In this document: piece after piece, positions 1 through 64,000 of the stretch
Position numbering within the stretch: the first letter of the stretch is position 1
Layout of the letters: the number at the start of each line of letters is the position of its first letter
The notes under the pieces: generated by a model
Seen by the model: the letters and a program-made list of their open reading frames with translations, nothing else
Databases searched by the model: none
Told to the model about the DNA's origin: nothing
Source: Luteibacter aegosomatissinici
Lineage (GTDB): Bacteria; Pseudomonadota; Gammaproteobacteria; Xanthomonadales; Rhodanobacteraceae
Assembly: GCF_023078495.1 (NCBI RefSeq)
Contig: NZ_CP095742.1
Location: forward strand, 3,968,001-4,032,000
Reading direction: 5' to 3'
Length of the DNA: 64,000 nt
Position numbers and translations under genes: made by a program

Positions 1-22
1 TCGCACTGCGGCGAATCAACGA

Positions 23-790
23 TCAGGCGTTGGCCTTCGCGCCGTCTTCCACCGTCTCGCGCTTGTCCAGGCGAGCCGCCATGCGGTCGATGTTGGCCAG
101 CGACACCAGGTGCGCGTAGATCCAGCCGAACGCGCCTTCGCGCAGGAATTCGCCGGCGACCTTGTCGTCGAGCTTGCGCAGCTTCTCTTCGTTGATCACG
201 AACAGGCCGTTGAGGTTGATGCCACGGCCTTCCTTCTGCAGCGTGATGGTGCGCTCCTCCAGCAGGCCGTGCTCGCGCAGCTTGCCCATGAACCACTGGG
301 TGCGGGCCACGTGGTCCTGGAACTCGCCCAGGAAGTTCACGGCGTTGGTGAGGGCCGGTGCATCGGTGCCGTCTTCGTTGAAGAGGCGCTCGCCTTCGGT
401 CTCGTTGAAGCCTTCGTAGGCCTCATCGAGGAACACGGTGAAATCGTCACCCTCGGTGCCGGCCGGCTTCTCGGCCAGCACGAACGGGTAGCGGCGGACG
501 AACGCCGGGATGTAGATGCCCTGCTCCCAGAAGCCGTTCTCGCCGACCAGCAGGTTTTCACCCTGGCGCAGGCCGAGCAGGGCCATCGGGCCCGCGTCCT
601 CGATGCTGTTGCCAGCGAACAGGATGGGGAAATCGCGGGCGGCCGGGGCGAACTCGACGCCCGTGAGCGGGACGGAGTGGGCCTTGGCGGCGAAATGGAT
701 GTTGTTGACGGCCTTCAGGCGAAGGTCGCGATGGGTCGTACGGTTCAGCGCAACCGGACGCTCGTAGAAAAGCACTTCAGCCACTTTCAT
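23..790 (-). CDS. SapC family protein
   Basis: The translation resembles the SapC family, named after S-layer-associated proteins but of unknown biochemical role in proteobacteria. Supporting stretches are AEVLFYERPVALNR near the N terminus, then FPILFAGNS and a WIYAHLVSL segment near the C terminus. The frame is open 11 codons further upstream, but I place the start at the internal ATG (MKVAEV) because AGAGGGA lies just upstream of it as a ribosome binding site. That gives about 255 residues, normal for the family. No signal peptide is seen. Transcribed divergently from the HNH gene. The family call is from recognition only. Confidence 0.75.
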   Translation of the reverse strand: MKVAEVLFYERPVALNRTTHRDLRLKAVNNIHFAAKAHSVPLTGVEFAPAARDFPILFAGNSIEDAGPMALLGLRQGENLLVGENGFWEQGIYIPAFVRRYPFVLAEKPAGTEGDDFTVFLDEAYEGFNETEGERLFNEDGTDAPALTNAVNFLGEFQDHVARTQWFMGKLREHGLLEERTITLQKEGRGINLNGLFVINEEKLRKLDDKVAGEFLREGAFGWIYAHLVSLANIDRMAARLDKRETVEDGAKANA

Positions 791-1046
791 TCCCTCTGGG
801 ACCCGCCAGGCCTGGGAAGCCACCCCGGCCCCCCTTCCAAACCCTGCGGGCTCTTATCGAACGCCCACTATATCAGCGCCGGGTGACAGGAAAAGCCCCG
901 CAAGAAGCGTACCGGTGCCGTGCTTTTCTGTAGCAATAATGGGCTATGCTCGGGCCAACGCCCCTTGTGGGGCGGGGCCGGACACTGGCCCGCACGGAGT
1001 TCGGCTTGCTGGAACGCTCTTTCGCGCACGTGAAGGACGAGACTAG

Positions 1047-1655
1047 ATGACGATGGAAGTGCTCCAAGAGGACCTCCCCAAGGTGGCGGCGTTGCACGCC
1101 ACCCGGGTCCTTTCGCTCGACGCATCAGGGCGCATCCTGGACTGGATCAGCTGGCAAGATGCCGTTTGTCTGTATGTCCGGGGGGTGGTGGCCTGGACCC
1201 TGGGCGATCCCTGCGTCACCGTTCGCGGCGGCATCAGCCGGGCCTCGGGCCTGCGCAGCAGCCTGGAACTGCACCCGATCGTGGCCAGCACCGGCCACTG
1301 CCGGGACCATGCCATCGACCCGGCCCCGGCGCTCACCAATACCGCCCTGTTCGCCCGCGACCGGCATATCTGCCTGTATTGCGGCCACCAGTACACCCGC
1401 CATGAGCTCACCCGGGACCACGTGGTGCCGCTCTCCAAGCGGGGTGCCGATGAGTGGGAGAACGTGGTCAGCGCCTGCCTGGCCTGCAACCTGCGCAAGA
1501 GCAACCGCACCCCGCAGCAGGCGAACATGCCGCTCCTGGCCGTGCCCTACCGGCCCAGCTGGGTGGAGCACCTGATCCTCTCCAACCGCAATATCCTGGC
1601 CGACCAGATGGAGTTCCTGGTAAGCCACCTGCCACGGGACCGCCGCCCCGGCTGA
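1047..1655 (+). CDS. HNH endonuclease
   Basis: A 202-residue protein with a C-terminal HNH nuclease domain. CLYC (109-112) and CLAC (144-147) form the zinc-binding CxxC pairs, RDHVVPLS (123-130) supplies the DH catalytic part and [16 protein letters not shown] the N and following loop. The first 100 residues show no domain I recognise. AAGGA precedes the ATG at 11 nt; a second ATG two codons later is possible. A solitary HNH protein of this architecture is common in Xanthomonadales chromosomes and is not evidence of a phage. Substrate and role are unknown. It lies 77 nt upstream of dxs on the same strand and could share its transcript. Confidence 0.85.
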
Positions 1656-1732
1656 ACCCTGCCCGCCTTTTGCCCGCAAGGATTCACACCCCGTCCCTTG
1701 CCCCAGCCCCGCTCAGGGCGAACAATACGGGT

Positions 1733-3628
1733 ATGAACGACCTTTCCCATTACCCCTATCTGGCGCAGATCAACTCGCCGGAGGATCTCCGCCGTTTCCC
1801 GGCGGAGGAGCTGCCGGCCATCGCCGATGAGCTGCGCCGTTACCTGATCGAGGCCGTGGCCTCGTCGGGCGGCCATTTCAGCTCGGGGCTGGGCGTGCTG
1901 GAGCTCACCGTGGCCCTGCACCACGTGTTCGAGACCCCGAAGGACCGCCTGGTCTGGGATGTGGGCCACCAGTGCTACCCGCACAAGATTCTCACCGGCC
2001 GCCGCGACCGCATCACTACGATCAAGAAGAAAGACGGCCTGGCCCCCTTCCCGCGCCGCGACGAGAGCGAGTACGACACTTTCGGTGTCGGCCACTCGTC
2101 CACGTCGATCTCGGCTGCGCTGGGTATGGCCATCGCCTTGCAGCGCCGTGGCGACAACCGCAAGGTCGTGGCCGTGATCGGCGATGGCGCCTTCACCGCG
2201 GGCATGGCCTTCGAAGCCATGAACCATGGCGGTGACGTCGAGCCGAACATGCTGGTGATTCTCAACGACAACGGCATGTCGATCAGCGAGAACGTGGGCG
2301 CCATGACCAAGATGGCGGCCCGCGCCATGTCCAGCCGCACGCTCAATGCCTGGCGCGAGCGTGCGAAGAAGGCCATGCCGCGCGAATCCTTCTTCGGCCG
2401 CTTCTTCAAGCGCTGGGAAGAACACGCCAAGGGCATGTTCGTGCCGTCGACGCTGTTCGAAGAACTGGGCTTCCATTACACCGGCCCCATCGACGGTCAC
2501 AACATGGGCCAGTTGGTGCAGGCGCTGGAGATGGTGAAGGATCTGCCCGGTCCGCAGCTGCTCCACGTCATGACGACCAAGGGCAAGGGCTACGAACCTG
2601 CCGAAAAGGCGCAGATCGATTACCACGCCGTGGGTCCGTTCGACCCCGTGGCCGGCCTGGTGAAGAAAGGTGCGCCGGCCAAGCCGACCTACACCGACAT
2701 CTTCAGCGACTGGCTCTGCGACCAGGCCGCCGCCGATGAGCGACTGCTGGGCATCACCCCCGCCATGCGCGAGGGCTCGGGCCTGGTGCGCTTCTCCAAG
2801 GAATACCCGCAGCGCTATTTCGACGTGGCAATCGCCGAGCAGCATGCGGTGACGCTGGCCGCCGGTATGGCCGTCGAAGGCGCCAAGCCGGTCGTCGCGA
2901 TCTACTCGACATTCCTGCAGCGCGCCTACGACCAGGCCATCCACGACGTGGCCCTGCAGAACCTCGACGTGACCTACGCGATCGATCGCGCAGGCGTGGT
3001 CGGCCCCGACGGCGCCACGCACTGCGGCAGCTTCGATATGTCGTTCCTGCGCGTGCTGCCGAACATGGTGATCATGGCGCCGGCCGATGAAAACGAATGC
3101 CGCATGATGCTTAGCACGGGCTATGCGTATAACGGCCCCGCCGCGATCCGTTACCCGCGCGGTACCGGCCCGGGCGCCAAGATTGCCGAAGGCCTGGAAA
3201 CCCTGCCGATCGGCAAGGGCGAGGTGCGCCGCCGCGGCCACCATGGGCTCGCCATTCTTTCGTTCGGCACCATGCTGGCACCTGCGGCCATCATCGCGGC
3301 CGAAGTGGATGCGACGCTCGCCAACATGCGTTTCGTCAAGCCGCTCGATGAAGAGCTGATCCTGGAACTGGCGCGCACGCACGAAGCGTTCGTCACCATC
3401 GAGGACAACGCCATCGCCGGCGGTGCGGGTGCGGGCGTGGCCGAGTTCCTGGCGTCGAAGGGCATCACGATTCCCATCTTCCACCTGGGCCTGCCCGACG
3501 AATACCTCGAGCACGGCAGCCGCGAGGAAGTGCTGACGATGGCCGGGCTGGATCTGCCGCAGATCCGTGCGGCGATTCGTGGGCGGTTCCCGCAGTTCGT
3601 GGCGACGGCGGTGGCTAGCGCGGGTTAA
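1733..3628 (+). CDS. dxs: 1-deoxy-D-xylulose-5-phosphate synthase
   Basis: Thiamine-diphosphate enzyme condensing pyruvate and glyceraldehyde-3-phosphate to DXP, the first step of the MEP isoprenoid pathway, in the cytosol. The 631-residue protein begins [16 protein letters not shown] and has the usual family length. Visible signatures: GGHFSSGLG (46-54), [12 protein letters not shown] (75-86), GHSSTSIS (120-127), the ThDP/Mg motif [13 protein letters not shown] (150-162) with NDN (178-180), then the transketolase-like [14 protein letters not shown] and GPDGATHCG. The frame stays open 93 codons upstream, through the end of the HNH gene, but that extension has no similarity to DXS, so the ATG is taken as the start. 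Confidence 0.97.
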
Positions 3629-3652
3629 CCGCGTTAGTTGCCGTATCACGCC

Positions 3653-4432
3653 TCACGGCGTCTGGTCGGGCGGCGTGATGTGAAAGCGCAATGCGAGTTC
3701 GGTGCCCGTCGCGTCGTCGAAGGTATAGGCGTGAATGACGCGTTCAACCGCGTCAATGGCGGCGGGTTTTGGATAAGCCTCGACGACACGAATGTTCTCC
3801 GCGCGCTGATCCTTTCCTACCGTGAGCAGCACCGTCGCACACGCGGCATCAACGTCAGGACGCCATGCCTCCGGCGGTAGTGAAAAGGGCCGGGTGACGA
3901 TGACGGAGCGCGCCCCTTCGGCCGCTAAGGCGTCATACCTGGGATCGCCGCACGCGCTCGCCGACGATGAAACGTTCGCCGTTTCGCGCGTAAGCGCCAG
4001 TACGAAGCCGTCACGACGGAAGGTAATGATCTGCCACGATCCGTGATCCTTGCTGGAGGATCCCACGACGTCGCCGGCGATCTGGAATGGCATGAGATCC
4101 GTCGCCCATTTCGAAACGGTCCCTTGCAAGCGGCGACCTGCGACACGGCCCTTTACAACGTAATTGAGCGAGCCATCCGTCCCGTCGCGCAGATCCAGTT
4201 CGAACCGGTCACCGGTCAGTACCAGTACTCCCTCACCCTGGGTGGAATGCCAGCGATTGACGCCCGCGCTCAGGGTTCGCCAATACCACGTACCGGTAAT
4301 GGCACGCGACCCCGGCGGTGGGTCGCCATGACTCCACACTCCCGAGGAAGCTGCGAGCAGGGCCATGATTGCGCCCCATCGCATCACCCGACGCGGGTTA
4401 GCCGCGTTCAGACCGCACACCCTGATATTCAT
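3653..4432 (-). CDS. Secreted protein with TonB-C-like C-terminal domain
   Basis: About 259 residues of unknown function. The N terminus has a basic region (NPRRVMRW) and a hydrophobic stretch (GAIMALLAASSGVWS) that reads as a signal peptide or anchor. The central part (TGTWYWRTL, GDRFELDLRDG) may be a lipocalin-like or beta-rich domain. The last 70 residues (VLLTVGKDQRAENIRVVEAY ending TELALRFHI) resemble the TonB C-terminal fold found in many standalone periplasmic proteins. The ATG has GGGAG five bases upstream and lies inside the end of the Imm8-like gene, so the two are probably co-translated. An internal ATG at residue 17 is an alternative start. Confidence 0.6.
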   Translation of the reverse strand: MNIRVCGLNAANPRRVMRWGAIMALLAASSGVWSHGDPPPGSRAITGTWYWRTLSAGVNRWHSTQGEGVLVLTGDRFELDLRDGTDGSLNYVVKGRVAGRRLQGTVSKWATDLMPFQIAGDVVGSSSKDHGSWQIITFRRDGFVLALTRETANVSSSASACGDPRYDALAAEGARSVIVTRPFSLPPEAWRPDVDAACATVLLTVGKDQRAENIRVVEAYPKPAAIDAVERVIHAYTFDDATGTELALRFHITPPDQTP

Positions 4433-4778
4433 CGAACTCCCATTGGCCGAAGCGGTTCAACTGCGCAGCGATATCGTCCCATGTCGCCCCCGAACAACGG
4501 GCCGTAAGGCGTTCCAGCAGGCGTTCGATTTCGGTGTAGTCGTAGTCGAAGAGAATGATCATGCCCCGTGCGAAGGATGATGCGGGAAACGTTCCATTTT
4601 CGAAGCCACGTTGCATCCATGTGGGTGAGCACGCCAGGAAGGTGAAGGTGTCGCCGCCGACATCCCCTAGCGGGCCGAACTCGGCATAGAAGCTCACGCC
4701 AAAATCGCCCGGCTCGTCTGGCTCGAACGCTTTCATGTCGACATCGCCACTGTAGATGGCCTTCAGCTCAGCTCGCAT
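4398..4778 (-). CDS. Imm8 family immunity protein
   Basis: A 126-residue acidic cytosolic protein that resembles immunity protein family Imm8: MRAELKAIYSGDVDMKAFEP at the start, PGDFGVSFYAEFGPLG, then FTFLACSPTWM and the hydrophobic IILFDYDYTEIERLLE segment. Imm8 proteins are normally encoded beside polymorphic toxins and neutralise them. No toxin, Rhs, CdiA or T6SS gene is seen in the neighbourhood, so this would be an orphan immunity gene. It overlaps the upstream lipoprotein gene by 11 bp and the downstream secreted-protein gene by 35 bp, implying one transcript. Family assignment from memory of the N-terminal pattern; function inferred. Confidence 0.65.
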   Translation of the reverse strand: MRAELKAIYSGDVDMKAFEPDEPGDFGVSFYAEFGPLGDVGGDTFTFLACSPTWMQRGFENGTFPASSFARGMIILFDYDYTEIERLLERLTARCSGATWDDIAAQLNRFGQWEFDEYQGVRSERG

Positions 4779-5469
4779 GCCCTTCTCCCCCCGCGTCCCC
4801 GCATCGCCACCGGGCTATTCCCGCCAGGACCTTTCGATCCGTTGCTTCGACGAAGCGAGAGCTAATGACGCCGTTGTAGAAGTCATAGCGAACCTGCATC
4901 GCTCCCTCGCGGAGGTCGCGTGAGCAGGCAAAGGCGACCTCGCCAGAATCGCCCACCTGTGTCTCCTTGACGCCATCACACTCGGCCAAGACGACGCTTG
5001 CGGAATCCAGTGCCGGCTCGCCCTCCGCACCAATTCGCCAGTAGGCCGTAGCCGTGGTGCCCCTGCTTCGGTCAGCGATGGCGAGAATACGGCCGGCGGG
5101 GTCATCACCATCGGGGTACACACGGTAATCGTGCCGCGCGAGCGACGCCACCATGCTGTCGTAACGCCCACCGCCGCGCTGCCAATCGGCCCAGGTACGG
5201 CGGGAAACGCTATCGAGTGGACCGACCGTGCCTGCGGCCACGTTCGCAGGCACGGCACAGTCACCTTTGTACGTAGAACCGCATCCGCGGAACGCAAAGC
5301 CACCATCATCTTCGGCGATATCCGACGTCAACCATAGCGGCGCTTCGATAGCGTATGCATCAGGCACGCAGAAGGCGCCGCGCGCGCCGGCGAATGCGTA
5401 ACGGTGGGTATCCGAACAAGCGGCGATGGTGGCGATGGCGGCGAACAACAGACAACGGCCAAGTGACAC
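4768..5469 (-). CDS. Hypothetical lipoprotein
   Basis: A 233-residue protein with a lipoprotein signal: hydrophobic CLLFAAIATIAAC with the lipobox Cys at residue 18, followed by S-D, and Asp at +2 of the Cys is possible retention context. The mature part carries several Cys (GAFCVPDAY, FRGCGST, GDCAVP, AECDGV, AFACSRD, ARWRCGD) that could form disulphides in the periplasm. No domain is recognised. GTG start chosen because AGGGGGG lies about seven bases upstream. It is the first of three overlapping minus-strand genes, followed by the Imm8-like gene. Confidence 0.6.
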   Translation of the reverse strand: MSLGRCLLFAAIATIAACSDTHRYAFAGARGAFCVPDAYAIEAPLWLTSDIAEDDGGFAFRGCGSTYKGDCAVPANVAAGTVGPLDSVSRRTWADWQRGGGRYDSMVASLARHDYRVYPDGDDPAGRILAIADRSRGTTATAYWRIGAEGEPALDSASVVLAECDGVKETQVGDSGEVAFACSRDLREGAMQVRYDFYNGVISSRFVEATDRKVLAGIARWRCGDAGGEGHAS

Positions 5470-5544
5470 GGTGCGTCCCCCCTGCCTCCCCTAAGGCATT
5501 CGCACGATACGCGGGTTAGCGCGGTTGGCGCCAGCGCCTCGCCG

Positions 5545-6372
5545 TCATATCTGTAGCGAAGGGCGCCGGGCACCCGTGACGCGGTCGCGCTCTTCCAGAT
5601 CGCGTAGCGTTGATACATCCACCCACGCTGACGGACTGAATAAGGCGCGTGCCTCCCCACCCTGGTTCCAGCCGTGCTCGAACAGCAGCCACCCGGCTTC
5701 GGCCAGGTGGGCCGGCGCGCCGGCAATGATCTTGCGAATATCGTCCAACCCGTCCGCGCCCGAGGCCAGGGCGCTCATGGGTTCAAAGCGTAGATCGCCC
5801 TGCCCCAGGTGCTCATCGGTGTCTTCGATATACGGTGGATTGCTGACGATGACATCGTAGGTCTCGCCGGTGACGGGGGCGAACCAGTTGCCATGAAAGA
5901 AGGTGACCTTCAGGCCGAGCGCACGCGCATTGCGTTGCGCCACCTTCAATGCCGCTTCGCTGGCATCGACGGCGTGCACCGTCGCATCGGGCCGCTCCTT
6001 CGCGATGGCCAGGGCAATGGCGCCGCTGCCGGTGCCCAGGTCGAGCAGGCGGCCGCCTTCCGGCAGGCGGGCCAGCGCAAGTTCGACCAGCAGCTCCGTC
6101 TCCGGGCGCGGGATCAGCGTCGCCGGGGTGACTTCGAGCGGCAGTGACCAGAAGTCGCGGCGGCCGGTGATGTAGGCCACGGGTTCGCCCCTCGCCCGGC
6201 GGGCCACCAGTTCATTGAAGTGGGTTTCGTCGGCGGCGGCCAGCGCATCCTCTGCATGGGCGAAGAACCAGGCCCGGTTCACCCCCAGGGCGTGCGCCAG
6301 CAACAGCTCGGCCTCCAGGCGGTCACCCAGGGCGTGGCTGGCGGTACGCAGGATCGTGCGGATATCGGTCAT
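5545..6372 (-). CDS. prmC: Peptide chain release factor N5-glutamine methyltransferase
   Basis: Methylates the Gln of the GGQ motif in release factors RF1/RF2 using S-adenosylmethionine, raising termination efficiency. The 275-residue length fits. An N-terminal helical domain (1-80, ending EPVAYITGRRDFW) is followed by LIPRPETE (87-94), the SAM-binding DLGTGSGAIAL (111-121) and the diagnostic NPPY (178-181) that binds the target glutamine. Also called hemK in older annotations. It diverges from the esterase gene with only 39 nt between the two starts. prfA is not in the window. Confidence 0.95.
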   Translation of the reverse strand: MTDIRTILRTASHALGDRLEAELLLAHALGVNRAWFFAHAEDALAAADETHFNELVARRARGEPVAYITGRRDFWSLPLEVTPATLIPRPETELLVELALARLPEGGRLLDLGTGSGAIALAIAKERPDATVHAVDASEAALKVAQRNARALGLKVTFFHGNWFAPVTGETYDVIVSNPPYIEDTDEHLGQGDLRFEPMSALASGADGLDDIRKIIAGAPAHLAEAGWLLFEHGWNQGGEARALFSPSAWVDVSTLRDLEERDRVTGARRPSLQI

Positions 6373-6411
6373 CGGCGCATTCTACCGGCCGGGCGCACCT
6401 ACAATGCGCCC

Positions 6412-7266
6412 ATGCGCCTCATCCTCATCGCGGTCACCCTCCTCTGCCTGACGGCCTGCCGGGCGACCTTCTTTGCGAGCATCAATGCGACTCAATCGGG
6501 GGAAGGTGTGATCGCTCACGATGGCCTGGTTTACGACCCGACGCACCACCTGGCGCTTGACGTCTACGCCCCGGCGCACGCCGAGCACGCGCCGGTCGTC
6601 GTGTACTTCTTTGGCGGGGACTGGCAGGAAGGGAAGCGCCAGTGGAACCGCTGGATGGGCGAAGCGCTGGCAAAGCAGGGGGTTGTCGCCGTCGTGCCTG
6701 ATTACCGGCTCTGGCCCACGGTGGGCATGGCAGGTTTTCTCACCGATGCGGCCAACGCCGTGCGCTGGGCGCACGATCACGCCGCCGAGTTCGGTGGTGC
6801 GCCCAACAACCTCTTCCTGATGGGGCACTCCTCCGGCGGGCACGTGGCGGCGATGCTGGCAACCGATCGCCAGTGGCTGGCGAAGGTAGACATGCAGCCG
6901 AGGGACCTGTCTGGCTGGATCGGCGTGGCCGGCACGTACGATTTCCTGCCGATCGACGATGATGCTGATTACGTGGGCATGTTCGGCACCACACGTGAGC
7001 AGCAAGTCGCGTCGCAGCCGGTGAATTTCGTGACACCCGGTGCGCCACCCGCGTTGCTGCTGCAGGGGGAGGACGATACCGAAGTCTTCCCTGCCGAGGC
7101 GATTTCAATGGCGTCACGATACGACGATGTCGGTGAGCCCGCGGAGTTGCGGCTCTATCCCGGCGTTGGCCATGAAGCCCTGTTACTGGCGTTCGGCCCC
7201 ATGAAGCAGCGCGCCAGCGTGCTGGCCGATACGATCGATTTCATTCACCGATATCCCGGCCATTGA
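6412..7266 (+). CDS. Alpha/beta hydrolase (esterase) lipoprotein
   Basis: A 284-residue carboxylesterase-like hydrolase, probably lipid-anchored: LLCLTAC gives a lipobox with Cys at residue 16. YDPTHHLALDVYAP and YFFGGDW (65-71, an HGG-type oxyanion motif lacking the usual His) precede DYRLWP and GHSSGG (138-143), whose Ser140 is the likely nucleophile; GVGHEALL carries the His and EDDTEVFP the acid. This pattern is that of the BD-FAE/esterase-lipase group acting on small acyl or carbohydrate esters. The start is the ATG giving the lipoprotein signal; the frame is open 64 codons upstream but overlaps prmC. Confidence 0.8.
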   Translation: MRLILIAVTLLCLTACRATFFASINATQSGEGVIAHDGLVYDPTHHLALDVYAPAHAEHAPVVVYFFGGDWQEGKRQWNRWMGEALAKQGVVAVVPDYRLWPTVGMAGFLTDAANAVRWAHDHAAEFGGAPNNLFLMGHSSGGHVAAMLATDRQWLAKVDMQPRDLSGWIGVAGTYDFLPIDDDADYVGMFGTTREQQVASQPVNFVTPGAPPALLLQGEDDTEVFPAEAISMASRYDDVGEPAELRLYPGVGHEALLLAFGPMKQRASVLADTIDFIHRYPGH

Positions 7267-7308
7267 ACGTGAACGCGTGATCACGCCATGACGCGCAACG
7301 GAGGGAGC

Positions 7309-8016
7309 ATGACCCGCGGACGCCGCGTCTTGCGCTGTCTGTTTGTCCTCTTCCTTGGCGTCATTGCAGTTCCGCTCACCTACCTGCTCGCCGCCCTGCT
7401 GCTCGCCCTCATCCCCGTCAATCGGGACTGGCGACCGCCCCTGAATGGTACGGTCGTATGGTTGACCACCAACGGCGTGCATGCCGGCTTTGCAGTGCCG
7501 GCGCGGGACGTGGCCATGGACTGGACGGGCTTCTTTCCGCCGACGCATGCACGGGCGCCGCGCGAGATTCGCGCCGGTGACGTGGCCTACATCGGCTGGG
7601 GCGACCGCACCTTCTTCCTCAATGTGCCGACTTGGGGCGACCTCAAGGCATCGACGGCGCTCTACGCACTAAGTGGATTCGACCAGACGGCCATGCACGT
7701 GGAATACGGACCGCCGCCCGTCGAAGGCGCGAACGCGCGCCGCCTGGTGCTTACCCACGAGCAGTATGTTCGCCTGGCCGCCTATATCCGCGCCAGCACG
7801 CAGGTCGGCAAGGACGGCAATGCATTATGGATCCGTGACCATGCCTACAGCGATACGGATGCCTTCTACGAAGGCACGGGACACTACAGCCTGTTCGTCA
7901 CGTGCAACCAATGGACGCGTGATGCGCTGAGCGTGAGTGGTGTGCGGGTGCCGGCATGGTCGCCGTTCGACAAACCACTGCTCTACCAGGTCGGCCGAGG
8001 CATGCGCGCCCTGTAG
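7309..8016 (+). CDS. DUF2459 (TIGR02117) family protein
   Basis: A 235-residue protein of the DUF2459 group, an uncharacterised bacterial family. One N-terminal membrane segment (LFVLFLGVIAVPLTYLLAAL) is followed by VNRDWRPP, TNGVHAGFAVP, a YIGWGDRTFFLNVPTW block and CNQWTRDAL near the C terminus, which are the conserved features I associate with the family; His in NGVHAG and Cys in TCNQW look NlpC/P60-like, but catalytic activity is unproven. The ATG with GGAGGGAGC directly upstream was preferred to the ATG seven codons earlier. Its TAG stop lies inside the first bases of the following palindromic repeat. Confidence 0.75.
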   Translation: MTRGRRVLRCLFVLFLGVIAVPLTYLLAALLLALIPVNRDWRPPLNGTVVWLTTNGVHAGFAVPARDVAMDWTGFFPPTHARAPREIRAGDVAYIGWGDRTFFLNVPTWGDLKASTALYALSGFDQTAMHVEYGPPPVEGANARRLVLTHEQYVRLAAYIRASTQVGKDGNALWIRDHAYSDTDAFYEGTGHYSLFVTCNQWTRDALSVSGVRVPAWSPFDKPLLYQVGRGMRAL

Positions 8017-8079
8017 GAACGCGCTTGCGCACGATGGGTACTCGTCGCGAGGTGGCATCGCGCGCAAGCGCGCTCCTGC
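8013..8079. repeat. REP-like inverted repeat, GCGCGCTTGCGCGC type
   Basis: Outer ends GTAGGAAC and GCTCCTGC with inner arms GCGCTTGCGC and GCGCGCAAGCGCGC form an imperfect hairpin of about 67 bp. A near-perfect copy lies at 41758-41825 and half copies elsewhere in the window. It sits between the stops of two convergent genes, a typical REP location, and may act as a transcription-end or mRNA-stabilising structure. Confidence 0.8.
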
Positions 8080-8086
8080 AGAGGCA

Positions 8087-8968
8087 TCAGTACTTCCTGC
8101 GGCCTTCCGCGTTGCCTCCGCGCGCCGCATCAAGCACCTCCGGGTACGGGTAGTTCAACCCGAGCAACTGCTTGATATTCGGACTCGCCGCTTTCACGAA
8201 GGCTTCCGGCAACGCGGCCGGCAGGTCTTCCATCGGCTTGATGAACTTCGGCAGGTACTGGGTGATGATCGCCGAGCGATCGATGGTACTGCGATTGGGC
8301 ATGGCGCAATGCCACACGGCACCGAAGAACACGACCGTATCACCCGCTTCACCCAACATGCGCTCGCAACGGTCGAAGAAGCGATCGGCGTCATCCGGGT
8401 AGCGCAGTTCGCGCTGCGTGCCGGGGACGTAGGCCGTTGCACCCGTTTCCTCGGTAAACGGGTCCAGCATGATCGTGACCTGCCCGTTCAACGGAAACGA
8501 CGAGTTGATTCGTACCGGATGTGTTTCCGGCGAATGGAAATCCCAATAGGGGTAATCGATGTGTGGCTCCTGCCCCGGACCACCCGGCAGGATGCGGTTC
8601 GCGGCAATGGAGCCCATGATGAATTCCGTACCCAGGAAGGCACGCATCACTTTCATGATCACCGGGTGCGCGGCCATGCGCGAAAAGATGTCGCCCTTGG
8701 CCAGCAGGTTCCACACGCGGCGTTGGAGCTGGATTCGCCCTGCCTTCTCCGCGTCCCCCTGGAAATGGGTGACCTTGGCGCCCCGATCATCGGCATTGGA
8801 TTCGCGCATGACGATGTCGCGCGCTTCCGCGATTTCCGCCTTGCTGAACAGGCCGCGCAGCGTCACGGCACCGGCACCCTCAAGCAGCTCCCGGACGATG
8901 GCATCGGTATCGAGGTTGGCCTCGGTGAACACGGGCGGGACGACGGCGGACTGGCGGACGGCGTTCAT
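8087..8968 (-). CDS. Phytanoyl-CoA dioxygenase (PhyH) family protein
   Basis: A 293-residue non-haem Fe(II)/2-oxoglutarate oxygenase of the PhyH group, which hydroxylates small molecules (ectoine, phytanoyl-CoA, natural products). Iron ligands are visible as HID (136-138) in GQEPHIDYPYWDFH and His220 in FFGAVWHCAMPN; the Arg binding 2-oxoglutarate is probably that in IDRSAI. The substrate is unknown. It diverges from an oxidoreductase gene across a LacI-type operator that covers its likely -35 element, which suggests sugar or polyol-type induction. GGAGA precedes the ATG by eight bases. Confidence 0.85.
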   Translation of the reverse strand: MNAVRQSAVVPPVFTEANLDTDAIVRELLEGAGAVTLRGLFSKAEIAEARDIVMRESNADDRGAKVTHFQGDAEKAGRIQLQRRVWNLLAKGDIFSRMAAHPVIMKVMRAFLGTEFIMGSIAANRILPGGPGQEPHIDYPYWDFHSPETHPVRINSSFPLNGQVTIMLDPFTEETGATAYVPGTQRELRYPDDADRFFDRCERMLGEAGDTVVFFGAVWHCAMPNRSTIDRSAIITQYLPKFIKPMEDLPAALPEAFVKAASPNIKQLLGLNYPYPEVLDAARGGNAEGRRKY

Positions 8969-9016
8969 GGCGGGTCTCCGGCCGCGGATGGCGGCGTCAG
9001 GGCGGCGATGGGGGTT

Positions 9017-9045
9017 ACGCTAGGCCATTTTGCAAGCGCTTGCAA
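9017..9045 (-). promoter_or_regulatory. Predicted promoter of the PhyH-family gene
   Basis: On the minus strand TTGCAA (9040-9045), a 17-nt spacer and TAGCGT (9017-9022) resemble -35 and -10 elements. The LacI-type palindrome overlaps the -35 and most of the spacer, so a bound repressor would block polymerase. Inferred by eye. Confidence 0.5.
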
Positions 9046-9046
9046 A
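9029..9046. promoter_or_regulatory. LacI-family operator palindrome
   Basis: An 18-bp perfect palindrome, TTTGCAAGCGCTTGCAAA, with the central CG and TTGNAANCGNTTNCAA form typical of LacI/GalR operators. It lies between the divergent PhyH-like and Gfo/Idh/MocA genes; the gene after the latter encodes a LacI regulator, the obvious candidate ligand. Confidence 0.8.
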
Positions 9047-9093
9047 TTGCAGTGCAGCATCGGCAGTATCGGGGTGTCCGTCGCCTTGGGCGG

Positions 9094-9118
9094 CTATCGC
9101 GCGCAAGCGCGCTCCTAC
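9094..9118. repeat. Half copy of GCGCGC-type REP
   Basis: CTATCGCGCGCAAGCGCGCT followed by CCTAC matches the 3' arm of the full repeat at 41758-41825. No matching 5' arm is present, so it is a single-arm relic in the leader of the oxidoreductase gene. Confidence 0.7.
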
Positions 9119-9141
9119 TGAAAGCATGCATGGGACTTCAC

Positions 9142-10257
9142 ATGGCGGAGCTGAGGGTTGGGTTGATCGGCGCGGGATATATGGGCAAGGCGCACACAAT
9201 CGCCTTGCAGTCGGTGGGCGCTGTCTTTGAGACGGGGCTGCGGCCACGTTGCGAAATGATCGCGACCTCCACGGCAAGCGGCGCGGCTGGAAACGCGTCA
9301 CGATGGGGATGGAAACGCTCCACCGGCGATTGGCGCGTGCTGGTGGCCGATCCCGAGATCGATGCGGTGATCATCGCCACGCCGCCGCGCACGCACCTCG
9401 AGATGGTGTTGGCTTGCGTAGCCGCAGGCAAACCGGTGCTTTGCGAGAAGCCGCTGGGCTGCGACGCTGCCGAATCGCTACGCATGGTCGAAGCGATTGA
9501 GCAGGCCGGCCTCGCCAATATGGTGGGCTTCAACTACATCCGCACACCGGCCAGCCAGCTGGCAAAACAGATCATTGCCTCGGGTGAGATTGGCGACGTG
9601 ATCCAGGTGACCGCGGAGCATGTCGAGGATTACCTCCACGACCCCGCCCTACCCGCTTCGTGGCGCACGCGCATCAGCACCGGCACCGAGGCCGGTGCGC
9701 TCGCCGATGTCGCGCCGCATATCATCAATGCCTCCCTGCGCCTGGTGGGACCGATAAGCAGCCTGGTTGCCGATACACAGATCGTCCACGCCAAACGGCC
9801 CGGCCCGCAGGGACCGGAGGCGATCGAGAACGACGACCAGGGCCAGATGCTGTTGCGCTTCGCCAATGGCGCCAGCGGCAGCCTGAGTTTCAGCCGCGTC
9901 GCGGCGGGGCGGAAGATGGGCTACACCTACCGGATCACAGGCACGAAGGGCGCGCTGTACTTCGACCAGGAAGATCAGAACGCACTATGGCTGTACGACG
10001 CCTCACGCGAACCTTCACGACGCGGCTTCCAGAAACTGCTGATGGGCCCCGCCCACCCCGATTACCTGGCCTTTAGCCAGGGCGTGGGCCATGGCACCGG
10101 GTACAACGATCAGATCGTGATCGAACTACGGGACTTCCTGCGTGCGGTGGAGACCGGCGAGACAGTGTGGCCGACATTCCGGGATGGGTATGAGGTAGAC
10201 AGGGTCGTGGCGGCGGCGTTGGTCTCGGCCCGCGAGCGTCGCTGGGTCGATATCTGA
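9142..10257 (+). CDS. Gfo/Idh/MocA family oxidoreductase
   Basis: A 371-residue NAD(P)-dependent dehydrogenase of the glucose-fructose oxidoreductase/inositol dehydrogenase group. The Rossmann start is VGLIGAGYMGKAHTIAL, DAVIIATPPRTHLEM forms beta-alpha 4 and CEKPLG gives the EKP motif with the catalytic-region Lys. The C-terminal sheet domain includes GALADVAPHIINA with the conserved His. Substrates are usually sugars, inositols or their acids. Paired with a 2-oxoglutarate oxygenase and a LacI regulator, so probably one step of an inducible carbohydrate or polyol pathway. A GTG/ATG four codons upstream (9130) is an alternative start. Confidence 0.9.
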   Translation: MAELRVGLIGAGYMGKAHTIALQSVGAVFETGLRPRCEMIATSTASGAAGNASRWGWKRSTGDWRVLVADPEIDAVIIATPPRTHLEMVLACVAAGKPVLCEKPLGCDAAESLRMVEAIEQAGLANMVGFNYIRTPASQLAKQIIASGEIGDVIQVTAEHVEDYLHDPALPASWRTRISTGTEAGALADVAPHIINASLRLVGPISSLVADTQIVHAKRPGPQGPEAIENDDQGQMLLRFANGASGSLSFSRVAAGRKMGYTYRITGTKGALYFDQEDQNALWLYDASREPSRRGFQKLLMGPAHPDYLAFSQGVGHGTGYNDQIVIELRDFLRAVETGETVWPTFRDGYEVDRVVAAALVSARERRWVDI

Positions 10258-10260
10258 ACT

Positions 10261-10281
10261 GTAGGAGCGCGTTTTAGCGCA
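10261..10281. repeat. Degenerate single REP arm
   Basis: GTAGGAGCGCGTTTTAGCGC resembles the 5' arm of the GCGCGC-type REP, with the centre of the inner arm changed. It spans the gap between the convergent oxidoreductase and LacI genes and overlaps the latter's last codons. Confidence 0.55.
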
Positions 10282-11266
10282 GGCTGGTGCGTTCGATCAG
10301 TTCGCAGGGGAACAGTTTGCTGCGCGGCACGGCGTTAGCGTCTTCCATCCATACGGCGATGCGGTCGATCGCATGCAGGATCATCGCGCGGATCGGCTGA
10401 CGAACGGTGGTGAGCGAGTAGGACGACCACGCGGCAAGCGGCATGTCATCGAAGCCGACAATGCTGACCTGCCCCGGCACATCCACACCGCGCTCGCGGC
10501 ACGCGTCGATCGCGCCCATCGCCAGCACATCATCGCCACAGAACACGCCATCGATGCTCGCATCGTCATCAAGCAGGGCCAGCATCGCATCGCGGCCGTG
10601 ATCGTGCGTGTAGTTGCCCGCGAACACCGTGCGGCGCAGCAATTTTCCGGCTGCCTCCGCAAAGCCAGTGGCACGATCGATCGACGAGGCATCGTGCGGT
10701 GAGCCGCCAAGGAACACCAGCTTCTTCAGGCCCCGCTCCCGCATAGCCTCTCCGACCAGGCGTCCGCCCGCGACGTTATCGACCGTCGCCACGGGCACAG
10801 GTGAGCCCCGCCCTGCCCGGCCAAATACGTGGATCACCGGCATGCCTGCCGCCCGGCACGAAGCAGCAAAGCCCGCCGGAGGCGCCGAGGTGGCGATAAG
10901 CACGGCATCGACGCTGTACTGCCGCATCATGTCCAGCGCCTGGCTCCCATCCTCATCCTCACCCAGGTTCGCCAACAACGGCCGTAGCCCGCGGGCCTGG
11001 AGTTCCCGGGTGAACAGGTCGAACACCTCCATGAAGGTGGGGTTCGCGAAATGGTTGGAGACCAGCCCGATAAGCGCGGTACGGCCGGTCATCAGGCTAC
11101 GGGCCAGCTGGTTGGGCCGGTAGCCCAGCGATTCGGCCGCCGCCAACACCTTCTCCTTCGTCTTCGCCGACACGCTGGCCCCGGGCGTAAACGTGCGCGA
11201 CACCGCCGAGATCGAAACCCCGGCGAGTTCGGCAACATCACGGGCGGTAGTGGTGCGGCTGTGCAT
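10274..11266 (-). CDS. LacI family transcriptional regulator
   Basis: A 330-residue LacI/GalR repressor. The N-terminal helix-turn-helix is TARDVAELAGVSISAVSRTF (7-26) followed by the hinge region LGYRPNQLARSLMTGR; the periplasmic-binding-protein-like effector domain runs from about residue 60 (TALIGLVSNHFANP) with GVFCGDDVLAMGAIDA and SIVGFDD as family landmarks. It is convergent with the oxidoreductase gene and probably binds the palindrome at 9029-9046. A weaker dyad, CATGGGCTAAGCGTAACCCATG, overlaps its own start codon and could mediate autoregulation. Confidence 0.92.
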   Translation of the reverse strand: MHSRTTTARDVAELAGVSISAVSRTFTPGASVSAKTKEKVLAAAESLGYRPNQLARSLMTGRTALIGLVSNHFANPTFMEVFDLFTRELQARGLRPLLANLGEDEDGSQALDMMRQYSVDAVLIATSAPPAGFAASCRAAGMPVIHVFGRAGRGSPVPVATVDNVAGGRLVGEAMRERGLKKLVFLGGSPHDASSIDRATGFAEAAGKLLRRTVFAGNYTHDHGRDAMLALLDDDASIDGVFCGDDVLAMGAIDACRERGVDVPGQVSIVGFDDMPLAAWSSYSLTTVRQPIRAMILHAIDRIAVWMEDANAVPRSKLFPCELIERTSLR

Positions 11267-11300
11267 GGGCTAAGCGTAACCCATGGCAGCGCCACGGTTG

Positions 11301-11699
11301 CTAGGCGAAAACGTCCACGCCCAGGGACTGGGCTTCCATGGCGTCCAGCCGATTGATCAGGCCGGCGTACCACACGGCGAGAGGGTCACCGCGATCCTTG
11401 TAGAACGCCATGGTGCCGTCGAGGCGGTCACGAAGATTGAATGGGATGTCGAGCGCGCCTTCCCAGTCGCCTGATGGCACCTGAAAGAGGAGCGAACTCC
11501 CGTCAAGTGGGTCGAGTGCTCCCGATGCTTCCTGCTCATCGACGTACGCGAGCAGTTGGCGAGGGGTGACATGAGAGAAGTCGATCCCCCTTCGCAAGGT
11601 CGGCTTCGCCTCCGCGTCAGGCATCGCGCGCGCACCTTCAGTGCGCGAAGGCGGCTTGAGCTGCGAAGCGGGAACTGCCGAATAGATGGAAATCTGCAT
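11301..11699 (-). CDS. Conserved hypothetical protein
   Basis: About 132 residues from the internal ATG (MQISIYSAVPASQLK), chosen because AGGAC lies eight bases upstream; the frame is open ten codons further. No signal peptide or membrane segment. The acidic stretch FSHVTPRQLLAYVDEQEASG and DPLDGSSLLFQVP look conserved, and I recall similar short proteins of unknown function in Xanthomonadaceae, without a characterised member. No functional assignment is offered. The downstream neighbour is the LacI gene on the same strand; a gap of about 250 nt with no recognisable feature separates it from the divergent secreted-protein gene. Confidence 0.6.
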   Translation of the reverse strand: MQISIYSAVPASQLKPPSRTEGARAMPDAEAKPTLRRGIDFSHVTPRQLLAYVDEQEASGALDPLDGSSLLFQVPSGDWEGALDIPFNLRDRLDGTMAFYKDRGDPLAVWYAGLINRLDAMEAQSLGVDVFA

Positions 11700-11952
11700 C
11701 GCGTCGTGTCCTGCGGGAGAGGTGCGCAAATCGAAACACGCTTAGTCGCACCCTGCCTACATCGGGACAGCAGTCGCAGCGAACGCTGACAACGATTTGC
11801 GCCGAAGGCCTACACAATTCCAGCCCTTCGCGGACGCCTACGCACGATCCCGTCGAACACCCACGCATCACGCCGAGCGCCAGTGAGTCCGCAACCCGTC
11901 AACGCAGAACGATCATGGTTACCGGCCATGTAGCCGACCATCGAGACACATC

Positions 11953-12369
11953 ATGAAAGCAACCTATCTGACTCTTCTCGCGGCAGCGGTCGCGTTTCCC
12001 GTGCACGCGAACTCCCTTTCACGCGCCTACGTCCATAGTGTCAAGTCGGCGACCGGTGGCAATGAAGTGGTTAACGGCCAGAGCGTAACCAACCGTGACC
12101 ATGGCGGTGCATGGATGCATGTCCTTACCGACGAAATCGGCTACGGACAGCACGCGCAAGCAAGCCTGCTCAGCAACGCGCTTCGCGAGATAGCCAAGGA
12201 ACCTATTTGCCGCGCAGGCAGTGGTGTTGGCCCCTGCCGTCGTGGCGACACAATCGCCGGATACCGCCGCACCTGGGATGCCAGCGGTCACCAGGGCGGG
12301 AATTTCCTGTACGTCATATATCCAGCTGGGAGCGGTAGCACACAGCGGACTGTGCTCCAGGTACGGTGA
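11953..12369 (+). CDS. Small secreted protein, DUF4879 (YolA)-like
   Basis: A 138-residue protein with a clear signal peptide (MKATYLTLLAAAVAFPVHA, cleavage after about residue 19). The mature region has NGQSVTNRDHGG, HVLTDEIGYGQHAQASL and IAGYRRTWDASG, a pattern that resembles the DUF4879/YolA family of secreted proteins of unknown function; the family call is tentative. Two Cys (PICRAG, GPCRRG) could form a disulphide. GAGA lies upstream of the ATG. No partner gene is evident. Confidence 0.6.
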   Translation: MKATYLTLLAAAVAFPVHANSLSRAYVHSVKSATGGNEVVNGQSVTNRDHGGAWMHVLTDEIGYGQHAQASLLSNALREIAKEPICRAGSGVGPCRRGDTIAGYRRTWDASGHQGGNFLYVIYPAGSGSTQRTVLQVR

Positions 12370-12425
12370 TGGACGCCTGGCGTCAATGGGCATGATGGCG
12401 GGCATGTAGCCTCGGAAGATTTGCC

Positions 12426-12444
12426 GCGCGCAAGCGCGCTCCCA
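12426..12444. repeat. Half copy of GCGCGC-type REP
   Basis: GCGCGCAAGCGCGCTCCCA matches the 3' arm of the full repeat with one change in the terminal CTCCTAC. It lies between the secreted-protein gene and the terminator hairpin. Confidence 0.65.
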
Positions 12445-12456
12445 CGACGAGCGCAC

Positions 12457-12489
12457 AAAAAAAGGGCCGAGGTAACCCTCGGCCCTTTT
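12457..12489. terminator. Bidirectional rho-independent terminator
   Basis: An A-run, GGGCCGAGG, loop, CCTCGGCCC and a T-run make a strong hairpin with U-tracts in both directions. It separates the convergent secreted-protein gene and M1 aminopeptidase gene and can end both transcripts. Confidence 0.92.
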
Positions 12490-12508
12490 CACTCCGTGTC
12501 GCTTTGAC

Positions 12509-15187
12509 TTACTTAATCGTCTTCGGGTCCTGCTTATCCTTCAACGCCGAGCACAGCAGGATTTCTTCGCTGGTCTGGGCGAGGCCGCGTTCCGCGCCGC
12601 TCACCTGGCCCAGGCGCGGCTTGAAGAACGCGCTGAGGCGATCCGCTTCGGCCTTCGAGCAGCCACCCTTCGCGGCGAGCGACGGGAGCTTGCCGCCGGC
12701 GAAGCTGCCGGTGCGGGCGACGATCTTGTCGTAGTTCGTGGTGAACCACTGCCAGAGTTCATCGCGCGACTTCTGGTTGTCGCGGCCACCCATCAACACC
12801 ATGGCCATCTCACCCACCTTCACGTCCTTGCCCAGGGCAAAGTCGCGTGCCTTGTTGGCGAGGGCTTCGTTCGGCGCGTCACCCAACGCGGCAAGCATCG
12901 CATTGCGCTTGGCCGGGTCGGAGGTCTTCGGGATCTCGGCGATCAGTGCATCGACCGCCGGTGCGCCACGTTCCTCGACAGCCACGCCAAGGGCGGTGGC
13001 CAGCAGGTCGGGATCGGCGGCGTCGAGGTCCAGGTGGCCATCCTTCTGCTTCAGCGCGGCATCACCCTGCGCCAGCATTTCGGCGCGCACTTCCTTGTCG
13101 GCGATGTCCTTGTCGGCCAGCAGCGCGACCAGGACATTGCGGGTGAGCGTGTCGTTATCCTTCTCGCCGGCCTTCTTGCGGTAGCCCAGCGGCGCCAGCT
13201 TCGGCTTGTACGCATCGATGGCCCACTTGCGCAGCACGGCGCGCTGGGCATCGGTGGTGGCTTCGCGGTCCATGATCCAGGTGAAGGTGGGCAGCGGTGC
13301 GGTGAAGACTTCACGCGTTTCCGAAGCAGTGATCGGCTTCAACGCGGCCAGTGCATCACCCGCGTTGATGTCGCCATGCTGGAAGCCCGCGCGCACGGCA
13401 TCGGCGTACGCCAGCTGCTCGGCATCGGTCAGCTTGGTGACCACCTTGGCGAGGTTGGCGAGGTCGGCCTTGCTCTGGGCAAAGCGGTAGTAGCCACGGC
13501 CGTTCGCGTTGGGCATGACCCAGGCGTTCTTCGCCGCGCCATCGAGCACGATGCTGCCTTCGGCGGTATCGAAGATCTCGCACTTGACCTTGTCGCCGGT
13601 GGTGGCGGCATAACGCACGCACATCGGCACACCCCACACGCGGTTCGCATCACCGGTGCTGCCCAGCGGCAGGTAACGGCTCTGCTTCACGTGCAGCACG
13701 GTCTTGCCACCTTCGGTCTTCACCTCGGTGCTGACGTACGGCACGCCCGACTGGTCGAGGAAGGTGTTGAACGCCTTCTTGAACTGCTCGCCCTGGCCGG
13801 CGGCCTCGGCGATCGAATCGACCAGGTCATCGGCGGTGGCGTTCGCGAACTTGTGCTTCTGGATGTACGCGCGCATGCCCTTCTGGAAGGTGGGCTCGGA
13901 CACGTAGCCTTCGAACATGCCCAGCACCGCGGCACCCTTCTGGTAGGTGATGCCATCGAATGCGGTTTCGATATCGCCGTTGCCGGTGATTTCCTGGCGG
14001 ATCTTGCGGGCGCTGACCAGACTGTCGTTGTTCATGGCGCCCTGCGCGCCACGGACGCGGTCCAGGTCGGCGCGGTATTCCGGGTGCACCTTCTGCGTCA
14101 CCTTCTGCTGCATCCAGGTGGCGAACGCTTCGTTGAGCCACAGGTCGTTCCACCAGGCCATCGTCACGGTATCGCCGGTCCACTGATGGGCCAGCTCATG
14201 CGCGTTGACGTTGAACGAACCGCGCACGTAATTCGCGGCCGAATCGGGATCGATCAGCAGCAGCCAGTCGCGGAACGTGACCAGGCCAGCGTTCTCCATG
14301 GCGCCTGCGCTGAAATCCGGCGCGGCGAGCAGATCGAGCTTGTCGAACGGGTAGCCGAAGCCGTAGTAATCCTCGAGCGTGTGGATGATCGAATTGGTTT
14401 CGCCCAGCACGTGCTGCATGCGGTGGCCTTCACCCTTGGCGGCAATGCCGCGCAGCGGGGTGGCGGTGGTGCGGTATTCGGTCGGGGAGATGTCCGGGCC
14501 CTTCACCACATCCCACGGGCCGACGGCGAACGCGACCAGGTAGGTCGGCAGCGGCTTGGTGGTGGAGAAGGTCAGGGTCTTCCAGCCGGTACCGGCCTTC
14601 TCTTCCTTCACCTGGGCGGTATTGGCCACGCCCTGGTCGTCGGCGGGGATGGTCAGGCTGATGTCGTACGGCGTCTTGAAGCGCGGCTCGTCGAAGCCCG
14701 GGAACGCATAGCGGGCCGAGACCGGTTCCATCTGCGTCATGGCATACGGGATGCCTTCATGCGAGACCTTGTACAGGCCCTGCAGCTGCTTGTTCAGCGG
14801 CGCGGTGAAATCGATGGCGACCGTGATCTCGCCCTCGAGCTTGGCACCCAGGTCAAGGCGGGCAACGCCTTCCTTCTCGGCGGCGACGGTGTACTTGCCG
14901 TTGTGCTTCTTGCCGGCGGCATCGGTGACGACCACCTTGGAGACCTTCAGCTCCTTGCCGTGGATCCAGACGAAGTCCGACGGCTGGGTGAGCTTGAGCT
15001 TGATGGTGGTGGAGCCGGAATAGTCTTCCTGCTTGGGATCCACCTTGAAGGCGAGCTTGTAGCTTTCAGGCTGGGCCCACTCAGGCAGGTGGCCAAGCGG
15101 CGGCGCGGCGTCCGTGCCGGCGGCAAGCGCGGCGCCACAGCAGGCGGCGAGCGCGGTGAGAACAAGGGGACGGACGAAACGACGCAT
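12509..15187 (-). CDS. M1 family metallopeptidase (aminopeptidase N-like)
   Basis: An 892-residue zinc aminopeptidase with a signal peptide (MRRFVRPLVLTALAACCGAALAAG), so probably periplasmic or secreted. GAMEN (295-299) forms the exopeptidase motif; HELAHQ (330-335) gives zinc ligands His330 and His334 with catalytic Glu331, and NEAFATW supplies the third ligand Glu353. YAFPGFDEPRFK and the long alpha-helical ERAP1-like C-terminal half (KGAAVLGMFE onwards) complete the M1 layout. It removes N-terminal residues from peptides, likely for nutrient use. The frame is open 61 codons upstream but the ATG at the signal peptide with GGGAG upstream is preferred. Confidence 0.93.
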   Translation of the reverse strand: MRRFVRPLVLTALAACCGAALAAGTDAAPPLGHLPEWAQPESYKLAFKVDPKQEDYSGSTTIKLKLTQPSDFVWIHGKELKVSKVVVTDAAGKKHNGKYTVAAEKEGVARLDLGAKLEGEITVAIDFTAPLNKQLQGLYKVSHEGIPYAMTQMEPVSARYAFPGFDEPRFKTPYDISLTIPADDQGVANTAQVKEEKAGTGWKTLTFSTTKPLPTYLVAFAVGPWDVVKGPDISPTEYRTTATPLRGIAAKGEGHRMQHVLGETNSIIHTLEDYYGFGYPFDKLDLLAAPDFSAGAMENAGLVTFRDWLLLIDPDSAANYVRGSFNVNAHELAHQWTGDTVTMAWWNDLWLNEAFATWMQQKVTQKVHPEYRADLDRVRGAQGAMNNDSLVSARKIRQEITGNGDIETAFDGITYQKGAAVLGMFEGYVSEPTFQKGMRAYIQKHKFANATADDLVDSIAEAAGQGEQFKKAFNTFLDQSGVPYVSTEVKTEGGKTVLHVKQSRYLPLGSTGDANRVWGVPMCVRYAATTGDKVKCEIFDTAEGSIVLDGAAKNAWVMPNANGRGYYRFAQSKADLANLAKVVTKLTDAEQLAYADAVRAGFQHGDINAGDALAALKPITASETREVFTAPLPTFTWIMDREATTDAQRAVLRKWAIDAYKPKLAPLGYRKKAGEKDNDTLTRNVLVALLADKDIADKEVRAEMLAQGDAALKQKDGHLDLDAADPDLLATALGVAVEERGAPAVDALIAEIPKTSDPAKRNAMLAALGDAPNEALANKARDFALGKDVKVGEMAMVLMGGRDNQKSRDELWQWFTTNYDKIVARTGSFAGGKLPSLAAKGGCSKAEADRLSAFFKPRLGQVSGAERGLAQTSEEILLCSALKDKQDPKTIK

Positions 15188-15284
15188 GGCGGGTGGGACT
15201 CCCTGTGGATAATCCCGCCCATCGTGCGTAGAGGGGTGACCTTTGACACAGTGCCGGAAGGCACCCCCCGGATGCCGCAGCGCG

Positions 15285-15644
15285 TCAGGCCTCGACGATG
15301 GGCTTGAAGCCGCCCCAGAACATCCGCTTGCCGTCGAAGGGCATGTTCTTCGCATCCATGTACTTCGCAAGTCGCGGATCTTCCATCACTTTCTTCATGA
15401 TCCGATCGCGGTCGCGGCGGTTCTTGTAGACGATCCACGAGAACACCACCACCTCGCCCGGCTTGAGCTTCACGGCCTGGGGGAAGGAGGTGACCTTGCC
15501 GGGTTTGACGTCATCGGCCACGCATTCGGTGTAGGCCAGGGCGCCGTGGTCCATCCAGACCTTCGCGCCTACCTTGGCCATTTTCTTGTAGTCGGCCAGC
15601 CGGTCTTCCGGCACCGGCATGACGAAACCATCGACGTAGCTCAT
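15285..15644 (-). CDS. DUF1428 domain-containing protein
   Basis: A 119-residue cytosolic protein of the DUF1428 family (YbaA-like), with the conserved opening MSYVDGFVMPVPEDRLADY, GALAYTECVADDV, the KPGEVVVFSWIVYKNR centre and DGKRMFWGGFKPIVE end. The family has a dimeric alpha/beta-barrel (ABM-like) fold of unknown function, often seen near detoxification genes. The full family length is present. It stands alone between the M1 peptidase gene and a REP element, both on the same strand as itself. Confidence 0.9.
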   Translation of the reverse strand: MSYVDGFVMPVPEDRLADYKKMAKVGAKVWMDHGALAYTECVADDVKPGKVTSFPQAVKLKPGEVVVFSWIVYKNRRDRDRIMKKVMEDPRLAKYMDAKNMPFDGKRMFWGGFKPIVEA

Positions 15645-15718
15645 GGCAAAGCCCTCCGCTGGGTGGTGGGCGGAGAATGTGCCGGCTCAAGGAAAGACCG
15701 CGTTAAGAACACCGCCCG

Positions 15719-15812
15719 GTAGGAGCCCACCCTGTGGGCGACTCCGTTCGCGCGAGAGCTGCAGGGCCTGAGCCTTTGCGCGAAAGATGTCGCCCACAGG
15801 GTGGGCTCCTAC
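15719..15812. repeat. REP-like inverted repeat, GCCCACCCTGTGGGC type
   Basis: Ends GTAGGAGCCCACCCTGTGGG and its reverse complement enclose about 45 bp that differs between copies. Full copies recur at 16529-16624, 48139-48234 and 53216-53315. Confidence 0.9.
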
Positions 15813-15854
15813 CTGGAGCGTGGCCTGTGGGCGAATCGGGGTTTACGAAAAATC

Positions 15855-16397
15855 TTAGCCGGCAGCGTCAGCCTGCTCGAGCACCACGGCCACGGCGTGG
15901 ATCACCGAGGCGATGCGCACCGCGCTCTGGATGGCCTGAACCGAAACGCCACCTTCGCGGAGCACGCGGTCGTGCGAATCGATGCACATGCCGCAACCGT
16001 TCACGGCCGAGACGGCCAGCGAGACGAGTTCGAAATCGTTCTTGGCATCGCCCTTGTAGGCACCGATGACGTTCATGCGCAGCTTGGCCGGCATGGTTTC
16101 GTACTCGGGGTGCGAGACAAGGTGCTGGAAGCGGTAGTAGATGTTGTTCATGCCCATGATCGCGGCCGAACCCTTGGCGGCGGTCAGCTGCTCGGCACTG
16201 GCGTGCTCGGCGGCGAACGCGGCGACAGCTTCGGTCAGCGGCTTGAAGCGCGCGGAGTAGGCGGAGCCCAGCGCGATCATCGCGATCTGCGCCTTGTTGA
16301 GGCCCGGGGCACCGGCTTCACTCAGCACGGAATCGAGGTTGAGCTTGAGGTCCTTGGCGTATTCGGGCAGCTGGCTGCGCAGGTCGGCGATGCTCAT
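15855..16397 (-). CDS. ahpD: Alkyl hydroperoxide reductase AhpD
   Basis: A 180-residue carboxymuconolactone-decarboxylase-fold peroxidase/reductase. The redox centre NGCGMCIDSH gives Cys135, Cys138 and His142, and LEQADAAG ends the protein. AhpD-type proteins carry electrons to, or act with, AhpC in peroxide removal. It lies directly downstream of ahpC on the same strand, separated by a REP element, so the two probably form one OxyR-controlled peroxide-defence unit in which AhpD replaces the AhpF reductase, which is not in the window. Confidence 0.93.
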   Translation of the reverse strand: MSIADLRSQLPEYAKDLKLNLDSVLSEAGAPGLNKAQIAMIALGSAYSARFKPLTEAVAAFAAEHASAEQLTAAKGSAAIMGMNNIYYRFQHLVSHPEYETMPAKLRMNVIGAYKGDAKNDFELVSLAVSAVNGCGMCIDSHDRVLREGGVSVQAIQSAVRIASVIHAVAVVLEQADAAG

Positions 16398-16528
16398 GGG
16401 TGTGCTCCAGATCGTAAGTAAGGACTAGGGAAAGGATCGCGGAATGGCTCGGAGCGCGGGCACCGGTTCACGCGAGGGAGCGCCGGCTGGCGCCCCTGTC
16501 AAAATTCGGGGGTGCAACGAAAAGGGTT

Positions 16529-16624
16529 GTAGGAGCCCACCCTGTTGGCGACGCTGTTCGCGATCGAGCAACAGGGCCTGTGGCCGTAACGCGAAAAGCT
16601 GTCGCGCACAGGGTGCGCTCCTAC
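16529..16624. repeat. REP-like inverted repeat, GCCCACCCTGTGGGC type
   Basis: A diverged copy of the repeat family: GTAGGAGCCCACCCTGTTGG at one end and CGCACAGGGTGCGCTCCTAC at the other, with mismatches between the inner arms. It lies in the ahpC-ahpD gap, where it could set differential mRNA stability. Confidence 0.85.
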
Positions 16625-16684
16625 AGGGTGCCCGCGCCGCGCGGGGGAGGGAGGGATGCGGCGCGGGACTTCGAACGCTAAGGC

Positions 16685-17233
16685 TTAGGCGACCTTCAGG
16701 GTCTCGTCGCCGGCCTTCCAGTTGCACGCGCACAGCTCGTCGGTCTGCAGGGCGTCGAGGACGCGCAAAACTTCGTCCGGGTTACGGCCGACCGAACCGG
16801 CGGTGACGTAGGCGAACTGGATCTCGTTGTTCGGATCGACCAGGAAGGTGGCGCGCTGGGCGACGCCGTCGTTGGTCAGGATGCCGAGAGCCGAGGTCAG
16901 CTCCTTCTTGATGTCCGCAAGCATCGGGAACTTGAGGTCCTTCAGGTCGGCGTGGTCCATGCGCCATGCGCGGTGGACGAACTCGCTGTCGGTCGAGGCG
17001 GCCAGGATCTGGCAGTCACGGTCGGCGAACTGCTCGTTCAGGTCGCTGAAGCCCTTGATCTCGGTCGGGCACACGAAGGTGAAATCCTTCGGGTAGAAGA
17101 ACACCAGCTTCCACTTACCCTCGTACGACTTGTCGGAGATCGTGGTGAACGCGTCTTCGATCTTGTTGGCCAGCGGGCCACCGTCGACGGCCAGCAGGTT
17201 GAATTCGGGGAACTTATCGCCAATGGTCAGCAT
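16685..17233 (-). CDS. ahpC: Alkyl hydroperoxide reductase subunit C (peroxiredoxin)
   Basis: A 182-residue typical 2-Cys peroxiredoxin reducing H2O2 and organic peroxides in the cytosol. FFYPKDFTFVCPTEI carries the peroxidatic Cys55; Cys168 or Cys170 in ELCACNWKAG near the C terminus is the resolving residue. The start MLTIGDKFPEFNL is chosen from family alignment, with GGAG about ten bases upstream; the frame is open 23 codons further. It diverges from oxyR across an OxyR-type site and is followed by ahpD. Confidence 0.95.
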   Translation of the reverse strand: MLTIGDKFPEFNLLAVDGGPLANKIEDAFTTISDKSYEGKWKLVFFYPKDFTFVCPTEIKGFSDLNEQFADRDCQILAASTDSEFVHRAWRMDHADLKDLKFPMLADIKKELTSALGILTNDGVAQRATFLVDPNNEIQFAYVTAGSVGRNPDEVLRVLDALQTDELCACNWKAGDETLKVA

Positions 17234-17351
17234 GGATCGACTCTCCAGAGTGAGGGTTGGTGTACAAGGGTTGCCCGCCTGGGGAAGCGAGCGATGGAGC
17301 AAGGTTAACGAAGGGATACATATATCTCAAATCGATTGTAGGCATGAATGT

Positions 17352-17368
17352 GATAGTCTATGGCTATC
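17352..17368. promoter_or_regulatory. OxyR-type binding site
   Basis: GATAG-N7-CTATC matches half of the OxyR consensus (ATAG-N7-CTAT repeats). It lies in the ahpC-oxyR intergenic region, 23 nt before the oxyR start, positioned for autoregulation and ahpC activation. The second consensus pair is degenerate. Confidence 0.7.
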
Positions 17369-17390
17369 GCAATGCCTCTCGAGACGTCCC

Positions 17391-18350
17391 ATGAACCTTC
17401 GAGACCTATCCTATCTGGTGGCTCTGGCCGAGCATCGCCACTTCGGCCGCGCGGCCGAAGCCAGTTTCGTGAGCCAGCCCACGCTTTCCACCCAGATCCG
17501 CAAGCTTGAAGACGAGCTGGGCGTCGCGCTGGTCGAACGAACGCCCCGCAAGGTGCTGCTGACCGAGACGGGCCGCGAGATCGCCCGGCGCGCCCGTGGC
17601 GTGCTGTCGCAAGTGGACGAGATCAAGGCGATCGCCCAGCGCACGCGCGATCCGGAGTCGGGCACGATCCGCCTGGGCATCTTTCCCACCCTGGGGCCCT
17701 ACCTGCTGCCCCACGTGATCCCACGCCTGCGCGATCGCTTCCCACGGCTGGAACTGCTCCTGCGCGAGGAGAAGACCGAGCAGGTGCTGCACATGTTGCG
17801 CGAAGGCACCCTGGATGCAGGCATCCTCGCCCTGCCCGTGCACGACGATTCGCTGCACACCGAGTTCCTGTTCGAGGAACCGTTCGTACTTGCCGTGCCC
17901 ACGGGCCACCCGCTATCCGGCCGCTCGTGCCTGCGCATGGATGACCTGGCCGAGCAGAACCTGTTGTTGCTGGAAGACGGGCACTGCCTGCGTGACCAGG
18001 CGCTCGAGGTCTGCCACCTCGCGGGCGCGGGCGAAAAATCGGGCTTCCGGGCCACCAGCCTGGAAACGCTGCGCCAGATGGTGTCGGCCAACGTCGGCAT
18101 CACGCTGTTGCCCAGCCTGGCGGTGAAGCCGCCGGTAGCCCAGTCGTCCAACGTGGAGCTCATCGAATTCGAAGCACCCGCGCCAAGCCGGCGCATCGCC
18201 ATGTTGTGGCGGAAGAGCTCGGCCATGACGCCGTTCTTCGAAGCGCTTGCCGAGGTGGTCCGGGGGGTTCCCGCCGACCTGTTCAGCACCCAGGGGTGTG
18301 CCACCGGTCAACCGGGCAAGCCCTCGAACGTTGCCCTCCCGATCCCCTGA
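17391..18350 (+). CDS. oxyR: Hydrogen peroxide-sensing regulator OxyR
   Basis: A 319-residue LysR-type regulator. The N-terminal helix-turn-helix is FGRAAEASFVSQPTLSTQIRK (18-38 region), and the effector domain contains the two redox cysteines at exactly the E. coli positions, Cys199 and Cys208, in EDGHCLRDQALEVCHLA. Oxidation forms a disulphide that activates peroxide genes. Translation from the ATG after GACGTCCC fits family alignment; the upstream open frame covers the promoter. Divergent from ahpC, a classic arrangement in Xanthomonadales. Confidence 0.95.
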   Translation: MNLRDLSYLVALAEHRHFGRAAEASFVSQPTLSTQIRKLEDELGVALVERTPRKVLLTETGREIARRARGVLSQVDEIKAIAQRTRDPESGTIRLGIFPTLGPYLLPHVIPRLRDRFPRLELLLREEKTEQVLHMLREGTLDAGILALPVHDDSLHTEFLFEEPFVLAVPTGHPLSGRSCLRMDDLAEQNLLLLEDGHCLRDQALEVCHLAGAGEKSGFRATSLETLRQMVSANVGITLLPSLAVKPPVAQSSNVELIEFEAPAPSRRIAMLWRKSSAMTPFFEALAEVVRGVPADLFSTQGCATGQPGKPSNVALPIP

Positions 18351-18362
18351 CGGTTTTTCCTG

Positions 18363-18977
18363 ATGCGTTCATGGCTCGTCGTCCTGCTGGTCGTCCTGTG
18401 CGGCTGGGGCGGCTACAACTGGTGGCGGCACAGGCCGGTGCACAATGCGCCGGGCATCGTCGCGGGCGACGTTCCCGATCAGGAAGATATCCAGCGCGGC
18501 GCCGAACTGGCCCGGGGCCATTTCAAGCTGGAGCCGCGCGCCCGGTTTGCCATGAGCGGGCGCGTGCTGTCCCGTGAGGATTACCAGCTGGATGACCTGG
18601 CGCCTATCGCGCCCACGGACCTCGCCATGGGCTGGGGCCGGATGTCGGATTCAGCGGTACTGGACAAGATCCGCATTTCCCAGTCGAACCGCTTTTACTT
18701 CTGGTACACCGACAACTTCCCGATCCCACGCCACGAGATCGAGGATTCCAGCGCGAACATGCACATGATCCCGGCCAACGACACCGCGGCGCGCGAACTG
18801 CGCGAGGTGCGCCAGGGCGAGGTCATCCACTTCGAAGGCTTCCTCGTGGATGTGAAGCGTGACGATGGCTGGCACTGGGATACCTCGCTCACCCGCGAAG
18901 ATACCGGCGCGGGTGGCTGCGAGATCGTGCTGGTGGAAAGTATTTCCGAAGAGAAGCCAGGCGTGGTCAGTAAGTAA
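18363..18977 (+). CDS. Hypothetical membrane-anchored protein
   Basis: A 204-residue protein starting MRSWLVVLLVVLCGWGGYNW, a single N-terminal membrane anchor or signal peptide. The rest is soluble and probably periplasmic, with RARFAMSGRVLSREDYQ, the Trp/Tyr-rich SNRFYFWYTDNFPIPRHEIE and WHWDTSLTREDTGAGGCEI, a single Cys near the end. No family with known function is recognised; it appears conserved in related genomes from memory. Only 12 nt separate it from oxyR, so it may be cotranscribed and part of the oxidative stress response. Its last codons overlap the convergent apt gene by 11 bp. Confidence 0.7.
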   Translation: MRSWLVVLLVVLCGWGGYNWWRHRPVHNAPGIVAGDVPDQEDIQRGAELARGHFKLEPRARFAMSGRVLSREDYQLDDLAPIAPTDLAMGWGRMSDSAVLDKIRISQSNRFYFWYTDNFPIPRHEIEDSSANMHMIPANDTAARELREVRQGEVIHFEGFLVDVKRDDGWHWDTSLTREDTGAGGCEIVLVESISEEKPGVVSK

Positions 18978-19485
18978 CCAGCGCATGCAGGGGGCTGTTG
19001 CCGCCCCAGCGGGAACGCCCGTTCAGCCCGCCCAGCTCGATCGCCACGCTGGCACCGAGCACTTCCGCACCCAGCCGCTCGACCAGGCGGCGGCCGGCAT
19101 CCAGCGTGCCGCCAGTGGCCAGTACGTCATCGACGATGATGACCCGCTCGCCCGGTTCGATGGCGTGGATCCCGATCTCCAGGCGATCCAGCCCGTATTC
19201 CAGGCCATAGTCCATGCCAACGACCGGCGGCGGCAGCTTGCCCGCCTTGCGCAGTGGCACAAACCCTGCCGAGAGCGATTGCGCCATGGCGGCGCCGAAG
19301 ATGAAGCCGCGCGATTCGATGCCACACACGGCGCCGATGCCCTGGCCGCGCCACGGCGCGCAAAGCGCATCGATGCATGCGGCGAAGGCCGTGGCGTCGG
19401 CAAGGAGCGGGGTTATGTCCTTGAACATGATGCCCGGGCGCGGAAAGTCCGGCACGTCGCGGACAAGGTCGAAAATGGCCTGCAT
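18967..19485 (-). CDS. apt: Adenine phosphoribosyltransferase
   Basis: Converts adenine and PRPP to AMP and pyrophosphate (purine salvage, cytosol). The 172-residue length is normal. FPRPGIMFKDITPLL (14-28) is the N-terminal hallmark, ESRGFIFG the adenine-site loop, RKAGKLP the flexible loop, and VIIVDDVLATGGT (115-127) the PRPP-binding motif. AGGA lies eight bases before the ATG. The DUF2007 gene is 26 nt upstream on the same strand. Confidence 0.95.
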   Translation of the reverse strand: MQAIFDLVRDVPDFPRPGIMFKDITPLLADATAFAACIDALCAPWRGQGIGAVCGIESRGFIFGAAMAQSLSAGFVPLRKAGKLPPPVVGMDYGLEYGLDRLEIGIHAIEPGERVIIVDDVLATGGTLDAGRRLVERLGAEVLGASVAIELGGLNGRSRWGGNSPLHALVTY

Positions 19486-19511
19486 GGGGTGGTCCTGTGG
19501 GAATGCCGGCC

Positions 19512-19781
19512 TCAGGCCGGCAGGATGCCTGCGTCGAAGTCGCCGTCGGCGGCCGCGGCGCGCGCCTCGGCCAGCCCCGCGTCAACCGCGCGGACGATAC
19601 CCTCCGCGGCTTCCGCCGCGCTGTCGGGCACCATGACCGAGACGAGGCCCATGACAGGCAACTCGCCGATGGCGCCCGTCAGGTACTCGCCGGAGACGAA
19701 TGCGGGAATGCCGCCCTGCTCCAACGCATCCCTCACTAGGTGGGCGTCGATAAGGCTCTGGGCGTGGTAAGCGATCCGCAT
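19512..19781 (-). CDS. DUF2007 domain protein (putative signal-transducing protein)
   Basis: An 89-residue protein whose MRIAYHAQSLIDAHLVRDAL and GIPAFVSGEYLTGAIGELP fit the DUF2007 family, a small ferredoxin-like domain of unknown role, often a fusion or standalone neighbour of housekeeping genes. Binding of a ligand is presumed from the fold only. The tail (AEARAAAADGDFDAG) is low complexity. Likely cotranscribed with apt. Confidence 0.8.
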   Translation of the reverse strand: MRIAYHAQSLIDAHLVRDALEQGGIPAFVSGEYLTGAIGELPVMGLVSVMVPDSAAEAAEGIVRAVDAGLAEARAAAADGDFDAGILPA

Positions 19782-19883
19782 GGGGGCAAGCTACCCCGGC
19801 CACCGTGCCCACGGCAAGCATCGCGACCGCAGGGGAGGTAAACTCGGACGTTTGCGCCGCACCCACCCCAGAGTCACTCGACG

Positions 19884-21611
19884 ATGTCCACCGAAACGCC
19901 CGTCCTGCAGCAGCACTTCATCCGCCAGATCGTCCGTGACGACCTGGCTTCCGGCAAGCACACGGTCATCCATACCCGCTTCCCGCCGGAGCCGAATGGC
20001 TACCTGCACCTGGGCCACGCCAAGTCCATCTGCCTGAACTTCGGCCTGGCCGGCGAGTTCGCGGGCACCTGCAACCTGCGCTTCGACGATACCAACCCGT
20101 CGAAGGAAGACGTGGAATACGTCGAGGCGATCCAGCGCGACGTGAAATGGCTGGGCTTCGAGTGGGCTGAATTGCGCCACGCGTCGGACTATTTCGAGGT
20201 GTTCTATCGCTCCGCGCTCAAGCTGATCCGCCTCGGCCTGGCCTACGTGGATGATCTTTCGGCCGAGGAAGTGCGCGAGTACCGCGGCACCCTGACCGAG
20301 GCAGGCCGCAACTCACCGTACCGCGATCGTTCGATCGAGGAAAACCTGGACCTGTTCCAGCGCATGCGTGCGGGCGAGTTCGCCGATGGCAGCAAGACCC
20401 TGCGCGCGAAGCTCGACATGGCCTCGGGCAACATCAACCTGCGCGACCCCGCGCTGTACCGCGTCCGCAAGGTGCACCACCAGAACACCGGCGATGCGTG
20501 GTCGATCTACCCGATGTACGACTTCGCGCATTCGCTCTCCGATGCCGTCGAAGGCATCACGCATTCGTTGTGCACGCTGGAATTCGAAGACCACCGCCCG
20601 CTGTACGACTGGTGCGTGGACAAGGTGGACCTGGCCAACGACCCGCAGCTGTGGGAAACGCTGGTCGCCGCCGGCCTGCCCACCGTGCCGAGCAAGCCGC
20701 GCCAGATCGAATTCTCACGCGGCAACCTGAATTACACGGTGATGAGCAAGCGCAAGCTCATCACGCTCGTTTCCGAGAACCTGGTGGATGGCTGGGATGA
20801 CCCGCGCATGCCCACGATCGCGGGCGTGCGCCGCCGCGGCTTCACCCCGGCCGGCATCCGCCTGTTCTGGGAGCGCATCGGCGTGAGCAAGCAGAACAGC
20901 ACGATCGACATGAGCGTGCTGGAAGGCTGCGTGCGTGAGGATCTGGACGCGAAGGCGCCGCGCCGCCTCGCGGTGATCGATCCGGTGAAGCTGGTGATCA
21001 CCAACCTGCCGGCGGACCACACCGAAACGCTCACCTTTTCGAACCACCCCAAGGATGAGAGCTTCGGTACGCGCAGCGTGCCGTTCGCGCCGGAGCTGTG
21101 GATCGAGCGCGAGGATTTCGCGGAAGTACCGCCGAAGGGCTTCCACCGCCTGAAGCCTGAAGGCGAAGTACGCCTGCGCGGCGTCGGTATCGTGCGTTGC
21201 GACGAGGTCGTGAAGAACGATGCCGGTGACGTCACGGAGTTGCGTTGCACGCTCGATCTGGAATCGCGCAGCGGCATGCCGGGCGCCGATCGCAAGGTGA
21301 AGGGAACCATTCACTGGGTCAGCGCGCGTGACGCCGTGCCTGCCGTCGTGCGCCTGTACGATCGCCTGTTCGACGTGAACGATCCGGACGACGACACCGA
21401 CGGCAAGACCTACAAGGATCACCTGAATCCGGAGTCGCGTCGCGTCGTACACGGTTATGTCGAGCCTGCGGCCGCCGGTGCGGAGCGCGAGGATCGCGTG
21501 CAGTTCGAACGCCTTGGTTTCTTCGTGGCCGACATGCACGACCACACGCACGCTGCGCCGGTATTCAATCGCGTGGTGACCCTGCGTGACTCGTGGGCGA
21601 AGCAGGGCTGA
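19884..21611 (+). CDS. glnS: Glutaminyl-tRNA synthetase
   Basis: Charges tRNA-Gln with glutamine. The 575-residue class I enzyme shows [17 protein letters not shown] (33-49) containing the HIGH-type [33 protein letters not shown] in the acceptor-binding region and the KMSKS equivalent VMSKRKL. The C-terminal anticodon-binding beta barrels ([42 protein letters not shown]) are complete. Its presence implies direct charging rather than a GatCAB route for Gln. The stop overlaps the start of the deaminase gene (TGATG). Confidence 0.97.
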
Positions 21612-22168
21612 TGTTGTACGCACAGGTCCACCTCACCCTGCCCGCCTGGGTGCATGAGTTCGTCGATGCATCGAAGCCCTACGCGGGCGACGAGGCCAAG
21701 GTGAAGCTCGCGATCGATCTTTCGGCGCACAACGTCGACAGCGTGACGGGTGGCCCGTTTGGCGCGGCCGTGTTCGACGGCAACGATCGCATCGTGGCCG
21801 TGGGCGTCAATCGCGTAGTGCCGCACAGCTGTTCGGTGGCACACGCGGAAATGATGGCCTACATGCTCGCCCAGCAGCGCATGCAGCGCTTCCGGCTGAA
21901 CGAGGACGGCGGCCAGTTCACCCTGGCCACCAGCTCCCAGCCGTGCTGCCAGTGCTATGGGGCCACCGTGTGGGCCGGCGTGGATACCCTGCTGATCGGT
22001 GCGCGCGCCAGCGACGTGGAAGAACTCACGCCCTTCGATGAGGGCCCCCTGCCCGCGGATTGGGTGGGCGAACTCGAGCGCCGCGGGATCGCGGTACGCC
22101 GCGATATCCTGCGCGACGACGCACGTGCCGTACTGCGCCACTACGGCGAGATCGGCGCCGCTTACTGA
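21611..22168 (+). CDS. Nucleoside/guanine deaminase-like zinc enzyme
   Basis: A 185-residue cytidine-deaminase-fold protein. The zinc site is HAE (78-80) in SVAHAEMMAY and PCCQC (111-115) in SSQPCCQCYGA; GGPFGAAVF is typical of guanine deaminases and TadA-like enzymes. It lacks the tRNA-binding features I would expect of TadA and is closer to a nucleobase deaminase, so guanine or a related purine is the more likely substrate. The ATG overlaps the glnS stop, showing translational coupling; AGGG lies directly upstream. Confidence 0.8.
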   Translation: MLYAQVHLTLPAWVHEFVDASKPYAGDEAKVKLAIDLSAHNVDSVTGGPFGAAVFDGNDRIVAVGVNRVVPHSCSVAHAEMMAYMLAQQRMQRFRLNEDGGQFTLATSSQPCCQCYGATVWAGVDTLLIGARASDVEELTPFDEGPLPADWVGELERRGIAVRRDILRDDARAVLRHYGEIGAAY

Positions 22169-22201
22169 CGGCAAGGCCCTGCGGCCCCCATGTCCCGGGG
22201 A

Positions 22202-22231
22202 GCCGGTCGCGCCCCTGGGGGAGCGACCGGC
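22202..22231. other. GC-rich hairpin in intergenic gap
   Basis: GCCGGTCGC and GCGACCGGC form a perfect 9-bp stem around a C/G-rich 12-nt loop. There is no T-run, so it is a weak terminator candidate for the glnS-deaminase transcript or a leader structure of the kinase gene. The rest of the 164-nt gap shows only a TAGGCTAAC -10-like string. Confidence 0.5.
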
Positions 22232-22332
22232 CGTAAAGGCATGGCGGCGGCCCGCCAGGGCTGAGCGCGCCCCCGGCAAACTGCGCTAGGCTAACGGCTC
22301 GCGCCGGCCAACGCGGCGCCAGGGGACAAGGC

Positions 22333-24243
22333 ATGCGGGATGGATCGGCTTCTTGGCTTGAAAAGGTTTGGCGGCGCACGTCGCTCGTGCAGCGCCTGAC
22401 CTGCGTGGCGCTTGCCCCCACCGCCATCAGCGCCGTCCTGCTCGTCACCCTGCTCACCCGCCACCAGATGGATACCCTGCACGAGATGGGCCGCTCGACC
22501 GCGGATGCCATCGCCCAGCAGGCCGCGACGGTCTCCGGTGATGCCCTGCGTGGTGAGCAGCGGCGCGAACTCGGCCGCATCGCGCAGTCCATCGTCCAGT
22601 TGCCCCAGGTATCGCGTGTGCGCATCGCCGATCGCGATGGCGAGATTCTCGCGGACCGTGTGAATGGGGCCGTCGAGGACGACGACAACCTGACGGTGTC
22701 ACGCGACGTGCTCGATCCCGTGAGCCGCCGCGTGGTCGGGTCCGTCACCGTGGATGTGAGCGTGGAGGATGCGGTGGCTGCCCAGCGCGCCAGCGTCCAT
22801 AACGCGCTTATCTGGTTGTCGCTGAGCCTGCTGATCGCGGTCATGATCGGCTGGTCTGCCGCGCGCTGGATGAGCGCCCCGCTGCGTAACCTGGCCATCG
22901 CCGTGCGCCAGCTCGGCCTGGGCGACCGCACGGTGGTCGTACCGGTCACCGACGACACGGAGATCGGTGACCTGCAGCGGGGCTTCAACGGCGCGGCGTC
23001 CAAGCTGCTGCACGCGCAAATCGGCATGGAGCGCGAGATCGCCACCGCGACCGATGAGCTGGCCCGGAAGAATGCGGCGCTGGAAGCCGCCAGCGTGGCC
23101 AAGGCCCGTTTCCTTGCGGCCGCATCGCACGACCTGCGCCAGCCGCTGTACGCACTGACGCTGTTCTCTTCCGGCCTCGCCGTGGATGAATTCGACCCGG
23201 TCCGTCTTAACCGCATCGCCCACATCCAGGAATGCGTGGAGTCCCTGGATCATCTCTTCAGCGAGCTGCTGGATCTTTCACGGCTGGACACGGGCGGCAT
23301 GAAGCCTGCGCCCCGCGACATCGCGCTGGACGAGGTGTTCGAGGAGGTGAGCGTCAATTTCCGCATGGTGGCCGAACAGCACGACCTGCGCCTGGTCGTC
23401 CGCACCACGGGCGTATGGGTGCGTACCGACCGCACCATGCTGGCCCGGATCCTCAATAACCTCGTGAGCAACGCCTTGCGCTACACGCGTTGCGGCGGCG
23501 TGCTGGTGGGGGCCCGGCGCCGCGGTGATGGCACGGTCCGCATCGATGTATGGGATACCGGCCTTGGCATTCCGCGCGAGCACGTGGCGCACATCTTCGA
23601 TGAGTTCTACCGCGTGGAGAGCGGCCCCGAGGCCGGCCGGCCGGAGGGCACCCGCCGCGGCCTCGGCCTGGGCCTTTCTACCGTGCAGCGCCTGGCAGGC
23701 CTGCTCAATACCAAAGCCACGGTGACCTCCAGGCCCGGTAAAGGCAGCGTCTTCTCGATCACGCTGCCCGAGGTGGCCGCCAACCCCGTGCCCGAGGTGC
23801 CGGCCGCGCAGGCGCCCGACCCGGGCATGCCGCGCGACGTCGCCGGGATGCGCGTGCTCGTCATCGACGACGAGCCCAGCATCCTGGCGGGTATCAGCTA
23901 CCTGCTGGGCAGTTGGGGCTGCGAAGTCATGACCGCCGAGGATGCCCAGCAGGCCATGGAAGCGGTGCACCTGTGGATGCAGCCGCCCGACCTGGTCATC
24001 TCCGACCTGCGGCTTCGGGAAGGCACCGGCCTGGATGTCCTGGCCCTGCTCGATCGCTACTACCGGCGCCGTCCGGGCGATCCGCCGCCATTCGCCCGGG
24101 TGCTGATCACCGGTGAAACCCGCAGCGACTACCTGGCCAGCGTGGATACCGCGACCACGCAGGTCCTGTACAAGCCGGTATCCCCCGAACGGCTCCACGA
24201 TGTAATGGTTTCCGCATGGTCTGTCCATCATGCGGCCGTCTGA
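22333..24243 (+). CDS. Hybrid sensor histidine kinase/response regulator
   Basis: A 636-residue membrane kinase. Two membrane segments (about 20-42 and 156-176) bracket a periplasmic sensor of roughly 110 residues (QQAATVSGDALRG, SRVRIADRDGEIL), followed by a HAMP-like stretch (180-230), the HisKA box ASHDLRQPLYAL with phospho-accepting His266, the HATPase domain (NNLVSNALRYT, WDTGLGIP, GLGLGLSTV) and a C-terminal receiver starting MRVLVIDDEPSIL with Asp in DLVISDLRL. The receiver suggests feedback or a phosphorelay. The LuxR-type regulator gene 87 nt downstream is the likely partner. Confidence 0.92.
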   Translation: MRDGSASWLEKVWRRTSLVQRLTCVALAPTAISAVLLVTLLTRHQMDTLHEMGRSTADAIAQQAATVSGDALRGEQRRELGRIAQSIVQLPQVSRVRIADRDGEILADRVNGAVEDDDNLTVSRDVLDPVSRRVVGSVTVDVSVEDAVAAQRASVHNALIWLSLSLLIAVMIGWSAARWMSAPLRNLAIAVRQLGLGDRTVVVPVTDDTEIGDLQRGFNGAASKLLHAQIGMEREIATATDELARKNAALEAASVAKARFLAAASHDLRQPLYALTLFSSGLAVDEFDPVRLNRIAHIQECVESLDHLFSELLDLSRLDTGGMKPAPRDIALDEVFEEVSVNFRMVAEQHDLRLVVRTTGVWVRTDRTMLARILNNLVSNALRYTRCGGVLVGARRRGDGTVRIDVWDTGLGIPREHVAHIFDEFYRVESGPEAGRPEGTRRGLGLGLSTVQRLAGLLNTKATVTSRPGKGSVFSITLPEVAANPVPEVPAAQAPDPGMPRDVAGMRVLVIDDEPSILAGISYLLGSWGCEVMTAEDAQQAMEAVHLWMQPPDLVISDLRLREGTGLDVLALLDRYYRRRPGDPPPFARVLITGETRSDYLASVDTATTQVLYKPVSPERLHDVMVSAWSVHHAAV

Positions 24244-24330
24244 TGCAAATGGCCTGCTTGCCGAGGCGACCCGGGAGGGCTATGGTCCTTCGAACGGGGA
24301 TGCTCGTGGCAGTGCGGGCGGAGGAGTGGC

Positions 24331-25017
24331 ATGCGTGTTCTGATCGCGGACGATCATCGGCTCATCATCGAGGGCGTGAAGCTGAAGCTTCGCGAGCTGG
24401 GTGATGGCGTCGAGTTCGTCGAAGCTGAAACGGTGGCGACGCTGAAGGCCCACCTGGCGAAACCGCCCCTGCCCGATATCGCCCTGATCGATATGGCCAT
24501 GCCCGGCGCCGATGGTGTCGAGCACATCAAGGAGGCCGTGGCCGCCTTGAAGGAACCCGACGAGGATGGGACCGACCGGGCCCGCCCCGTCATCGTGCTT
24601 TCCGGAACGGAAGACCCGACCGCGATCCGCCATGTGCTCGATCTGGGTGTGCAGGGCTACATTCCGAAATCGTCACCACCCGATGTGATCCTGAACGCGG
24701 TGCGGCTCGTGGTGGGCGGTGGTATCTATGTCCCCCCCGAGGCCATGAAGGCGGCCTCCGCCACGCCGCTCACCCCCGCGTTCGCCATGGCCGGTGGGGA
24801 CGGCCTGACCACCAAGGAGCGCCTCGCCACGGTGCTCACCGATCGCCAGATCGATGTGCTCAAGCTGCTGGCCAAGGGCCGCCCGAACAAGCTGATCGCC
24901 CGCGAGCTGGGCATCAGCGAGGGCACGGTCAAGATCCACCTGGCGGCCATTTTCCGCGCACTGCACGTGCGCAACCGCCTCGAGGCCCTCGTGGCCGCGC
25001 AGCACCTCGGGGACTGA
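24331..25017 (+). CDS. LuxR/NarL-type response regulator
   Basis: A 228-residue two-domain regulator. The receiver begins MRVLIADDHRLIIEGVKLKL with acidic pocket D7-D8 and phosphorylation site Asp54 in DIALIDMAMPG; the conserved Lys is in GYIPKSS. The C-terminal LuxR helix-turn-helix is LTDRQIDVLKLLAKGRPNK to ELGISEGTVKIHLAAIFRAL. The ATG follows GGAGGAGTGGC. It sits between the hybrid kinase and the PhnD-like gene and presumably receives phosphate from one or both kinases of this cluster. Confidence 0.92.
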   Translation: MRVLIADDHRLIIEGVKLKLRELGDGVEFVEAETVATLKAHLAKPPLPDIALIDMAMPGADGVEHIKEAVAALKEPDEDGTDRARPVIVLSGTEDPTAIRHVLDLGVQGYIPKSSPPDVILNAVRLVVGGGIYVPPEAMKAASATPLTPAFAMAGGDGLTTKERLATVLTDRQIDVLKLLAKGRPNKLIARELGISEGTVKIHLAAIFRALHVRNRLEALVAAQHLGD

Positions 25018-25114
25018 CACAGGACACGGTTTTGCCACGGGGCCGGCGTAATCTGGCGCCCGTGTAGGCAGGGAGCGCCGGGGGACGACACGTCAAACGA
25101 CGCGAGGCAGGCGC

Positions 25115-26149
25115 ATGCAGGCAGGCAGGGCAGGCACGACCCGAGTGCGCCACCGTGGCTGGCTGAGTGCCGGGCTGCTGGTACTCCTTACCCTCCTTGC
25201 GGGCACCGCCAGCGCCCGCGGCACCGATATCGATCCGAACGCCCCGCTCACCTTCGGCATCCTGCCCATTGGCGGCCCGGCCGAATCGCTGGAAGCCTGG
25301 CGGCCCATGCTCGATGACCTGCATACGGCCCTCGGCCGTCCCGTGCGGGCCGTCTCCGTCACGACCTATGAGGGCATTGCCCAGGCGATCAGCGAGCAGC
25401 GCGTCGATATCGCGTTCCTTTCCGGGCGGCTCGCACTGGATGCGGTCATGGGCCAGAACATGCAGGTGATCGGCCAGCTGACACGGGGCGATGGCTCCAA
25501 GGGCTACTACGCAGTACTGCTGGTCGCCGCCGATTCACGCATCGGCAACCTCGACCAGCTATTCGCCCGCCCGGGCCAGTGGCGGTTCGCCCGCGGCGAG
25601 GCGTTATCGGTATCGGGCTACCTTGTCCCTGAAACCCAGCTTTTTGCCGCGCGCGGCGTGGATTCGGACACGTTCTTCGCCAAGGTCCACGTCGATAACC
25701 ACCAGAACAACGCACTGGCCGTGGCCAACGGCGAAGCGGATGTGGCCACGAACAACACCGCTGACCTGGAGCGTTTTCAGCAGCATTTCCCCGACCAGTA
25801 CGCCCGTCTCAGGGTGTTGTGGAAATCGTCGCTCATCCCGCACGCGGTCATCGTCATCCGCAACGACCTGCCGCCTGTCCTGCGCGAGAAAGTAGCCGCG
25901 TTCATTACTGGCTATGGGAAGGGCAAGGATGGCGCCCGCGAGGAGGCCAACCTCAAGCTCATCCACGATATCAGCGGCTTTGCGCCAGCGACGAACGCCT
26001 GCCTGGTGCCGTTTGCGGATATCGAATACACCCTGGAAAAGCGCCGTGCCACGACGGCGCAGTGGGTGAGCGAAGACGCGCGCGAAGCGCGCTTCAAGAA
26101 AATCCAGACCGATCACGATGGGCTGGTCGCGCGCCTGCGTGGCAAATAG
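25115..26149 (+). CDS. PhnD-like phosphate/phosphonate-binding periplasmic protein
   Basis: A 344-residue substrate-binding protein of the PhnD/SsuA-like type II group. A signal peptide (WLSAGLLVLLTLLAGTASA) is followed by PLTFGILPIGGPAESLEAW, the YEGIAQAISEQRVDIAFLSG region and NNTADLERF. No ABC permease or ATPase gene is present; instead it lies between a LuxR-type regulator and a second histidine kinase, a context known for periplasmic proteins that serve as sensory input of kinases. The ligand cannot be read from sequence; phosphonate, phosphate-ester or other anions are possible. Confidence 0.8.
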   Translation: MQAGRAGTTRVRHRGWLSAGLLVLLTLLAGTASARGTDIDPNAPLTFGILPIGGPAESLEAWRPMLDDLHTALGRPVRAVSVTTYEGIAQAISEQRVDIAFLSGRLALDAVMGQNMQVIGQLTRGDGSKGYYAVLLVAADSRIGNLDQLFARPGQWRFARGEALSVSGYLVPETQLFAARGVDSDTFFAKVHVDNHQNNALAVANGEADVATNNTADLERFQQHFPDQYARLRVLWKSSLIPHAVIVIRNDLPPVLREKVAAFITGYGKGKDGAREEANLKLIHDISGFAPATNACLVPFADIEYTLEKRRATTAQWVSEDAREARFKKIQTDHDGLVARLRGK

Positions 26150-26254
26150 GCCGTCGGCCGAAAGGTATACACCGCAAGTCTTAGCTCCCCTTGTCTATCG
26201 CGCGGCGCCCGGGCGTTTCATAGATTCGTCATAGATCTCGTCCAAGGCGTCTCC

Positions 26255-27643
26255 ATGATCGCGTCCACCACCCTCCCCGGCCGGCCGTTACCGCCGAGCG
26301 AGCGGCGGGTCCGCAAGGGCTTGCTGCCGATGGTGGCGGTCGCGCTCGCGCTGACGGGTACGCTGGGGGTGATGCACCTGCGCGGCATCACGCTGGAGGC
26401 ACGCAACGTCGCGCGTATCCAGGCCGTGCGGCTGGCAGGGGTCGTCGTGCCAAGCATGGGAGATGACGCGGTGCGTGACGCGCTTTCGCGCACGTTATCG
26501 CGGAGTTCGCCAACGGGGCGCGTCGTCCTCCATCGCAACGAAGGCACCGCCATCGTCCTCGACAGCGGCCGTCCGCTGCGCGACGGCCATCAGTTGCGCG
26601 TGACGGTCGCGACACCGCTGGGCGAGCTTGAGACGATTTCCGATACGTCAGCGCTACGCGAACGCCGCCTCGCCGGAACCCTGATGATCCTGCTGCTCGG
26701 CGCGGGTGTCGTCGCCGTGTACCTTGCCAGCAAGCGCCTCATGGAACGCGAACTCGTCGATGGCGTCGATGCCATCAAGGCCCGGATCGATACCGACCTG
26801 GGAGCGCAACCCGACAGTGCACCGGCCGACGCGGAATCACTCGACCTCGCCGTGACCCGGCTGCTAGGTGAGTTGCGTGACCTCCGCGCCCGCCACGACG
26901 CCGACCTTGCCGACGCGTTCCGCCAGCGCATGCAGGAGATGGCACGGCAGACGCGCTTCATCGAACAGCTGGGCGATCACTTCCGCCAGCCGCTGCAGGC
27001 CCTGTCGTTGTTCGTGGGTGGCATGCAGCCGGGCGATGACCTGCGTCAGCGCGCGGTCCAGGGGCAAATGCGTACCAACGTCACACGCCTGAACGAACTG
27101 CTGGAAGGGCTACTGGATCTGGCGCGGTTCGATGCCGGCGCGATCGAACCGGCGACCCGCGAATTCATCGCCGCCGACCTGTTCGTGCGCGAACGCGGCG
27201 CCATTGCGAACGATGCCGAGCGCCTCAGCGTCACGATCCACTGGCGTGGCGGCCGCCTGCCCGTGCGCAGCGACGCCAACCTGCTCTCGGAACTGATTCA
27301 CCGGCTGGTCGCCAACGCCGTGATCAGCACGCCGCATGGCCGTGTCCTGGTTGCCCTGCGCCGCCGCGGTAGCGCGGTACGACTCGAGGTGCGCGACAAC
27401 GGCATGGGCCTGGAACCACGCCAGCAGGAGCGCTTGTTCGACGACTTCACGCGGCTGCCTGGGCACCCAGGGTACGGGCTGGGCCTGGCCGTGGCGCGAC
27501 GTATCGCCGATCTGCTTGGCGGCACCATTGGGGTGCGCTCCAGCCCCGGACGCGGCTCGCTGTTCTGGGTCCAGCTGGAGGGCGCCGCGGTAGGCGCCAC
27601 GGTGCGCGCTGCGAACGCGCTGAGCCATCACCCGGCGCTATGA
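26255..27643 (+). CDS. Sensor histidine kinase
   Basis: A 462-residue kinase. Membrane segments at about 22-42 and 138-158 flank a short 95-residue periplasmic region; the cytosolic part has a HisKA-like box QLGDHFRQPLQAL with His242, closely paralleling the ASHDLRQPLYAL box of the hybrid kinase upstream, then HRLVANAVISTPHGR (N box), RDNGMGLEP (G1) and GYGLGLAVARRIAD. The Asp in the usual HDLRQ is replaced by Phe. No receiver is attached. AAGG lies seven bases before the ATG. Likely cooperates with the PhnD-like protein just upstream and the LuxR-type regulator. Confidence 0.88.
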   Translation: MIASTTLPGRPLPPSERRVRKGLLPMVAVALALTGTLGVMHLRGITLEARNVARIQAVRLAGVVVPSMGDDAVRDALSRTLSRSSPTGRVVLHRNEGTAIVLDSGRPLRDGHQLRVTVATPLGELETISDTSALRERRLAGTLMILLLGAGVVAVYLASKRLMERELVDGVDAIKARIDTDLGAQPDSAPADAESLDLAVTRLLGELRDLRARHDADLADAFRQRMQEMARQTRFIEQLGDHFRQPLQALSLFVGGMQPGDDLRQRAVQGQMRTNVTRLNELLEGLLDLARFDAGAIEPATREFIAADLFVRERGAIANDAERLSVTIHWRGGRLPVRSDANLLSELIHRLVANAVISTPHGRVLVALRRRGSAVRLEVRDNGMGLEPRQQERLFDDFTRLPGHPGYGLGLAVARRIADLLGGTIGVRSSPGRGSLFWVQLEGAAVGATVRAANALSHHPAL

Positions 27644-27720
27644 AAAGTGCGCATCCGGCCCCTGTGATTGCAACAAGGACCGGCGTACCCTTGCGCCACT
27701 GAAACCGTGCATCCGAGGGT

Positions 27721-28671
27721 ATGGTCGTGGCGAGCGTCAACTGGTCGGATACCGCGCCGGTAGTGGCGTTCCTTGGCGTATTTGCCGGTGCCATCGGCCT
27801 TCCTGTTCCGGCCATGCCCACCCTTATCGTGGTGGGCAGCACGCTGGTCCTCGCGCGTGACCCTGTCCTGATCCTGGCTACCTTCCTGGGGGCGCTTGCG
27901 GGGGCCTTTGCCGGCGACACGGCCTGGTTCCTCACCGGGCGGCGGTTCGGCTACCGCGTGCTCGATAGCCTGTGCCGTATCTCCCTGTCACCCGATACCT
28001 GCGTGCGCCGCGCGAGCGGCTTCTTCGAGAAGCGCGGGGTCAAGCTGCTGCTCGTATCGCGCTTCATCCCGGGCCTCTCATTGGTGGCCATTCCCATTGC
28101 CGGGGCCGGGGACACCCGCTTCAGCCGGTTCACCGTGTACGACCTGGTGGGCGCGGCGCTGTGGATCTCCGTAGGCCTTTCGGTCGGCATGCTGTTCTAC
28201 CGGCAGATCGACGCCGTGTTGGCCTTCCTGAAGCAGTTCGGGTTCGGCCTGGCCACGCTGGCCGCGATCAGCCTGGTCGTGTGGATCGCGTTCCGTTACA
28301 TCCGGCGCACACTGCTGATCGCCCGCCTGCGCAAGAGCCGCATTTCGGTCGACGAACTGGCCGTGCTGCTGGCGAATGACCCGGGCGCCCTGATCGTGGA
28401 TGTCCGCAGCCTCTCGAACCGAAAGGATGATCCTTTCGTCATCCCCGGCTCGCGGCTGTTCGACCTGACGACCGCCAGCGCCGAGCTTTCCGAGCTGCCC
28501 CGGAATACCGCGGTGGTCATCTATTGCTCTTGCCCGAATGAGGTCTCGGCGGCCAAGGTGGCCGAGCGGCTGACCAAGCTGGGCTTCGCCAACGTCCGGC
28601 CCCTCACGGGGGGCATCTCGGCCTGGCGCGATGCCGGCCGCGATGTCGAGGCCATTGTCCTGGCCACCTGA
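27721..28671 (+). CDS. DedA family membrane protein fused to rhodanese domain
   Basis: A 316-residue fusion. The first 200 residues are a DedA/SNARE-associated (VTT) domain with about four to five membrane segments, the GDTAWFLTGRRFG and SRFIPG motifs typical of this flippase-like family; residues about 215-310 are a rhodanese domain with PGALIVDVRSLSNRKDDP and catalytic-loop Cys in VIYCSCPNEVSAAKVAERL. DedA proteins act in membrane lipid and proton-motive-force homeostasis; the rhodanese role here is unknown. A GTG two codons in, better spaced from GAGGG, is an alternative start. Transcribed towards the tRNA-Lys gene. Confidence 0.88.
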   Translation: MVVASVNWSDTAPVVAFLGVFAGAIGLPVPAMPTLIVVGSTLVLARDPVLILATFLGALAGAFAGDTAWFLTGRRFGYRVLDSLCRISLSPDTCVRRASGFFEKRGVKLLLVSRFIPGLSLVAIPIAGAGDTRFSRFTVYDLVGAALWISVGLSVGMLFYRQIDAVLAFLKQFGFGLATLAAISLVVWIAFRYIRRTLLIARLRKSRISVDELAVLLANDPGALIVDVRSLSNRKDDPFVIPGSRLFDLTTASAELSELPRNTAVVIYCSCPNEVSAAKVAERLTKLGFANVRPLTGGISAWRDAGRDVEAIVLAT

Positions 28672-28693
28672 ACGGCCCTGGCGGCCCCTTGGG

Positions 28694-28722
28694 TTGTGCC
28701 ACCCCGCCATGGGCACTAAACT
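28694..28722 (+). promoter_or_regulatory. Predicted tRNA-Lys promoter
   Basis: TTGTGC (28694-28699), a 17-nt spacer and TAAACT (28717-28722) are well-spaced sigma-70-like elements ending 18 nt before the tRNA gene. Confidence 0.65.
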
Positions 28723-28740
28723 AGCCGGCTCCTTGCGCAT

Positions 28741-28816
28741 GGGTCGTTAGCTCAGTCGGTAGAGCAGCGGACTTTTAATCCGTAGGTCGACGGTTCGAAT
28801 CCGTCACGACCCACCA
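28741..28816 (+). tRNA. tRNA-Lys (anticodon UUU)
   Basis: A full cloverleaf is readable: acceptor GGGTCGT pairing with ACGACCC, D-arm with TAGCTCAGTCGGTAGAGCA, anticodon loop CTTTTAA (anticodon UUU, Lys), T-loop GGTTCGAATCC, and encoded CCA. Length 76. Confidence 0.97.
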
Positions 28817-28944
28817 TCGCGCCCTTCCCCGCTTCCGTTTCGCCTACGCAACGTATCGGCATTCGCCTATCGTTGTCGGGTGTGATTCTCAATTTTCACG
28901 CGTCGACGTCAGGCTACAGTGACCTTCCTGTCCAGGAGGTCCTC

Positions 28945-29388
28945 ATGCATCAACCTCTCCCACCCACTTCCATACGCGGAAGCGGTCTCGTCACGGAGCG
29001 GACGTGTCGCTGCCGCTGCGAGGCGCACCTCGATATCGTTTCGCGCGACATGGCCTCACGCCTCGGCCTGCTTGAGCGTCGATTCGAATCCCGGAGCAAT
29101 ATGCAGGACGACCGGTTCGTGCGAGTTGAATCCTCGGTACGTGACGTTTCCCGGTCAGCGGCCTGGCTCGATGTGCTGTCGATCGATAGCGCGTCAAAGG
29201 CCTGGGTTCTTGCCGTCCTGCTTGGCTGCATCATGGCATGCATCTGCACCTTCATTCTGGTGCGCGTCGCCGTGCCTTCGCGTTCGACTGATCCCACCAC
29301 CAGGAGAGCGATCTCGAGCCAGCCCTCAGCGTACAAGTCATATCTCAACCACAGCGCTGAAACCATGGCGCAAGGAGCAAGCGTGTGA
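28945..29388 (+). CDS. Hypothetical single-pass membrane protein
   Basis: A 147-residue protein starting MHQPLPPTSIRGSG, with AGGAGG five bases before the ATG, the best ribosome binding site in this part of the window. Residues about 45-80 (SRDMASRLGLLERRFESRS) are helical and charged; one membrane segment follows (AWVLAVLLGCIMACICTFIL). Several Cys lie near the N terminus (CRCRCEAH). The frame extends upstream but without a ribosome site. No family recognised. Its stop overlaps the start of the next gene (GTGA), so the two products are made together and may form one complex. Confidence 0.65.
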   Translation: MHQPLPPTSIRGSGLVTERTCRCRCEAHLDIVSRDMASRLGLLERRFESRSNMQDDRFVRVESSVRDVSRSAAWLDVLSIDSASKAWVLAVLLGCIMACICTFILVRVAVPSRSTDPTTRRAISSQPSAYKSYLNHSAETMAQGASV

Positions 29389-29819
29389 GCAGAACACAGC
29401 GTAGCGAAACAGCCCCATCGCTGCAGACCATCCTCACGAAGGTTGCTACGCGTGGTGAACTTCAGGCTGTCTCAGAGAAAGTCGACAAGGTCGATACGAA
29501 GCTCGCGAAAACGCGTGACGATCTTCAGGCCCTTTCCAACAAGGTCGACAAGATCGACCTTAAGATGGGTAATCTCGAGGACCGTTTTAAAGAAACCGTA
29601 GATCGGTTCGACGGTCGGTTCGCGAGGATCGAGGATTCCATCGTCGAACTCACCCGTACAGTCTCGAGGCTCGACGAAAGGGTGCTTCACAGCGCGCCAC
29701 GCACGTGGATTCTTAGCGGCGTTGTCAGCGTCTTGATTGCCATTCTTGGCGCCGGATGTTGGCTAGCCAAACCGTACGTCACGACCCTGATGCGCATGGC
29801 TGCGGCATCAGGTATGTAA
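29385..29819 (+). CDS. Coiled-coil protein with C-terminal membrane anchor
   Basis: A 144-residue protein: residues about 24-101 form a long heptad-rich coiled coil with an internal repeat (SEKVDKVDTKL / SNKVDKIDLKM), followed by a C-terminal membrane segment at about 107-128 (TWILSGVVSVLIAILGAGCW). This layout recalls XhlA-like or tail-anchored scaffold proteins but no family is firmly recognised. GTG start overlapping the preceding stop implies translational coupling. With its partner it forms a small unit between tRNA-Lys and the convergent queC. Codon use is less GC-biased than its neighbours, consistent with recent acquisition. Confidence 0.65.
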   Translation: MSRTQRSETAPSLQTILTKVATRGELQAVSEKVDKVDTKLAKTRDDLQALSNKVDKIDLKMGNLEDRFKETVDRFDGRFARIEDSIVELTRTVSRLDERVLHSAPRTWILSGVVSVLIAILGAGCWLAKPYVTTLMRMAAASGM

Positions 29820-29827
29820 CGCAGGCA

Positions 29828-30511
29828 TCACACGTAACGCGTCGTATCCGGCACACCGGCCTTGGCGAAGCCTTCGGCACGCAGGCGGCATGCATCACAG
29901 TGGCCACACGCGCGGCCCTGCGCATCGGCCTGGTAGCAGCTGACGGTTTCGGAGAAGTCGACACCGAGGCGGATGCCTTCGGTAACGATGTCGCCCTTCC
30001 CCATCTGCATGAGCGGCGCATGGATACGGATGCCGGCGCCTTCCACGCCCGCCTTGGTGGCCACGTTGGCGAGGGCTTCGAATGCTTCGATAAACGCGGG
30101 GCGGCAGTCGGGGTAGCCGGAGTAATCCACGGCATTCACACCGCAGAAGATATCGGTCGAGCCGAGCACTTCCGCCCAGCCCAGGGCGATGGAAAGCATG
30201 ATGGTGTTGCGTGCGGGCACATAGGTAACCGGGATGCCTTCGCCGCCGTCTTCCGGCACATCGATATCGGCCGTCAGTGCCGAGCCACCGATGCTGCGCA
30301 GGTCCACATGCACGGTCTTGTGTTCAACGGCACCCAGCATCTTCGAGACACGCTCGGAGGCTTCGAGTTCAGAGCTGTGGCGCTGGCCGTAAGCCACGCT
30401 GAGCGCATGCACGTCGAAACCCTGTTCGCGGGCCATCGCGATCGTCACGGCGGAATCCATGCCGCCCGATACGAGGATGACGGCCTTGCGGGGGGAGTTC
30501 GAAGCGTTCAT
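29828..30511 (-). CDS. queC: 7-cyano-7-deazaguanine synthase
   Basis: Converts 7-carboxy-7-deazaguanine to preQ0 with ATP and ammonia in queuosine synthesis. The 227-residue protein shows the PP-loop SGGMDSAVT near the start, [16 protein letters not shown] and the zinc-binding tail [21 protein letters not shown]. The ATG ([11 protein letters not shown]) has AAGGT about eight bases upstream; an upstream ATG 12 codons earlier overlaps queE. Directly follows queE on the same strand. Confidence 0.96.
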
Positions 30512-30527
30512 GCGGTTACCTTGGGGT

Positions 30528-31220
30528 TTAATGGCCCTGGGCGTCATTCCACAGCAGCTTGTGCAGCTGCAGCTGGAAGCGCACCGGCAGGCGGTCAGCG
30601 AGGATCCATTCGGCGAGTTCGCGCGGCTGGACGTTGCCCCACACCGGGGAGAACAACACCATCGCCTTCTTGTCGAGGCCGTGCTCGAGAACGACGTCGC
30701 GAGACCATTCGAAGTCGGCGCGGCTGGCGATCACGAACTTCACCTGGTCGTGCGGCAGCAGGTGATCCAGGTTGGACCACAGGTTGCGCGCGCTCTCGCC
30801 CGAATCGGGCGCCTTGAGGTCCATGACCTTGCGGACGCGCGGATCAACCTGCGAGACATCGAGCGCACCGGAGGTTTCGAGGGATACCTCGTGGCCGGCA
30901 TCACACAGCTTGCGTAGCAGGATCTGGCAGCGCTTCTGCGCCAGCGGCTCGCCCCCCGTGACGCAGACGTGCTTCGCACCGAAGCTGGCGACGTGCTCGA
31001 CGATCGCATCGATGTCGTGCCACTGGCCACCGTGGAACGAATACTCGGTATCACACCACACACAGCGCAGCGGGCAGCCCGTTAGGCGCACGAACACCGT
31101 GGGCCAGCCGATCGCATCGGCCTCGCCCTGCACGGAGTGGAAGATCTCGGTGATCCGCAAGCGCTCCCGGACGGGAGCCGCCGGCGGAACATCCGCCGGA
31201 ATTGCGGTGTTGCCGTTCAT
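30528..31220 (-). CDS. queE: 7-carboxy-7-deazaguanine synthase
   Basis: Radical-SAM enzyme that rearranges 6-carboxytetrahydropterin to 7-carboxy-7-deazaguanine. The 230-residue protein has [20 protein letters not shown] and [18 protein letters not shown], which carries the CxxxCxxC-type cluster ligands, then VTGGEPLAQ. The remaining QueD and QueF genes are not in the window. Four nt downstream of cpoB, so likely expressed on the Tol-Pal transcript; queC follows 16 nt later. Confidence 0.95.
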
Positions 31221-31224
31221 GGGA

Positions 31225-32067
31225 TCAGTTGGCCGTCTGGCGCTGCAGGCGACGCAGGCGTTCCTGTGCGAGGCCGGCGGCCTTGGTGCCCGGATACTTC
31301 GCCGATACCTGCTTCAGCGTGGCGACGGCGGCATCCTGCTGCTTCAGCTCGATCTGGCAGTAACCCACCTTGAGGAGGCCATCGGAGACCTTGTCGCTCT
31401 GTGGGTAGTTCTTCACCAGGCGCTGGAAAGCCTCGATGGCCACCTGGTAATTCATGGTGACGTAGTACGACTCGCCCAGCCAGTAATAGGCATTCGGCGC
31501 GAGCGGGCTATCCGGGTACTTCACGAGGAAGTCGCGGAAGCCGCGCGATGCGGTGACGTAATCACCGCCGCGAAGCGACTTGAAAGCCGCATCGTAGGCG
31601 GCCTGTTCGGCCGGCGATGCGGCGCCCGGGTTGCTGCCACCGGTGCTCGCGGCCGGCGCCGGGGCAGCTGCCTGCTGCGGCGCACCTGCGGCGGGCGCGG
31701 GCTGCTGCGGGCCGGGCGCTGCCGCAGCCGGCTGCCCAGCGGGCGCACCGCCCTTCTCGATACGGCCCAGCCGCGAATCCATGTCCGCGTACTGCGCCTT
31801 CTGGGAATCCTGGAGTTGCTGGTTCTGGTGCTGCAGCTCTTCGATCTGGCCCTGGAGCTGGGCCACCTGCTGCTGCAGGTCGTTGACCTGGTTCACCAGT
31901 TGCGTGGTGCCGGACTGCGCCTGGTTCTGCTGCTCAAGCCGCGCCACGCGATCGGCAAGGCTGAGGCGATCCTGCGCGGGGGCCACAGACGCAAAAAGCG
32001 TGGCGGAGGCAATTGCCCCCGCCACGCCAAGCCTGGCCGTGAAACTTTTAGCCAGTGACTTCTTCAT
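31225..32067 (-). CDS. cpoB: Cell division coordinator CpoB (Tol-Pal system protein YbgF)
   Basis: A 280-residue periplasmic protein. A signal peptide ends VAPAQD; next is a trimerising coiled coil (DRVARLEQQNQ to NDLQQQVAQLQGQIEELQ), a Pro/Ala/Gln linker (100-150) and a C-terminal TPR domain (AAYDAAFKSLRGGDY, YYWLGESYYVTMNY, GLLKVGYCQIELKQ). It coordinates PBP1B and Tol function during constriction. Its start overlaps the pal stop (TAATG). Confidence 0.93.
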   Translation of the reverse strand: MKKSLAKSFTARLGVAGAIASATLFASVAPAQDRLSLADRVARLEQQNQAQSGTTQLVNQVNDLQQQVAQLQGQIEELQHQNQQLQDSQKAQYADMDSRLGRIEKGGAPAGQPAAAAPGPQQPAPAAGAPQQAAAPAPAASTGGSNPGAASPAEQAAYDAAFKSLRGGDYVTASRGFRDFLVKYPDSPLAPNAYYWLGESYYVTMNYQVAIEAFQRLVKNYPQSDKVSDGLLKVGYCQIELKQQDAAVATLKQVSAKYPGTKAAGLAQERLRRLQRQTAN

Positions 32068-32576
32068 TACTTCGCGGTGTAGACGATCTCAACGCGACGG
32101 TTCTTGGCCCAGCAGTCTTCGTTGTGCTCTTTGCACACCGGCTTTTCCTTGCCGTACGAGGTCACGTTGACCTGGCCAGCCGAACCACCAGCCGCCTGGA
32201 GGGCGCTGGAGACGGCATTGCCACGACGCTCGCCGAGGCCCAGGTTGTACTCGCGGGTGCCGCGCTCGTCGGTGTTACCCTCGAGGGTCATGGCCGACTG
32301 CGGACGGTCCTGCAGGTACTTGGCGTGGCAAGCGATGATCTGCTGGAATTCCGGCTTCACATCGTTCTTGTCGAAGTCGAAGTACACGACGCGCTGACGC
32401 AGGCAAGCGTCGGTGTCGAGGTCTTCCGGCTTGTACTTGCCATCGTTGGTCGGGGCCTGGGTCGTGGCGACCGGCTGCTGTTCCGGCATCGGAGCCGGCT
32501 TGGTGTTCTTCTTGGCGCACGCGGCCGCGCCCACGCAGAGCAGAGCGGCCAGGGTGACGGTAACGGTCTTATTCAT
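32067..32576 (-). CDS. pal: Peptidoglycan-associated lipoprotein Pal
   Basis: A 169-residue outer-membrane lipoprotein with lipobox GAAAC after MNKTVTVTLAALLCV, and a C-terminal OmpA-like peptidoglycan-binding domain (VVYFDFDKNDV, LEGNTDERGTREYNLGLGERR). It links the outer membrane to peptidoglycan and interacts with TolB. The internal ATG MNKTV is preferred: AAGGAA sits seven bases before it. Confidence 0.96.
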   Translation of the reverse strand: MNKTVTVTLAALLCVGAAACAKKNTKPAPMPEQQPVATTQAPTNDGKYKPEDLDTDACLRQRVVYFDFDKNDVKPEFQQIIACHAKYLQDRPQSAMTLEGNTDERGTREYNLGLGERRGNAVSSALQAAGGSAGQVNVTSYGKEKPVCKEHNEDCWAKNRRVEIVYTAK

Positions 32577-32763
32577 GGGACGTTCCTTCAACAGTTGAGT
32601 TCCGACAGTCTTTTACGGTTTCGGGACAGACACCGCCGGTTGGCCGGCTGTTTTTCTACTTACATCCACGCAGACGGGGCGCTGTCCCGCACCCTACGCC
32701 TTCGCTCCGTCGGCCACCTTGGAGGTGATCGCCGGGTGTTCCTAATTCTTCGCCCGCAGGAAA

Positions 32764-32782
32764 GGCGCGGACTAGCCGCGCC
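32764..32782 (-). terminator. Hairpin after tolB, weak terminator
   Basis: GGCGCGG-ACTAG-CCGCGCC forms a 7-bp stem; on the minus strand it is followed by TTTCC. It lies in the 249-nt tolB-pal gap, which otherwise shows no gene, and could attenuate transcription between the two. Confidence 0.4.
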
Positions 32783-32825
32783 CTCCCGGGACGTTGTCGA
32801 TGTCGCAGCCCTGACGGGCGCGCCA

Positions 32826-34142
32826 TCAACGCTGTCGGTACGGTCCCCAGGACGGCTCGCGTACGTCGCCATCCGAAAGGACGAGACGCTGACGCACGAG
32901 GCCATCCGCCGAAACCGCATACAGGACGCCACGCGTACCCTGCGATGCGGCATAAAGCAGCATGCTGGCATTGGGCGCGAAGCTGGGCGAATCATCCACG
33001 TTACCCGGGGAGACGAAGCGCACCTGCCCGCCCAGACTGCGGTCCATGATGGCGATACGATACACGTTCCCGTTGCCCTGCACCATCGCAATCTGCTTGC
33101 CGTCGAAGCTGACCGAGGCGCTGGCGTTGAAGCCGCCCTGGAACGTGAGGCGCTGGGCGTTGCCGCCCGAGATCGAGGTCTGGTAGAGCTGCGGCTTACC
33201 GGAGCGGTCCGAGGTGAAAATGATGCTCTGGCCATCCGGGGTGAAGGTGGGCTCGGTATCGATCGCGAAGTTGTTGGTCACCCGGGTTTCGGTGCGGCTG
33301 GCAACGTCGATGACAAAGATCTCCGGGTTACCCACGTAGGACAGGCTCACGGCGAGCTTGCTGCCATCCGGCGACCAGGCCGGGGCAGAATTGATGCCCT
33401 TGGGGTGCGAGGCGATGAGGCTACGCGAACCGGTGGAGATGTTCTGCACATACACGGCCGAATTGCCGCTTTCGAACGATACGTAGGCAATCTTGCTGCC
33501 ATCCGGCGACCAGGCCGGCGAAAGCAGGGACTCGCGCGAACGGGCCACGACCTGCGGGTTGAAGCCATCCGAATCGGCCACGATCAGCGAATACGTGGTG
33601 TTGTTGCCGGTGCCGACCGCCGTGACATAAGCGATGCGGGTCCAGAACGCGCCGCGCACGCCGGTGATCTTTTCATAGATCTGGTCGGCGATCTGGTGGG
33701 CCACGCCACGCAGGTCACCCGTGGGGGCGGTGAACGACTGGGCCAGCAGGCTCTGCTGGCGGTTCACGTCCCACAGTTCGTAGTCCACCTTGACCATGCC
33801 GCCGCCGGCATCGCTGATGCGGCCGATGGTCAGGAAATCCTGCTTGAGCAGGCGCCAGGTGGCGAACTTGATATCCGAGCCCTGCGACGGGGTCTCGACG
33901 ATATCGGCCTTGTCGAGCGAGCGGAACTTGCCCGACCGGTTGAAATCGGCGCGGATGACATCGGCCACATCGGTGGGCAGCGGTGCACCGCCGGCCTGGG
34001 CGAACGGGACGACGGCAATCGGCGTAGCGGTCTTCAGGCCGCCGACGATATCCACGTTGAGGGACTGGGCCGAGGCCGGGCCAGCCACGAGGGCGGCGAG
34101 AGCCACCAGGAGAAGGACAAAGCGGGGAAGCATTCTGCGCAT
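32826..34142 (-). CDS. tolB: Tol-Pal system translocation protein TolB
   Basis: A periplasmic six-bladed beta-propeller that binds Pal and TolA. The signal peptide (FVLLLVALAALVAGPASAQ) is followed by the N-terminal TolB domain (VDIVGGLKTATPIAVVPFAQ) and the WD40-like blades, visible as repeated SPDGSKIAYVSFE, SPDGSKLAVSLSY, TPDGQSIIFTSDRSG and FDGKQIAMVQ. About 438 residues, normal length. No strong ribosome site separates the ATG used from one four codons upstream. Confidence 0.95.
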   Translation of the reverse strand: MRRMLPRFVLLLVALAALVAGPASAQSLNVDIVGGLKTATPIAVVPFAQAGGAPLPTDVADVIRADFNRSGKFRSLDKADIVETPSQGSDIKFATWRLLKQDFLTIGRISDAGGGMVKVDYELWDVNRQQSLLAQSFTAPTGDLRGVAHQIADQIYEKITGVRGAFWTRIAYVTAVGTGNNTTYSLIVADSDGFNPQVVARSRESLLSPAWSPDGSKIAYVSFESGNSAVYVQNISTGSRSLIASHPKGINSAPAWSPDGSKLAVSLSYVGNPEIFVIDVASRTETRVTNNFAIDTEPTFTPDGQSIIFTSDRSGKPQLYQTSISGGNAQRLTFQGGFNASASVSFDGKQIAMVQGNGNVYRIAIMDRSLGGQVRFVSPGNVDDSPSFAPNASMLLYAASQGTRGVLYAVSADGLVRQRLVLSDGDVREPSWGPYRQR

Positions 34143-34256
34143 GGGTGGGGTCATGGCCTGGGCTGGGGACGTCGACGGAATCTTAACGCGTGGGTCGCAA
34201 GTTGCGTGACCCGTTTCTGAACCGCCCCGCCCGGCGACCGGGCGAGGCGCGCTACA

Positions 34257-35198
34257 TCATTGCGGCCGGAACGTGAAGGTGAGGTTGCGCTGGAACACAT
34301 CCTCGAAGCCCTGGTACGGCAGCGGCTGGGCACGAAGCACCGCATTTTCGATGGAGGCCTTGCCGGCGGCATCGTACGGACAGCTCGCATCGGCCTTGGC
34401 ACTCAGGACCTGTCCACCCGGGATCTGCACGATATGCACCATGCAGGGGGCGGACGGCGTGTTATCCGGACGCAGCCAGTTCGGGGTCACCGCGTTCTGG
34501 ATCGCCGCGATGTACAGGGCCTGCTTGCTGTTGTCCTTGCCGTTCTGCCCGGTCTGCCGCTGGTCAGCCGGTGGCAGGTCGGGAAGCCCGTCATCCTTCG
34601 CGTTGGCCAGGTCCTTGAGCTGCTGCTCCGCCTGCTTCTTGCTCGAATCGGCCTTCTTCGTCTGCGCCTTGGCGGCATCGAGCTGCTTGAAGATGTCATC
34701 GATCTTCTTCTGCTGCTCTTTCTTCTTTTCTTCCTGCTGGGCGTCGAGCTCGGCCTGGCGCTGCCGCTGCTTTTCTTCCTGCAGCTTCTTTTCATCCTCG
34801 GCCTTCTGCAGGGCGTCATCGACGATCTTCTGCTGATCCTTGACGTCAGGCTGCTTGGGCGGCGGCGGGAGCGTCGGCACCGGCACCTTCTCCTGCGGAG
34901 GCGTGGGCGCAGGCGTGACCGGCGGCGGCGGGGTGGTATCCGGCGTCGGCTTGACCTTGGTGGCCTTGGGCGGCGGCGAGCCAGTGGGGCCGATGATGGT
35001 GGCCTCGATGATCTGGCCGGGCAGCTGGATGGGCGCCGGGCACTTCATCGGATTCCAATCGGCGGGCACACCGATGGCTTCGGCCCACTTTTCGTAGTCC
35101 GTGCAGGGGATCACCGCGATGGCCAGGAAGGCCACGATGCCCAGGTGCAGGAGCGCGGCCAGGACGACCGCGCGGGGGGTACCGTTACGGTTTTCCAT
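34257..35198 (-). CDS. tolA: Tol-Pal system protein TolA
   Basis: A 313-residue inner-membrane protein spanning the periplasm. The N-terminal membrane segment is AVVLAALLHLGIVAFLAIAV; a Pro-rich stretch (80-120) precedes a long Gln/Lys/Glu helix (KIVDDALQKAEDEKKLQEE to KKAEQQLKDLANAK), and the C-terminal domain (YIAAIQNAVTPNWLRP to PYQGFEDVFQRNLTFTF) carries two Cys. It couples the TolQR motor to TolB/Pal. The start overlaps tolR by 14 bp. The 52-residue Cys-containing insert after the membrane segment (CTDYEKWAEAIG) is unusual relative to E. coli TolA but I think is typical of this group. Confidence 0.93.
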   Translation of the reverse strand: MENRNGTPRAVVLAALLHLGIVAFLAIAVIPCTDYEKWAEAIGVPADWNPMKCPAPIQLPGQIIEATIIGPTGSPPPKATKVKPTPDTTPPPPVTPAPTPPQEKVPVPTLPPPPKQPDVKDQQKIVDDALQKAEDEKKLQEEKQRQRQAELDAQQEEKKKEQQKKIDDIFKQLDAAKAQTKKADSSKKQAEQQLKDLANAKDDGLPDLPPADQRQTGQNGKDNSKQALYIAAIQNAVTPNWLRPDNTPSAPCMVHIVQIPGGQVLSAKADASCPYDAAGKASIENAVLRAQPLPYQGFEDVFQRNLTFTFRPQ

Positions 35199-35634
35199 TC
35201 GGCGCGGACTGGGGCTGGCTCATCAGGCCGATCTTGGAAATACCAGCTGCCTGGAGGATCGGGAGGATCTGGTAGACCTTGCCGTAGCCCACGCGCGCAT
35301 CACCGGCCAGGAGTACCTGGAGCTCCGGGTTGGCGTCGTGGAAGGCAGTGACCTTCTTGGTGAACTCATCGACGCTCACCGGCTCGCGCTTCGTGCCGTT
35401 GGCGGTCAGGTAGATCTGGCCCTGCTCGTCAACAGAGACGACGACTGGATCTTTCTTGTCCTGCAGGGACTTGGCGTTGGTCTGCGGCAGCTGGATATCC
35501 ACGCCGAGGTTCATCATGGGCGTGGTGACCATGAAGATGATCAGCAGCACGAGCATCACGTCGATGTACGGCACGACGTTGATCTCGGATTTCAGCTTCC
35601 GCTTGTGACGGCGGTAGACGTTACGGGTAGCCAT
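35185..35634 (-). CDS. tolR: Tol-Pal motor protein TolR (ExbD family)
   Basis: A 149-residue inner-membrane protein with one N-terminal membrane segment in INVVPYIDVMLVLLIIFMV, which holds the conserved motor Asp (YID). The periplasmic domain (VDEFTKKVTAFHDANPELQV, DARVGYGKVYQIL) matches ExbD/TolR. With TolQ it forms a proton-driven motor for outer-membrane constriction. Overlaps tolA downstream. Confidence 0.96.
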   Translation of the reverse strand: MATRNVYRRHKRKLKSEINVVPYIDVMLVLLIIFMVTTPMMNLGVDIQLPQTNAKSLQDKKDPVVVSVDEQGQIYLTANGTKREPVSVDEFTKKVTAFHDANPELQVLLAGDARVGYGKVYQILPILQAAGISKIGLMSQPQSAPNGKP

Positions 35635-35643
35635 GGCGGTGGC

Positions 35644-36327
35644 TCAGACCGTGTCGTCGGCGTGGATCTGGCGCTGCAGCACCGAGGAGAACTCCTCCTG
35701 GAACACCTCGTAGCGCGACGCCACGCGCTCCACCTTGGTGGCAAAGCGGTTGTAGGCCCACACGGCCGGAATGGCGGCGAAGAGGCCCATGGCGGTGGCG
35801 ATCAGGGCTTCGGAGATGTGGGGGGCCACGACCGAGATGGTGACATCCTTCATCTCGCCCAGGCCCTGGAAGGCGCCCATGATGCCCCACACGGTGCCGA
35901 ACAGGCCGATGTACGGGCTGATCGAACCGACGTTGGCCAGGAACTCCAGGTTCTGCTCGAGCTTGCCGATCTCGCGGGTGCCGGCCACGCGCATGGCGCG
36001 CTCGGAGCCTTCCATGATGCGGTCGGCATCGGTCACGCGGCGCTGGCGCTGGCGAGCGAACTCACGGAAGCCGGCCTCGAACACGTTTTCGATACCGTGC
36101 TGGCCTTCGCGGTTACCCACCTCGCGGAACAGGGCGGCCAGGTCGGCGCCCGACCAGAAGCGGTCCTCGAAGGTCTCGGCGTTGGTGTGGGCTTCCTTCA
36201 ACTGGCCGTACTTGCGGATGATGATCACCCACGAGAGGAACGAAAAGACCAGGAGAAGCAGCATGACCAGCTGCACAGGCAGGCTGGCTTCGGTGACCAG
36301 CTTGAAAATGTTGAGTCCACCGTTCAT
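35644..36327 (-). CDS. tolQ: Tol-Pal motor protein TolQ (ExbB family)
   Basis: A 227-residue inner-membrane protein with three membrane segments: VQLVMLLLLVFSFLSWVIII near the N terminus, then after a large cytoplasmic loop ISPYIGLFGTVWGIMGAFQ and ALIATAMGLFAAIPAVWAYN. These are the ExbB/TolQ/MotA landmarks. It forms the ion channel with TolR. Nine nt upstream of tolR, in operon order ybgC-tolQ-tolR-tolA. Confidence 0.96.
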   Translation of the reverse strand: MNGGLNIFKLVTEASLPVQLVMLLLLVFSFLSWVIIIRKYGQLKEAHTNAETFEDRFWSGADLAALFREVGNREGQHGIENVFEAGFREFARQRQRRVTDADRIMEGSERAMRVAGTREIGKLEQNLEFLANVGSISPYIGLFGTVWGIMGAFQGLGEMKDVTISVVAPHISEALIATAMGLFAAIPAVWAYNRFATKVERVASRYEVFQEEFSSVLQRQIHADDTV

Positions 36328-36356
36328 TGCTTGAAGCTCCGCCGGGTATCTGAGGC

Positions 36357-36761
36357 TTAGGTAAGGGGTAATTCGGGGGCGAACAGATCCGCGGGGATCT
36401 GGGCCGGGCGCATCGTATCGAGGTTGACGCAGGCCACGCGCACCGTGGCGCGCAACACCGTCGTATCCCCCCGCACGATCTCCTGACCGAACAGCATACT
36501 TGCTGAACGACGTTCTTTGACGGCCACGGTGACCAGGAGTTCATCATCCAGACGGGCCGCCCGGAGGAAATCCAGGTGCATCTCACGGACCACGAAGCCC
36601 AGGGAGGTGCTCTCCCGGAACGTCATCTGGTCGATGCCCTGGGCGCGCAACCACTCGGTACGGCCCCGCTCCATGAAGCGGACGTAGCTGGCGTGGTAGA
36701 CCACCCCTCCCGCATCCGTATCCTCCCAGTACACCCGCACCGGCCACGAAAACAGGCTCAT
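36357..36761 (-). CDS. ybgC: Acyl-CoA thioesterase YbgC
   Basis: A 134-residue hotdog-fold thioesterase with the signature [29 protein letters not shown] (split here over residues 9-37), Asp in EDTDAGGV being the catalytic acid. It hydrolyses acyl-CoA thioesters and is a regular first member of tol-pal operons, perhaps with a role in phospholipid homeostasis. It overlaps the ruvB stop by 4 bp (ATGA), so the two are translationally coupled. Confidence 0.93.
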
Positions 36762-37798
36762 GGGGCGTCCTGGAACAGATCGGGCGTGGCGGCCTGGCGC
36801 GGTGGCGGGTTGAGGCCCAGGTGGCGCCAGGCCTTGGCCGAGGCCATGCGGCCACGCGCCGTGCGGATCAGGTAGCCCTGCTGGATCAGGTAGGGCTCCA
36901 CCACGTCTTCCAGCGTGCCGCGGTCCTCGCTGAGCGCTGCGGCCAGCGATTCGACGCCAACCGGGCCGCCGTCAAAACTTTCGATAATGGTGCCGAGCAG
37001 GCGGCGGTCCAGGTCATCGAAGCCCTGGGCGTCCACCTTCAGCATGTCGGTGGCCGCGCGGGCCAGCTCGTGGGTGATGCGGCCATCGCCGCGGACCTCG
37101 GCGTAGTCGCGCACCCGTCGCAGAAGCCGGTTGGCAATACGCGGGGTACCGCGCGAACGACGGGCAATCTCGGTGGCGCCCTCGATATCGCAATCGATGC
37201 CAAAGATCTTCGCCGCACGGCGAACGATCGCGGTCAGCTCATCGACGCTGTAGAACTCCAGGCGCTGGATGATGCCGAAGCGATCGCGCAATGGGCCGGT
37301 GAGCAGGCCGGCGCGGGTGGTGGCACCGATCAGGGTAAAGGGCGGCAGGTCCAGCTTGATCGAACGGGCGGCGGGGCCCTCGCCGATCATGATGTCGATC
37401 TGGAAATCTTCCATCGCCGGGTAAAGCACTTCCTCCACCACGGGCGACAGGCGGTGGATTTCATCGACGAACAGGACGTCGTTGGCCTCGAGGTTCGTCA
37501 GCAGCGCGGCCAGGTCGCCAGCGCGCTCGAGCACGGGGCCCGAGGTCGAACGGACATTCACGCCCAGCTCGTTGGCAATGACGTGCGAGAGCGTCGTCTT
37601 GCCCAGGCCCGGGGGGCCAAAGATCAGCACATGGTCGAGTGCACCCTGCCGGCGCCGCGCCGCCTCGATATAGATGGCCATCTGCTCGCGCACCGTCTGC
37701 TGGCCGAGGTACTCGGCAAGGCGCTTCGGACGGATGCTGGCCTCCAGCGCCTCGTCATCCATGGCGGCGGCAGCGGAAATGATGCGGTGCTCGGACAT
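36758..37798 (-). CDS. ruvB: Holliday junction branch migration helicase RuvB
   Basis: A 346-residue AAA+ ATPase that drives branch migration with RuvA. Walker [14 protein letters not shown], Walker [13 protein letters not shown], sensor LIGATTRAG and arginine finger LRDRFG are all visible, with the winged-helix C-terminal domain starting [19 protein letters not shown]. Unlike E. coli, ruvB is split from ruvA by the kup gene here. Followed directly by ybgC. Confidence 0.97.
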
Positions 37799-37868
37799 GG
37801 GGCCATTATGGCATGCGCATAAGCCGGTCGCGGTGCGACCGGCTAGCCGCCGCCTACACGTCCCGCCC

Positions 37869-39767
37869 CTAGATCTCGACCTGGGCGCCCAGTTCGATCA
37901 GGCGGTTGCCCGGGATCTGGAAGAACGCCGTGGCGGGCAGCGCGTTGCGGGCCAGGAATGCGAAGAGCTTGTCGCGCCACAACGCCATGCCCGGGCGGCG
38001 CACATCGGCCACGATCGTTTCCCGCGACAGGAAGAACGTCGTGTCCATCATGTCGAAATCCAGGCCCAGCGCGCTCGCACGGGAAAGCGACTGCGGAATG
38101 TTCGGATCCTCGGCAAAGCCGTAGCGCAGCTGCAGGCCAAAGAAGCCGTTGCCGTACTCCAGCACCTCCATGCGTTCTTCGTAGTCCGCCACCGGCGTCT
38201 CGAGCATTTCCACGGTGAGCAGCACATTGCGCTCGTGCAGCACCTTGTTGTGCTTGAGGTTGTGCAGCATGGCGTGCGGCACGCTGTTCTGGTTCGCGGT
38301 GAGGAACACGGCGGTGCCCGGCACGATGAGCGGCGGGTGGTCGGCAATGTTCGCGACGAACGGCTCCAGCGCCAGGCCGGACTGCTTGATCTCGCGAACC
38401 ACGAGGTCCCTGCCCCGCCGCCAGGTGGTCATCATGGTGAAGATCACCACGCCCAGCACCAGCGGGAACCAGCCACCGTGCGCGATCTTCAGCGCGTTGG
38501 CGCCGAAGAACGACAGGTCGGTGACCAGGAAGATGACGCCGACGGTGATGACGGCCGACCAGTGCCAGTTCCAGCGGCGCTTGGCCACGACCAGCGCCAG
38601 CAGCGTGGTCATGGTCATGGTGCCGGTCACGGCGATACCGTAGGCCGCGCCCAGGTTATTCGACGAGCGGAAGCCGAGCACCGCCAGGATCACGAGGACG
38701 AACAACAGGCGGTTGATCCACGGCACGAAGATCTGCCCGGACATCTCACGCGAGGTGTGCACCACGGCCATGCGCGGTGAATACCCCAGCGACATGGCTT
38801 CGCGGGTCATGGAGAACGCGCCGGAGATGACCGCCTGCGATGCAATCACCGCCGCCGCGGTCGACAGCGCGACCATCGGATAAAGCAGGTTTTCCGGCAC
38901 CAGCTTATAGAACGGGTTTTCGATCGCGGTCTGGTCGTGCAGCAGCAGCGCGCCCTGGCCGAAGTAGTTGATCAGCAGCGCGGGCAGCACGAAGAAGAAC
39001 CACGCAAGGCGGATCGGCTTCTTGCCGAAGTGGCCCATGTCAGCGTACAGCGCCTCACCGCCGGTGAGCGCCAGCACCACGCCACCCAGCGCGATGAAAG
39101 CCTGTTTGCCGTGCTCGGTGAAGAACTTCACCGCGTACATCGGATTCAGGGCGTACAGCACCTGCGGGTGCTGGGTGATCTGGTTGAGGCCGAGTGCGGC
39201 GAGGACCAGGAACCATACGCACATCACCGGCGCAAACGCCTTGCCCACCAGGTCCGTACCGTGGCGCTGGATGGCGAACAGGATAAACAGGATGACCAGG
39301 CAGATGGGCAACACGTAGGTATCGAGCGTCGGCGCAGCCACTTCCAGGCCTTCCACCGCCGAAAGCACCGACATGGCCGGCGTGATCACGCCATCGCCAT
39401 AGAACAGCGATGCACCGAAGATGCCGATGGCTGCCAGCACCCAGCGCGTGCGCGGCGAACCGGCGACGCTGCGCTGCGCCAGGGCCATGAGCGCCATGAT
39501 GCCGCCCTCGCCCTTGTTATCCGCGCGCATCACGAAGGTGACGTACTTCAGCGAGATCACCATCAGCAACGACCAGAAGATGAGCGAGAGCACGCCCAGT
39601 ACCGCGAGCGGCTGCGGCGTCATGCCGTGCGTGCCCAGGGTTTCCTTCATGGTGTACAGCGGGCTCGTGCCGATATCGCCGAACACGATGCCGATGGCGC
39701 CCAGCGCCAGTTTCGCCAGCTTCTTGCCGTGCGCGTTGCGTAACTCTTCTGCGTGGCTCATGCCCAT
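37869..39767 (-). CDS. kup: Low-affinity potassium transporter Kup
   Basis: A 632-residue K+/H+ symporter of the Kup/HAK/KT family in the inner membrane. The start region [20 protein letters not shown] is diagnostic, followed by about 12 membrane segments (including [34 protein letters not shown] and [14 protein letters not shown]) and the soluble C-terminal domain ([16 protein letters not shown]). GGGAA precedes the ATG by eight bases. The gene sits between ruvA (2 nt away) and ruvB, an arrangement I associate with Xanthomonadales. Confidence 0.95.
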
Positions 39768-39769
39768 GG

Positions 39770-40366
39770 TCAGCTTCCCAGCGCGGCGCGCAGCGCCTTG
39801 CGGATGATCGCCTCGGCGGTATCGCCGTCGGCCGCCACCTTGCTGACGAGACGGGTGGCCTCGGGCGGTTTGTAACCCAGCTGCTGCAGGGCCACCGTGG
39901 CCTCACCCACCGGATCGATCGGCGCAGCGACACCGTTGCTGGTCGCAGGCAGGCGCACACCCGTCGCGTCCACACGGTCGCGCAGTTCGACCACCATGCG
40001 CTCGGCGGTTTTCTTCCCGATGCCGGGGATCTTGGTGAGGGCGACCACATCGCCGGCGTGCACCAGCCGCGAAAGCTCGTCGGTGGAAACGCCGGAGAGC
40101 ACGGCCAGTGCGATCTTCGCGCCGATGCCGCTCACCTTGAGCAGATTGCGGAACATGGCCCGCTCGGCCTCGCGCAGGAAGCCGTACAGGGCGACGCCAT
40201 CTTCCTTCACCGCATGGTGGGTGAGCAGGATCACTTCCTGGCCCGTGGCGGGAAGATCGTAAATGGTCGACATGGGCGCATCGACCTCGTAGCCCACACC
40301 CGACACTTCAATGAGAAGCGACGGCGGCTGCTTGCTGATAAGAGTGCCACGCAGGCGGCCGATCAT
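39770..40366 (-). CDS. ruvA: Holliday junction helicase subunit RuvA
   Basis: A 198-residue junction-binding protein. OB-fold N terminus [18 protein letters not shown], two helix-hairpin-helix motifs ([18 protein letters not shown] and [19 protein letters not shown]) and the RuvB-binding C terminus [18 protein letters not shown] are present. The start overlaps the ruvC stop (ATGA), with GGAG ten bases upstream. Confidence 0.97.
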
Positions 40367-40884
40367 CGGCGACGTCTCCAAGCCGTGCGCGGAATACCCA
40401 CGCGTTCAATACTGGACCGGGTATGCGCATGCGCGACGGCAATCGCGAGCGCATCGGCCGCGTCCGCCTGCAGCGGACCCTTCAGGCCGAGGATCATCCC
40501 GATCATGTGCTGGACCTGGGTCTTGTCGGCGCGGCCGGTGCCGACCACCGCCTGCTTGACCTCGGTCGCTGCATATTCGTGCACGACGATTCCCTGGCTG
40601 ACCACGGCACACACGGCCGCGCCACGCGCCTGGCCCAGTTTCAGGGCCGAATCGGCGTTACGCGCCATGAAGACACGCTCGATCGCGGCTTCCGCCGGAC
40701 CGTGCGTGCCGATGATGGCGCAGAGTTCGTCAAAGATGCGTTTCAGGCGCAGCGGGAAGGTGGCCTCCCCGCCGATCACCAGCGCCCCGTGCCATACGTG
40801 GGTCAGGGCACCGTGCTCGGCCACGTCGATAATCCCGACGCCCGTGCGCTGGCTGCCCGGGTCGATGCCAAGGATGCGTGTCAT
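40363..40884 (-). CDS. ruvC: Holliday junction resolvase RuvC
   Basis: A 173-residue resolvase; catalytic acids are visible as [17 protein letters not shown] (Asp7), [11 protein letters not shown] (Glu) and the [12 protein letters not shown]-terminal pair. [18 protein letters not shown] is the DNA-binding central part. Overlaps ruvA by 4 bp; yebC lies 45 nt upstream. Confidence 0.97.
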
Positions 40885-40929
40885 GACAGTGGGGCGCCGG
40901 GTTGCGGTGCGTGCAAGGCCTTGCCGGCC

Positions 40930-41676
40930 TTACTCGTCGTCCGCTTCCTGTGGCAGCACCGCGTTGTGATAGACCTCATCGACGTCGTCGAGGCTATCCA
41001 GGCGGGCCAGCAACTTCTGGAACTGCTCGAGGGCCTCGCCGGTAGGCGTGACCAACGGGCCGTTCGGGCGCATCACCACGTCGGAACCATCCACGTCGAA
41101 GCCGGCGGCGGCCAGCGCCTTACGCATGGCTTCCACGGCGATCGGGTCGGCGGCAAGCAACACGGTGCCCACGCCATCGGCGATCACGATGTCTTCGGCG
41201 TTGTTCTCGATCGCCGCTTCTTCCAGCTTCGCTTCCACGTCGGCATCGCCGCCGGTGTGGACGACCACCTGGCCCACGCGGGTGAACTGGAACGCCACCG
41301 AATTGGTGGTGCCCATGTTGCCGCCGAGTTTGGTCAGCGCCGCGCGCACATCGGCCACGGTGCGGGTCTGGTTATCGGTCACGCAATCGATGATGAGTGC
41401 CGTGCCCGCCGGGCCGTAGCCCTCGTAGCGGATCTCGTGCATGTCCGCGCCGCCGTCGGCACCCGAGCCGCGCTTGATCGCGCGCTCGATGGTGTCCTTG
41501 GTCATGTTGGCGGCCAGGGCCTTGTCGACAGCCGCGCGCAGGCGCGGGTTGCCGTTGGGGTCGGGCACGCCGCCACGGGTGGCGATGGTGATTTCGCGGA
41601 TCAGCTTGGTGAACACCTTGGCGCGCTTGGCGTCTTCGGCGTTCTTGCGACCTTCGATGGACGGGCCTCTACCCAT
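40930..41676 (-). CDS. yebC: YebC/PmpR family transcriptional regulator
   Basis: A 248-residue protein of the YebC/TACO1 family: FTKLIREITIATRGG, NPRLRAAVDKALAANMTKDTIERAI, EIRYEGYGPAGTALIIDCVTDN. Family members act as transcriptional regulators or promote translation of proline-rich proteins. The N terminus MGRGPSIEGRKNAEDAKRAK replaces the usual MAGHSKWANIKHRK; I have seen this form in Xanthomonas relatives. CAGGAAAC precedes the ATG by seven bases; the long upstream extension crosses a REP element and is rejected. Confidence 0.93.
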   Translation of the reverse strand: MGRGPSIEGRKNAEDAKRAKVFTKLIREITIATRGGVPDPNGNPRLRAAVDKALAANMTKDTIERAIKRGSGADGGADMHEIRYEGYGPAGTALIIDCVTDNQTRTVADVRAALTKLGGNMGTTNSVAFQFTRVGQVVVHTGGDADVEAKLEEAAIENNAEDIVIADGVGTVLLAADPIAVEAMRKALAAAGFDVDGSDVVMRPNGPLVTPTGEALEQFQKLLARLDSLDDVDEVYHNAVLPQEADDE

Positions 41677-41757
41677 GTGCGTTTCCTGGAGATACCGGAC
41701 GGACAGGGGCGGGATTCTAGCGGAACTGGGGAAAAACGGGGATGTACGTAAGGCAAT

Positions 41758-41825
41758 GTAGGAGCGCGCTTGCGCGCGATGGGGGGCCGCAGCCACTTGG
41801 CTATCGCGCGCAAGCGCGCTCCTAC
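41758..41825. repeat. REP-like inverted repeat, GCGCGCTTGCGCGC type
   Basis: The best copy of this type: GTAGGAGCGCGCTTGCGCGC and its near-exact reverse complement enclose about 24 bp. It separates the hydrolase and yebC genes, both on the minus strand. Confidence 0.92.
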
Positions 41826-41854
41826 AGGGGTAGCGGCGATCCCCCCCGGACGGA

Positions 41855-42490
41855 TCAGACCAGTGGGGCGTCGAAGCGGCCTTCCTTGAGGAAAAACGCG
41901 GCCTGGCGGGCGACGTCGGCCGATACCAGCATGCCGGTGTGGCTGGTTTCCAGGATGCAATGGGCGGTGAGGCCTGGCAGCCGGGTCTCCTCGACGCCGA
42001 CGGAGCCGTCGTGCTCCATCCCCACGTCGCCCACCAGGGAACCCAGCCCGACCTGCTGGCGGCCGGCGATCATGCCGACCTCGCGCGGCCCGTCCCAGTG
42101 ATCCAGGCCATGCGACAGCAGTTCGCGGGATCGGCCCAGCAAGACATCCCCACCCCAGTGGTGGGTCAGGCCGCGCGCGGCACCACTGCCGTTGAGCGGC
42201 GAGCCAAGGCAGACGATGCGGCCGCCCGGCTCATCCATGTCGCGGCAGGCCAGCAAGGCCAGGATGCCGCCCAGGCTATGGCCCACCACGTGGACCGGAC
42301 CGGGCGCCAGCGCCCGGATCCGCTTGCGCAACCGCGTGATCGCCTGTTCCGGCGGCGCGGCCACGCTCATGTACTCGAACTGGTGGACGTTGAAGCCTTC
42401 CTCGCGCAGCCGACGGTGCAGCATCGCCATGGCGAAACCCCGCATCCACAGGCCATGGAGCAGGATGACATCGGGCGATACGGCATTCAT
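41855..42490 (-). CDS. Alpha/beta hydrolase
   Basis: A 211-residue alpha/beta hydrolase. VILLHGLWM (8-16) is the oxyanion-hole region and VVGHSLGGILALL (68-80) the nucleophile elbow with Ser72; a candidate catalytic Asp follows in VGDVGMEHDG and His in ETSHTGMLVS. The compact sequence without a long lid suggests a small-molecule or short-chain lipase/esterase; the substrate is not predictable. It lies 17 nt downstream of aspS on the same strand. Confidence 0.85.
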   Translation of the reverse strand: MNAVSPDVILLHGLWMRGFAMAMLHRRLREEGFNVHQFEYMSVAAPPEQAITRLRKRIRALAPGPVHVVGHSLGGILALLACRDMDEPGGRIVCLGSPLNGSGAARGLTHHWGGDVLLGRSRELLSHGLDHWDGPREVGMIAGRQQVGLGSLVGDVGMEHDGSVGVEETRLPGLTAHCILETSHTGMLVSADVARQAAFFLKEGRFDAPLV

Positions 42491-42507
42491 CGGCTGTGTG
42501 ACGGCGA

Positions 42508-44280
42508 TCAGGCCTTCAGCGGCTCCGCGGCATCCACGCGCACGTGCAGCTCCTTCAGCTGCGGCGCCGACACCGGCGACGGTGCGTCGGTCATCAGGTC
42601 CTGCGCGCTGGTGGTCTTGGGGAACGCAATGACGTCACGGATCGATTCGGTGCCAGCCATGATGGCGGCGATGCGATCGATGCCAAAGGCCAGGCCGCCG
42701 TGGGGCGGCGCGCCCATGCGCAGCGCCTTGAGGAGGAAGCCGAACTTGGCCTCGGCCTCTTCCGCGCCAATGCCGAGCAGTTCGAACACCGCGCTCTGCA
42801 TCTCCGGGCGGTGGATACGAATGGAGCCGCCACCGATCTCGCTGCCGTTGAGGACCATGTCGTAGCCACGGCTCAGCGCCACCGCGGCGTTGGCACGCAG
42901 GTCGGCGATGTCATCGATGTTCGGCGCGGTGAACGGGTGGTGCAGCGCCACGAAGCGCTTCTCCTCCTCGTCGTACTCGAACATCGGGAAATCGGTAACC
43001 CACAGCGGCTTCCAGCTGTTTTCCACCAGGCCACGGTCGCGACCCAGCTTGAGGCGCAGGGCGCCCATGAAATCGGTCACGACCTTCCAGCCACCCGCAC
43101 CGAAGAACACGATATCGCCGTTGGCGGCGCCCGTGAGCTCCAGCACCTTGGTGAGCGCGGCATCGTCGAGGAACTTGGCCACCGGCGAGTTGATACCTTC
43201 GCGGCCCTTGGCCAGGTCATCCACCTTCAGCCAGGCCAGGCCCTTGGCGCCGTAGCGCGAGGCGTACTCGGTCAGGCCGTCGATATCCTTGCGGGACAGA
43301 TCGGCAGCGCCCGGCACGCGCAGGGCAGCCACGCGGCCGGCCGGATCGTTGGCCGGATCGGCGAACACCTTGAATTCAACGTGCTTCACGGCCTCGGCGA
43401 TATCGACCAGTTCCAAAGCGATGCGCAGGTCGGGCTTGTCCGAGCCGTACCGACGCATGGCCTCTTCGTAGGTCATGCGCGGGAAGCTGGCATCCAGCTC
43501 CACATTGCGCACTTCGCGGAACACATGGCGGATGAGGTTCTCGACGAAATCCTGCACGTCGCGTTCTTCCACGAACGCGAACTCAAGGTCGAGCTGGGTG
43601 AATTCCGGCTGGCGATCGGCGCGCAGGTCCTCATCGCGGAAGCAGCGGGCGATCTGATAGTAGCGATCGAAGCCGGCCATCATAAGGATCTGCTTGAACA
43701 GCTGCGGTGACTGCGGCAGGGCGTAGAACTGCCCCGGGTGCACGCGGCTGGGCACCAGGTAATCGCGCGCACCTTCCGGCGTGGCCTTGGTCAGGATCGG
43801 GGTTTCGATGTCCTGGAAGCCCGCACCATCCAGGTAACGGCGCAGCTCGCGAACCAGGGCGGTACGCGTGCGCATCATCTTCTGCATCTCGGGGCGGCGC
43901 AGGTCGAGGTAGCGGTAGGTCATCCGCATGTCCTCGTTGGGGTTCTCGTGCAGCGCGAACGGCAGGTCGCGCGCCGCGTTGAGGATCACCACCTTCTCGG
44001 CCAGCAGCTCGACCGTGCCGGTCTTCAGCTTGTCGTTCACCGACAGGCGCTTGCGGACCTGGCCGGTCACCTTCACCACGTACTCGTAACCCAGCTCGCC
44101 GGCGACGGCGAAGGCATCGGCGTTCTCACGCTCGATCACGACCTGGGCGATGCCCTCGTGGTCGCGCAGGTCCACGAAGGCCACGTGGCTCTGCAGGCGC
44201 AGGGTGTTGACCCAGCCGCAAAGGGTGACTTCCTGGCCGACCAGGGACTCGTCGATGAGGCCGCAAAAATGGGTGCGCAT
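42508..44280 (-). CDS. aspS: Aspartyl-tRNA synthetase
   Basis: A 590-residue class II bacterial-type enzyme: N-terminal OB-fold anticodon-binding domain ([21 protein letters not shown]), catalytic motif 1 and flipping-loop region ([16 protein letters not shown]), motif 2 [18 protein letters not shown], the bacterial GAD insertion around 290-420, and motif 3 [13 protein letters not shown]. Length matches bacterial AspRS. Whether it is discriminating or also charges Asn cannot be decided here. A transcription terminator lies 31 nt upstream. Confidence 0.97.
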
Positions 44281-44310
44281 GCGCTTGGGGCTCCGCGGTG
44301 CAATGCAAAA

Positions 44311-44347
44311 GAAAAGACCCCGGATCGTACCACGACCCGGGGTCCTT
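44311..44347 (-). terminator. Rho-independent terminator of the DUF3011 gene
   Basis: On the minus strand GGACCCCGGG and its partner CCGGGGTC form a GC-rich hairpin followed by TTTTCTTTT. It ends transcription of the upstream DUF3011 gene before aspS begins. Confidence 0.85.
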
Positions 44348-44365
44348 TAAGGCCGGTGCCAGGCG

Positions 44366-44905
44366 TTACCGCCCGATATCAAACCGCCCGCGGCAACCAC
44401 GATCCGCCCAGATCCCATCCCGGGTAAACCCGTAGGTGTAGCCCTCGCGGCAATCCGATTTCGAGGTCTGCTCCACCAGGCGCGCGCCGCGCCCGATGGG
44501 CCAGCGGCAGAACACGCGCTTATTGTCGTTGCTATCGCAGCTGACGATCTGGCCGCCACCACCGTAGCCCGGGCGGCCGCCGCCGTATCCCGGCCGGCCA
44601 TCATCCCAGCCCGGGCGGCCACCGCCACCCCAGCCGCCGGCTTCCTGGAAAATACCGCGGCAACCGTCATCCACCCACAGGCCGCCACGATCCATATCCC
44701 AGGTGCGCCCACGGATGCAGGCGGTCTTGGAATCCTGGCGGATAAGGCGCGCGTCGCGCCACGGCACGCGGCAGAACGAGCGCTTGCCGTTATCGCTGTA
44801 GCAGTTGACGGTATCGCCGCCACGCTGGGCGTGGGCGGCGGGCGGAGCCATGAACAGGCCCGCGCCAAGGGCGAGCATTGCAACCATTCCAAGCAGGCGT
44901 TTCAT
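44366..44905 (-). CDS. DUF3011 domain-containing secreted protein
   Basis: About 179 residues: signal peptide (LLGMVAMLALGAGLFMAPPAAHA) and two DUF3011-type repeats, each with paired Cys (VNCYSDNGKRSFCRVP ... KTACIRG ... DDGCRGIF, and VSCDSNDNKRVFCRWP ... SDCREGYTYG ... DRGCRGRF) separated by a Gly/Pro/Arg-rich linker. The conserved Cys suggest disulphide-stabilised periplasmic modules. Function unknown. The ATG MKRLLG is preferred to one 12 codons upstream because it starts the signal peptide. Confidence 0.85.
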   Translation of the reverse strand: MKRLLGMVAMLALGAGLFMAPPAAHAQRGGDTVNCYSDNGKRSFCRVPWRDARLIRQDSKTACIRGRTWDMDRGGLWVDDGCRGIFQEAGGWGGGGRPGWDDGRPGYGGGRPGYGGGGQIVSCDSNDNKRVFCRWPIGRGARLVEQTSKSDCREGYTYGFTRDGIWADRGCRGRFDIGR

Positions 44906-45003
44906 GGCAACCGGTACGTCCTTTCGATAGTGGTGGCGCAAAAACTATCGGAAGGATCCGCAACGCTGATTGAACGGATCGCAGGAAATCGTTGCCGCCG
45001 TTT

Positions 45004-45309
45004 TCAGTCGCCGGATTTGGCCACGGGCGCCGGCGCAGGGGCCGGTGCGGGCGCGGCGGCCGCAGGCGCAGCCGGCGTGGCGGGAGCGCCCGACGAGCCC
45101 TCCGCAAGATTCCGCTTTTTGTCGCCATCCTTCTTGAAGTCGGTCTCGTACCAGCCGCCACCGGCCAGGCGGAACTGCGGCGCGCTCAGCATGCGGCCCA
45201 CGCGGGGCTCGCCACAGTTCGGGCACGTTTCCGGATCCGGATCGGACATCTTCTGCAGGCGATCGAAGCGGTGGCCGCAGGCCTGGCACTGGAATTCGTA
45301 GATAGGCAT
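45004..45309 (-). CDS. FmdB family zinc ribbon protein
   Basis: A 101-residue protein whose first 40 residues (MPIYEFQCQACGHRFDRLQK and CPNCGEPRVGRML) carry two CxxC zinc-knuckle pairs, the FmdB-type regulatory zinc ribbon. The rest is an Ala/Pro-rich low-complexity tail (AAPAPAPAPAPV). Role unknown, often regulatory or a subunit of RNA-binding systems. Confidence 0.88.
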   Translation of the reverse strand: MPIYEFQCQACGHRFDRLQKMSDPDPETCPNCGEPRVGRMLSAPQFRLAGGGWYETDFKKDGDKKRNLAEGSSGAPATPAAPAAAAPAPAPAPAPVAKSGD

Positions 45310-45639
45310 AGAAAGGGTTCGTCGTGCTCCAACCGCGCATTATCGGGGGACATGGGCTCTTTTCAATGCCGGCGGAGCAGCCAAGCCGCCCCTCGCGCGT
45401 ACGCGAGGGCCATACCAATTCGGCATTGCACCAAACTGGCGAAACTTAGCCAGTTCCGTGCCAACCCGATGATTGAAGGACTTTAGCGCTCTCCACTTCC
45501 CCGCCTTGGCGCAAAGGAAACAGTCGCATTGACGCGCCGCAATAGGCCTGCCTAGCGTCGTTCCCAACACGGCCGCCGGCCGTGTCGCGGGGCGTGCCGC
45601 GCCCCGTGTGCCAAAAAGCTCGCCCTGGGGAACCCATCG
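45310..45639. other. 330-nt leader region of the TonB receptor, no gene
   Basis: No coding region is supported. It holds a CCCTCGCG-CGTA-CGCGAGGG hairpin (45390-45409), an ACTGGC/GCCAGT dyad and, close to the receptor gene, GC-rich palindromes around GGGGCG...CGCCCC. None matches a known riboswitch; the hairpins could terminate the convergent-side transcripts or regulate the receptor. Confidence 0.5.
45529..45558 (+). promoter_or_regulatory. Predicted promoter of the TonB receptor
   Basis: TTGACG (45529-45534), an 18-nt spacer and TAGCGT (45553-45558) resemble sigma-70 elements 81 nt before the start codon. Confidence 0.5.
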
Positions 45640-48129
45640 ATGACGAAAGGCACGACCCTCCGACGCAAGCCCGGCAGCCTGTGGCTGCCCGCCCTTGGCC
45701 TCATGATCGTAACCCCGGGTTACGCGCAGGATGCGACGCCACCGCCGGACGCCAGCCAGGCCCGCCAACTGGACCAGGTCGTGGTGACCGGTACCCGCTC
45801 CACCACGCGCACCGAGGCCAGTTCGCTCTCCCCTATCGATGTGCTCACGCCGAAGGACCTGACTTCCACGGGTAGTACCGAACTGGCCACCGCACTGGGC
45901 CGGCTGTTGCCCTCGCTGGATTTCCCGCGCCCGGCCATCAACGACGGTAACGATGCGATCCGCCCGGCCAGCCTGCGCGGCCTTTCGCCGGATGCCACCC
46001 TGGTGCTCGTGGACGGCAAGCGTTACCACACCTCCGCGCTGGTGAATTACAACCCCTCGGTCGGCCGCGGTTCCGCACCCGCCGATCTGAACTCCATTCC
46101 CATCTCGGCCATTGATCACATCGAGGTGCTGCGTGACGGTGCGGCTGCGCAATACGGCTCGGATGCGATCGCCGGCGTCATCAACATCGTGCTCAAGCAC
46201 GGTGCCACGAAGGGCGGTAACAGCATCACCGTCAACGGCGGCACGATGGACAAGGGCGATGGCGACACCAACGGCATCGACGGATCGATGGGCATCGACC
46301 TCGGCGGCAAGGGCAACGATGCGAAGGGTTGGCTGCGCGTTGCCTGGAACTACCAGAATTCGATGAACACCAACCGCGCCTCGCCGGTCAGCCTGTTCAC
46401 GCCCGAAGAAGCCGCCGACGGCAACGTCGCGCACCAGCGCTACGGCGATCCGGCCGTGAAAACGTACCAGGCACTGACCAATTTCCAGTATTCACTGGCA
46501 CACAACGTGGACCTGTATGGCGTGCTCAGCCTGAGCCGCCGTGATGTCACCTCGAACGGCTATTACCGCGGTGCAACCAACGCGCGCAACGTGCCCGAAA
46601 TCTATCCCGACGGATTCCTGCCACAGATCATCAACCACACCAACGACTCCACCGCGATCCTCGGCGTCAAGGGCGTGACGGACAGCGGCTGGCGTTGGGA
46701 TGCCTCGGGTAACTACGGCATCAACTCGCTGGTGTTCGATGTGAACAACAGCATCAACACGAACCTGTTCTACAGCACCGGCGCCTCGCCAACGTATTTC
46801 AACGCGGGCACCTTCAAGAACTCACAGGCGCTCGCCAACATCGATATCGGCAAGGATTTCAGTGTCGGCTGGCTGCCGAACCCGTTAACGCTGGCGTTTG
46901 GCGCCGAGTACCGCAAGGAGAAGTACCAGATCGATGCCGGCGATCCGGATTCGTATTACTTCAACCAGGACACGCTGATCCCTGGCACGGATACGCCGTA
47001 TGCAGGTGGCGCGCAGGTGTTCCCGGGGCTGTCGCCGTCCGCGGCGGGCAGCTTCACGCGCCATAGCGAAGCGGCCTACGTCGATCTGGAAACCGATGTC
47101 ACCGACAAGTTCTCCGCCGGTGTCGCCGGGCGTTACGAGCACTACAGCGATTCGGGCTCTACCCGCTCTGGCAAGCTGTCGGCGCGCTATCAGTTCACCC
47201 CGGCCTTCGCGCTTCGCGGCACGATCTCCAACGGCTTCCGCGCACCATCGTTGGCGCAGCAGAACTACCAGTCCGTCGTGACGATCATCGACCCGAACAC
47301 GGGGCAGCTCGCCCAGACCGGCACGTACCGCACGTCCGATCCCGCGGCCATCGCCTTGGGCGCCAAAGCGCTCAAACCCGAGAAATCGGCGAACTACAGC
47401 CTTGGTGCGGTGTGGGAGCCCATCGCGAACTTCAGCGCCACGCTGGATGTGTACCAGATCCGCATCTGGCAGCAGATTCTCTACTCCGACACGATCAGCC
47501 TGACCGACCCGGTGCTCGCCGCGTACTTCAACAGCGTGGTGCCCGGCCAGCAGGTCACCGCGGTGCAGTACTTCGCCAATGCGGCGACGACGCGCACGCG
47601 CGGCGCCGACCTGGTGTTCAACTACCGCATCCCGACCACGAATGCCGGCCAGTTCAACCTGATGGCCAGCAGCAATTACAACAAGGTGAAGATCCTGGAT
47701 GTGGCGGCCACGCCCACCATCCTGCAGGACAACGCCTCGGGCCCGATCGAACTGTTCGGCCGCGCCAGCCAGGGCTTGCTGACCAAGGCGACGCCGCGCA
47801 CCAAGTTCGTCTTCGGCGGCGACTGGTCACTGGATGGCTTCAATGCACACGCTGACCTGACCCGCTATGGCTCGGTGACACGCGTGACGCCGGATCCGTC
47901 GACCGATCAGAAGTTCTCCGCACGCTGGCTGCTGAACACCTCGGTGGGCTACACGCTGGAGCAGTGGAACGTCACGCTGGGCGTGGACAACGTCACGAAC
48001 CAGTATCCGACACGTGTCAGCCCGACGGATGCGGGCGAGGATTACTTCAGCGGCTTGCAGTACTCCGCGTTGTCGCCGTTTGGGTTCAATGGGCGGTACT
48101 ACTACGCGAAGGTGGGGTTCCGGTTCTGA
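45640..48129 (+). CDS. TonB-dependent receptor
   Basis: An 829-residue outer-membrane receptor. A signal peptide (LWLPALGLMIVTPGYAQ) precedes the TonB box LDQVVVTGTR, the plug domain (SIPISAIDHIEVLRDGAAAQYG) and a 22-strand-type beta barrel ending FNGRYYYAKVGFRF with the terminal Phe. The barrel resembles iron-siderophore or unspecified TBDRs; no FecR, sigma factor or carbohydrate genes flank it, so the substrate is unknown. A REP element follows its stop. Confidence 0.95.
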   Translation: MTKGTTLRRKPGSLWLPALGLMIVTPGYAQDATPPPDASQARQLDQVVVTGTRSTTRTEASSLSPIDVLTPKDLTSTGSTELATALGRLLPSLDFPRPAINDGNDAIRPASLRGLSPDATLVLVDGKRYHTSALVNYNPSVGRGSAPADLNSIPISAIDHIEVLRDGAAAQYGSDAIAGVINIVLKHGATKGGNSITVNGGTMDKGDGDTNGIDGSMGIDLGGKGNDAKGWLRVAWNYQNSMNTNRASPVSLFTPEEAADGNVAHQRYGDPAVKTYQALTNFQYSLAHNVDLYGVLSLSRRDVTSNGYYRGATNARNVPEIYPDGFLPQIINHTNDSTAILGVKGVTDSGWRWDASGNYGINSLVFDVNNSINTNLFYSTGASPTYFNAGTFKNSQALANIDIGKDFSVGWLPNPLTLAFGAEYRKEKYQIDAGDPDSYYFNQDTLIPGTDTPYAGGAQVFPGLSPSAAGSFTRHSEAAYVDLETDVTDKFSAGVAGRYEHYSDSGSTRSGKLSARYQFTPAFALRGTISNGFRAPSLAQQNYQSVVTIIDPNTGQLAQTGTYRTSDPAAIALGAKALKPEKSANYSLGAVWEPIANFSATLDVYQIRIWQQILYSDTISLTDPVLAAYFNSVVPGQQVTAVQYFANAATTRTRGADLVFNYRIPTTNAGQFNLMASSNYNKVKILDVAATPTILQDNASGPIELFGRASQGLLTKATPRTKFVFGGDWSLDGFNAHADLTRYGSVTRVTPDPSTDQKFSARWLLNTSVGYTLEQWNVTLGVDNVTNQYPTRVSPTDAGEDYFSGLQYSALSPFGFNGRYYYAKVGFRF

Positions 48130-48138
48130 CCGCGGTCC

Positions 48139-48234
48139 GTAGGAGCCCACCCTGTGGGCGATGCTCTTCGCGACCACGCAGCAGGGCCGGTGGCGTGGTC
48201 GCGAAAATATGTCGCCCACAGGATGGGCTCCTAC
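48139..48234. repeat. REP-like inverted repeat, GCCCACCCTGTGGGC type
   Basis: GTAGGAGCCCACCCTGTGGG and its near-exact reverse complement with a 50-bp interior; lies between convergent TonB-receptor and clpB genes. Confidence 0.92.
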
Positions 48235-48253
48235 GGTGTGGTCGGCTGCGCGT

Positions 48254-50836
<2,583 letters not shown>

Positions 50837-50901
50837 CGTTTGGTGTCTCCCAAAGGTTATGGCGCGCCCCGGGCCCTCCCCGCAGCCGCCTCTGGTGTCA
50901 C

Positions 50902-50930
50902 AGATGCGGGTGAGATCTTGCGCCTTCAAC
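50902..50930 (-). promoter_or_regulatory. Sigma-32-like heat-shock promoter of clpB
   Basis: On the minus strand GTTGAAG (-35), 13 nt, then CCCGCATCT (-10) match the CTTGAAA-N13-15-CCCCATNT heat-shock pattern, 66 nt before the clpB ATG. Confidence 0.65.
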
Positions 50931-51010
50931 GGTGCACGCGCGGTGTTCGCCTCCGCTTTTTTCACGGCCATGAGGGCATGCTGGGGAAATGCCGCCTTGC
51001 TGGAGCCTCC

Positions 51011-51796
51011 GTGACCGATAGCCGCACCCCGCTGCCCCCGCCGCCGCCCGAACGGGTGAATGCCAACACCGCCCTCTTCCTGGATGCCGATGGCACCCTG
51101 CTGCCGTTCGCCGACGATCCCGAACGCGTGGCGCTCCCGGATGGCCTGCTCGCCACGCTGGATTCGCTGCACGACGCGCTCGGCGGCGCCCTGGCGTTGG
51201 TGAGCGGGCGCCCTATCGAAGGCCTGGACCGCATCTTCGGGCGACCGGGCTGGGCCGCCGCCGGGCAGCATGGGTTGGAACAGCGCGGGGCGGACGGCAG
51301 CGTCACCACCGTCCCTGTCGATGCCGCCGAACTGGCCCACCTGCGCGAGGCTGTGCACACCGCCGCCAGCGCCCTCCCCGGCGTGCGCGTCGAGGACAAG
51401 AGCTGGTCCGTGGCCCTGCACTGGCGCGAGCACCCGGAACAGGGTTCGCGGGTAGAGCGCATCGCCCCCGCGCTCGCCGCCAGCTTCCCCGGGTTCGAGC
51501 TGCAGCCGGGCAACCACGTGTGCGAGTTCAAACCGCGCGGCATGGACAAGGGCGTGGCCGTTGCGAAATTTCTTGATGAAGTGCCGTTTCGCGGCCGGAA
51601 GCCGGTTTACCTGGGCGATGACCTGACCGACGAGCATGCCTTCGTGGTGGTCAACGCACTGGGCGGCACGTCAGTACGCGTTGGTGCAAGAACGCCGTCA
51701 CACGCCGCGTTCACATTGTCTAGCACGACAGATGTCCATGCTTGGCTGGATAACGTGAACGCCACTTTGACACGGGGAGCCGCAAGTCGAACATGA
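51011..51796 (+). CDS. otsB: Trehalose-6-phosphate phosphatase
   Basis: A 261-residue HAD-superfamily enzyme releasing trehalose from trehalose-6-phosphate. Motif [13 protein letters not shown] holds the nucleophile Asp25 and Asp27; motif II is VSGRP, and [10 protein letters not shown] the motif III/IV region binding Mg. The GTG start with GGAG six bases upstream is chosen; the frame continues 950 codons upstream only as antisense to clpB. Overlaps otsA by 4 bp (ATGA). Trehalose is an osmoprotectant. Confidence 0.95.
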
Positions 51797-53208
51797 GCCG
51801 ACTGGTCGTCATTTCAAACCGCGTGGCCCTGCCCAAACAGACGCAGACGGGGGGCCTGGCGTCAGCGATGAACGCGGCGCTGCAGGAAATGGGGGGATTG
51901 TGGTTCGGCTGGAGCGGCAATATCGCCGCTGAAACAGGCAAGGAACTGCACGAGGTGGAAGAGGGCAATATCGCCTACGCCACCATCGATATGTCCAAGG
52001 CGGACCACGACGACTATTACAGCGGCTTCGCCAACCGCGCCCTGTGGCCCCTGTTCCATTACCGCGCCGACCTGGTCGATTACCGGCGCGACCACCTCGA
52101 GGGCTACCTGCGGGTCAACCGTATCTTTGCCCGGCGCGTGGCCAAGCTGCTCAAGAAAGACGACATCGTGTGGGTGCACGATTACCACCTGATCCCGCTG
52201 GCAGCCATGCTGCGCGAGTTGGGGGTGGAGAACCGCATCGGCTTCTTCCTGCACACCCCGCTGCCTGCCGCCGGGCTGCTGATCACCCTGCCCCGCCACC
52301 GCGAGCTGCTGGAACCGCTGGCGTCGTACGACCTGGTGGGCCTGCATACCCAGCGCGACCTGCGCGCCCTCGAGGATTATTTCCTCCATGAGCTGGGCGC
52401 CGCCATGCGTACCGGCGGCCGCATCCGCGCGGCCAATGGCCGGATCTTTCGGGCGGGCGTGTTTCCCATCAGCATCGATACGGCCGAGGCCGTGGAACTG
52501 GCGCACCGCGCCGAGGACAGTGGCGCGGTATCCAAGCTCAAGGCCTCTATCGATGACCGCGCCCTGATTATCGGCGTGGACCGGCTCGATTATTCCAAGG
52601 GCCTGCCGGAACGCTTCGAAGGCTTCGCCCGCCTGCTACGCGATCACAAGGACATGCGCGGCCGGGTGTCGCTGCTGCAGATCGCCCCGCCGTCGCGGTC
52701 GGACGTGCCTGAATACCGTTCGCTGCGCCGGGAGCTCGAGCGCAGCGCCGGCCATATCAATGGCCAGTACGCCGAACCGGACTGGGTCCCCATCCGCTAC
52801 GTCAACAAGTCGTTCGGCCACAAGGTGCTCGCCGGCTATTTCCGCGTGGCCAAGGTGGGCCTGGTTACGCCCCTGCGCGATGGCATGAACCTGGTGGCGA
52901 AGGAGTATGTGGCCTGCCAGGATCCCCAGGATCCTGGCGTGCTGGTGCTGTCCCGGTTCGCGGGCGCGGCGCAGGAGCTGGATGCCGCCCTGCTGGTGAA
53001 CCCGTCCGACCTGGATGAGGTATCCGAGGCGCTGAAGCGGGCCCTGGAAATGCCGCTGAAGGAACGGCGGATGCGCTGGCAATCGATGATGGATGTGCTG
53101 GAGCGCAACGACATCACCACCTGGCGGAATGCCTTCCTGCATGCGCTGATGGAGCCGCCGAAGGTGAAGCCGGAGATTTACGTGCCGACGCCGATGACGG
53201 CGCCCTAG
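51793..53208 (+). CDS. otsA: Trehalose-6-phosphate synthase
   Basis: A 471-residue GT20 glycosyltransferase forming trehalose-6-phosphate from UDP-glucose and glucose-6-phosphate. SNRVALPKQTQTGGLASAM, VWVHDYHLIPLAAMLRE and GVDRLDYSKGLPERFEGF are catalytic-region signatures; GMNLVAKEYVACQ is the C-terminal donor-binding region. It overlaps otsB and would be cotranslated with it, in the otsB-otsA order. A REP element follows the stop. Confidence 0.96.
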   Translation: MSRLVVISNRVALPKQTQTGGLASAMNAALQEMGGLWFGWSGNIAAETGKELHEVEEGNIAYATIDMSKADHDDYYSGFANRALWPLFHYRADLVDYRRDHLEGYLRVNRIFARRVAKLLKKDDIVWVHDYHLIPLAAMLRELGVENRIGFFLHTPLPAAGLLITLPRHRELLEPLASYDLVGLHTQRDLRALEDYFLHELGAAMRTGGRIRAANGRIFRAGVFPISIDTAEAVELAHRAEDSGAVSKLKASIDDRALIIGVDRLDYSKGLPERFEGFARLLRDHKDMRGRVSLLQIAPPSRSDVPEYRSLRRELERSAGHINGQYAEPDWVPIRYVNKSFGHKVLAGYFRVAKVGLVTPLRDGMNLVAKEYVACQDPQDPGVLVLSRFAGAAQELDAALLVNPSDLDEVSEALKRALEMPLKERRMRWQSMMDVLERNDITTWRNAFLHALMEPPKVKPEIYVPTPMTAP

Positions 53209-53215
53209 CGACGCG

Positions 53216-53315
53216 GTAGGAGCCCACCCTGTGGGCGACATCTTGCGCCACATCGCTCGGGACCAGAGGCGGGGCGCACTCGCGAAAAGATGTCGCCCAC
53301 AGGGTGGGCTCCTAC
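53216..53315. repeat. REP-like inverted repeat, GCCCACCCTGTGGGC type
   Basis: A full-length copy; its last CTAC includes the TAG stop of the convergent pgeF gene (reverse strand), so the repeat and gene end are fused. Confidence 0.93.
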
Positions 53316-54049
53316 GTCGTCCAGATCAGGCTGGCGAAGCGCCCGCTTTGTGCCCCGTCGCGGCGGTAGGAATACAGCCTGTCATCGGTGAGCGTATCGA
53401 ACCCGCCCCCGCTGATATCGGTGACGCCCACGGCTACAAGGCGCCTTCGGGCCAGTGCGTACAGGTCGCACAGCCAATGCCCCGGCCGGGTCGGCTGGAA
53501 CGCCTCGGCGGCGCCCGCGTCCTGGGACACGAAGGCGTCGCGGACCTCCTCGCCCACTTCATAGGACCCACCGCCGATCGCCGGCCCCAACCAGGCCTGG
53601 ATGCCCTCGGCCGCCATGGCCTGCACGGTGTTCTCGAGCACGCCAGCGGCCAGGCCGCGCCAGCCCGCATGGGCCGCACCGATCGTGAGGCCATCCGCCG
53701 AGGCAAACAGCACCGGCAGGCAATCCGCCGTAAGGATGGCCAGCACCTGGCCGGGGCCCCGGGCGACCGCGGCATCGGCGGCGGGTTCGTCGCCCGATGC
53801 CAGCAGCGGGCCTTCCGCCACATCGGTACCGTGTACCTGGCGTAACCATAGCGGCTCGGCCGGCAGCCCCAGGGCCGTGACCACGGAGGCCCGGTTGGCC
53901 AGCACCGCCGCCGTGTCGTCCCCTGAGCGCAGCCCGAGGTTCAGCCGGCCATAGGGACCGGCCGAGACGCCCGGCCCCTGGCGGGTGGAGACCGCGGCCT
54001 CCACGCCCTCGGGGGCGACCCAATCCGGCCGGATCCACGCGTCGGCCAT
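53312..54049 (-). CDS. pgeF: Peptidoglycan editing factor PgeF (laccase-domain, YfiH)
   Basis: A 245-residue cytosolic protein of the DUF152/YfiH family, which removes mis-incorporated L-Ser from UDP-MurNAc peptide precursors. RQVHGTDVAE, LTADCLPVLFASADG and GAAHAGWRGLAAGVLENTV carry the His/Cys zinc ligands. The stop is in a REP element. Three nt downstream of rluD, so the two are an operon, as is usual. Confidence 0.93.
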   Translation of the reverse strand: MADAWIRPDWVAPEGVEAAVSTRQGPGVSAGPYGRLNLGLRSGDDTAAVLANRASVVTALGLPAEPLWLRQVHGTDVAEGPLLASGDEPAADAAVARGPGQVLAILTADCLPVLFASADGLTIGAAHAGWRGLAAGVLENTVQAMAAEGIQAWLGPAIGGGSYEVGEEVRDAFVSQDAGAAEAFQPTRPGHWLCDLYALARRRLVAVGVTDISGGGFDTLTDDRLYSYRRDGAQSGRFASLIWTT

Positions 54050-54052
54050 CGA

Positions 54053-55030
54053 TCAGTCCTCGATCGGGTGAATGACGGTATCGGCGCGCAGCTGTTCGAT
54101 CAGGGCGTCCTGGTCGACCGGCCGCGGCGAGGTAAACGAGAGCTCCTCGCCGGTGACCGGGTGGATGAAGGCCAATTGCTCCGCGTGCAGGGCCTGGCGC
54201 TTGAAGCCGCGCAGGGCGCCAATCAGCTCATCGCTGGCACCGCGCGGCAGGCGCAGGCCGTTGCCGTAAAGCTGGTCACCAACCAGCGGGTGGCCGATAT
54301 GGGCCATGTGCACGCGGATCTGGTGGGTGCGGCCCGTCTCCAGGTTGCACTGCAGGACGGTATGGGCGCGGAAGCGCTCGCGGACCCGGTAATGGGTCAC
54401 GGCCCGCTTGCCACCCTGCTCCTCGTCCCGGATGCCCTGCTTCAGGCGATCGTGCTGGTGGCGGCCCAAGGGCTCATCCACCGTGCCGCCGGCCACCATG
54501 GTGCCCAGGACAATGGCCTCGTACTGGCGGTGCACATCGTGCTCGGAGAGCATCTTCACCAGGGCCGTCTGGGCCGCGATGGTCTTGGCGACCACCATCA
54601 GGCCCGAGGTGTCCTTGTCCAGGCGGTGGACGATGCCGGCGCGCGGCACCTCGGCCAGGGCCGGGAGCCGGTGCAGCAAGGCATTGAGCATCGTCCCAGC
54701 CGGGTTGCCGGCACCGGGGTGCACGACCAGGCCCACGGGTTTGTCGACCACCAGCAGGTCGTCGTCCTCATAGACAACGTCAAGGGCGATGTCTTCGGGC
54801 TGGGCGTTACCCACCTCGGAGGCCAGCTCGGCCTCCAGCACCACCATTTCCCCCCCGCGCAGCAGCTGCCGCGGCGCCGCAGGGGCCCCGTCCAGCAACA
54901 CTTTGCCCTCCTTGATCCAGGCCGTCAGGCGGGATCGGGAGTAATCGGGGAACATCTCGGCCAAAGACTGGTCGAAACGCCGTCCTGCGGCCGTCAGCGG
55001 CACCGTGGCCTCGTGTCTTACCGTCGTCAT
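54053..55030 (-). CDS. rluD: 23S rRNA pseudouridine synthase RluD
   Basis: A 325-residue enzyme making pseudouridines at 1911/1915/1917 of 23S rRNA. An N-terminal S4-like domain ([22 protein letters not shown]) precedes the catalytic region [19 protein letters not shown] with the RLD motif Asp, and [38 protein letters not shown] is conserved. It diverges from bamD across a 69-nt gap. Confidence 0.95.
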
Positions 55031-55099
55031 ACCGCCCCGCCCGGCTGGAGGCCGGTTTCAGCTATCATGCCCATTCGCTCAAGCATCCGAACTCTCTCA

Positions 55100-55930
55100 A
55101 TGCGTGCAACCAAGATCACCATTCTGCTCGTCCTCGCCTTGTCGATGAGCGCCTGCTCGATGTTCCGCAGCAAAAAGGAGACGATCGACACCATGCCGAT
55201 CGACCGGCTCTACGCGAACGCACACGATTCGCTGGAGCATGCCGACTATGCGGCGGCCGAGAAGGCCTACCAGCGCCTCATCGCGCGCTTCCCTTCTGGC
55301 GATATCAACGAACAGTCGCAGATCGAACTGGCTTACGCGCAGTACAAAGACAACAAGCCGGATGACGCGTACTCGACGATTAACCGCTTCATCAAGACGT
55401 TCCCGACCCACAAGCATGCAGATTATGCCTATTACCTGCGCGGTCTGATCAATTTTGATCGCACCTCCGGGTTCCTGGAGCGCTATCTGCAGCGTGGCGA
55501 CGATACCGGCGCCACCCGCCGCGACCAGGGTTTCAACCTGACGGCGTTCGACGATTTCAGCCAGCTGACCCGTCGTTACCCGAACAGCGCTTACGCCACG
55601 GATGCCCGCCAGCGCATGATTTACCTGCGTAACCAGCTGGCACAGTTCGAAATTCACGTCGCCGAGTACTACCTGCGCACCAAGTCGTACATCGCCTCGG
55701 CCGATCGCGCCCAGTACGTGGTCGAGCATTACCAGCAGTCGCCGCAGACGGCCGATGCGCTGGCGATCCTCACGCGCAGCTACCTGGCGCTGGACCGCAA
55801 GCCGCTGGCCGACCAGACCCGCCAGGTGCTGGCCCTGAACTACCCGGACCACCCCTACCTCACGGACCCGAACTGGCCGCACCACCCGTCGATCTGGCGC
55901 AAGGCCATCCCGTTCTCGGGGCACCATTAA
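55100..55930 (+). CDS. bamD: Outer membrane assembly lipoprotein BamD
   Basis: A 276-residue essential component of the BAM complex. Lipoprotein signal ITILLVLALSMSAC with the lipidated Cys, then five TPR-like helical pairs (RLYANAHDSLEHADYAAAEK, YPNSAYATDARQRMIYLRNQ). The C terminus is complete. The ATG at MRATKI is the natural start; the longer frame is antisense to rluD. A terminator follows. Confidence 0.95.
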   Translation: MRATKITILLVLALSMSACSMFRSKKETIDTMPIDRLYANAHDSLEHADYAAAEKAYQRLIARFPSGDINEQSQIELAYAQYKDNKPDDAYSTINRFIKTFPTHKHADYAYYLRGLINFDRTSGFLERYLQRGDDTGATRRDQGFNLTAFDDFSQLTRRYPNSAYATDARQRMIYLRNQLAQFEIHVAEYYLRTKSYIASADRAQYVVEHYQQSPQTADALAILTRSYLALDRKPLADQTRQVLALNYPDHPYLTDPNWPHHPSIWRKAIPFSGHH

Positions 55931-55931
55931 G

Positions 55932-55960
55932 AAAAAAGCCGGCGCAAGCCGGCTTTTTTT
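55932..55960 (+). terminator. Rho-independent terminator of bamD
   Basis: GCCGGC-GCAA-GCCGGC followed by seven T, starting right after the bamD stop. The A-run on the other side would make it function bidirectionally. Confidence 0.95.
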
Positions 55961-56002
55961 GTGTTTGGCGTGCTGAGGTGAGGCAGCATCGCGCCACGTG
56001 GT

Positions 56003-56202
56003 CGGTTCATTCGCTGGCGCAAATGCATGTGTTGAGCGGCGTTCGCCGCCTCAGGCTTGAGTGGTTGAGGAAGCTGCGGGTGGGCAGGCCCTTGGGGCCG
56101 CCAGACGCGGACCTTCGGACCGGGCCGTAGCTCCCGTGTCGCCAGAGTCGTCGCGCTCGGCGGCCCTCCACTAATGTCGGCCCCAAGGGCCTGCCCACCC
56201 GC
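56003..56202 (+). repeat. Left copy of structured 200-bp inverted repeat
   Basis: Starts CGGTTCATTCGCTGGCGC, then a small GCGGC-N4-GCCGC hairpin, then a perfect 25-bp stem whose arms are at 56076-56100 and 56178-56202 around a 77-nt core containing CCAGACGCGGACCTTCGGAC. The 78-nt remainder to the next gene end shows nothing recognisable. Confidence 0.9.
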
Positions 56203-56280
56203 GCCCCCAGCGATGAGGTTCGTGGTGGAAGAGCTCGGGATGTGCGGCTCAGTGGTCCAGTTGTCGGCCGTTGAGTTGAT

Positions 56281-56700
56281 CTAGCGATTGTCGCCCGCGT
56301 CATAGATGTCCAGCGCCAGCTCAATGCCACGCTGCCCCAGCGCCAGCAAAGAAGCGGGCGTGAGCGACATCCCATCGTTGCTGGTCGCCATGAACAGTCC
56401 GCAGAACAGATCTACCCGATACCGCTGCCCGATGTCTGCCCAGACATCAAGGTCAGCAGTGAGTTTGCCGAGGATTTCCTCAATTTGCCCATTCAGGTCT
56501 TCGGGTTCACGACGTTCTGCCTGCAAGTGCCATGAGCCCGTTCGGGCGATTCGCACCTGGCCCGTTGAGCGGCCGTGGATTTCCTCGCCTTTGTACGCAG
56601 CTTGCGTGGCCTCGCATCCAAGCAGCAGAGTGATTTCGACAGGGCGGAGCGCGTCGCCAAAGATGCGCAATGAAACACGTGAATGTCCGATACACCCCAT
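56281..56700 (-). CDS. DUF4279 domain-containing protein
   Basis: About 139 residues from MGCIGHSRVSLRIFGDALRP, resembling DUF4279: an N-terminal beta-strand start (SRVSLRIFG), PVEITLLLGCEATQAAYKGE, a Trp in GSWHLQAERREPEDLN and the LFMATSNDGMSLTPASLLALG region. DUF4279 proteins are small cytosolic proteins, often beside toxin or immunity genes; function unknown. The start is uncertain: ATGs at 56730 and 56700 and a TTG at 56754 are all possible, none with a clear ribosome site. Directly downstream of the DUF6968-like gene on the same strand. Confidence 0.6.
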   Translation of the reverse strand: MGCIGHSRVSLRIFGDALRPVEITLLLGCEATQAAYKGEEIHGRSTGQVRIARTGSWHLQAERREPEDLNGQIEEILGKLTADLDVWADIGQRYRVDLFCGLFMATSNDGMSLTPASLLALGQRGIELALDIYDAGDNR

Positions 56701-56713
56701 CTGCCACCCAATC

Positions 56714-57046
56714 TCAACGAAGCGAAGCATCAGAACCAACGCCGATTTTTCCAAGCCACGTCAACCGACCGGCTTGCGTTTCGGGGCGGGTCTCCAGATA
56801 GACGGATGCGATGTCGATACACAGGATCAAGGCTTGAATGGCGTCGACACCGCTGGCGTAACGAACTCGCTCATCGCCGTAGCCCTTCAACTGGAAGGGA
56901 CAGTAATAATTGACGCCATCAGAGAAGGGCCGGGGTATGCCGATCAAAAGGCTGATCTCGCGACCGTCCAACTCCAAGGTCCTTGACGCAATGATCCGAC
57001 CGAGCTCAATAGGCTCTTCGCTACCCACAGGCACCCCCTCCCGCAT
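56714..57046 (-). CDS. DUF6968 family protein
   Basis: A 110-residue protein resembling DUF6968: IIASRTLELDGREISLLIGIP, YYCPFQLKGYGDERVRYASGVDAIQALILCIDIA. Small, soluble, no signal peptide; function unknown. The ATG is chosen, but GGGAGGGG lies inside the first codons, so a GTG six codons later (57028) may be the real start. Forms a likely two-gene unit with the DUF4279-like gene inside the inverted-repeat cassette; a 200-nt stretch upstream without recognised signals precedes it. Confidence 0.55.
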   Translation of the reverse strand: MREGVPVGSEEPIELGRIIASRTLELDGREISLLIGIPRPFSDGVNYYCPFQLKGYGDERVRYASGVDAIQALILCIDIASVYLETRPETQAGRLTWLGKIGVGSDASLR

Positions 57047-57243
57047 TCTCGTGGACAGATACGAACACCGCCGGATGGTAGAGCTGAATGTCGCGGCCGT
57101 CTGTAGGCAATGCCTGACCCGATGAACCAGCTACGCGTGCGCTGCCGCGCACCGGCGTCGCTCTTCGAGCACATCAGCCCTGGGAGCGGGGCCGGTCATT
57201 GCGGCTTGAGGCGTGTGCTACACGCTGCGAGGCGTACCGACTC

Positions 57244-57442
57244 GCGGGCGGTGAGGCCCTTGCGGCCGACATTAGCGGAGGGCCGCTCTGCACAACGATT
57301 GTCGCGACAACGGAGCTACGGCCCGGTCCGAAGGTCCGCGTCTGGCGGCCGCAAGGGCCTCACCGTCCCCGACCCCAACGGGCCCCCAGCCTAAGGCGGC
57401 GCGAGCCGCTCAACACATGCATTCGCGCCAGCGAATGAACCG
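57244..57442 (-). repeat. Right copy of structured 200-bp inverted repeat
   Basis: Reverse-complement relative of the left copy. Its stem arms (57249-57268 and 57346-57365) are 20-bp perfect around a 77-nt core of the same length; arm bases differ from the left copy but pair within each copy. The GCGGC-N4-GCCGC hairpin and terminal CGGTTCATTCGCTGGCGC are kept. Confidence 0.9.
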
Positions 57443-57444
57443 AT

Positions 57445-59061
57445 TTAGCGCCAGCCGGAGGTGATCGGGTAGCGGCGTTCGCGACCAAAGGCCTTTGTTG
57501 TGACGCGCGGCCCCGGCGCCGCCTGGCGGCGTTTGAACTCGTTGATGTAGACGAGGCGGATCACCCGGCGGACCGTGGCGTCGTCGTAGCCGGCCGCGAT
57601 GATGTCTTCCGCGGAGGCCTCACCCTCAATGAAATGCTGGAGGATCGCATCGAGTTCATCGTACGGAGGCAGCGAATCCTGGTCGGTCTGGTCGTGGCGC
57701 AGCTCCGCCGAGGGCGGGCGCTCGATCACCGCTTCGGGAATACCGCCATCGATCGCCGCGCGGTAGCGCGACAGGTTGTACACCACCGTCTTGTAGACAT
57801 CCTTCAGCGGCGCGTAGGCGCCACACATATCGCCGTACAACGTGGCATAGCCCACCGCCATCTCGCTCTTGTTGCCGGTGGAAAGCAGCAGGCGGCCGGT
57901 CTTGTTCGACATGGCCATCAGCAGCACGCCGCGTGAGCGCGACTGCAGGTTCTCCTCGGTGATATCCGGCTTGCGGCCTTCAAACACAGGGGCGAGCGTG
58001 CCGGTAAACGCCTCGTAGATCCCTTCGATCGGCAGCACGTGGTATTCGACGCCGAGATGCTCGGCCTGCGCCTTGGCCTCACGCAGCGAAAGATCCGACG
58101 TGTACTTCGTCGGCATCATCACCGCGGTGACCTTGTCCTTGCCCAGCGCGTCCACCGCCATCACCAGTGTGAGCGCCGAGTCGATACCGCCGGAAAGACC
58201 CAGCAGCACGCCATCGAAGTGGTTCTTGCCGACGTAATCGCGGATGCCACGGACGATGCCGTCGTACATCACGGCCTCGGCGCTACGGGTATCCGGTGCG
58301 GGCCAGTCCAACGCCTTCAGCTGCTTCGTGGCGCTGTCGTATTCCACGCCCAGCAAAAGGTCTTCGAAGAACGGCGCACGGGCGGCGATGCTGCCATCCG
58401 GCTGGACCAGCAGCGAGTGGCCGTCGAACAGCAGGTCATCCTGGCCACCGACGAGATTCACATAGGCGATGGCGACACCGTTCTCCGTTGCGCGCTGCTG
58501 CAGCAGCGCTTCGCGCGTGGCGGCCTGGCGCTGGTCATAGGGCGAGGCATTGATCACCAGGATCAGCTCCGCACCGGCATCCGCGGCATGCGCCGCCGGT
58601 TCCGCTTCCCAGATGTCCTCGCACACCAGCATGCCGACGCGGACGCCTTCGATGCTGAAGACGTGGGTCTGCTCGCCGGCACGGAAGTAGCGCTTCTCGT
58701 CGAACACCGTGTAATTCGGTAGCGCCTGCTTATGGTAGGTCCACTCGACCTTGCCATCGCGAATCAGCGAGGCGGCGTTATAGACCTCGCCCTGGCTGTC
58801 CGGGTAGCCCACGATCGCGGCGATGCCCTTCAGGTCCGGCGCCAGCGCCTCGAGTTCGCGGCTGCAGGCCTGGAGGAAGCTCGGCCGCTGGAGCAGGTCT
58901 TCCGGCGGGTAGCCGGAGAGGGTCAGCTCCGGGAAAGCGACCAGACTGGCGCCGAGGCGGTCACGCGCTTCAGCGGCAAGGGCCCGTACCCGGCGCGCGT
59001 TGTCGGCGGTCGCGCCGACGGGGAAATCGTGCTGGGCCAGGGCGAAGCGAAAGGTGGACAT
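57445..59061 (-). CDS. nadE: Glutamine-dependent NAD+ synthetase
   Basis: A 538-residue enzyme amidating nicotinic acid adenine dinucleotide to NAD+. The N-terminal nitrilase-like glutaminase domain has ELTLSGYPPEDLL, the catalytic Lys in the YHKQALPNY segment and the nucleophile Cys in GMLVCEDIWE. The C-terminal synthetase domain has GLSGGIDSALTL and LLSTGNKSEMAVGY. MSTFRFALAQHDFPVG is taken as the start from alignment, with GGA upstream; the longer frame is shadow. Its stop lies next to the right terminal repeat of the cassette. Confidence 0.95.
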   Translation of the reverse strand: MSTFRFALAQHDFPVGATADNARRVRALAAEARDRLGASLVAFPELTLSGYPPEDLLQRPSFLQACSRELEALAPDLKGIAAIVGYPDSQGEVYNAASLIRDGKVEWTYHKQALPNYTVFDEKRYFRAGEQTHVFSIEGVRVGMLVCEDIWEAEPAAHAADAGAELILVINASPYDQRQAATREALLQQRATENGVAIAYVNLVGGQDDLLFDGHSLLVQPDGSIAARAPFFEDLLLGVEYDSATKQLKALDWPAPDTRSAEAVMYDGIVRGIRDYVGKNHFDGVLLGLSGGIDSALTLVMAVDALGKDKVTAVMMPTKYTSDLSLREAKAQAEHLGVEYHVLPIEGIYEAFTGTLAPVFEGRKPDITEENLQSRSRGVLLMAMSNKTGRLLLSTGNKSEMAVGYATLYGDMCGAYAPLKDVYKTVVYNLSRYRAAIDGGIPEAVIERPPSAELRHDQTDQDSLPPYDELDAILQHFIEGEASAEDIIAAGYDDATVRRVIRLVYINEFKRRQAAPGPRVTTKAFGRERRYPITSGWR

Positions 59062-59109
59062 GGGGGATCCGTGGAATCGCGGGGATCGCACATGATAATC
59101 CACCTCCCT

Positions 59110-59135
59110 GTCGGCGCGCGCTTGCGCGCCATGGG
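59110..59135. repeat. Degenerate GCGCGC-type REP arm
   Basis: GTCGGCGCGCGCTTGCGCGCCATGGG differs by a few bases from the 5' arm of the repeat at 41758-41825. It lies in the 127-nt gap between nadE and the serine hydrolase gene. Confidence 0.5.
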
Positions 59136-59188
59136 GGTGGCGACGGGGGCTGGGCGTAGCCGCGGCGCGAATCGCGCGCATGGGCGCC

Positions 59189-60223
59189 CTACAAATAGAG
59201 GGCGGCCACTTCCAGGGCGATTTTGTAGGGCTCGGGATCGTTGCGGTTGGTCAGGAGCACGACCGTGAGGTGCTGCTTCGGGTAGCGCACGATCACGTTG
59301 CGGAAGCCGATGGTCTCGCCGGAATGCCACAGCGTGTCGCCGGTTAGGCGCCAGCCGTAGCCGTAGCGGATGGTCGGATCGTCGGTAGCCGTCCAGCCGG
59401 TGAAAGCGGCCTTGCGCGAGGCGTCGCTGAGCAGGCGGCTGTCGTAGAGCGCGGCGTCCCAGCGCGCCAGGTCCTCGATGTTCGAGTAGATGCCGCCGTC
59501 GCCCAGTACGGAGCTGGTCATGCTCTGGTCGGTCCGGACCCAGCGGCCACCCTCCTCGCTGTATCCGAAAGCACGATGGGGCACGGCGGGGCCTTCCTTC
59601 ACGAAGGCCAGTGTGTGCTTCATGCCCAGCGGGTCGAAGATGCGCGCCTTCAGGAACGCCTGGAACGACACGCCGGAGGCCTTCTCCACGATGAGCGCGA
59701 GCATCGCGTAGCCGCCATTGCTGTAGCGGTACGAACGGCCGGGCGGGAAGTAGAGATGATCGGTCTTCGACAACAGATCGAGCACGTCCTTGTCTCGCAG
59801 CGGGACCGAGGTATCCGCCGGCATGATGTCCTCGTAATCGATCAGGCCGCCCTGGTGACTCAGCAGCTGCTTGATCGTTATGGGCTCCGTCACGGCCGGC
59901 AGCGCGGGCAGCCACTGGCGTACGTGGTCATCGAGGCTCAGCTTGCCGTCCTGGGCCAGCAAGAGGATCGCCGCCGCGGTGAACTGCTTGCTCACCGACG
60001 CAAGGCGATAATCGGTCGACGGCGCGGCAGCGACATGCGCCTCAAGATCGGAGAAGCCGTAACCCTTCGATACGAGCGGCTTGCCATCCTTCAGCACCAG
60101 CAGCGAAGCACCGGGGACATCGCCCTGGTAGCGCTGCATCAGCGCGTCCAGCCGCGAATCATCGTTGGCAAAGGCCGTGACGGTGAAGGCCAGGCACGAC
60201 AGGATCACGGCGATGCGGCGCAT
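59189..60223 (-). CDS. Serine hydrolase, beta-lactamase class C family
   Basis: A 344-residue secreted protein: signal peptide MRRIAVILSCLAFTVTAFA, SxxK motif with Ser76 and Lys79 in LASVSKQFT, YSN (167-169) and HSG in LWHSGETIGF. This triad is the penicillin-binding/beta-lactamase-type active site, seen in D-Ala-carboxypeptidases, D-aminopeptidases and esterases. GGAG lies six bases before the ATG. It is the last gene of the VanX-fusion cluster, two nt from the vanX stop, so likely acts with them on D-amino-acid-containing peptides. Confidence 0.88.
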   Translation of the reverse strand: MRRIAVILSCLAFTVTAFANDDSRLDALMQRYQGDVPGASLLVLKDGKPLVSKGYGFSDLEAHVAAAPSTDYRLASVSKQFTAAAILLLAQDGKLSLDDHVRQWLPALPAVTEPITIKQLLSHQGGLIDYEDIMPADTSVPLRDKDVLDLLSKTDHLYFPPGRSYRYSNGGYAMLALIVEKASGVSFQAFLKARIFDPLGMKHTLAFVKEGPAVPHRAFGYSEEGGRWVRTDQSMTSSVLGDGGIYSNIEDLARWDAALYDSRLLSDASRKAAFTGWTATDDPTIRYGYGWRLTGDTLWHSGETIGFRNVIVRYPKQHLTVVLLTNRNDPEPYKIALEVAALYL

Positions 60224-60225
60224 GC

Positions 60226-60945
60226 TTACTCCACGGGAACGTCGAAGATAACGGGCGGAGCGGCGGCTGGGAGGGTGAAATGCCACCACTCCTGTGGGTA
60301 GTTGACGAAGCCTTCGGCGGCCATGGCTTTCAACAGGCGCTCGCGGTTCGCCTTCTGCGTGGCAGTGATCCGCGGGTCGGCCGTATGCGCGAGCGGATCG
60401 AAGAAATCGAAGTCCGTCCCCATGGCGAGTGGCTCGCACTTGCCTGCCGCGCAGTGCATCAGCGTGAGGTCCACCGTAGCGCCACGGCTATGCCCGGATA
60501 CGGGTGCGATGTATTCGCCCAGCAGTTTGTCCTTGCCCAGGTTCGGGTAGTGCGTGGGCTTGGTGGAGGTATCCGACAGGTCGCCCGCCCAGCGAACGAA
60601 AGCCGTGACAGCCCGCGCCGGGCGGTAGCAGTCCCACACGCGCAAAGCTAAATCCTGGTTGTGCAACGTGGCCTCGACACGCGCGAGAGCCTCGGCCGCC
60701 CGGGTGCGCAGGAAGCACTTCGGCGCGAGGTAACCCTCGACAACCGCGCCGGTGAAGTTGTCCGTGCCTGCGTACTTCATGTCCTCGGCCAGCTTGGGGG
60801 ACAGCGTGCGCACGTCCACCATCCCCGCTTCGGTCATCGTGCGCGCAGGCGACAGCGCGGGTGGCGGTTCCGCCGCCGCGACCTCAAGGGCAAGCGCGGA
60901 CACGAGTAAAAGCGAGGTCTTCAAAATCATTGCTGAAGTCGGCAT
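60226..60945 (-). CDS. D-alanyl-D-alanine dipeptidase (VanX/DdpX family)
   Basis: A 239-residue M15D zinc dipeptidase with signal peptide (MILKTSLLLVSALALEVAAA), so periplasmic. DCYRPARA holds the conserved Arg108, SGHSRGATVDLTL the zinc ligands His152 and Asp159, and QEWWHF the catalytic Glu219 and ligand His222. DdpX-type enzymes cleave D-Ala-D-Ala for nutrient use rather than vancomycin resistance; no vanH/vanA genes are seen. The ATG with AAGGT eight bases upstream gives this start, overlapping the preceding gene by 62 bp, suggesting coupling; an ATG at residue 6 is possible. Confidence 0.9.
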   Translation of the reverse strand: MPTSAMILKTSLLLVSALALEVAAAEPPPALSPARTMTEAGMVDVRTLSPKLAEDMKYAGTDNFTGAVVEGYLAPKCFLRTRAAEALARVEATLHNQDLALRVWDCYRPARAVTAFVRWAGDLSDTSTKPTHYPNLGKDKLLGEYIAPVSGHSRGATVDLTLMHCAAGKCEPLAMGTDFDFFDPLAHTADPRITATQKANRERLLKAMAAEGFVNYPQEWWHFTLPAAAPPVIFDVPVE

Positions 60946-63445
60946 CGGGATCGACCTTGGAAAGGCGTAGCTGGTCCGGTGCGACGACATCGAGCCAGGG
61001 CTCGGCATCCATCCGGGTACCATCCCACTGTACGAGGTATCGGGTGCCGACGCGCTTCAGCGTGCCTTTCATCGCCGGCGAGCGCGTGGCCTCGAAGCGA
61101 ACGCCTCCCTTGCCGGGGCAGACGATCACGTCACCGAACCATGGGTCATTCCAGATGCCGAGAAAGGCCTTCGCTTCCTTCGCCGACGTGGCCACGCGGG
61201 CGGACGTATCCGGCGCACGCGCCGCGGCAGGTGATGCCGAGGCGGCGGCCGCGATCCGGTCCGCGTACTCGCCCACCGTGTGCGCTTCCGACGGTGCGGT
61301 AAAGCGCTTCAGGAGCGCTTCGGCGAGCGTATCGCGCGCGTCCTCGCTGCCGCCGTTGATCAGGATGACGAAGCCACTACGCCGCTCGGGCAGGAGGCTC
61401 ACGGTGGAGTAGTAGCCGGATAGCGTGCCGGTATGCGACACACTCCACTGCCCATCCACGTCGGCCAGGCGCCAGCCGTAACCGTATCCATAGAGGTGTG
61501 TATCGTTCCAGGCGCTGCGGCGCTCGCCGACAGGCATGGGATTCTGGATGGTCCACAAGGGCGCGCGCTGCGTCGCATCGAGCCACGCGTACTGCGCCTC
61601 GTCCGGCGTGAGCCAGTTACCCGCCCAGCGCAGCATGTCATCGAGATCGCATCGGATGCCACCGGCCGCCGCCGACGTGATATCGAGCACCTCGCAGCTA
61701 GGCAGCCCCAGCGGCTCGAACACCTCGCGGTGCATGAGCACGTCGTAGGGCGCGCCGCCAGCGGCGGCCGCGACCTCACCCGCCACCACGTACATCAGGT
61801 TGTCGTAGGCATACGTCGAGCGAAAGCTGTGCGCGGGCTGCAGGTAAGCCAGCCCGTGCAGGATATCCTTCCGCGTGAAGGCATTGGGCTCGGGCCAGAG
61901 CATCAGGTCACCGGCGCCCTCGCGCAGGCCCGTGTTGTGGATCAGCAGGTCGCGTACCTGCATCTGCGCGGTCACCCAGGGATCGTGCATCCTGAAGTCC
62001 GGCAGGTACTTCGTGACCGGGTCATCCCAGCGCAGCTTGCCCTGTGCGACGAGCCTGGCCAGCAGCGCGGTCGTCATCGCCTTGCTGTTCGAGGCGATCT
62101 TGAAGCGCGTGTTCGCGTCGACCTTGTGCCCTTTAGCATCGAGCACGTCGCCTGCGGTGCGCCTGTAGACCACCCTACCCTCGTCGATGACACCGACCGC
62201 CATGCCGGTCACCTTGTAGCGGGCCATGGCCTCGTCCACCAGCTGGTCGTACGAGGCGACCGCAGGTTTCGCCGTCGCCGCCTTCTCGTCATCCGCCCAT
62301 ACGCGTAGCAGGTTGCCACCCCACAGCTTGGCGATGTCGGTGTCGGAGAAGCCGCGTGCCTTCAGGCCCGCCGTCACGTTGCGCGTCTCCGAGGCGTCCA
62401 TCCACCCGGTGATCTCCCCACCGCCGTCGAAGTCCGAGGCGATACCGACGTGGTCTATCCCCGCGACCTGGACCATATGCTGGATGTGGTTGAGGAAATC
62501 ATCCAGTGTCGCCAGCGGGTGCTCGTGCTGGATCTGCGCCATGCCCTCGACGTAGGCGGGCAGGTAATCGTGTTTCTCGCTGTCGTACGCCTTGTCGCCC
62601 GCCTCCTTCGCCACACGTTGCTGCAAGATCTTCTCCGCCGCCTCGCGCGCGGGATCGATCTTCAGGAACTCCTTATAGGCCACGGCCTGGACGACACCGC
62701 CCTTCGCAGCGATGGCGCGCAGCAGGTCATCCGAGAGGTTGCGCGGGTGATTGGTGAGCGCGCGTGCGGAGGAATGCGAGGCGATGATCGGCGCCTTCGA
62801 CAGCGCCAGCACATCACGTACGCACGCATCCGAGGCGTGCGAGACATCCACCATCATGCCCAGCGCATTGGCGCGGGCCACCACCTGGCGGCCGAACGCG
62901 CTGATACCCAGGTTGCTGTCCGGTTTGTCACCGAGGGTCTTGTCCGGCAGCGAGCTTCCGCAAAGGTCGTTATTGCCCACGTGGGCGAGCCCCACGTAAC
63001 GGGCGCCACGCGCATAGGCCGTATCCAGCCGGCGAAGGTCGTGGCCCAGCGAATAGCTGTTCTCGATACCAATCATCGCCGATAGCACGCCGGCCGCCTT
63101 GTTCGCACGCACATCCGCCGGCGTTCGCGCAGCACGGATCTGCCCGGGATACTGTTTCAGCATCCGGTCGATCGCGTCGTACTTGCGCGTCGCTTCGGCC
63201 ACCGCCTTCGCATATCCCGCGTCGGTAAGCGGCCCCTGCGCCACGTAGATGACAAAGAAGGCGGCATCCAGTCCGCCCCGGCGCATCTTCGGCAGGTCGA
63301 CCTTGAGCGGGCCATCCCTGCCGGCGTCGAACTTAGGATCAGCCATGTAGGACAGGGGGATGTCCACGTGGGTGTCGATCGTGAGGGGGTGGTCCTGGGC
63401 GTGGGCCGCCGAGGCGGCCAGAGCCAGAAGAAGCAGGCGTTTCAT
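60884..63445 (-). CDS. Membrane dipeptidase (M19) fused to serine beta-lactamase-type hydrolase
   Basis: An 853-residue two-enzyme fusion with a signal peptide (MKRLLLLALAASAAHA). Residues about 20-385 are an M19 renal-dipeptidase domain: DTHVDIP (His26, Asp28), IGIENSYSLG (bridging Glu128), VSHASD (His203), IASHSSARAL (His224) and GIASDFDGGG. Residues about 400-735 are a beta-lactamase/PBP-like domain: SNSK (452-455), YDN (547-549) and SHTGTLSG. The final 100 residues (FLGIWNDPWFGDVIV) resemble the DUF3471-type tail of serine hydrolases. M19 enzymes hydrolyse dipeptides including L-D and D-D types. I do not recall this fusion as characterised. Translation runs straight into vanX. Confidence 0.92.
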   Translation of the reverse strand: MKRLLLLALAASAAHAQDHPLTIDTHVDIPLSYMADPKFDAGRDGPLKVDLPKMRRGGLDAAFFVIYVAQGPLTDAGYAKAVAEATRKYDAIDRMLKQYPGQIRAARTPADVRANKAAGVLSAMIGIENSYSLGHDLRRLDTAYARGARYVGLAHVGNNDLCGSSLPDKTLGDKPDSNLGISAFGRQVVARANALGMMVDVSHASDACVRDVLALSKAPIIASHSSARALTNHPRNLSDDLLRAIAAKGGVVQAVAYKEFLKIDPAREAAEKILQQRVAKEAGDKAYDSEKHDYLPAYVEGMAQIQHEHPLATLDDFLNHIQHMVQVAGIDHVGIASDFDGGGEITGWMDASETRNVTAGLKARGFSDTDIAKLWGGNLLRVWADDEKAATAKPAVASYDQLVDEAMARYKVTGMAVGVIDEGRVVYRRTAGDVLDAKGHKVDANTRFKIASNSKAMTTALLARLVAQGKLRWDDPVTKYLPDFRMHDPWVTAQMQVRDLLIHNTGLREGAGDLMLWPEPNAFTRKDILHGLAYLQPAHSFRSTYAYDNLMYVVAGEVAAAAGGAPYDVLMHREVFEPLGLPSCEVLDITSAAAGGIRCDLDDMLRWAGNWLTPDEAQYAWLDATQRAPLWTIQNPMPVGERRSAWNDTHLYGYGYGWRLADVDGQWSVSHTGTLSGYYSTVSLLPERRSGFVILINGGSEDARDTLAEALLKRFTAPSEAHTVGEYADRIAAAASASPAAARAPDTSARVATSAKEAKAFLGIWNDPWFGDVIVCPGKGGVRFEATRSPAMKGTLKRVGTRYLVQWDGTRMDAEPWLDVVAPDQLRLSKVDPDADFSNDFEDLAFTRVRACP

Positions 63446-63450
63446 CGTCG

Positions 63451-64000
63451 TCAGAAGTCGATGGAGACGGTGAGCTGGCCGAAGCGCGGCGACTGGAAGC
63501 GCTGGGGCTGCAGGTAGGTCGGGTTCAGGCCGCCCACGCTGGTCTGCAGATCCTGGTCCACGCCCAGCGTGCGCTGCTGGTTGAGCACGTTGTACACGGC
63601 GAACTTCACGCGGAGGTTGTTCTTCTCGTCGATCGGCAGCAGGTAGGTGATGCTGGCGTTGAGGTTGAAGGTCCAGGGCGTGCGATCGGCACCGCGCGGC
63701 GAACGCTGGTACACGCGGTTTTCCGAGACCGGATCGGCGCAGTTTTCCACGCAGATGAAGTAGCTGTGGTACACGGTGCCGTCGTAAGGGTTACCCACGC
63801 CATAGCCGGTGATCGGGCTGCCCGAGAGGGCCGTCAGGTCCGCGCCGACCTGCCACTGCTTGTTGATCGCGTAGGTGCCGCGCAGCTTGAACTGATGGCG
63901 ATGATCGTTCGGCAGGTAGCCACCATTGAGGTTCACCCACGGATCGTCGAAGTTCTCGGTGCGGCCGGTATCGTCGAAGTTCGTATCCGAGTTCACGGGA
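63451..64000 (-). CDS. TonB-dependent receptor, Oar-like, C-terminal part (cut by window end)
   Basis: The C-terminal 180-odd residues of an outer-membrane receptor; the frame is open to the window edge, so the rest lies beyond it. Beta-barrel strands are visible (QFKLRGTYAINKQWQVGADL, TPWTFNLNASITYLLP, NNLRVKFAVYNVLNQQRT) ending LTVSIDF with the terminal aromatic Phe needed for BAM assembly. The NVLNQQ motif is typical of Oar-like TBDRs of Xanthomonadales. Five nt upstream of the fusion gene on the same strand, so this receptor probably imports the substrate of the downstream peptidases. Confidence 0.9.
   Translation of the reverse strand, partial: PVNSDTNFDDTGRTENFDDPWVNLNGGYLPNDHRHQFKLRGTYAINKQWQVGADLTALSGSPITGYGVGNPYDGTVYHSYFICVENCADPVSENRVYQRSPRGADRTPWTFNLNASITYLLPIDEKNNLRVKFAVYNVLNQQRTLGVDQDLQTSVGGLNPTYLQPQRFQSPRFGQLTVSIDF

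Follow-up and report, generated by a model that had tools for sequence, protein, structure and literature searches.

REP-type repeats are usually regarded as short non-coding parasites, and MITEs that carry passenger genes as non-autonomous elements bounded by terminal inverted repeats. In the available parts of their descriptions, REPINs are REP doublets that form hairpins and are moved by RAYTs, with 71 and 110 bp as the commonest spacings (PMC3116915), and some GTAG/CGTC REP dimers are inserted within longer palindromes (PMC3733652). Mobile insertion cassettes (MIC or mic), as far as the accessible text of their report goes, combine inverted ends of 24 bp with a passenger gene and contain no transposase (PMC3913671). 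Here we describe an element of related layout in a 64,000-nt stretch of the Luteibacter aegosomatissinici chromosome (hereafter the window), in which two long inverted arms enclose two genes between bamD and nadE. This element is dispersed, polymorphic between species, structured and unit-like, and it holds genes in some of its loops.

The element between bamD and nadE

A preliminary description of this DNA had placed reverse-complement arms at 56003-56202 and 57244-57442, and both are present: a repeat search recovered segments of 118 nt (86% complementarity) and 56 nt (91%), and BLAST aligned arm with arm at 81.9% over 204 nt (197 bits, E 6e-54), compared with a median of 22.9 bits for 60 controls in which flanks of different loci were paired (maximum 123 for a single pair, next 34.6). 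Because similarity to other copies extends ~40 nt further inward on both sides, each arm is taken to be ~240 nt long. The left arm (56003..56246, + strand) is composed of a terminal hairpin end T (56003..56072, +, located by pattern search and alignment of ends), a ~130-nt palindromic core, and a Y-type inner edge, while the right arm (57204..57442, - strand) is composed of an X-type inner edge, the core, and a second T end (57373..57442, -, located by repeat search, pattern search, and alignment of ends); the labels A, B, X, Y, and T used throughout are names coined in this analysis. End T reads CGGTTCATTCGC-nnnn-GCAAATG..., followed by a hairpin AGCGGC..GCCGCC. The hairpin folding typical of REPINs is found here as well, the left arm having a predicted fold as single-stranded DNA with a z of -3.35 and the two arms being 80% alike as inverted copies. 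No match of the element to a known structured RNA was obtained from Rfam at E up to 0.1, and neither a sigma-70-type promoter nor a terminator was found in a search of 55900-57500. The right end had been described as touching the nadE stop, and the stop codon indeed starts 3 bp past 57442. On the bamD side, the ~20 nt outside 56003 (55983..56002) are similar to the equivalent position in L039, the other family-A pair of the genome, when flanks are compared by eye, and may constitute the true outer end; no such extension was seen on the nadE side in the same comparison.

The loop insert (~950 bp, 56247..57203, limits approximate, as judged from comparison with the interiors of 48 other paired elements) contains two complete ORFs on the - strand that overlap by 41 nt, namely a DUF4279 gene (56281..56754, a 157-aa ORF with a TTG start as listed, the true start being possibly further in; PF14106, E 1.3e-17) and a DUF6968 gene (56714..57046, 110 aa; PF22302, E 1e-17). 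Pfam thus confirms the identity of the two enclosed genes as proposed earlier; neither protein had a match in NCBIfam or PADLOC searches. Two further points of the preliminary description also hold, in that no transposase was recognised inside the element and that its interior is less GC-rich than its surroundings (0.591 versus a window mean of 0.652, an equally low value being reached by 0.8% of 957-bp windows). No second copy of either DUF gene was found in this genome, and any movement of this cargo is hence hypothetical.

The same site was surveyed in 22 congeners, in 21 of which nadE lies no more than 1.5 kb from bamD sequence (spacing of 37 bp in G008 and 28 bp in G021). Neither a family-A arm-profile match nor a cargo match was found at the nadE locus of any of the 22, so that the order bamD-cassette-nadE is not invariant, a possibility that the preliminary description had raised against its own reading. 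Two congeners, G007 (L061) and G013 (L063), instead contain ~1 kb palindromes of other sequence at this site, with arms of 330 and 291 nt, and G017 (L070) has palindrome arms of 140 nt, while a 278-aa ORF with no inverted repeats lies between bamD and nadE in G004. The region between bamD and nadE appears to be an insertion hotspot for palindromes.

A dispersed family of paired hairpin ends

In the host genome (G000; 4.99 Mb, single contig), a DNA search with the left arm returned 46 matches, and the terminal hairpin pattern with <=3 mismatches returned 45 (24 forward and 21 reverse), compared with 0 for a reversed-pattern control. Across 32 ends that we chose for alignment, 31 columns are invariant. 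These matches define 22 loci, i.e. the window locus and 21 others, with four pattern loci left out (three short palindromes and one weak single match). Inward-facing pairs of ~70-nt hairpin ends make up 20 of the 22, and single arms the remaining two (L031 and L040), so that an inverted pair of palindromic units is the usual layout, as in REPINs. Short palindromes GGTTCATTCGCnnnnGCGAATGAACC, with 11-bp perfect arms and a 4-nt loop, were observed at genome positions 661676, 892029, and 2334387, and may represent scars of the ends or minimal versions of them. Elements are mostly 0.3-1.1 kb in length and usually without a long gene, a few measuring 272-330 bp; the window element spans ~1.4 kb and L148, in L. 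yeojuensis, 2.7 kb.

Left-arm matches were obtained in 13 of 23 Luteibacter genomes, and the short end pattern with <=1 mismatch in 8 of 147 sampled genomes of the bacterial family. Among GTDB representatives, in a scan from which records close to the window's own genome were possibly omitted, the exact longer form of the end was detected in 27 stretches, all from Luteibacter records (L. yeojuensis, L. jiangsuensis, and Luteibacter sp. SG786). Those of L. jiangsuensis and SG786 are single ends, and the surrounding DNA examined contains no matching end in inverted orientation.

Two sub-families share the ~70-nt ends. Family A, which includes the window element and L039 in G000, nine pairs in G001, one in G008, and five in G022 (the genome holding the L. 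yeojuensis stretch L148 at 100%), has 197-nt arms to which inner edges of ~40 nt are added, for a length of 514-750 bp, the window element excepted. Family B displays an outer ~30-nt extension at most ends, a different palindromic core, and a loop that holds GTAG-type repeats, for a usual length of 0.65-1.1 kb. Within family A, all 12 pairs from G000, G001, and G008 combine one X and one Y arm, with mean arm identities of 81% for XX, 85% for YY, and 77% for XY comparisons. The window element follows the same scheme, with a Y edge on the left and an X edge on the right: nine of the ten nearest neighbours of its left arm are Y arms (83-86%), the tenth being the single X arm L031 (84%), and those of its right arm are X arms in ten cases out of ten (83-88%), values to be compared with the 80% between its own two arms. 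This Y/X pairing indicates an ordinary family-A element in which the centre of the loop was replaced or split by ~950 bp, and a chance pairing of repeats around the two genes was rejected on this test. The X/Y rule is not general, since all five family-A pairs of L. yeojuensis are X/X.

Polymorphism was assessed for eight other elements by joining their flanks, with the 35 nt beside each end omitted, and searching for them in four relatives (G001, G002, G008, and G022), gaps being given as the distance that separates the matches of the left and right flanks. L043 is absent from all four relatives (continuous in G001 and G008, with gaps of 140 bp in G022 and 170 bp in G002), L042 from three (continuous in G001, 13 bp in G008, 8 bp in G022, and a single flank only in G002), and L050 from two (continuous in G008 and G022, 219 bp in G002, and ~1 kb in G001). 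The L045 site is continuous in G002 and has gaps of 113 bp in G022 and ~1 kb in G001 and G008, while that of L048 shows 139 bp in G022, 151 bp in G002, and ~7 kb in G008, with the left flank only in G001. Gaps at the L035 site are 209 bp in G022 and 2.0-2.6 kb in G008 and G001, with one flank only in G002, and no flank of L039 was found among the matches listed for the four relatives. At the L044 site, the gap is 117 bp in G002 and 1.8-2.4 kb in G001, G008, and G022; in the latter three, varying content lies beside a single detected hairpin end, including a 388-aa ORF in G022, and L044 itself is an element without long genes in this genome.

Junctions with empty sites are ragged. The empty sites with precise junctions sought by the preliminary description were thus found in part, empty sites existing both at the nadE locus and for other copies, and precise junctions not being found. 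No direct repeat of at least 3 bp was detected at the CGGTTC ends of 49 pairs, 46 of which are informative (L242 and L243 have no right flank and L236 no true left end), compared with 0.5 expected, and 2-bp direct repeats were observed seven times compared with 7.0 expected. The target-site duplication that is a feature of mobile insertion cassettes is therefore not seen in these elements.

Genes within the loops

Interior runs of >500 nt with no match elsewhere were identified in 4 of the 49 pairs: the window element (953 nt, unmatched in any of the 48 other paired elements compared), L148 (2192 nt), L156 (689 nt), and L236 (819 nt). The last two were rejected as cargo elements. One limit of L236 is a lone core, and its content includes a split IS110 transposase; IS110-family transposase ORFs were also observed inside or beside palindromic elements at L037 and L038. 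Since such transposases and GTAG repeats are found in other loops, loops appear to accept inserts. The content of L156, on the other hand, is native. In L. yeojuensis SU11 contig 28 (L156:3806-4666), exoD is enclosed by two inverted 69-nt ends and has corC- and trmJ-like genes as neighbours, and the gene has the opposite orientation and the same neighbours in five relatives (G000, G001, G002, G008, and G018), at whose exoD loci no such end was found among the matches listed; for G003, no exoD was found among the matches listed. Relative to these five, the segment enclosed by the ends is thus in inverted orientation in L. yeojuensis, and genes located between ends need not be imported cargo.

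At L148:40-2700 (L. yeojuensis SU11 contig 43), family-B-like arms of ~210-240 nt surround 2.2 kb encoding a DUF4365 protein and a 386-aa protein, which match the PADLOC models PDC-M02A (E 8e-56) and PDC-M02B (E 2e-104) and represent a candidate phage-defence pair. The right flank of L148 is present in six of six relatives and the left flank in five (not in G018), and the two adjoin directly in G008 and lie 8 bp apart in G001, 78 bp apart in G002, and 708 bp apart in G003; G000 has the left block in inverted orientation at a distance of 212 bp. No match to the PDC-M02 cargo was obtained by blastn or tblastx at the loci of the six relatives. GTAG-type repeats occur around the ends of L148, which in turn lie between two paired GTGGGAGC-type repeats, so that palindromes are nested at this locus. 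In the window's own genome (L365, 3820400-3826300), the block of genes to the left of the PDC-M02 site has the opposite orientation to that in L. yeojuensis, G001, G002, and G003, and neither family-A arms nor inverted repeats were found around it.

A 43-aa ORF, hydrophobic by eye, lies inside seven G000 elements (L032, L037, L046, L048, L049, L050, and L051), an eighth match in the same genome being outside elements. Peptide-gene matches fall inside detected pairs in two of four cases in G001 (the two others lying beside one detected end), inside pairs in three of four cases in G022, and within a family-A-like loop (L311) in one of three cases in G017; further matches occur in G008 and G018. 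Across the bacterial family, 116 of 230 genomes have relatives of the peptide (E up to 0.01), mostly outside such pairs where tested. The pN/pS ratio is 0.23 among the seven G000 copies, and reading that DNA in the two remaining forward frames gives 2.24 and 1.52. For sets of three copies it is 0.15 in G001 and 0.58 in G022, purifying selection being weaker in the latter, and comparisons between genomes give 0.47-0.56. The peptide is likely under selection, with the qualification that copies are paralogues of one genome and non-independent. No Pfam or NCBIfam match was obtained among the copies scanned (two peptides for NCBIfam). An inverted-repeat test around the ORF at 30 loci was strong at L335 only and weaker at L333; it spanned ~0.9 kb on each side, dealt for the most part with genes located outside elements, and did not detect L331, a locus within pair L037. 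This small-protein gene has multiplied together with its element. Similar ends hence bound different cargo, as the preliminary description had suggested looking for, with PDC-M02A/B in L. yeojuensis and the 43-aa peptide gene in seven copies.

Origin of the element and relation to known systems

Taken together, these observations make it probable that the window contains a complete REPIN-like, non-autonomous family-A element in whose loop the DUF6968-DUF4279 pair was captured. Such an element would move in single-stranded form, folded into a hairpin and cleaved by a trans-acting enzyme, most likely a Y1/HUH transposase of the RAYT kind, which would fit both the hairpin ends and the absent target duplication. 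DNA entering the loop would leave the ends intact and could thus travel as cargo, the DUF6968-DUF4279 pair being one such captured module. The single Y1 transposase found in G000 (L052) was rejected as the cognate RAYT because it accompanies GTAG-type repeats, located upstream, and no end-pattern match lies nearby; a cognate RAYT flanked by the same REP, as in REPINs, was thus not found in G000. From the preliminary reading of a non-autonomous mobile or amplifiable cargo cassette, we therefore retain a repeat element devoid of transposase. A dedicated cargo cassette is not supported, since most copies are without a long gene, and amplification is not seen, the DUF cargo being single-copy in this genome.

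The order of events could also have been different, an element without cargo having settled first in the bamD-nadE interval and illegitimate recombination having later brought the two-gene segment into its loop, in which case the element would be a passive landing site with which the cargo never moved. We consider this rather unlikely, even if several observations are in line with it. The DUF genes are single-copy, and each is an accessory gene scattered across the bacterial family, with 8 and 27 carriers among 233 genomes when this one is counted. No long flanking repeat was found at 35 other DUF6968/DUF4279 loci, where the best candidate is 38 nt at 38 bits while one of the 60 control pairings reached 123 bits, so that conservation of this cargo together with its repeats was not found in relatives. 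The GTAG repeats and IS110 transposases of other loops, and fillings of the bamD-nadE site that differ across the genus, including the large palindromes of G007 and G013, point in the same direction. Later entry nevertheless leaves unexplained why a small-protein gene multiplied with its element, although this concerns other copies. A much more improbable scenario is that the arms are the ends of an unseen DDE insertion sequence around passengers moved by its transposase, i.e. a mobile insertion cassette: inverted ends, passenger genes, and no transposase do reproduce the layout given in the available text of PMC3913671, but ~240-nt arms with internal palindromes are unlike the 24-bp ends given there, no target duplication was found, and the only transposase ORFs recognised in the 49 pairs (from ORFs listed or measured, and in part Pfam-scanned) are of the IS110 family. 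Least credible of all is a coincidence in which two repeats inserted independently on either side of two ordinary genes. Single arms do exist (L031, L040, and others), and the exoD pair of L. yeojuensis surrounds a native gene, but 20 of 22 loci are paired inward and the arms of the window element are complementary Y and X.

Beyond the window, we tentatively put forward a broader proposal, which we regard as somewhat doubtful in its full extent. The palindromic repeats of Luteibacter could be gene-carrying REPINs, with mobility signals in their ~240-nt arms, whose loops would take up whole operons (accessory DUF pairs, a candidate phage-defence pair, and a small-peptide gene) and spread them between intergenic sites, and which might also flip chromosomal genes caught between ends. 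Since genes of other kinds are present in some copies, the repeats may mobilise genes while encoding no mobility enzyme of their own. If loops carry selected genes and candidate defence modules, they would represent an overlooked route for the transfer of small operons, one missed by transposase-based annotation, and the nested-arm design together with the exoD case opens the way to direct tests of how hairpin repeats contribute to the capture and inversion of genes.

The preliminary description had considered the element to be of an unrecognisable type, a view that we revise, as it is close to REPINs, though larger, nested, and gene-bearing in some copies; within the accessible part of the open-licence literature, we found no description of gene-bearing REPINs or of these Luteibacter repeats. 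Judged against the available portion of the REPIN report (PMC3116915), the shared characters are inverted short palindromic units, a predicted hairpin, dispersal across the genome, the lack of an internal transposase, and an intergenic position where inspected. The Luteibacter elements differ in their size of 0.3-1.4 kb (2.7 kb for L148), mostly 0.5-1.1 kb, which exceeds both the 71 and 110 bp spacings and a range of tens to a few hundred bp, as well as in their two-module arms, the protein-coding content of some loops, and the lack of a RAYT found beside the ends in G000. With GTAG/CGTC REP dimers, as presented in the accessible part of PMC3733652, they share nested palindromes and GTAG-type repeats, here within loops, whereas their terminal unit starts with CGGTTC and loop genes were not found described for the dimers in that text. 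As for MICs, the window element resembles them in function, with inverted ends and passenger genes but no transposase, and departs from what the available text of PMC3913671 describes in its very long, structured arms, with no parent insertion sequence or target duplication found. MITEs are likewise non-autonomous and bounded by terminal inverted repeats, and the same differences set the Luteibacter elements apart from them, while an integron gene cassette has a single attC per gene and sits in an array beside an integron integrase, unlike an element with two inverted arms. Since it departs in a tested feature from both REPINs and MICs, we classify the element as a REPIN-like variant rather than as a member of either group.
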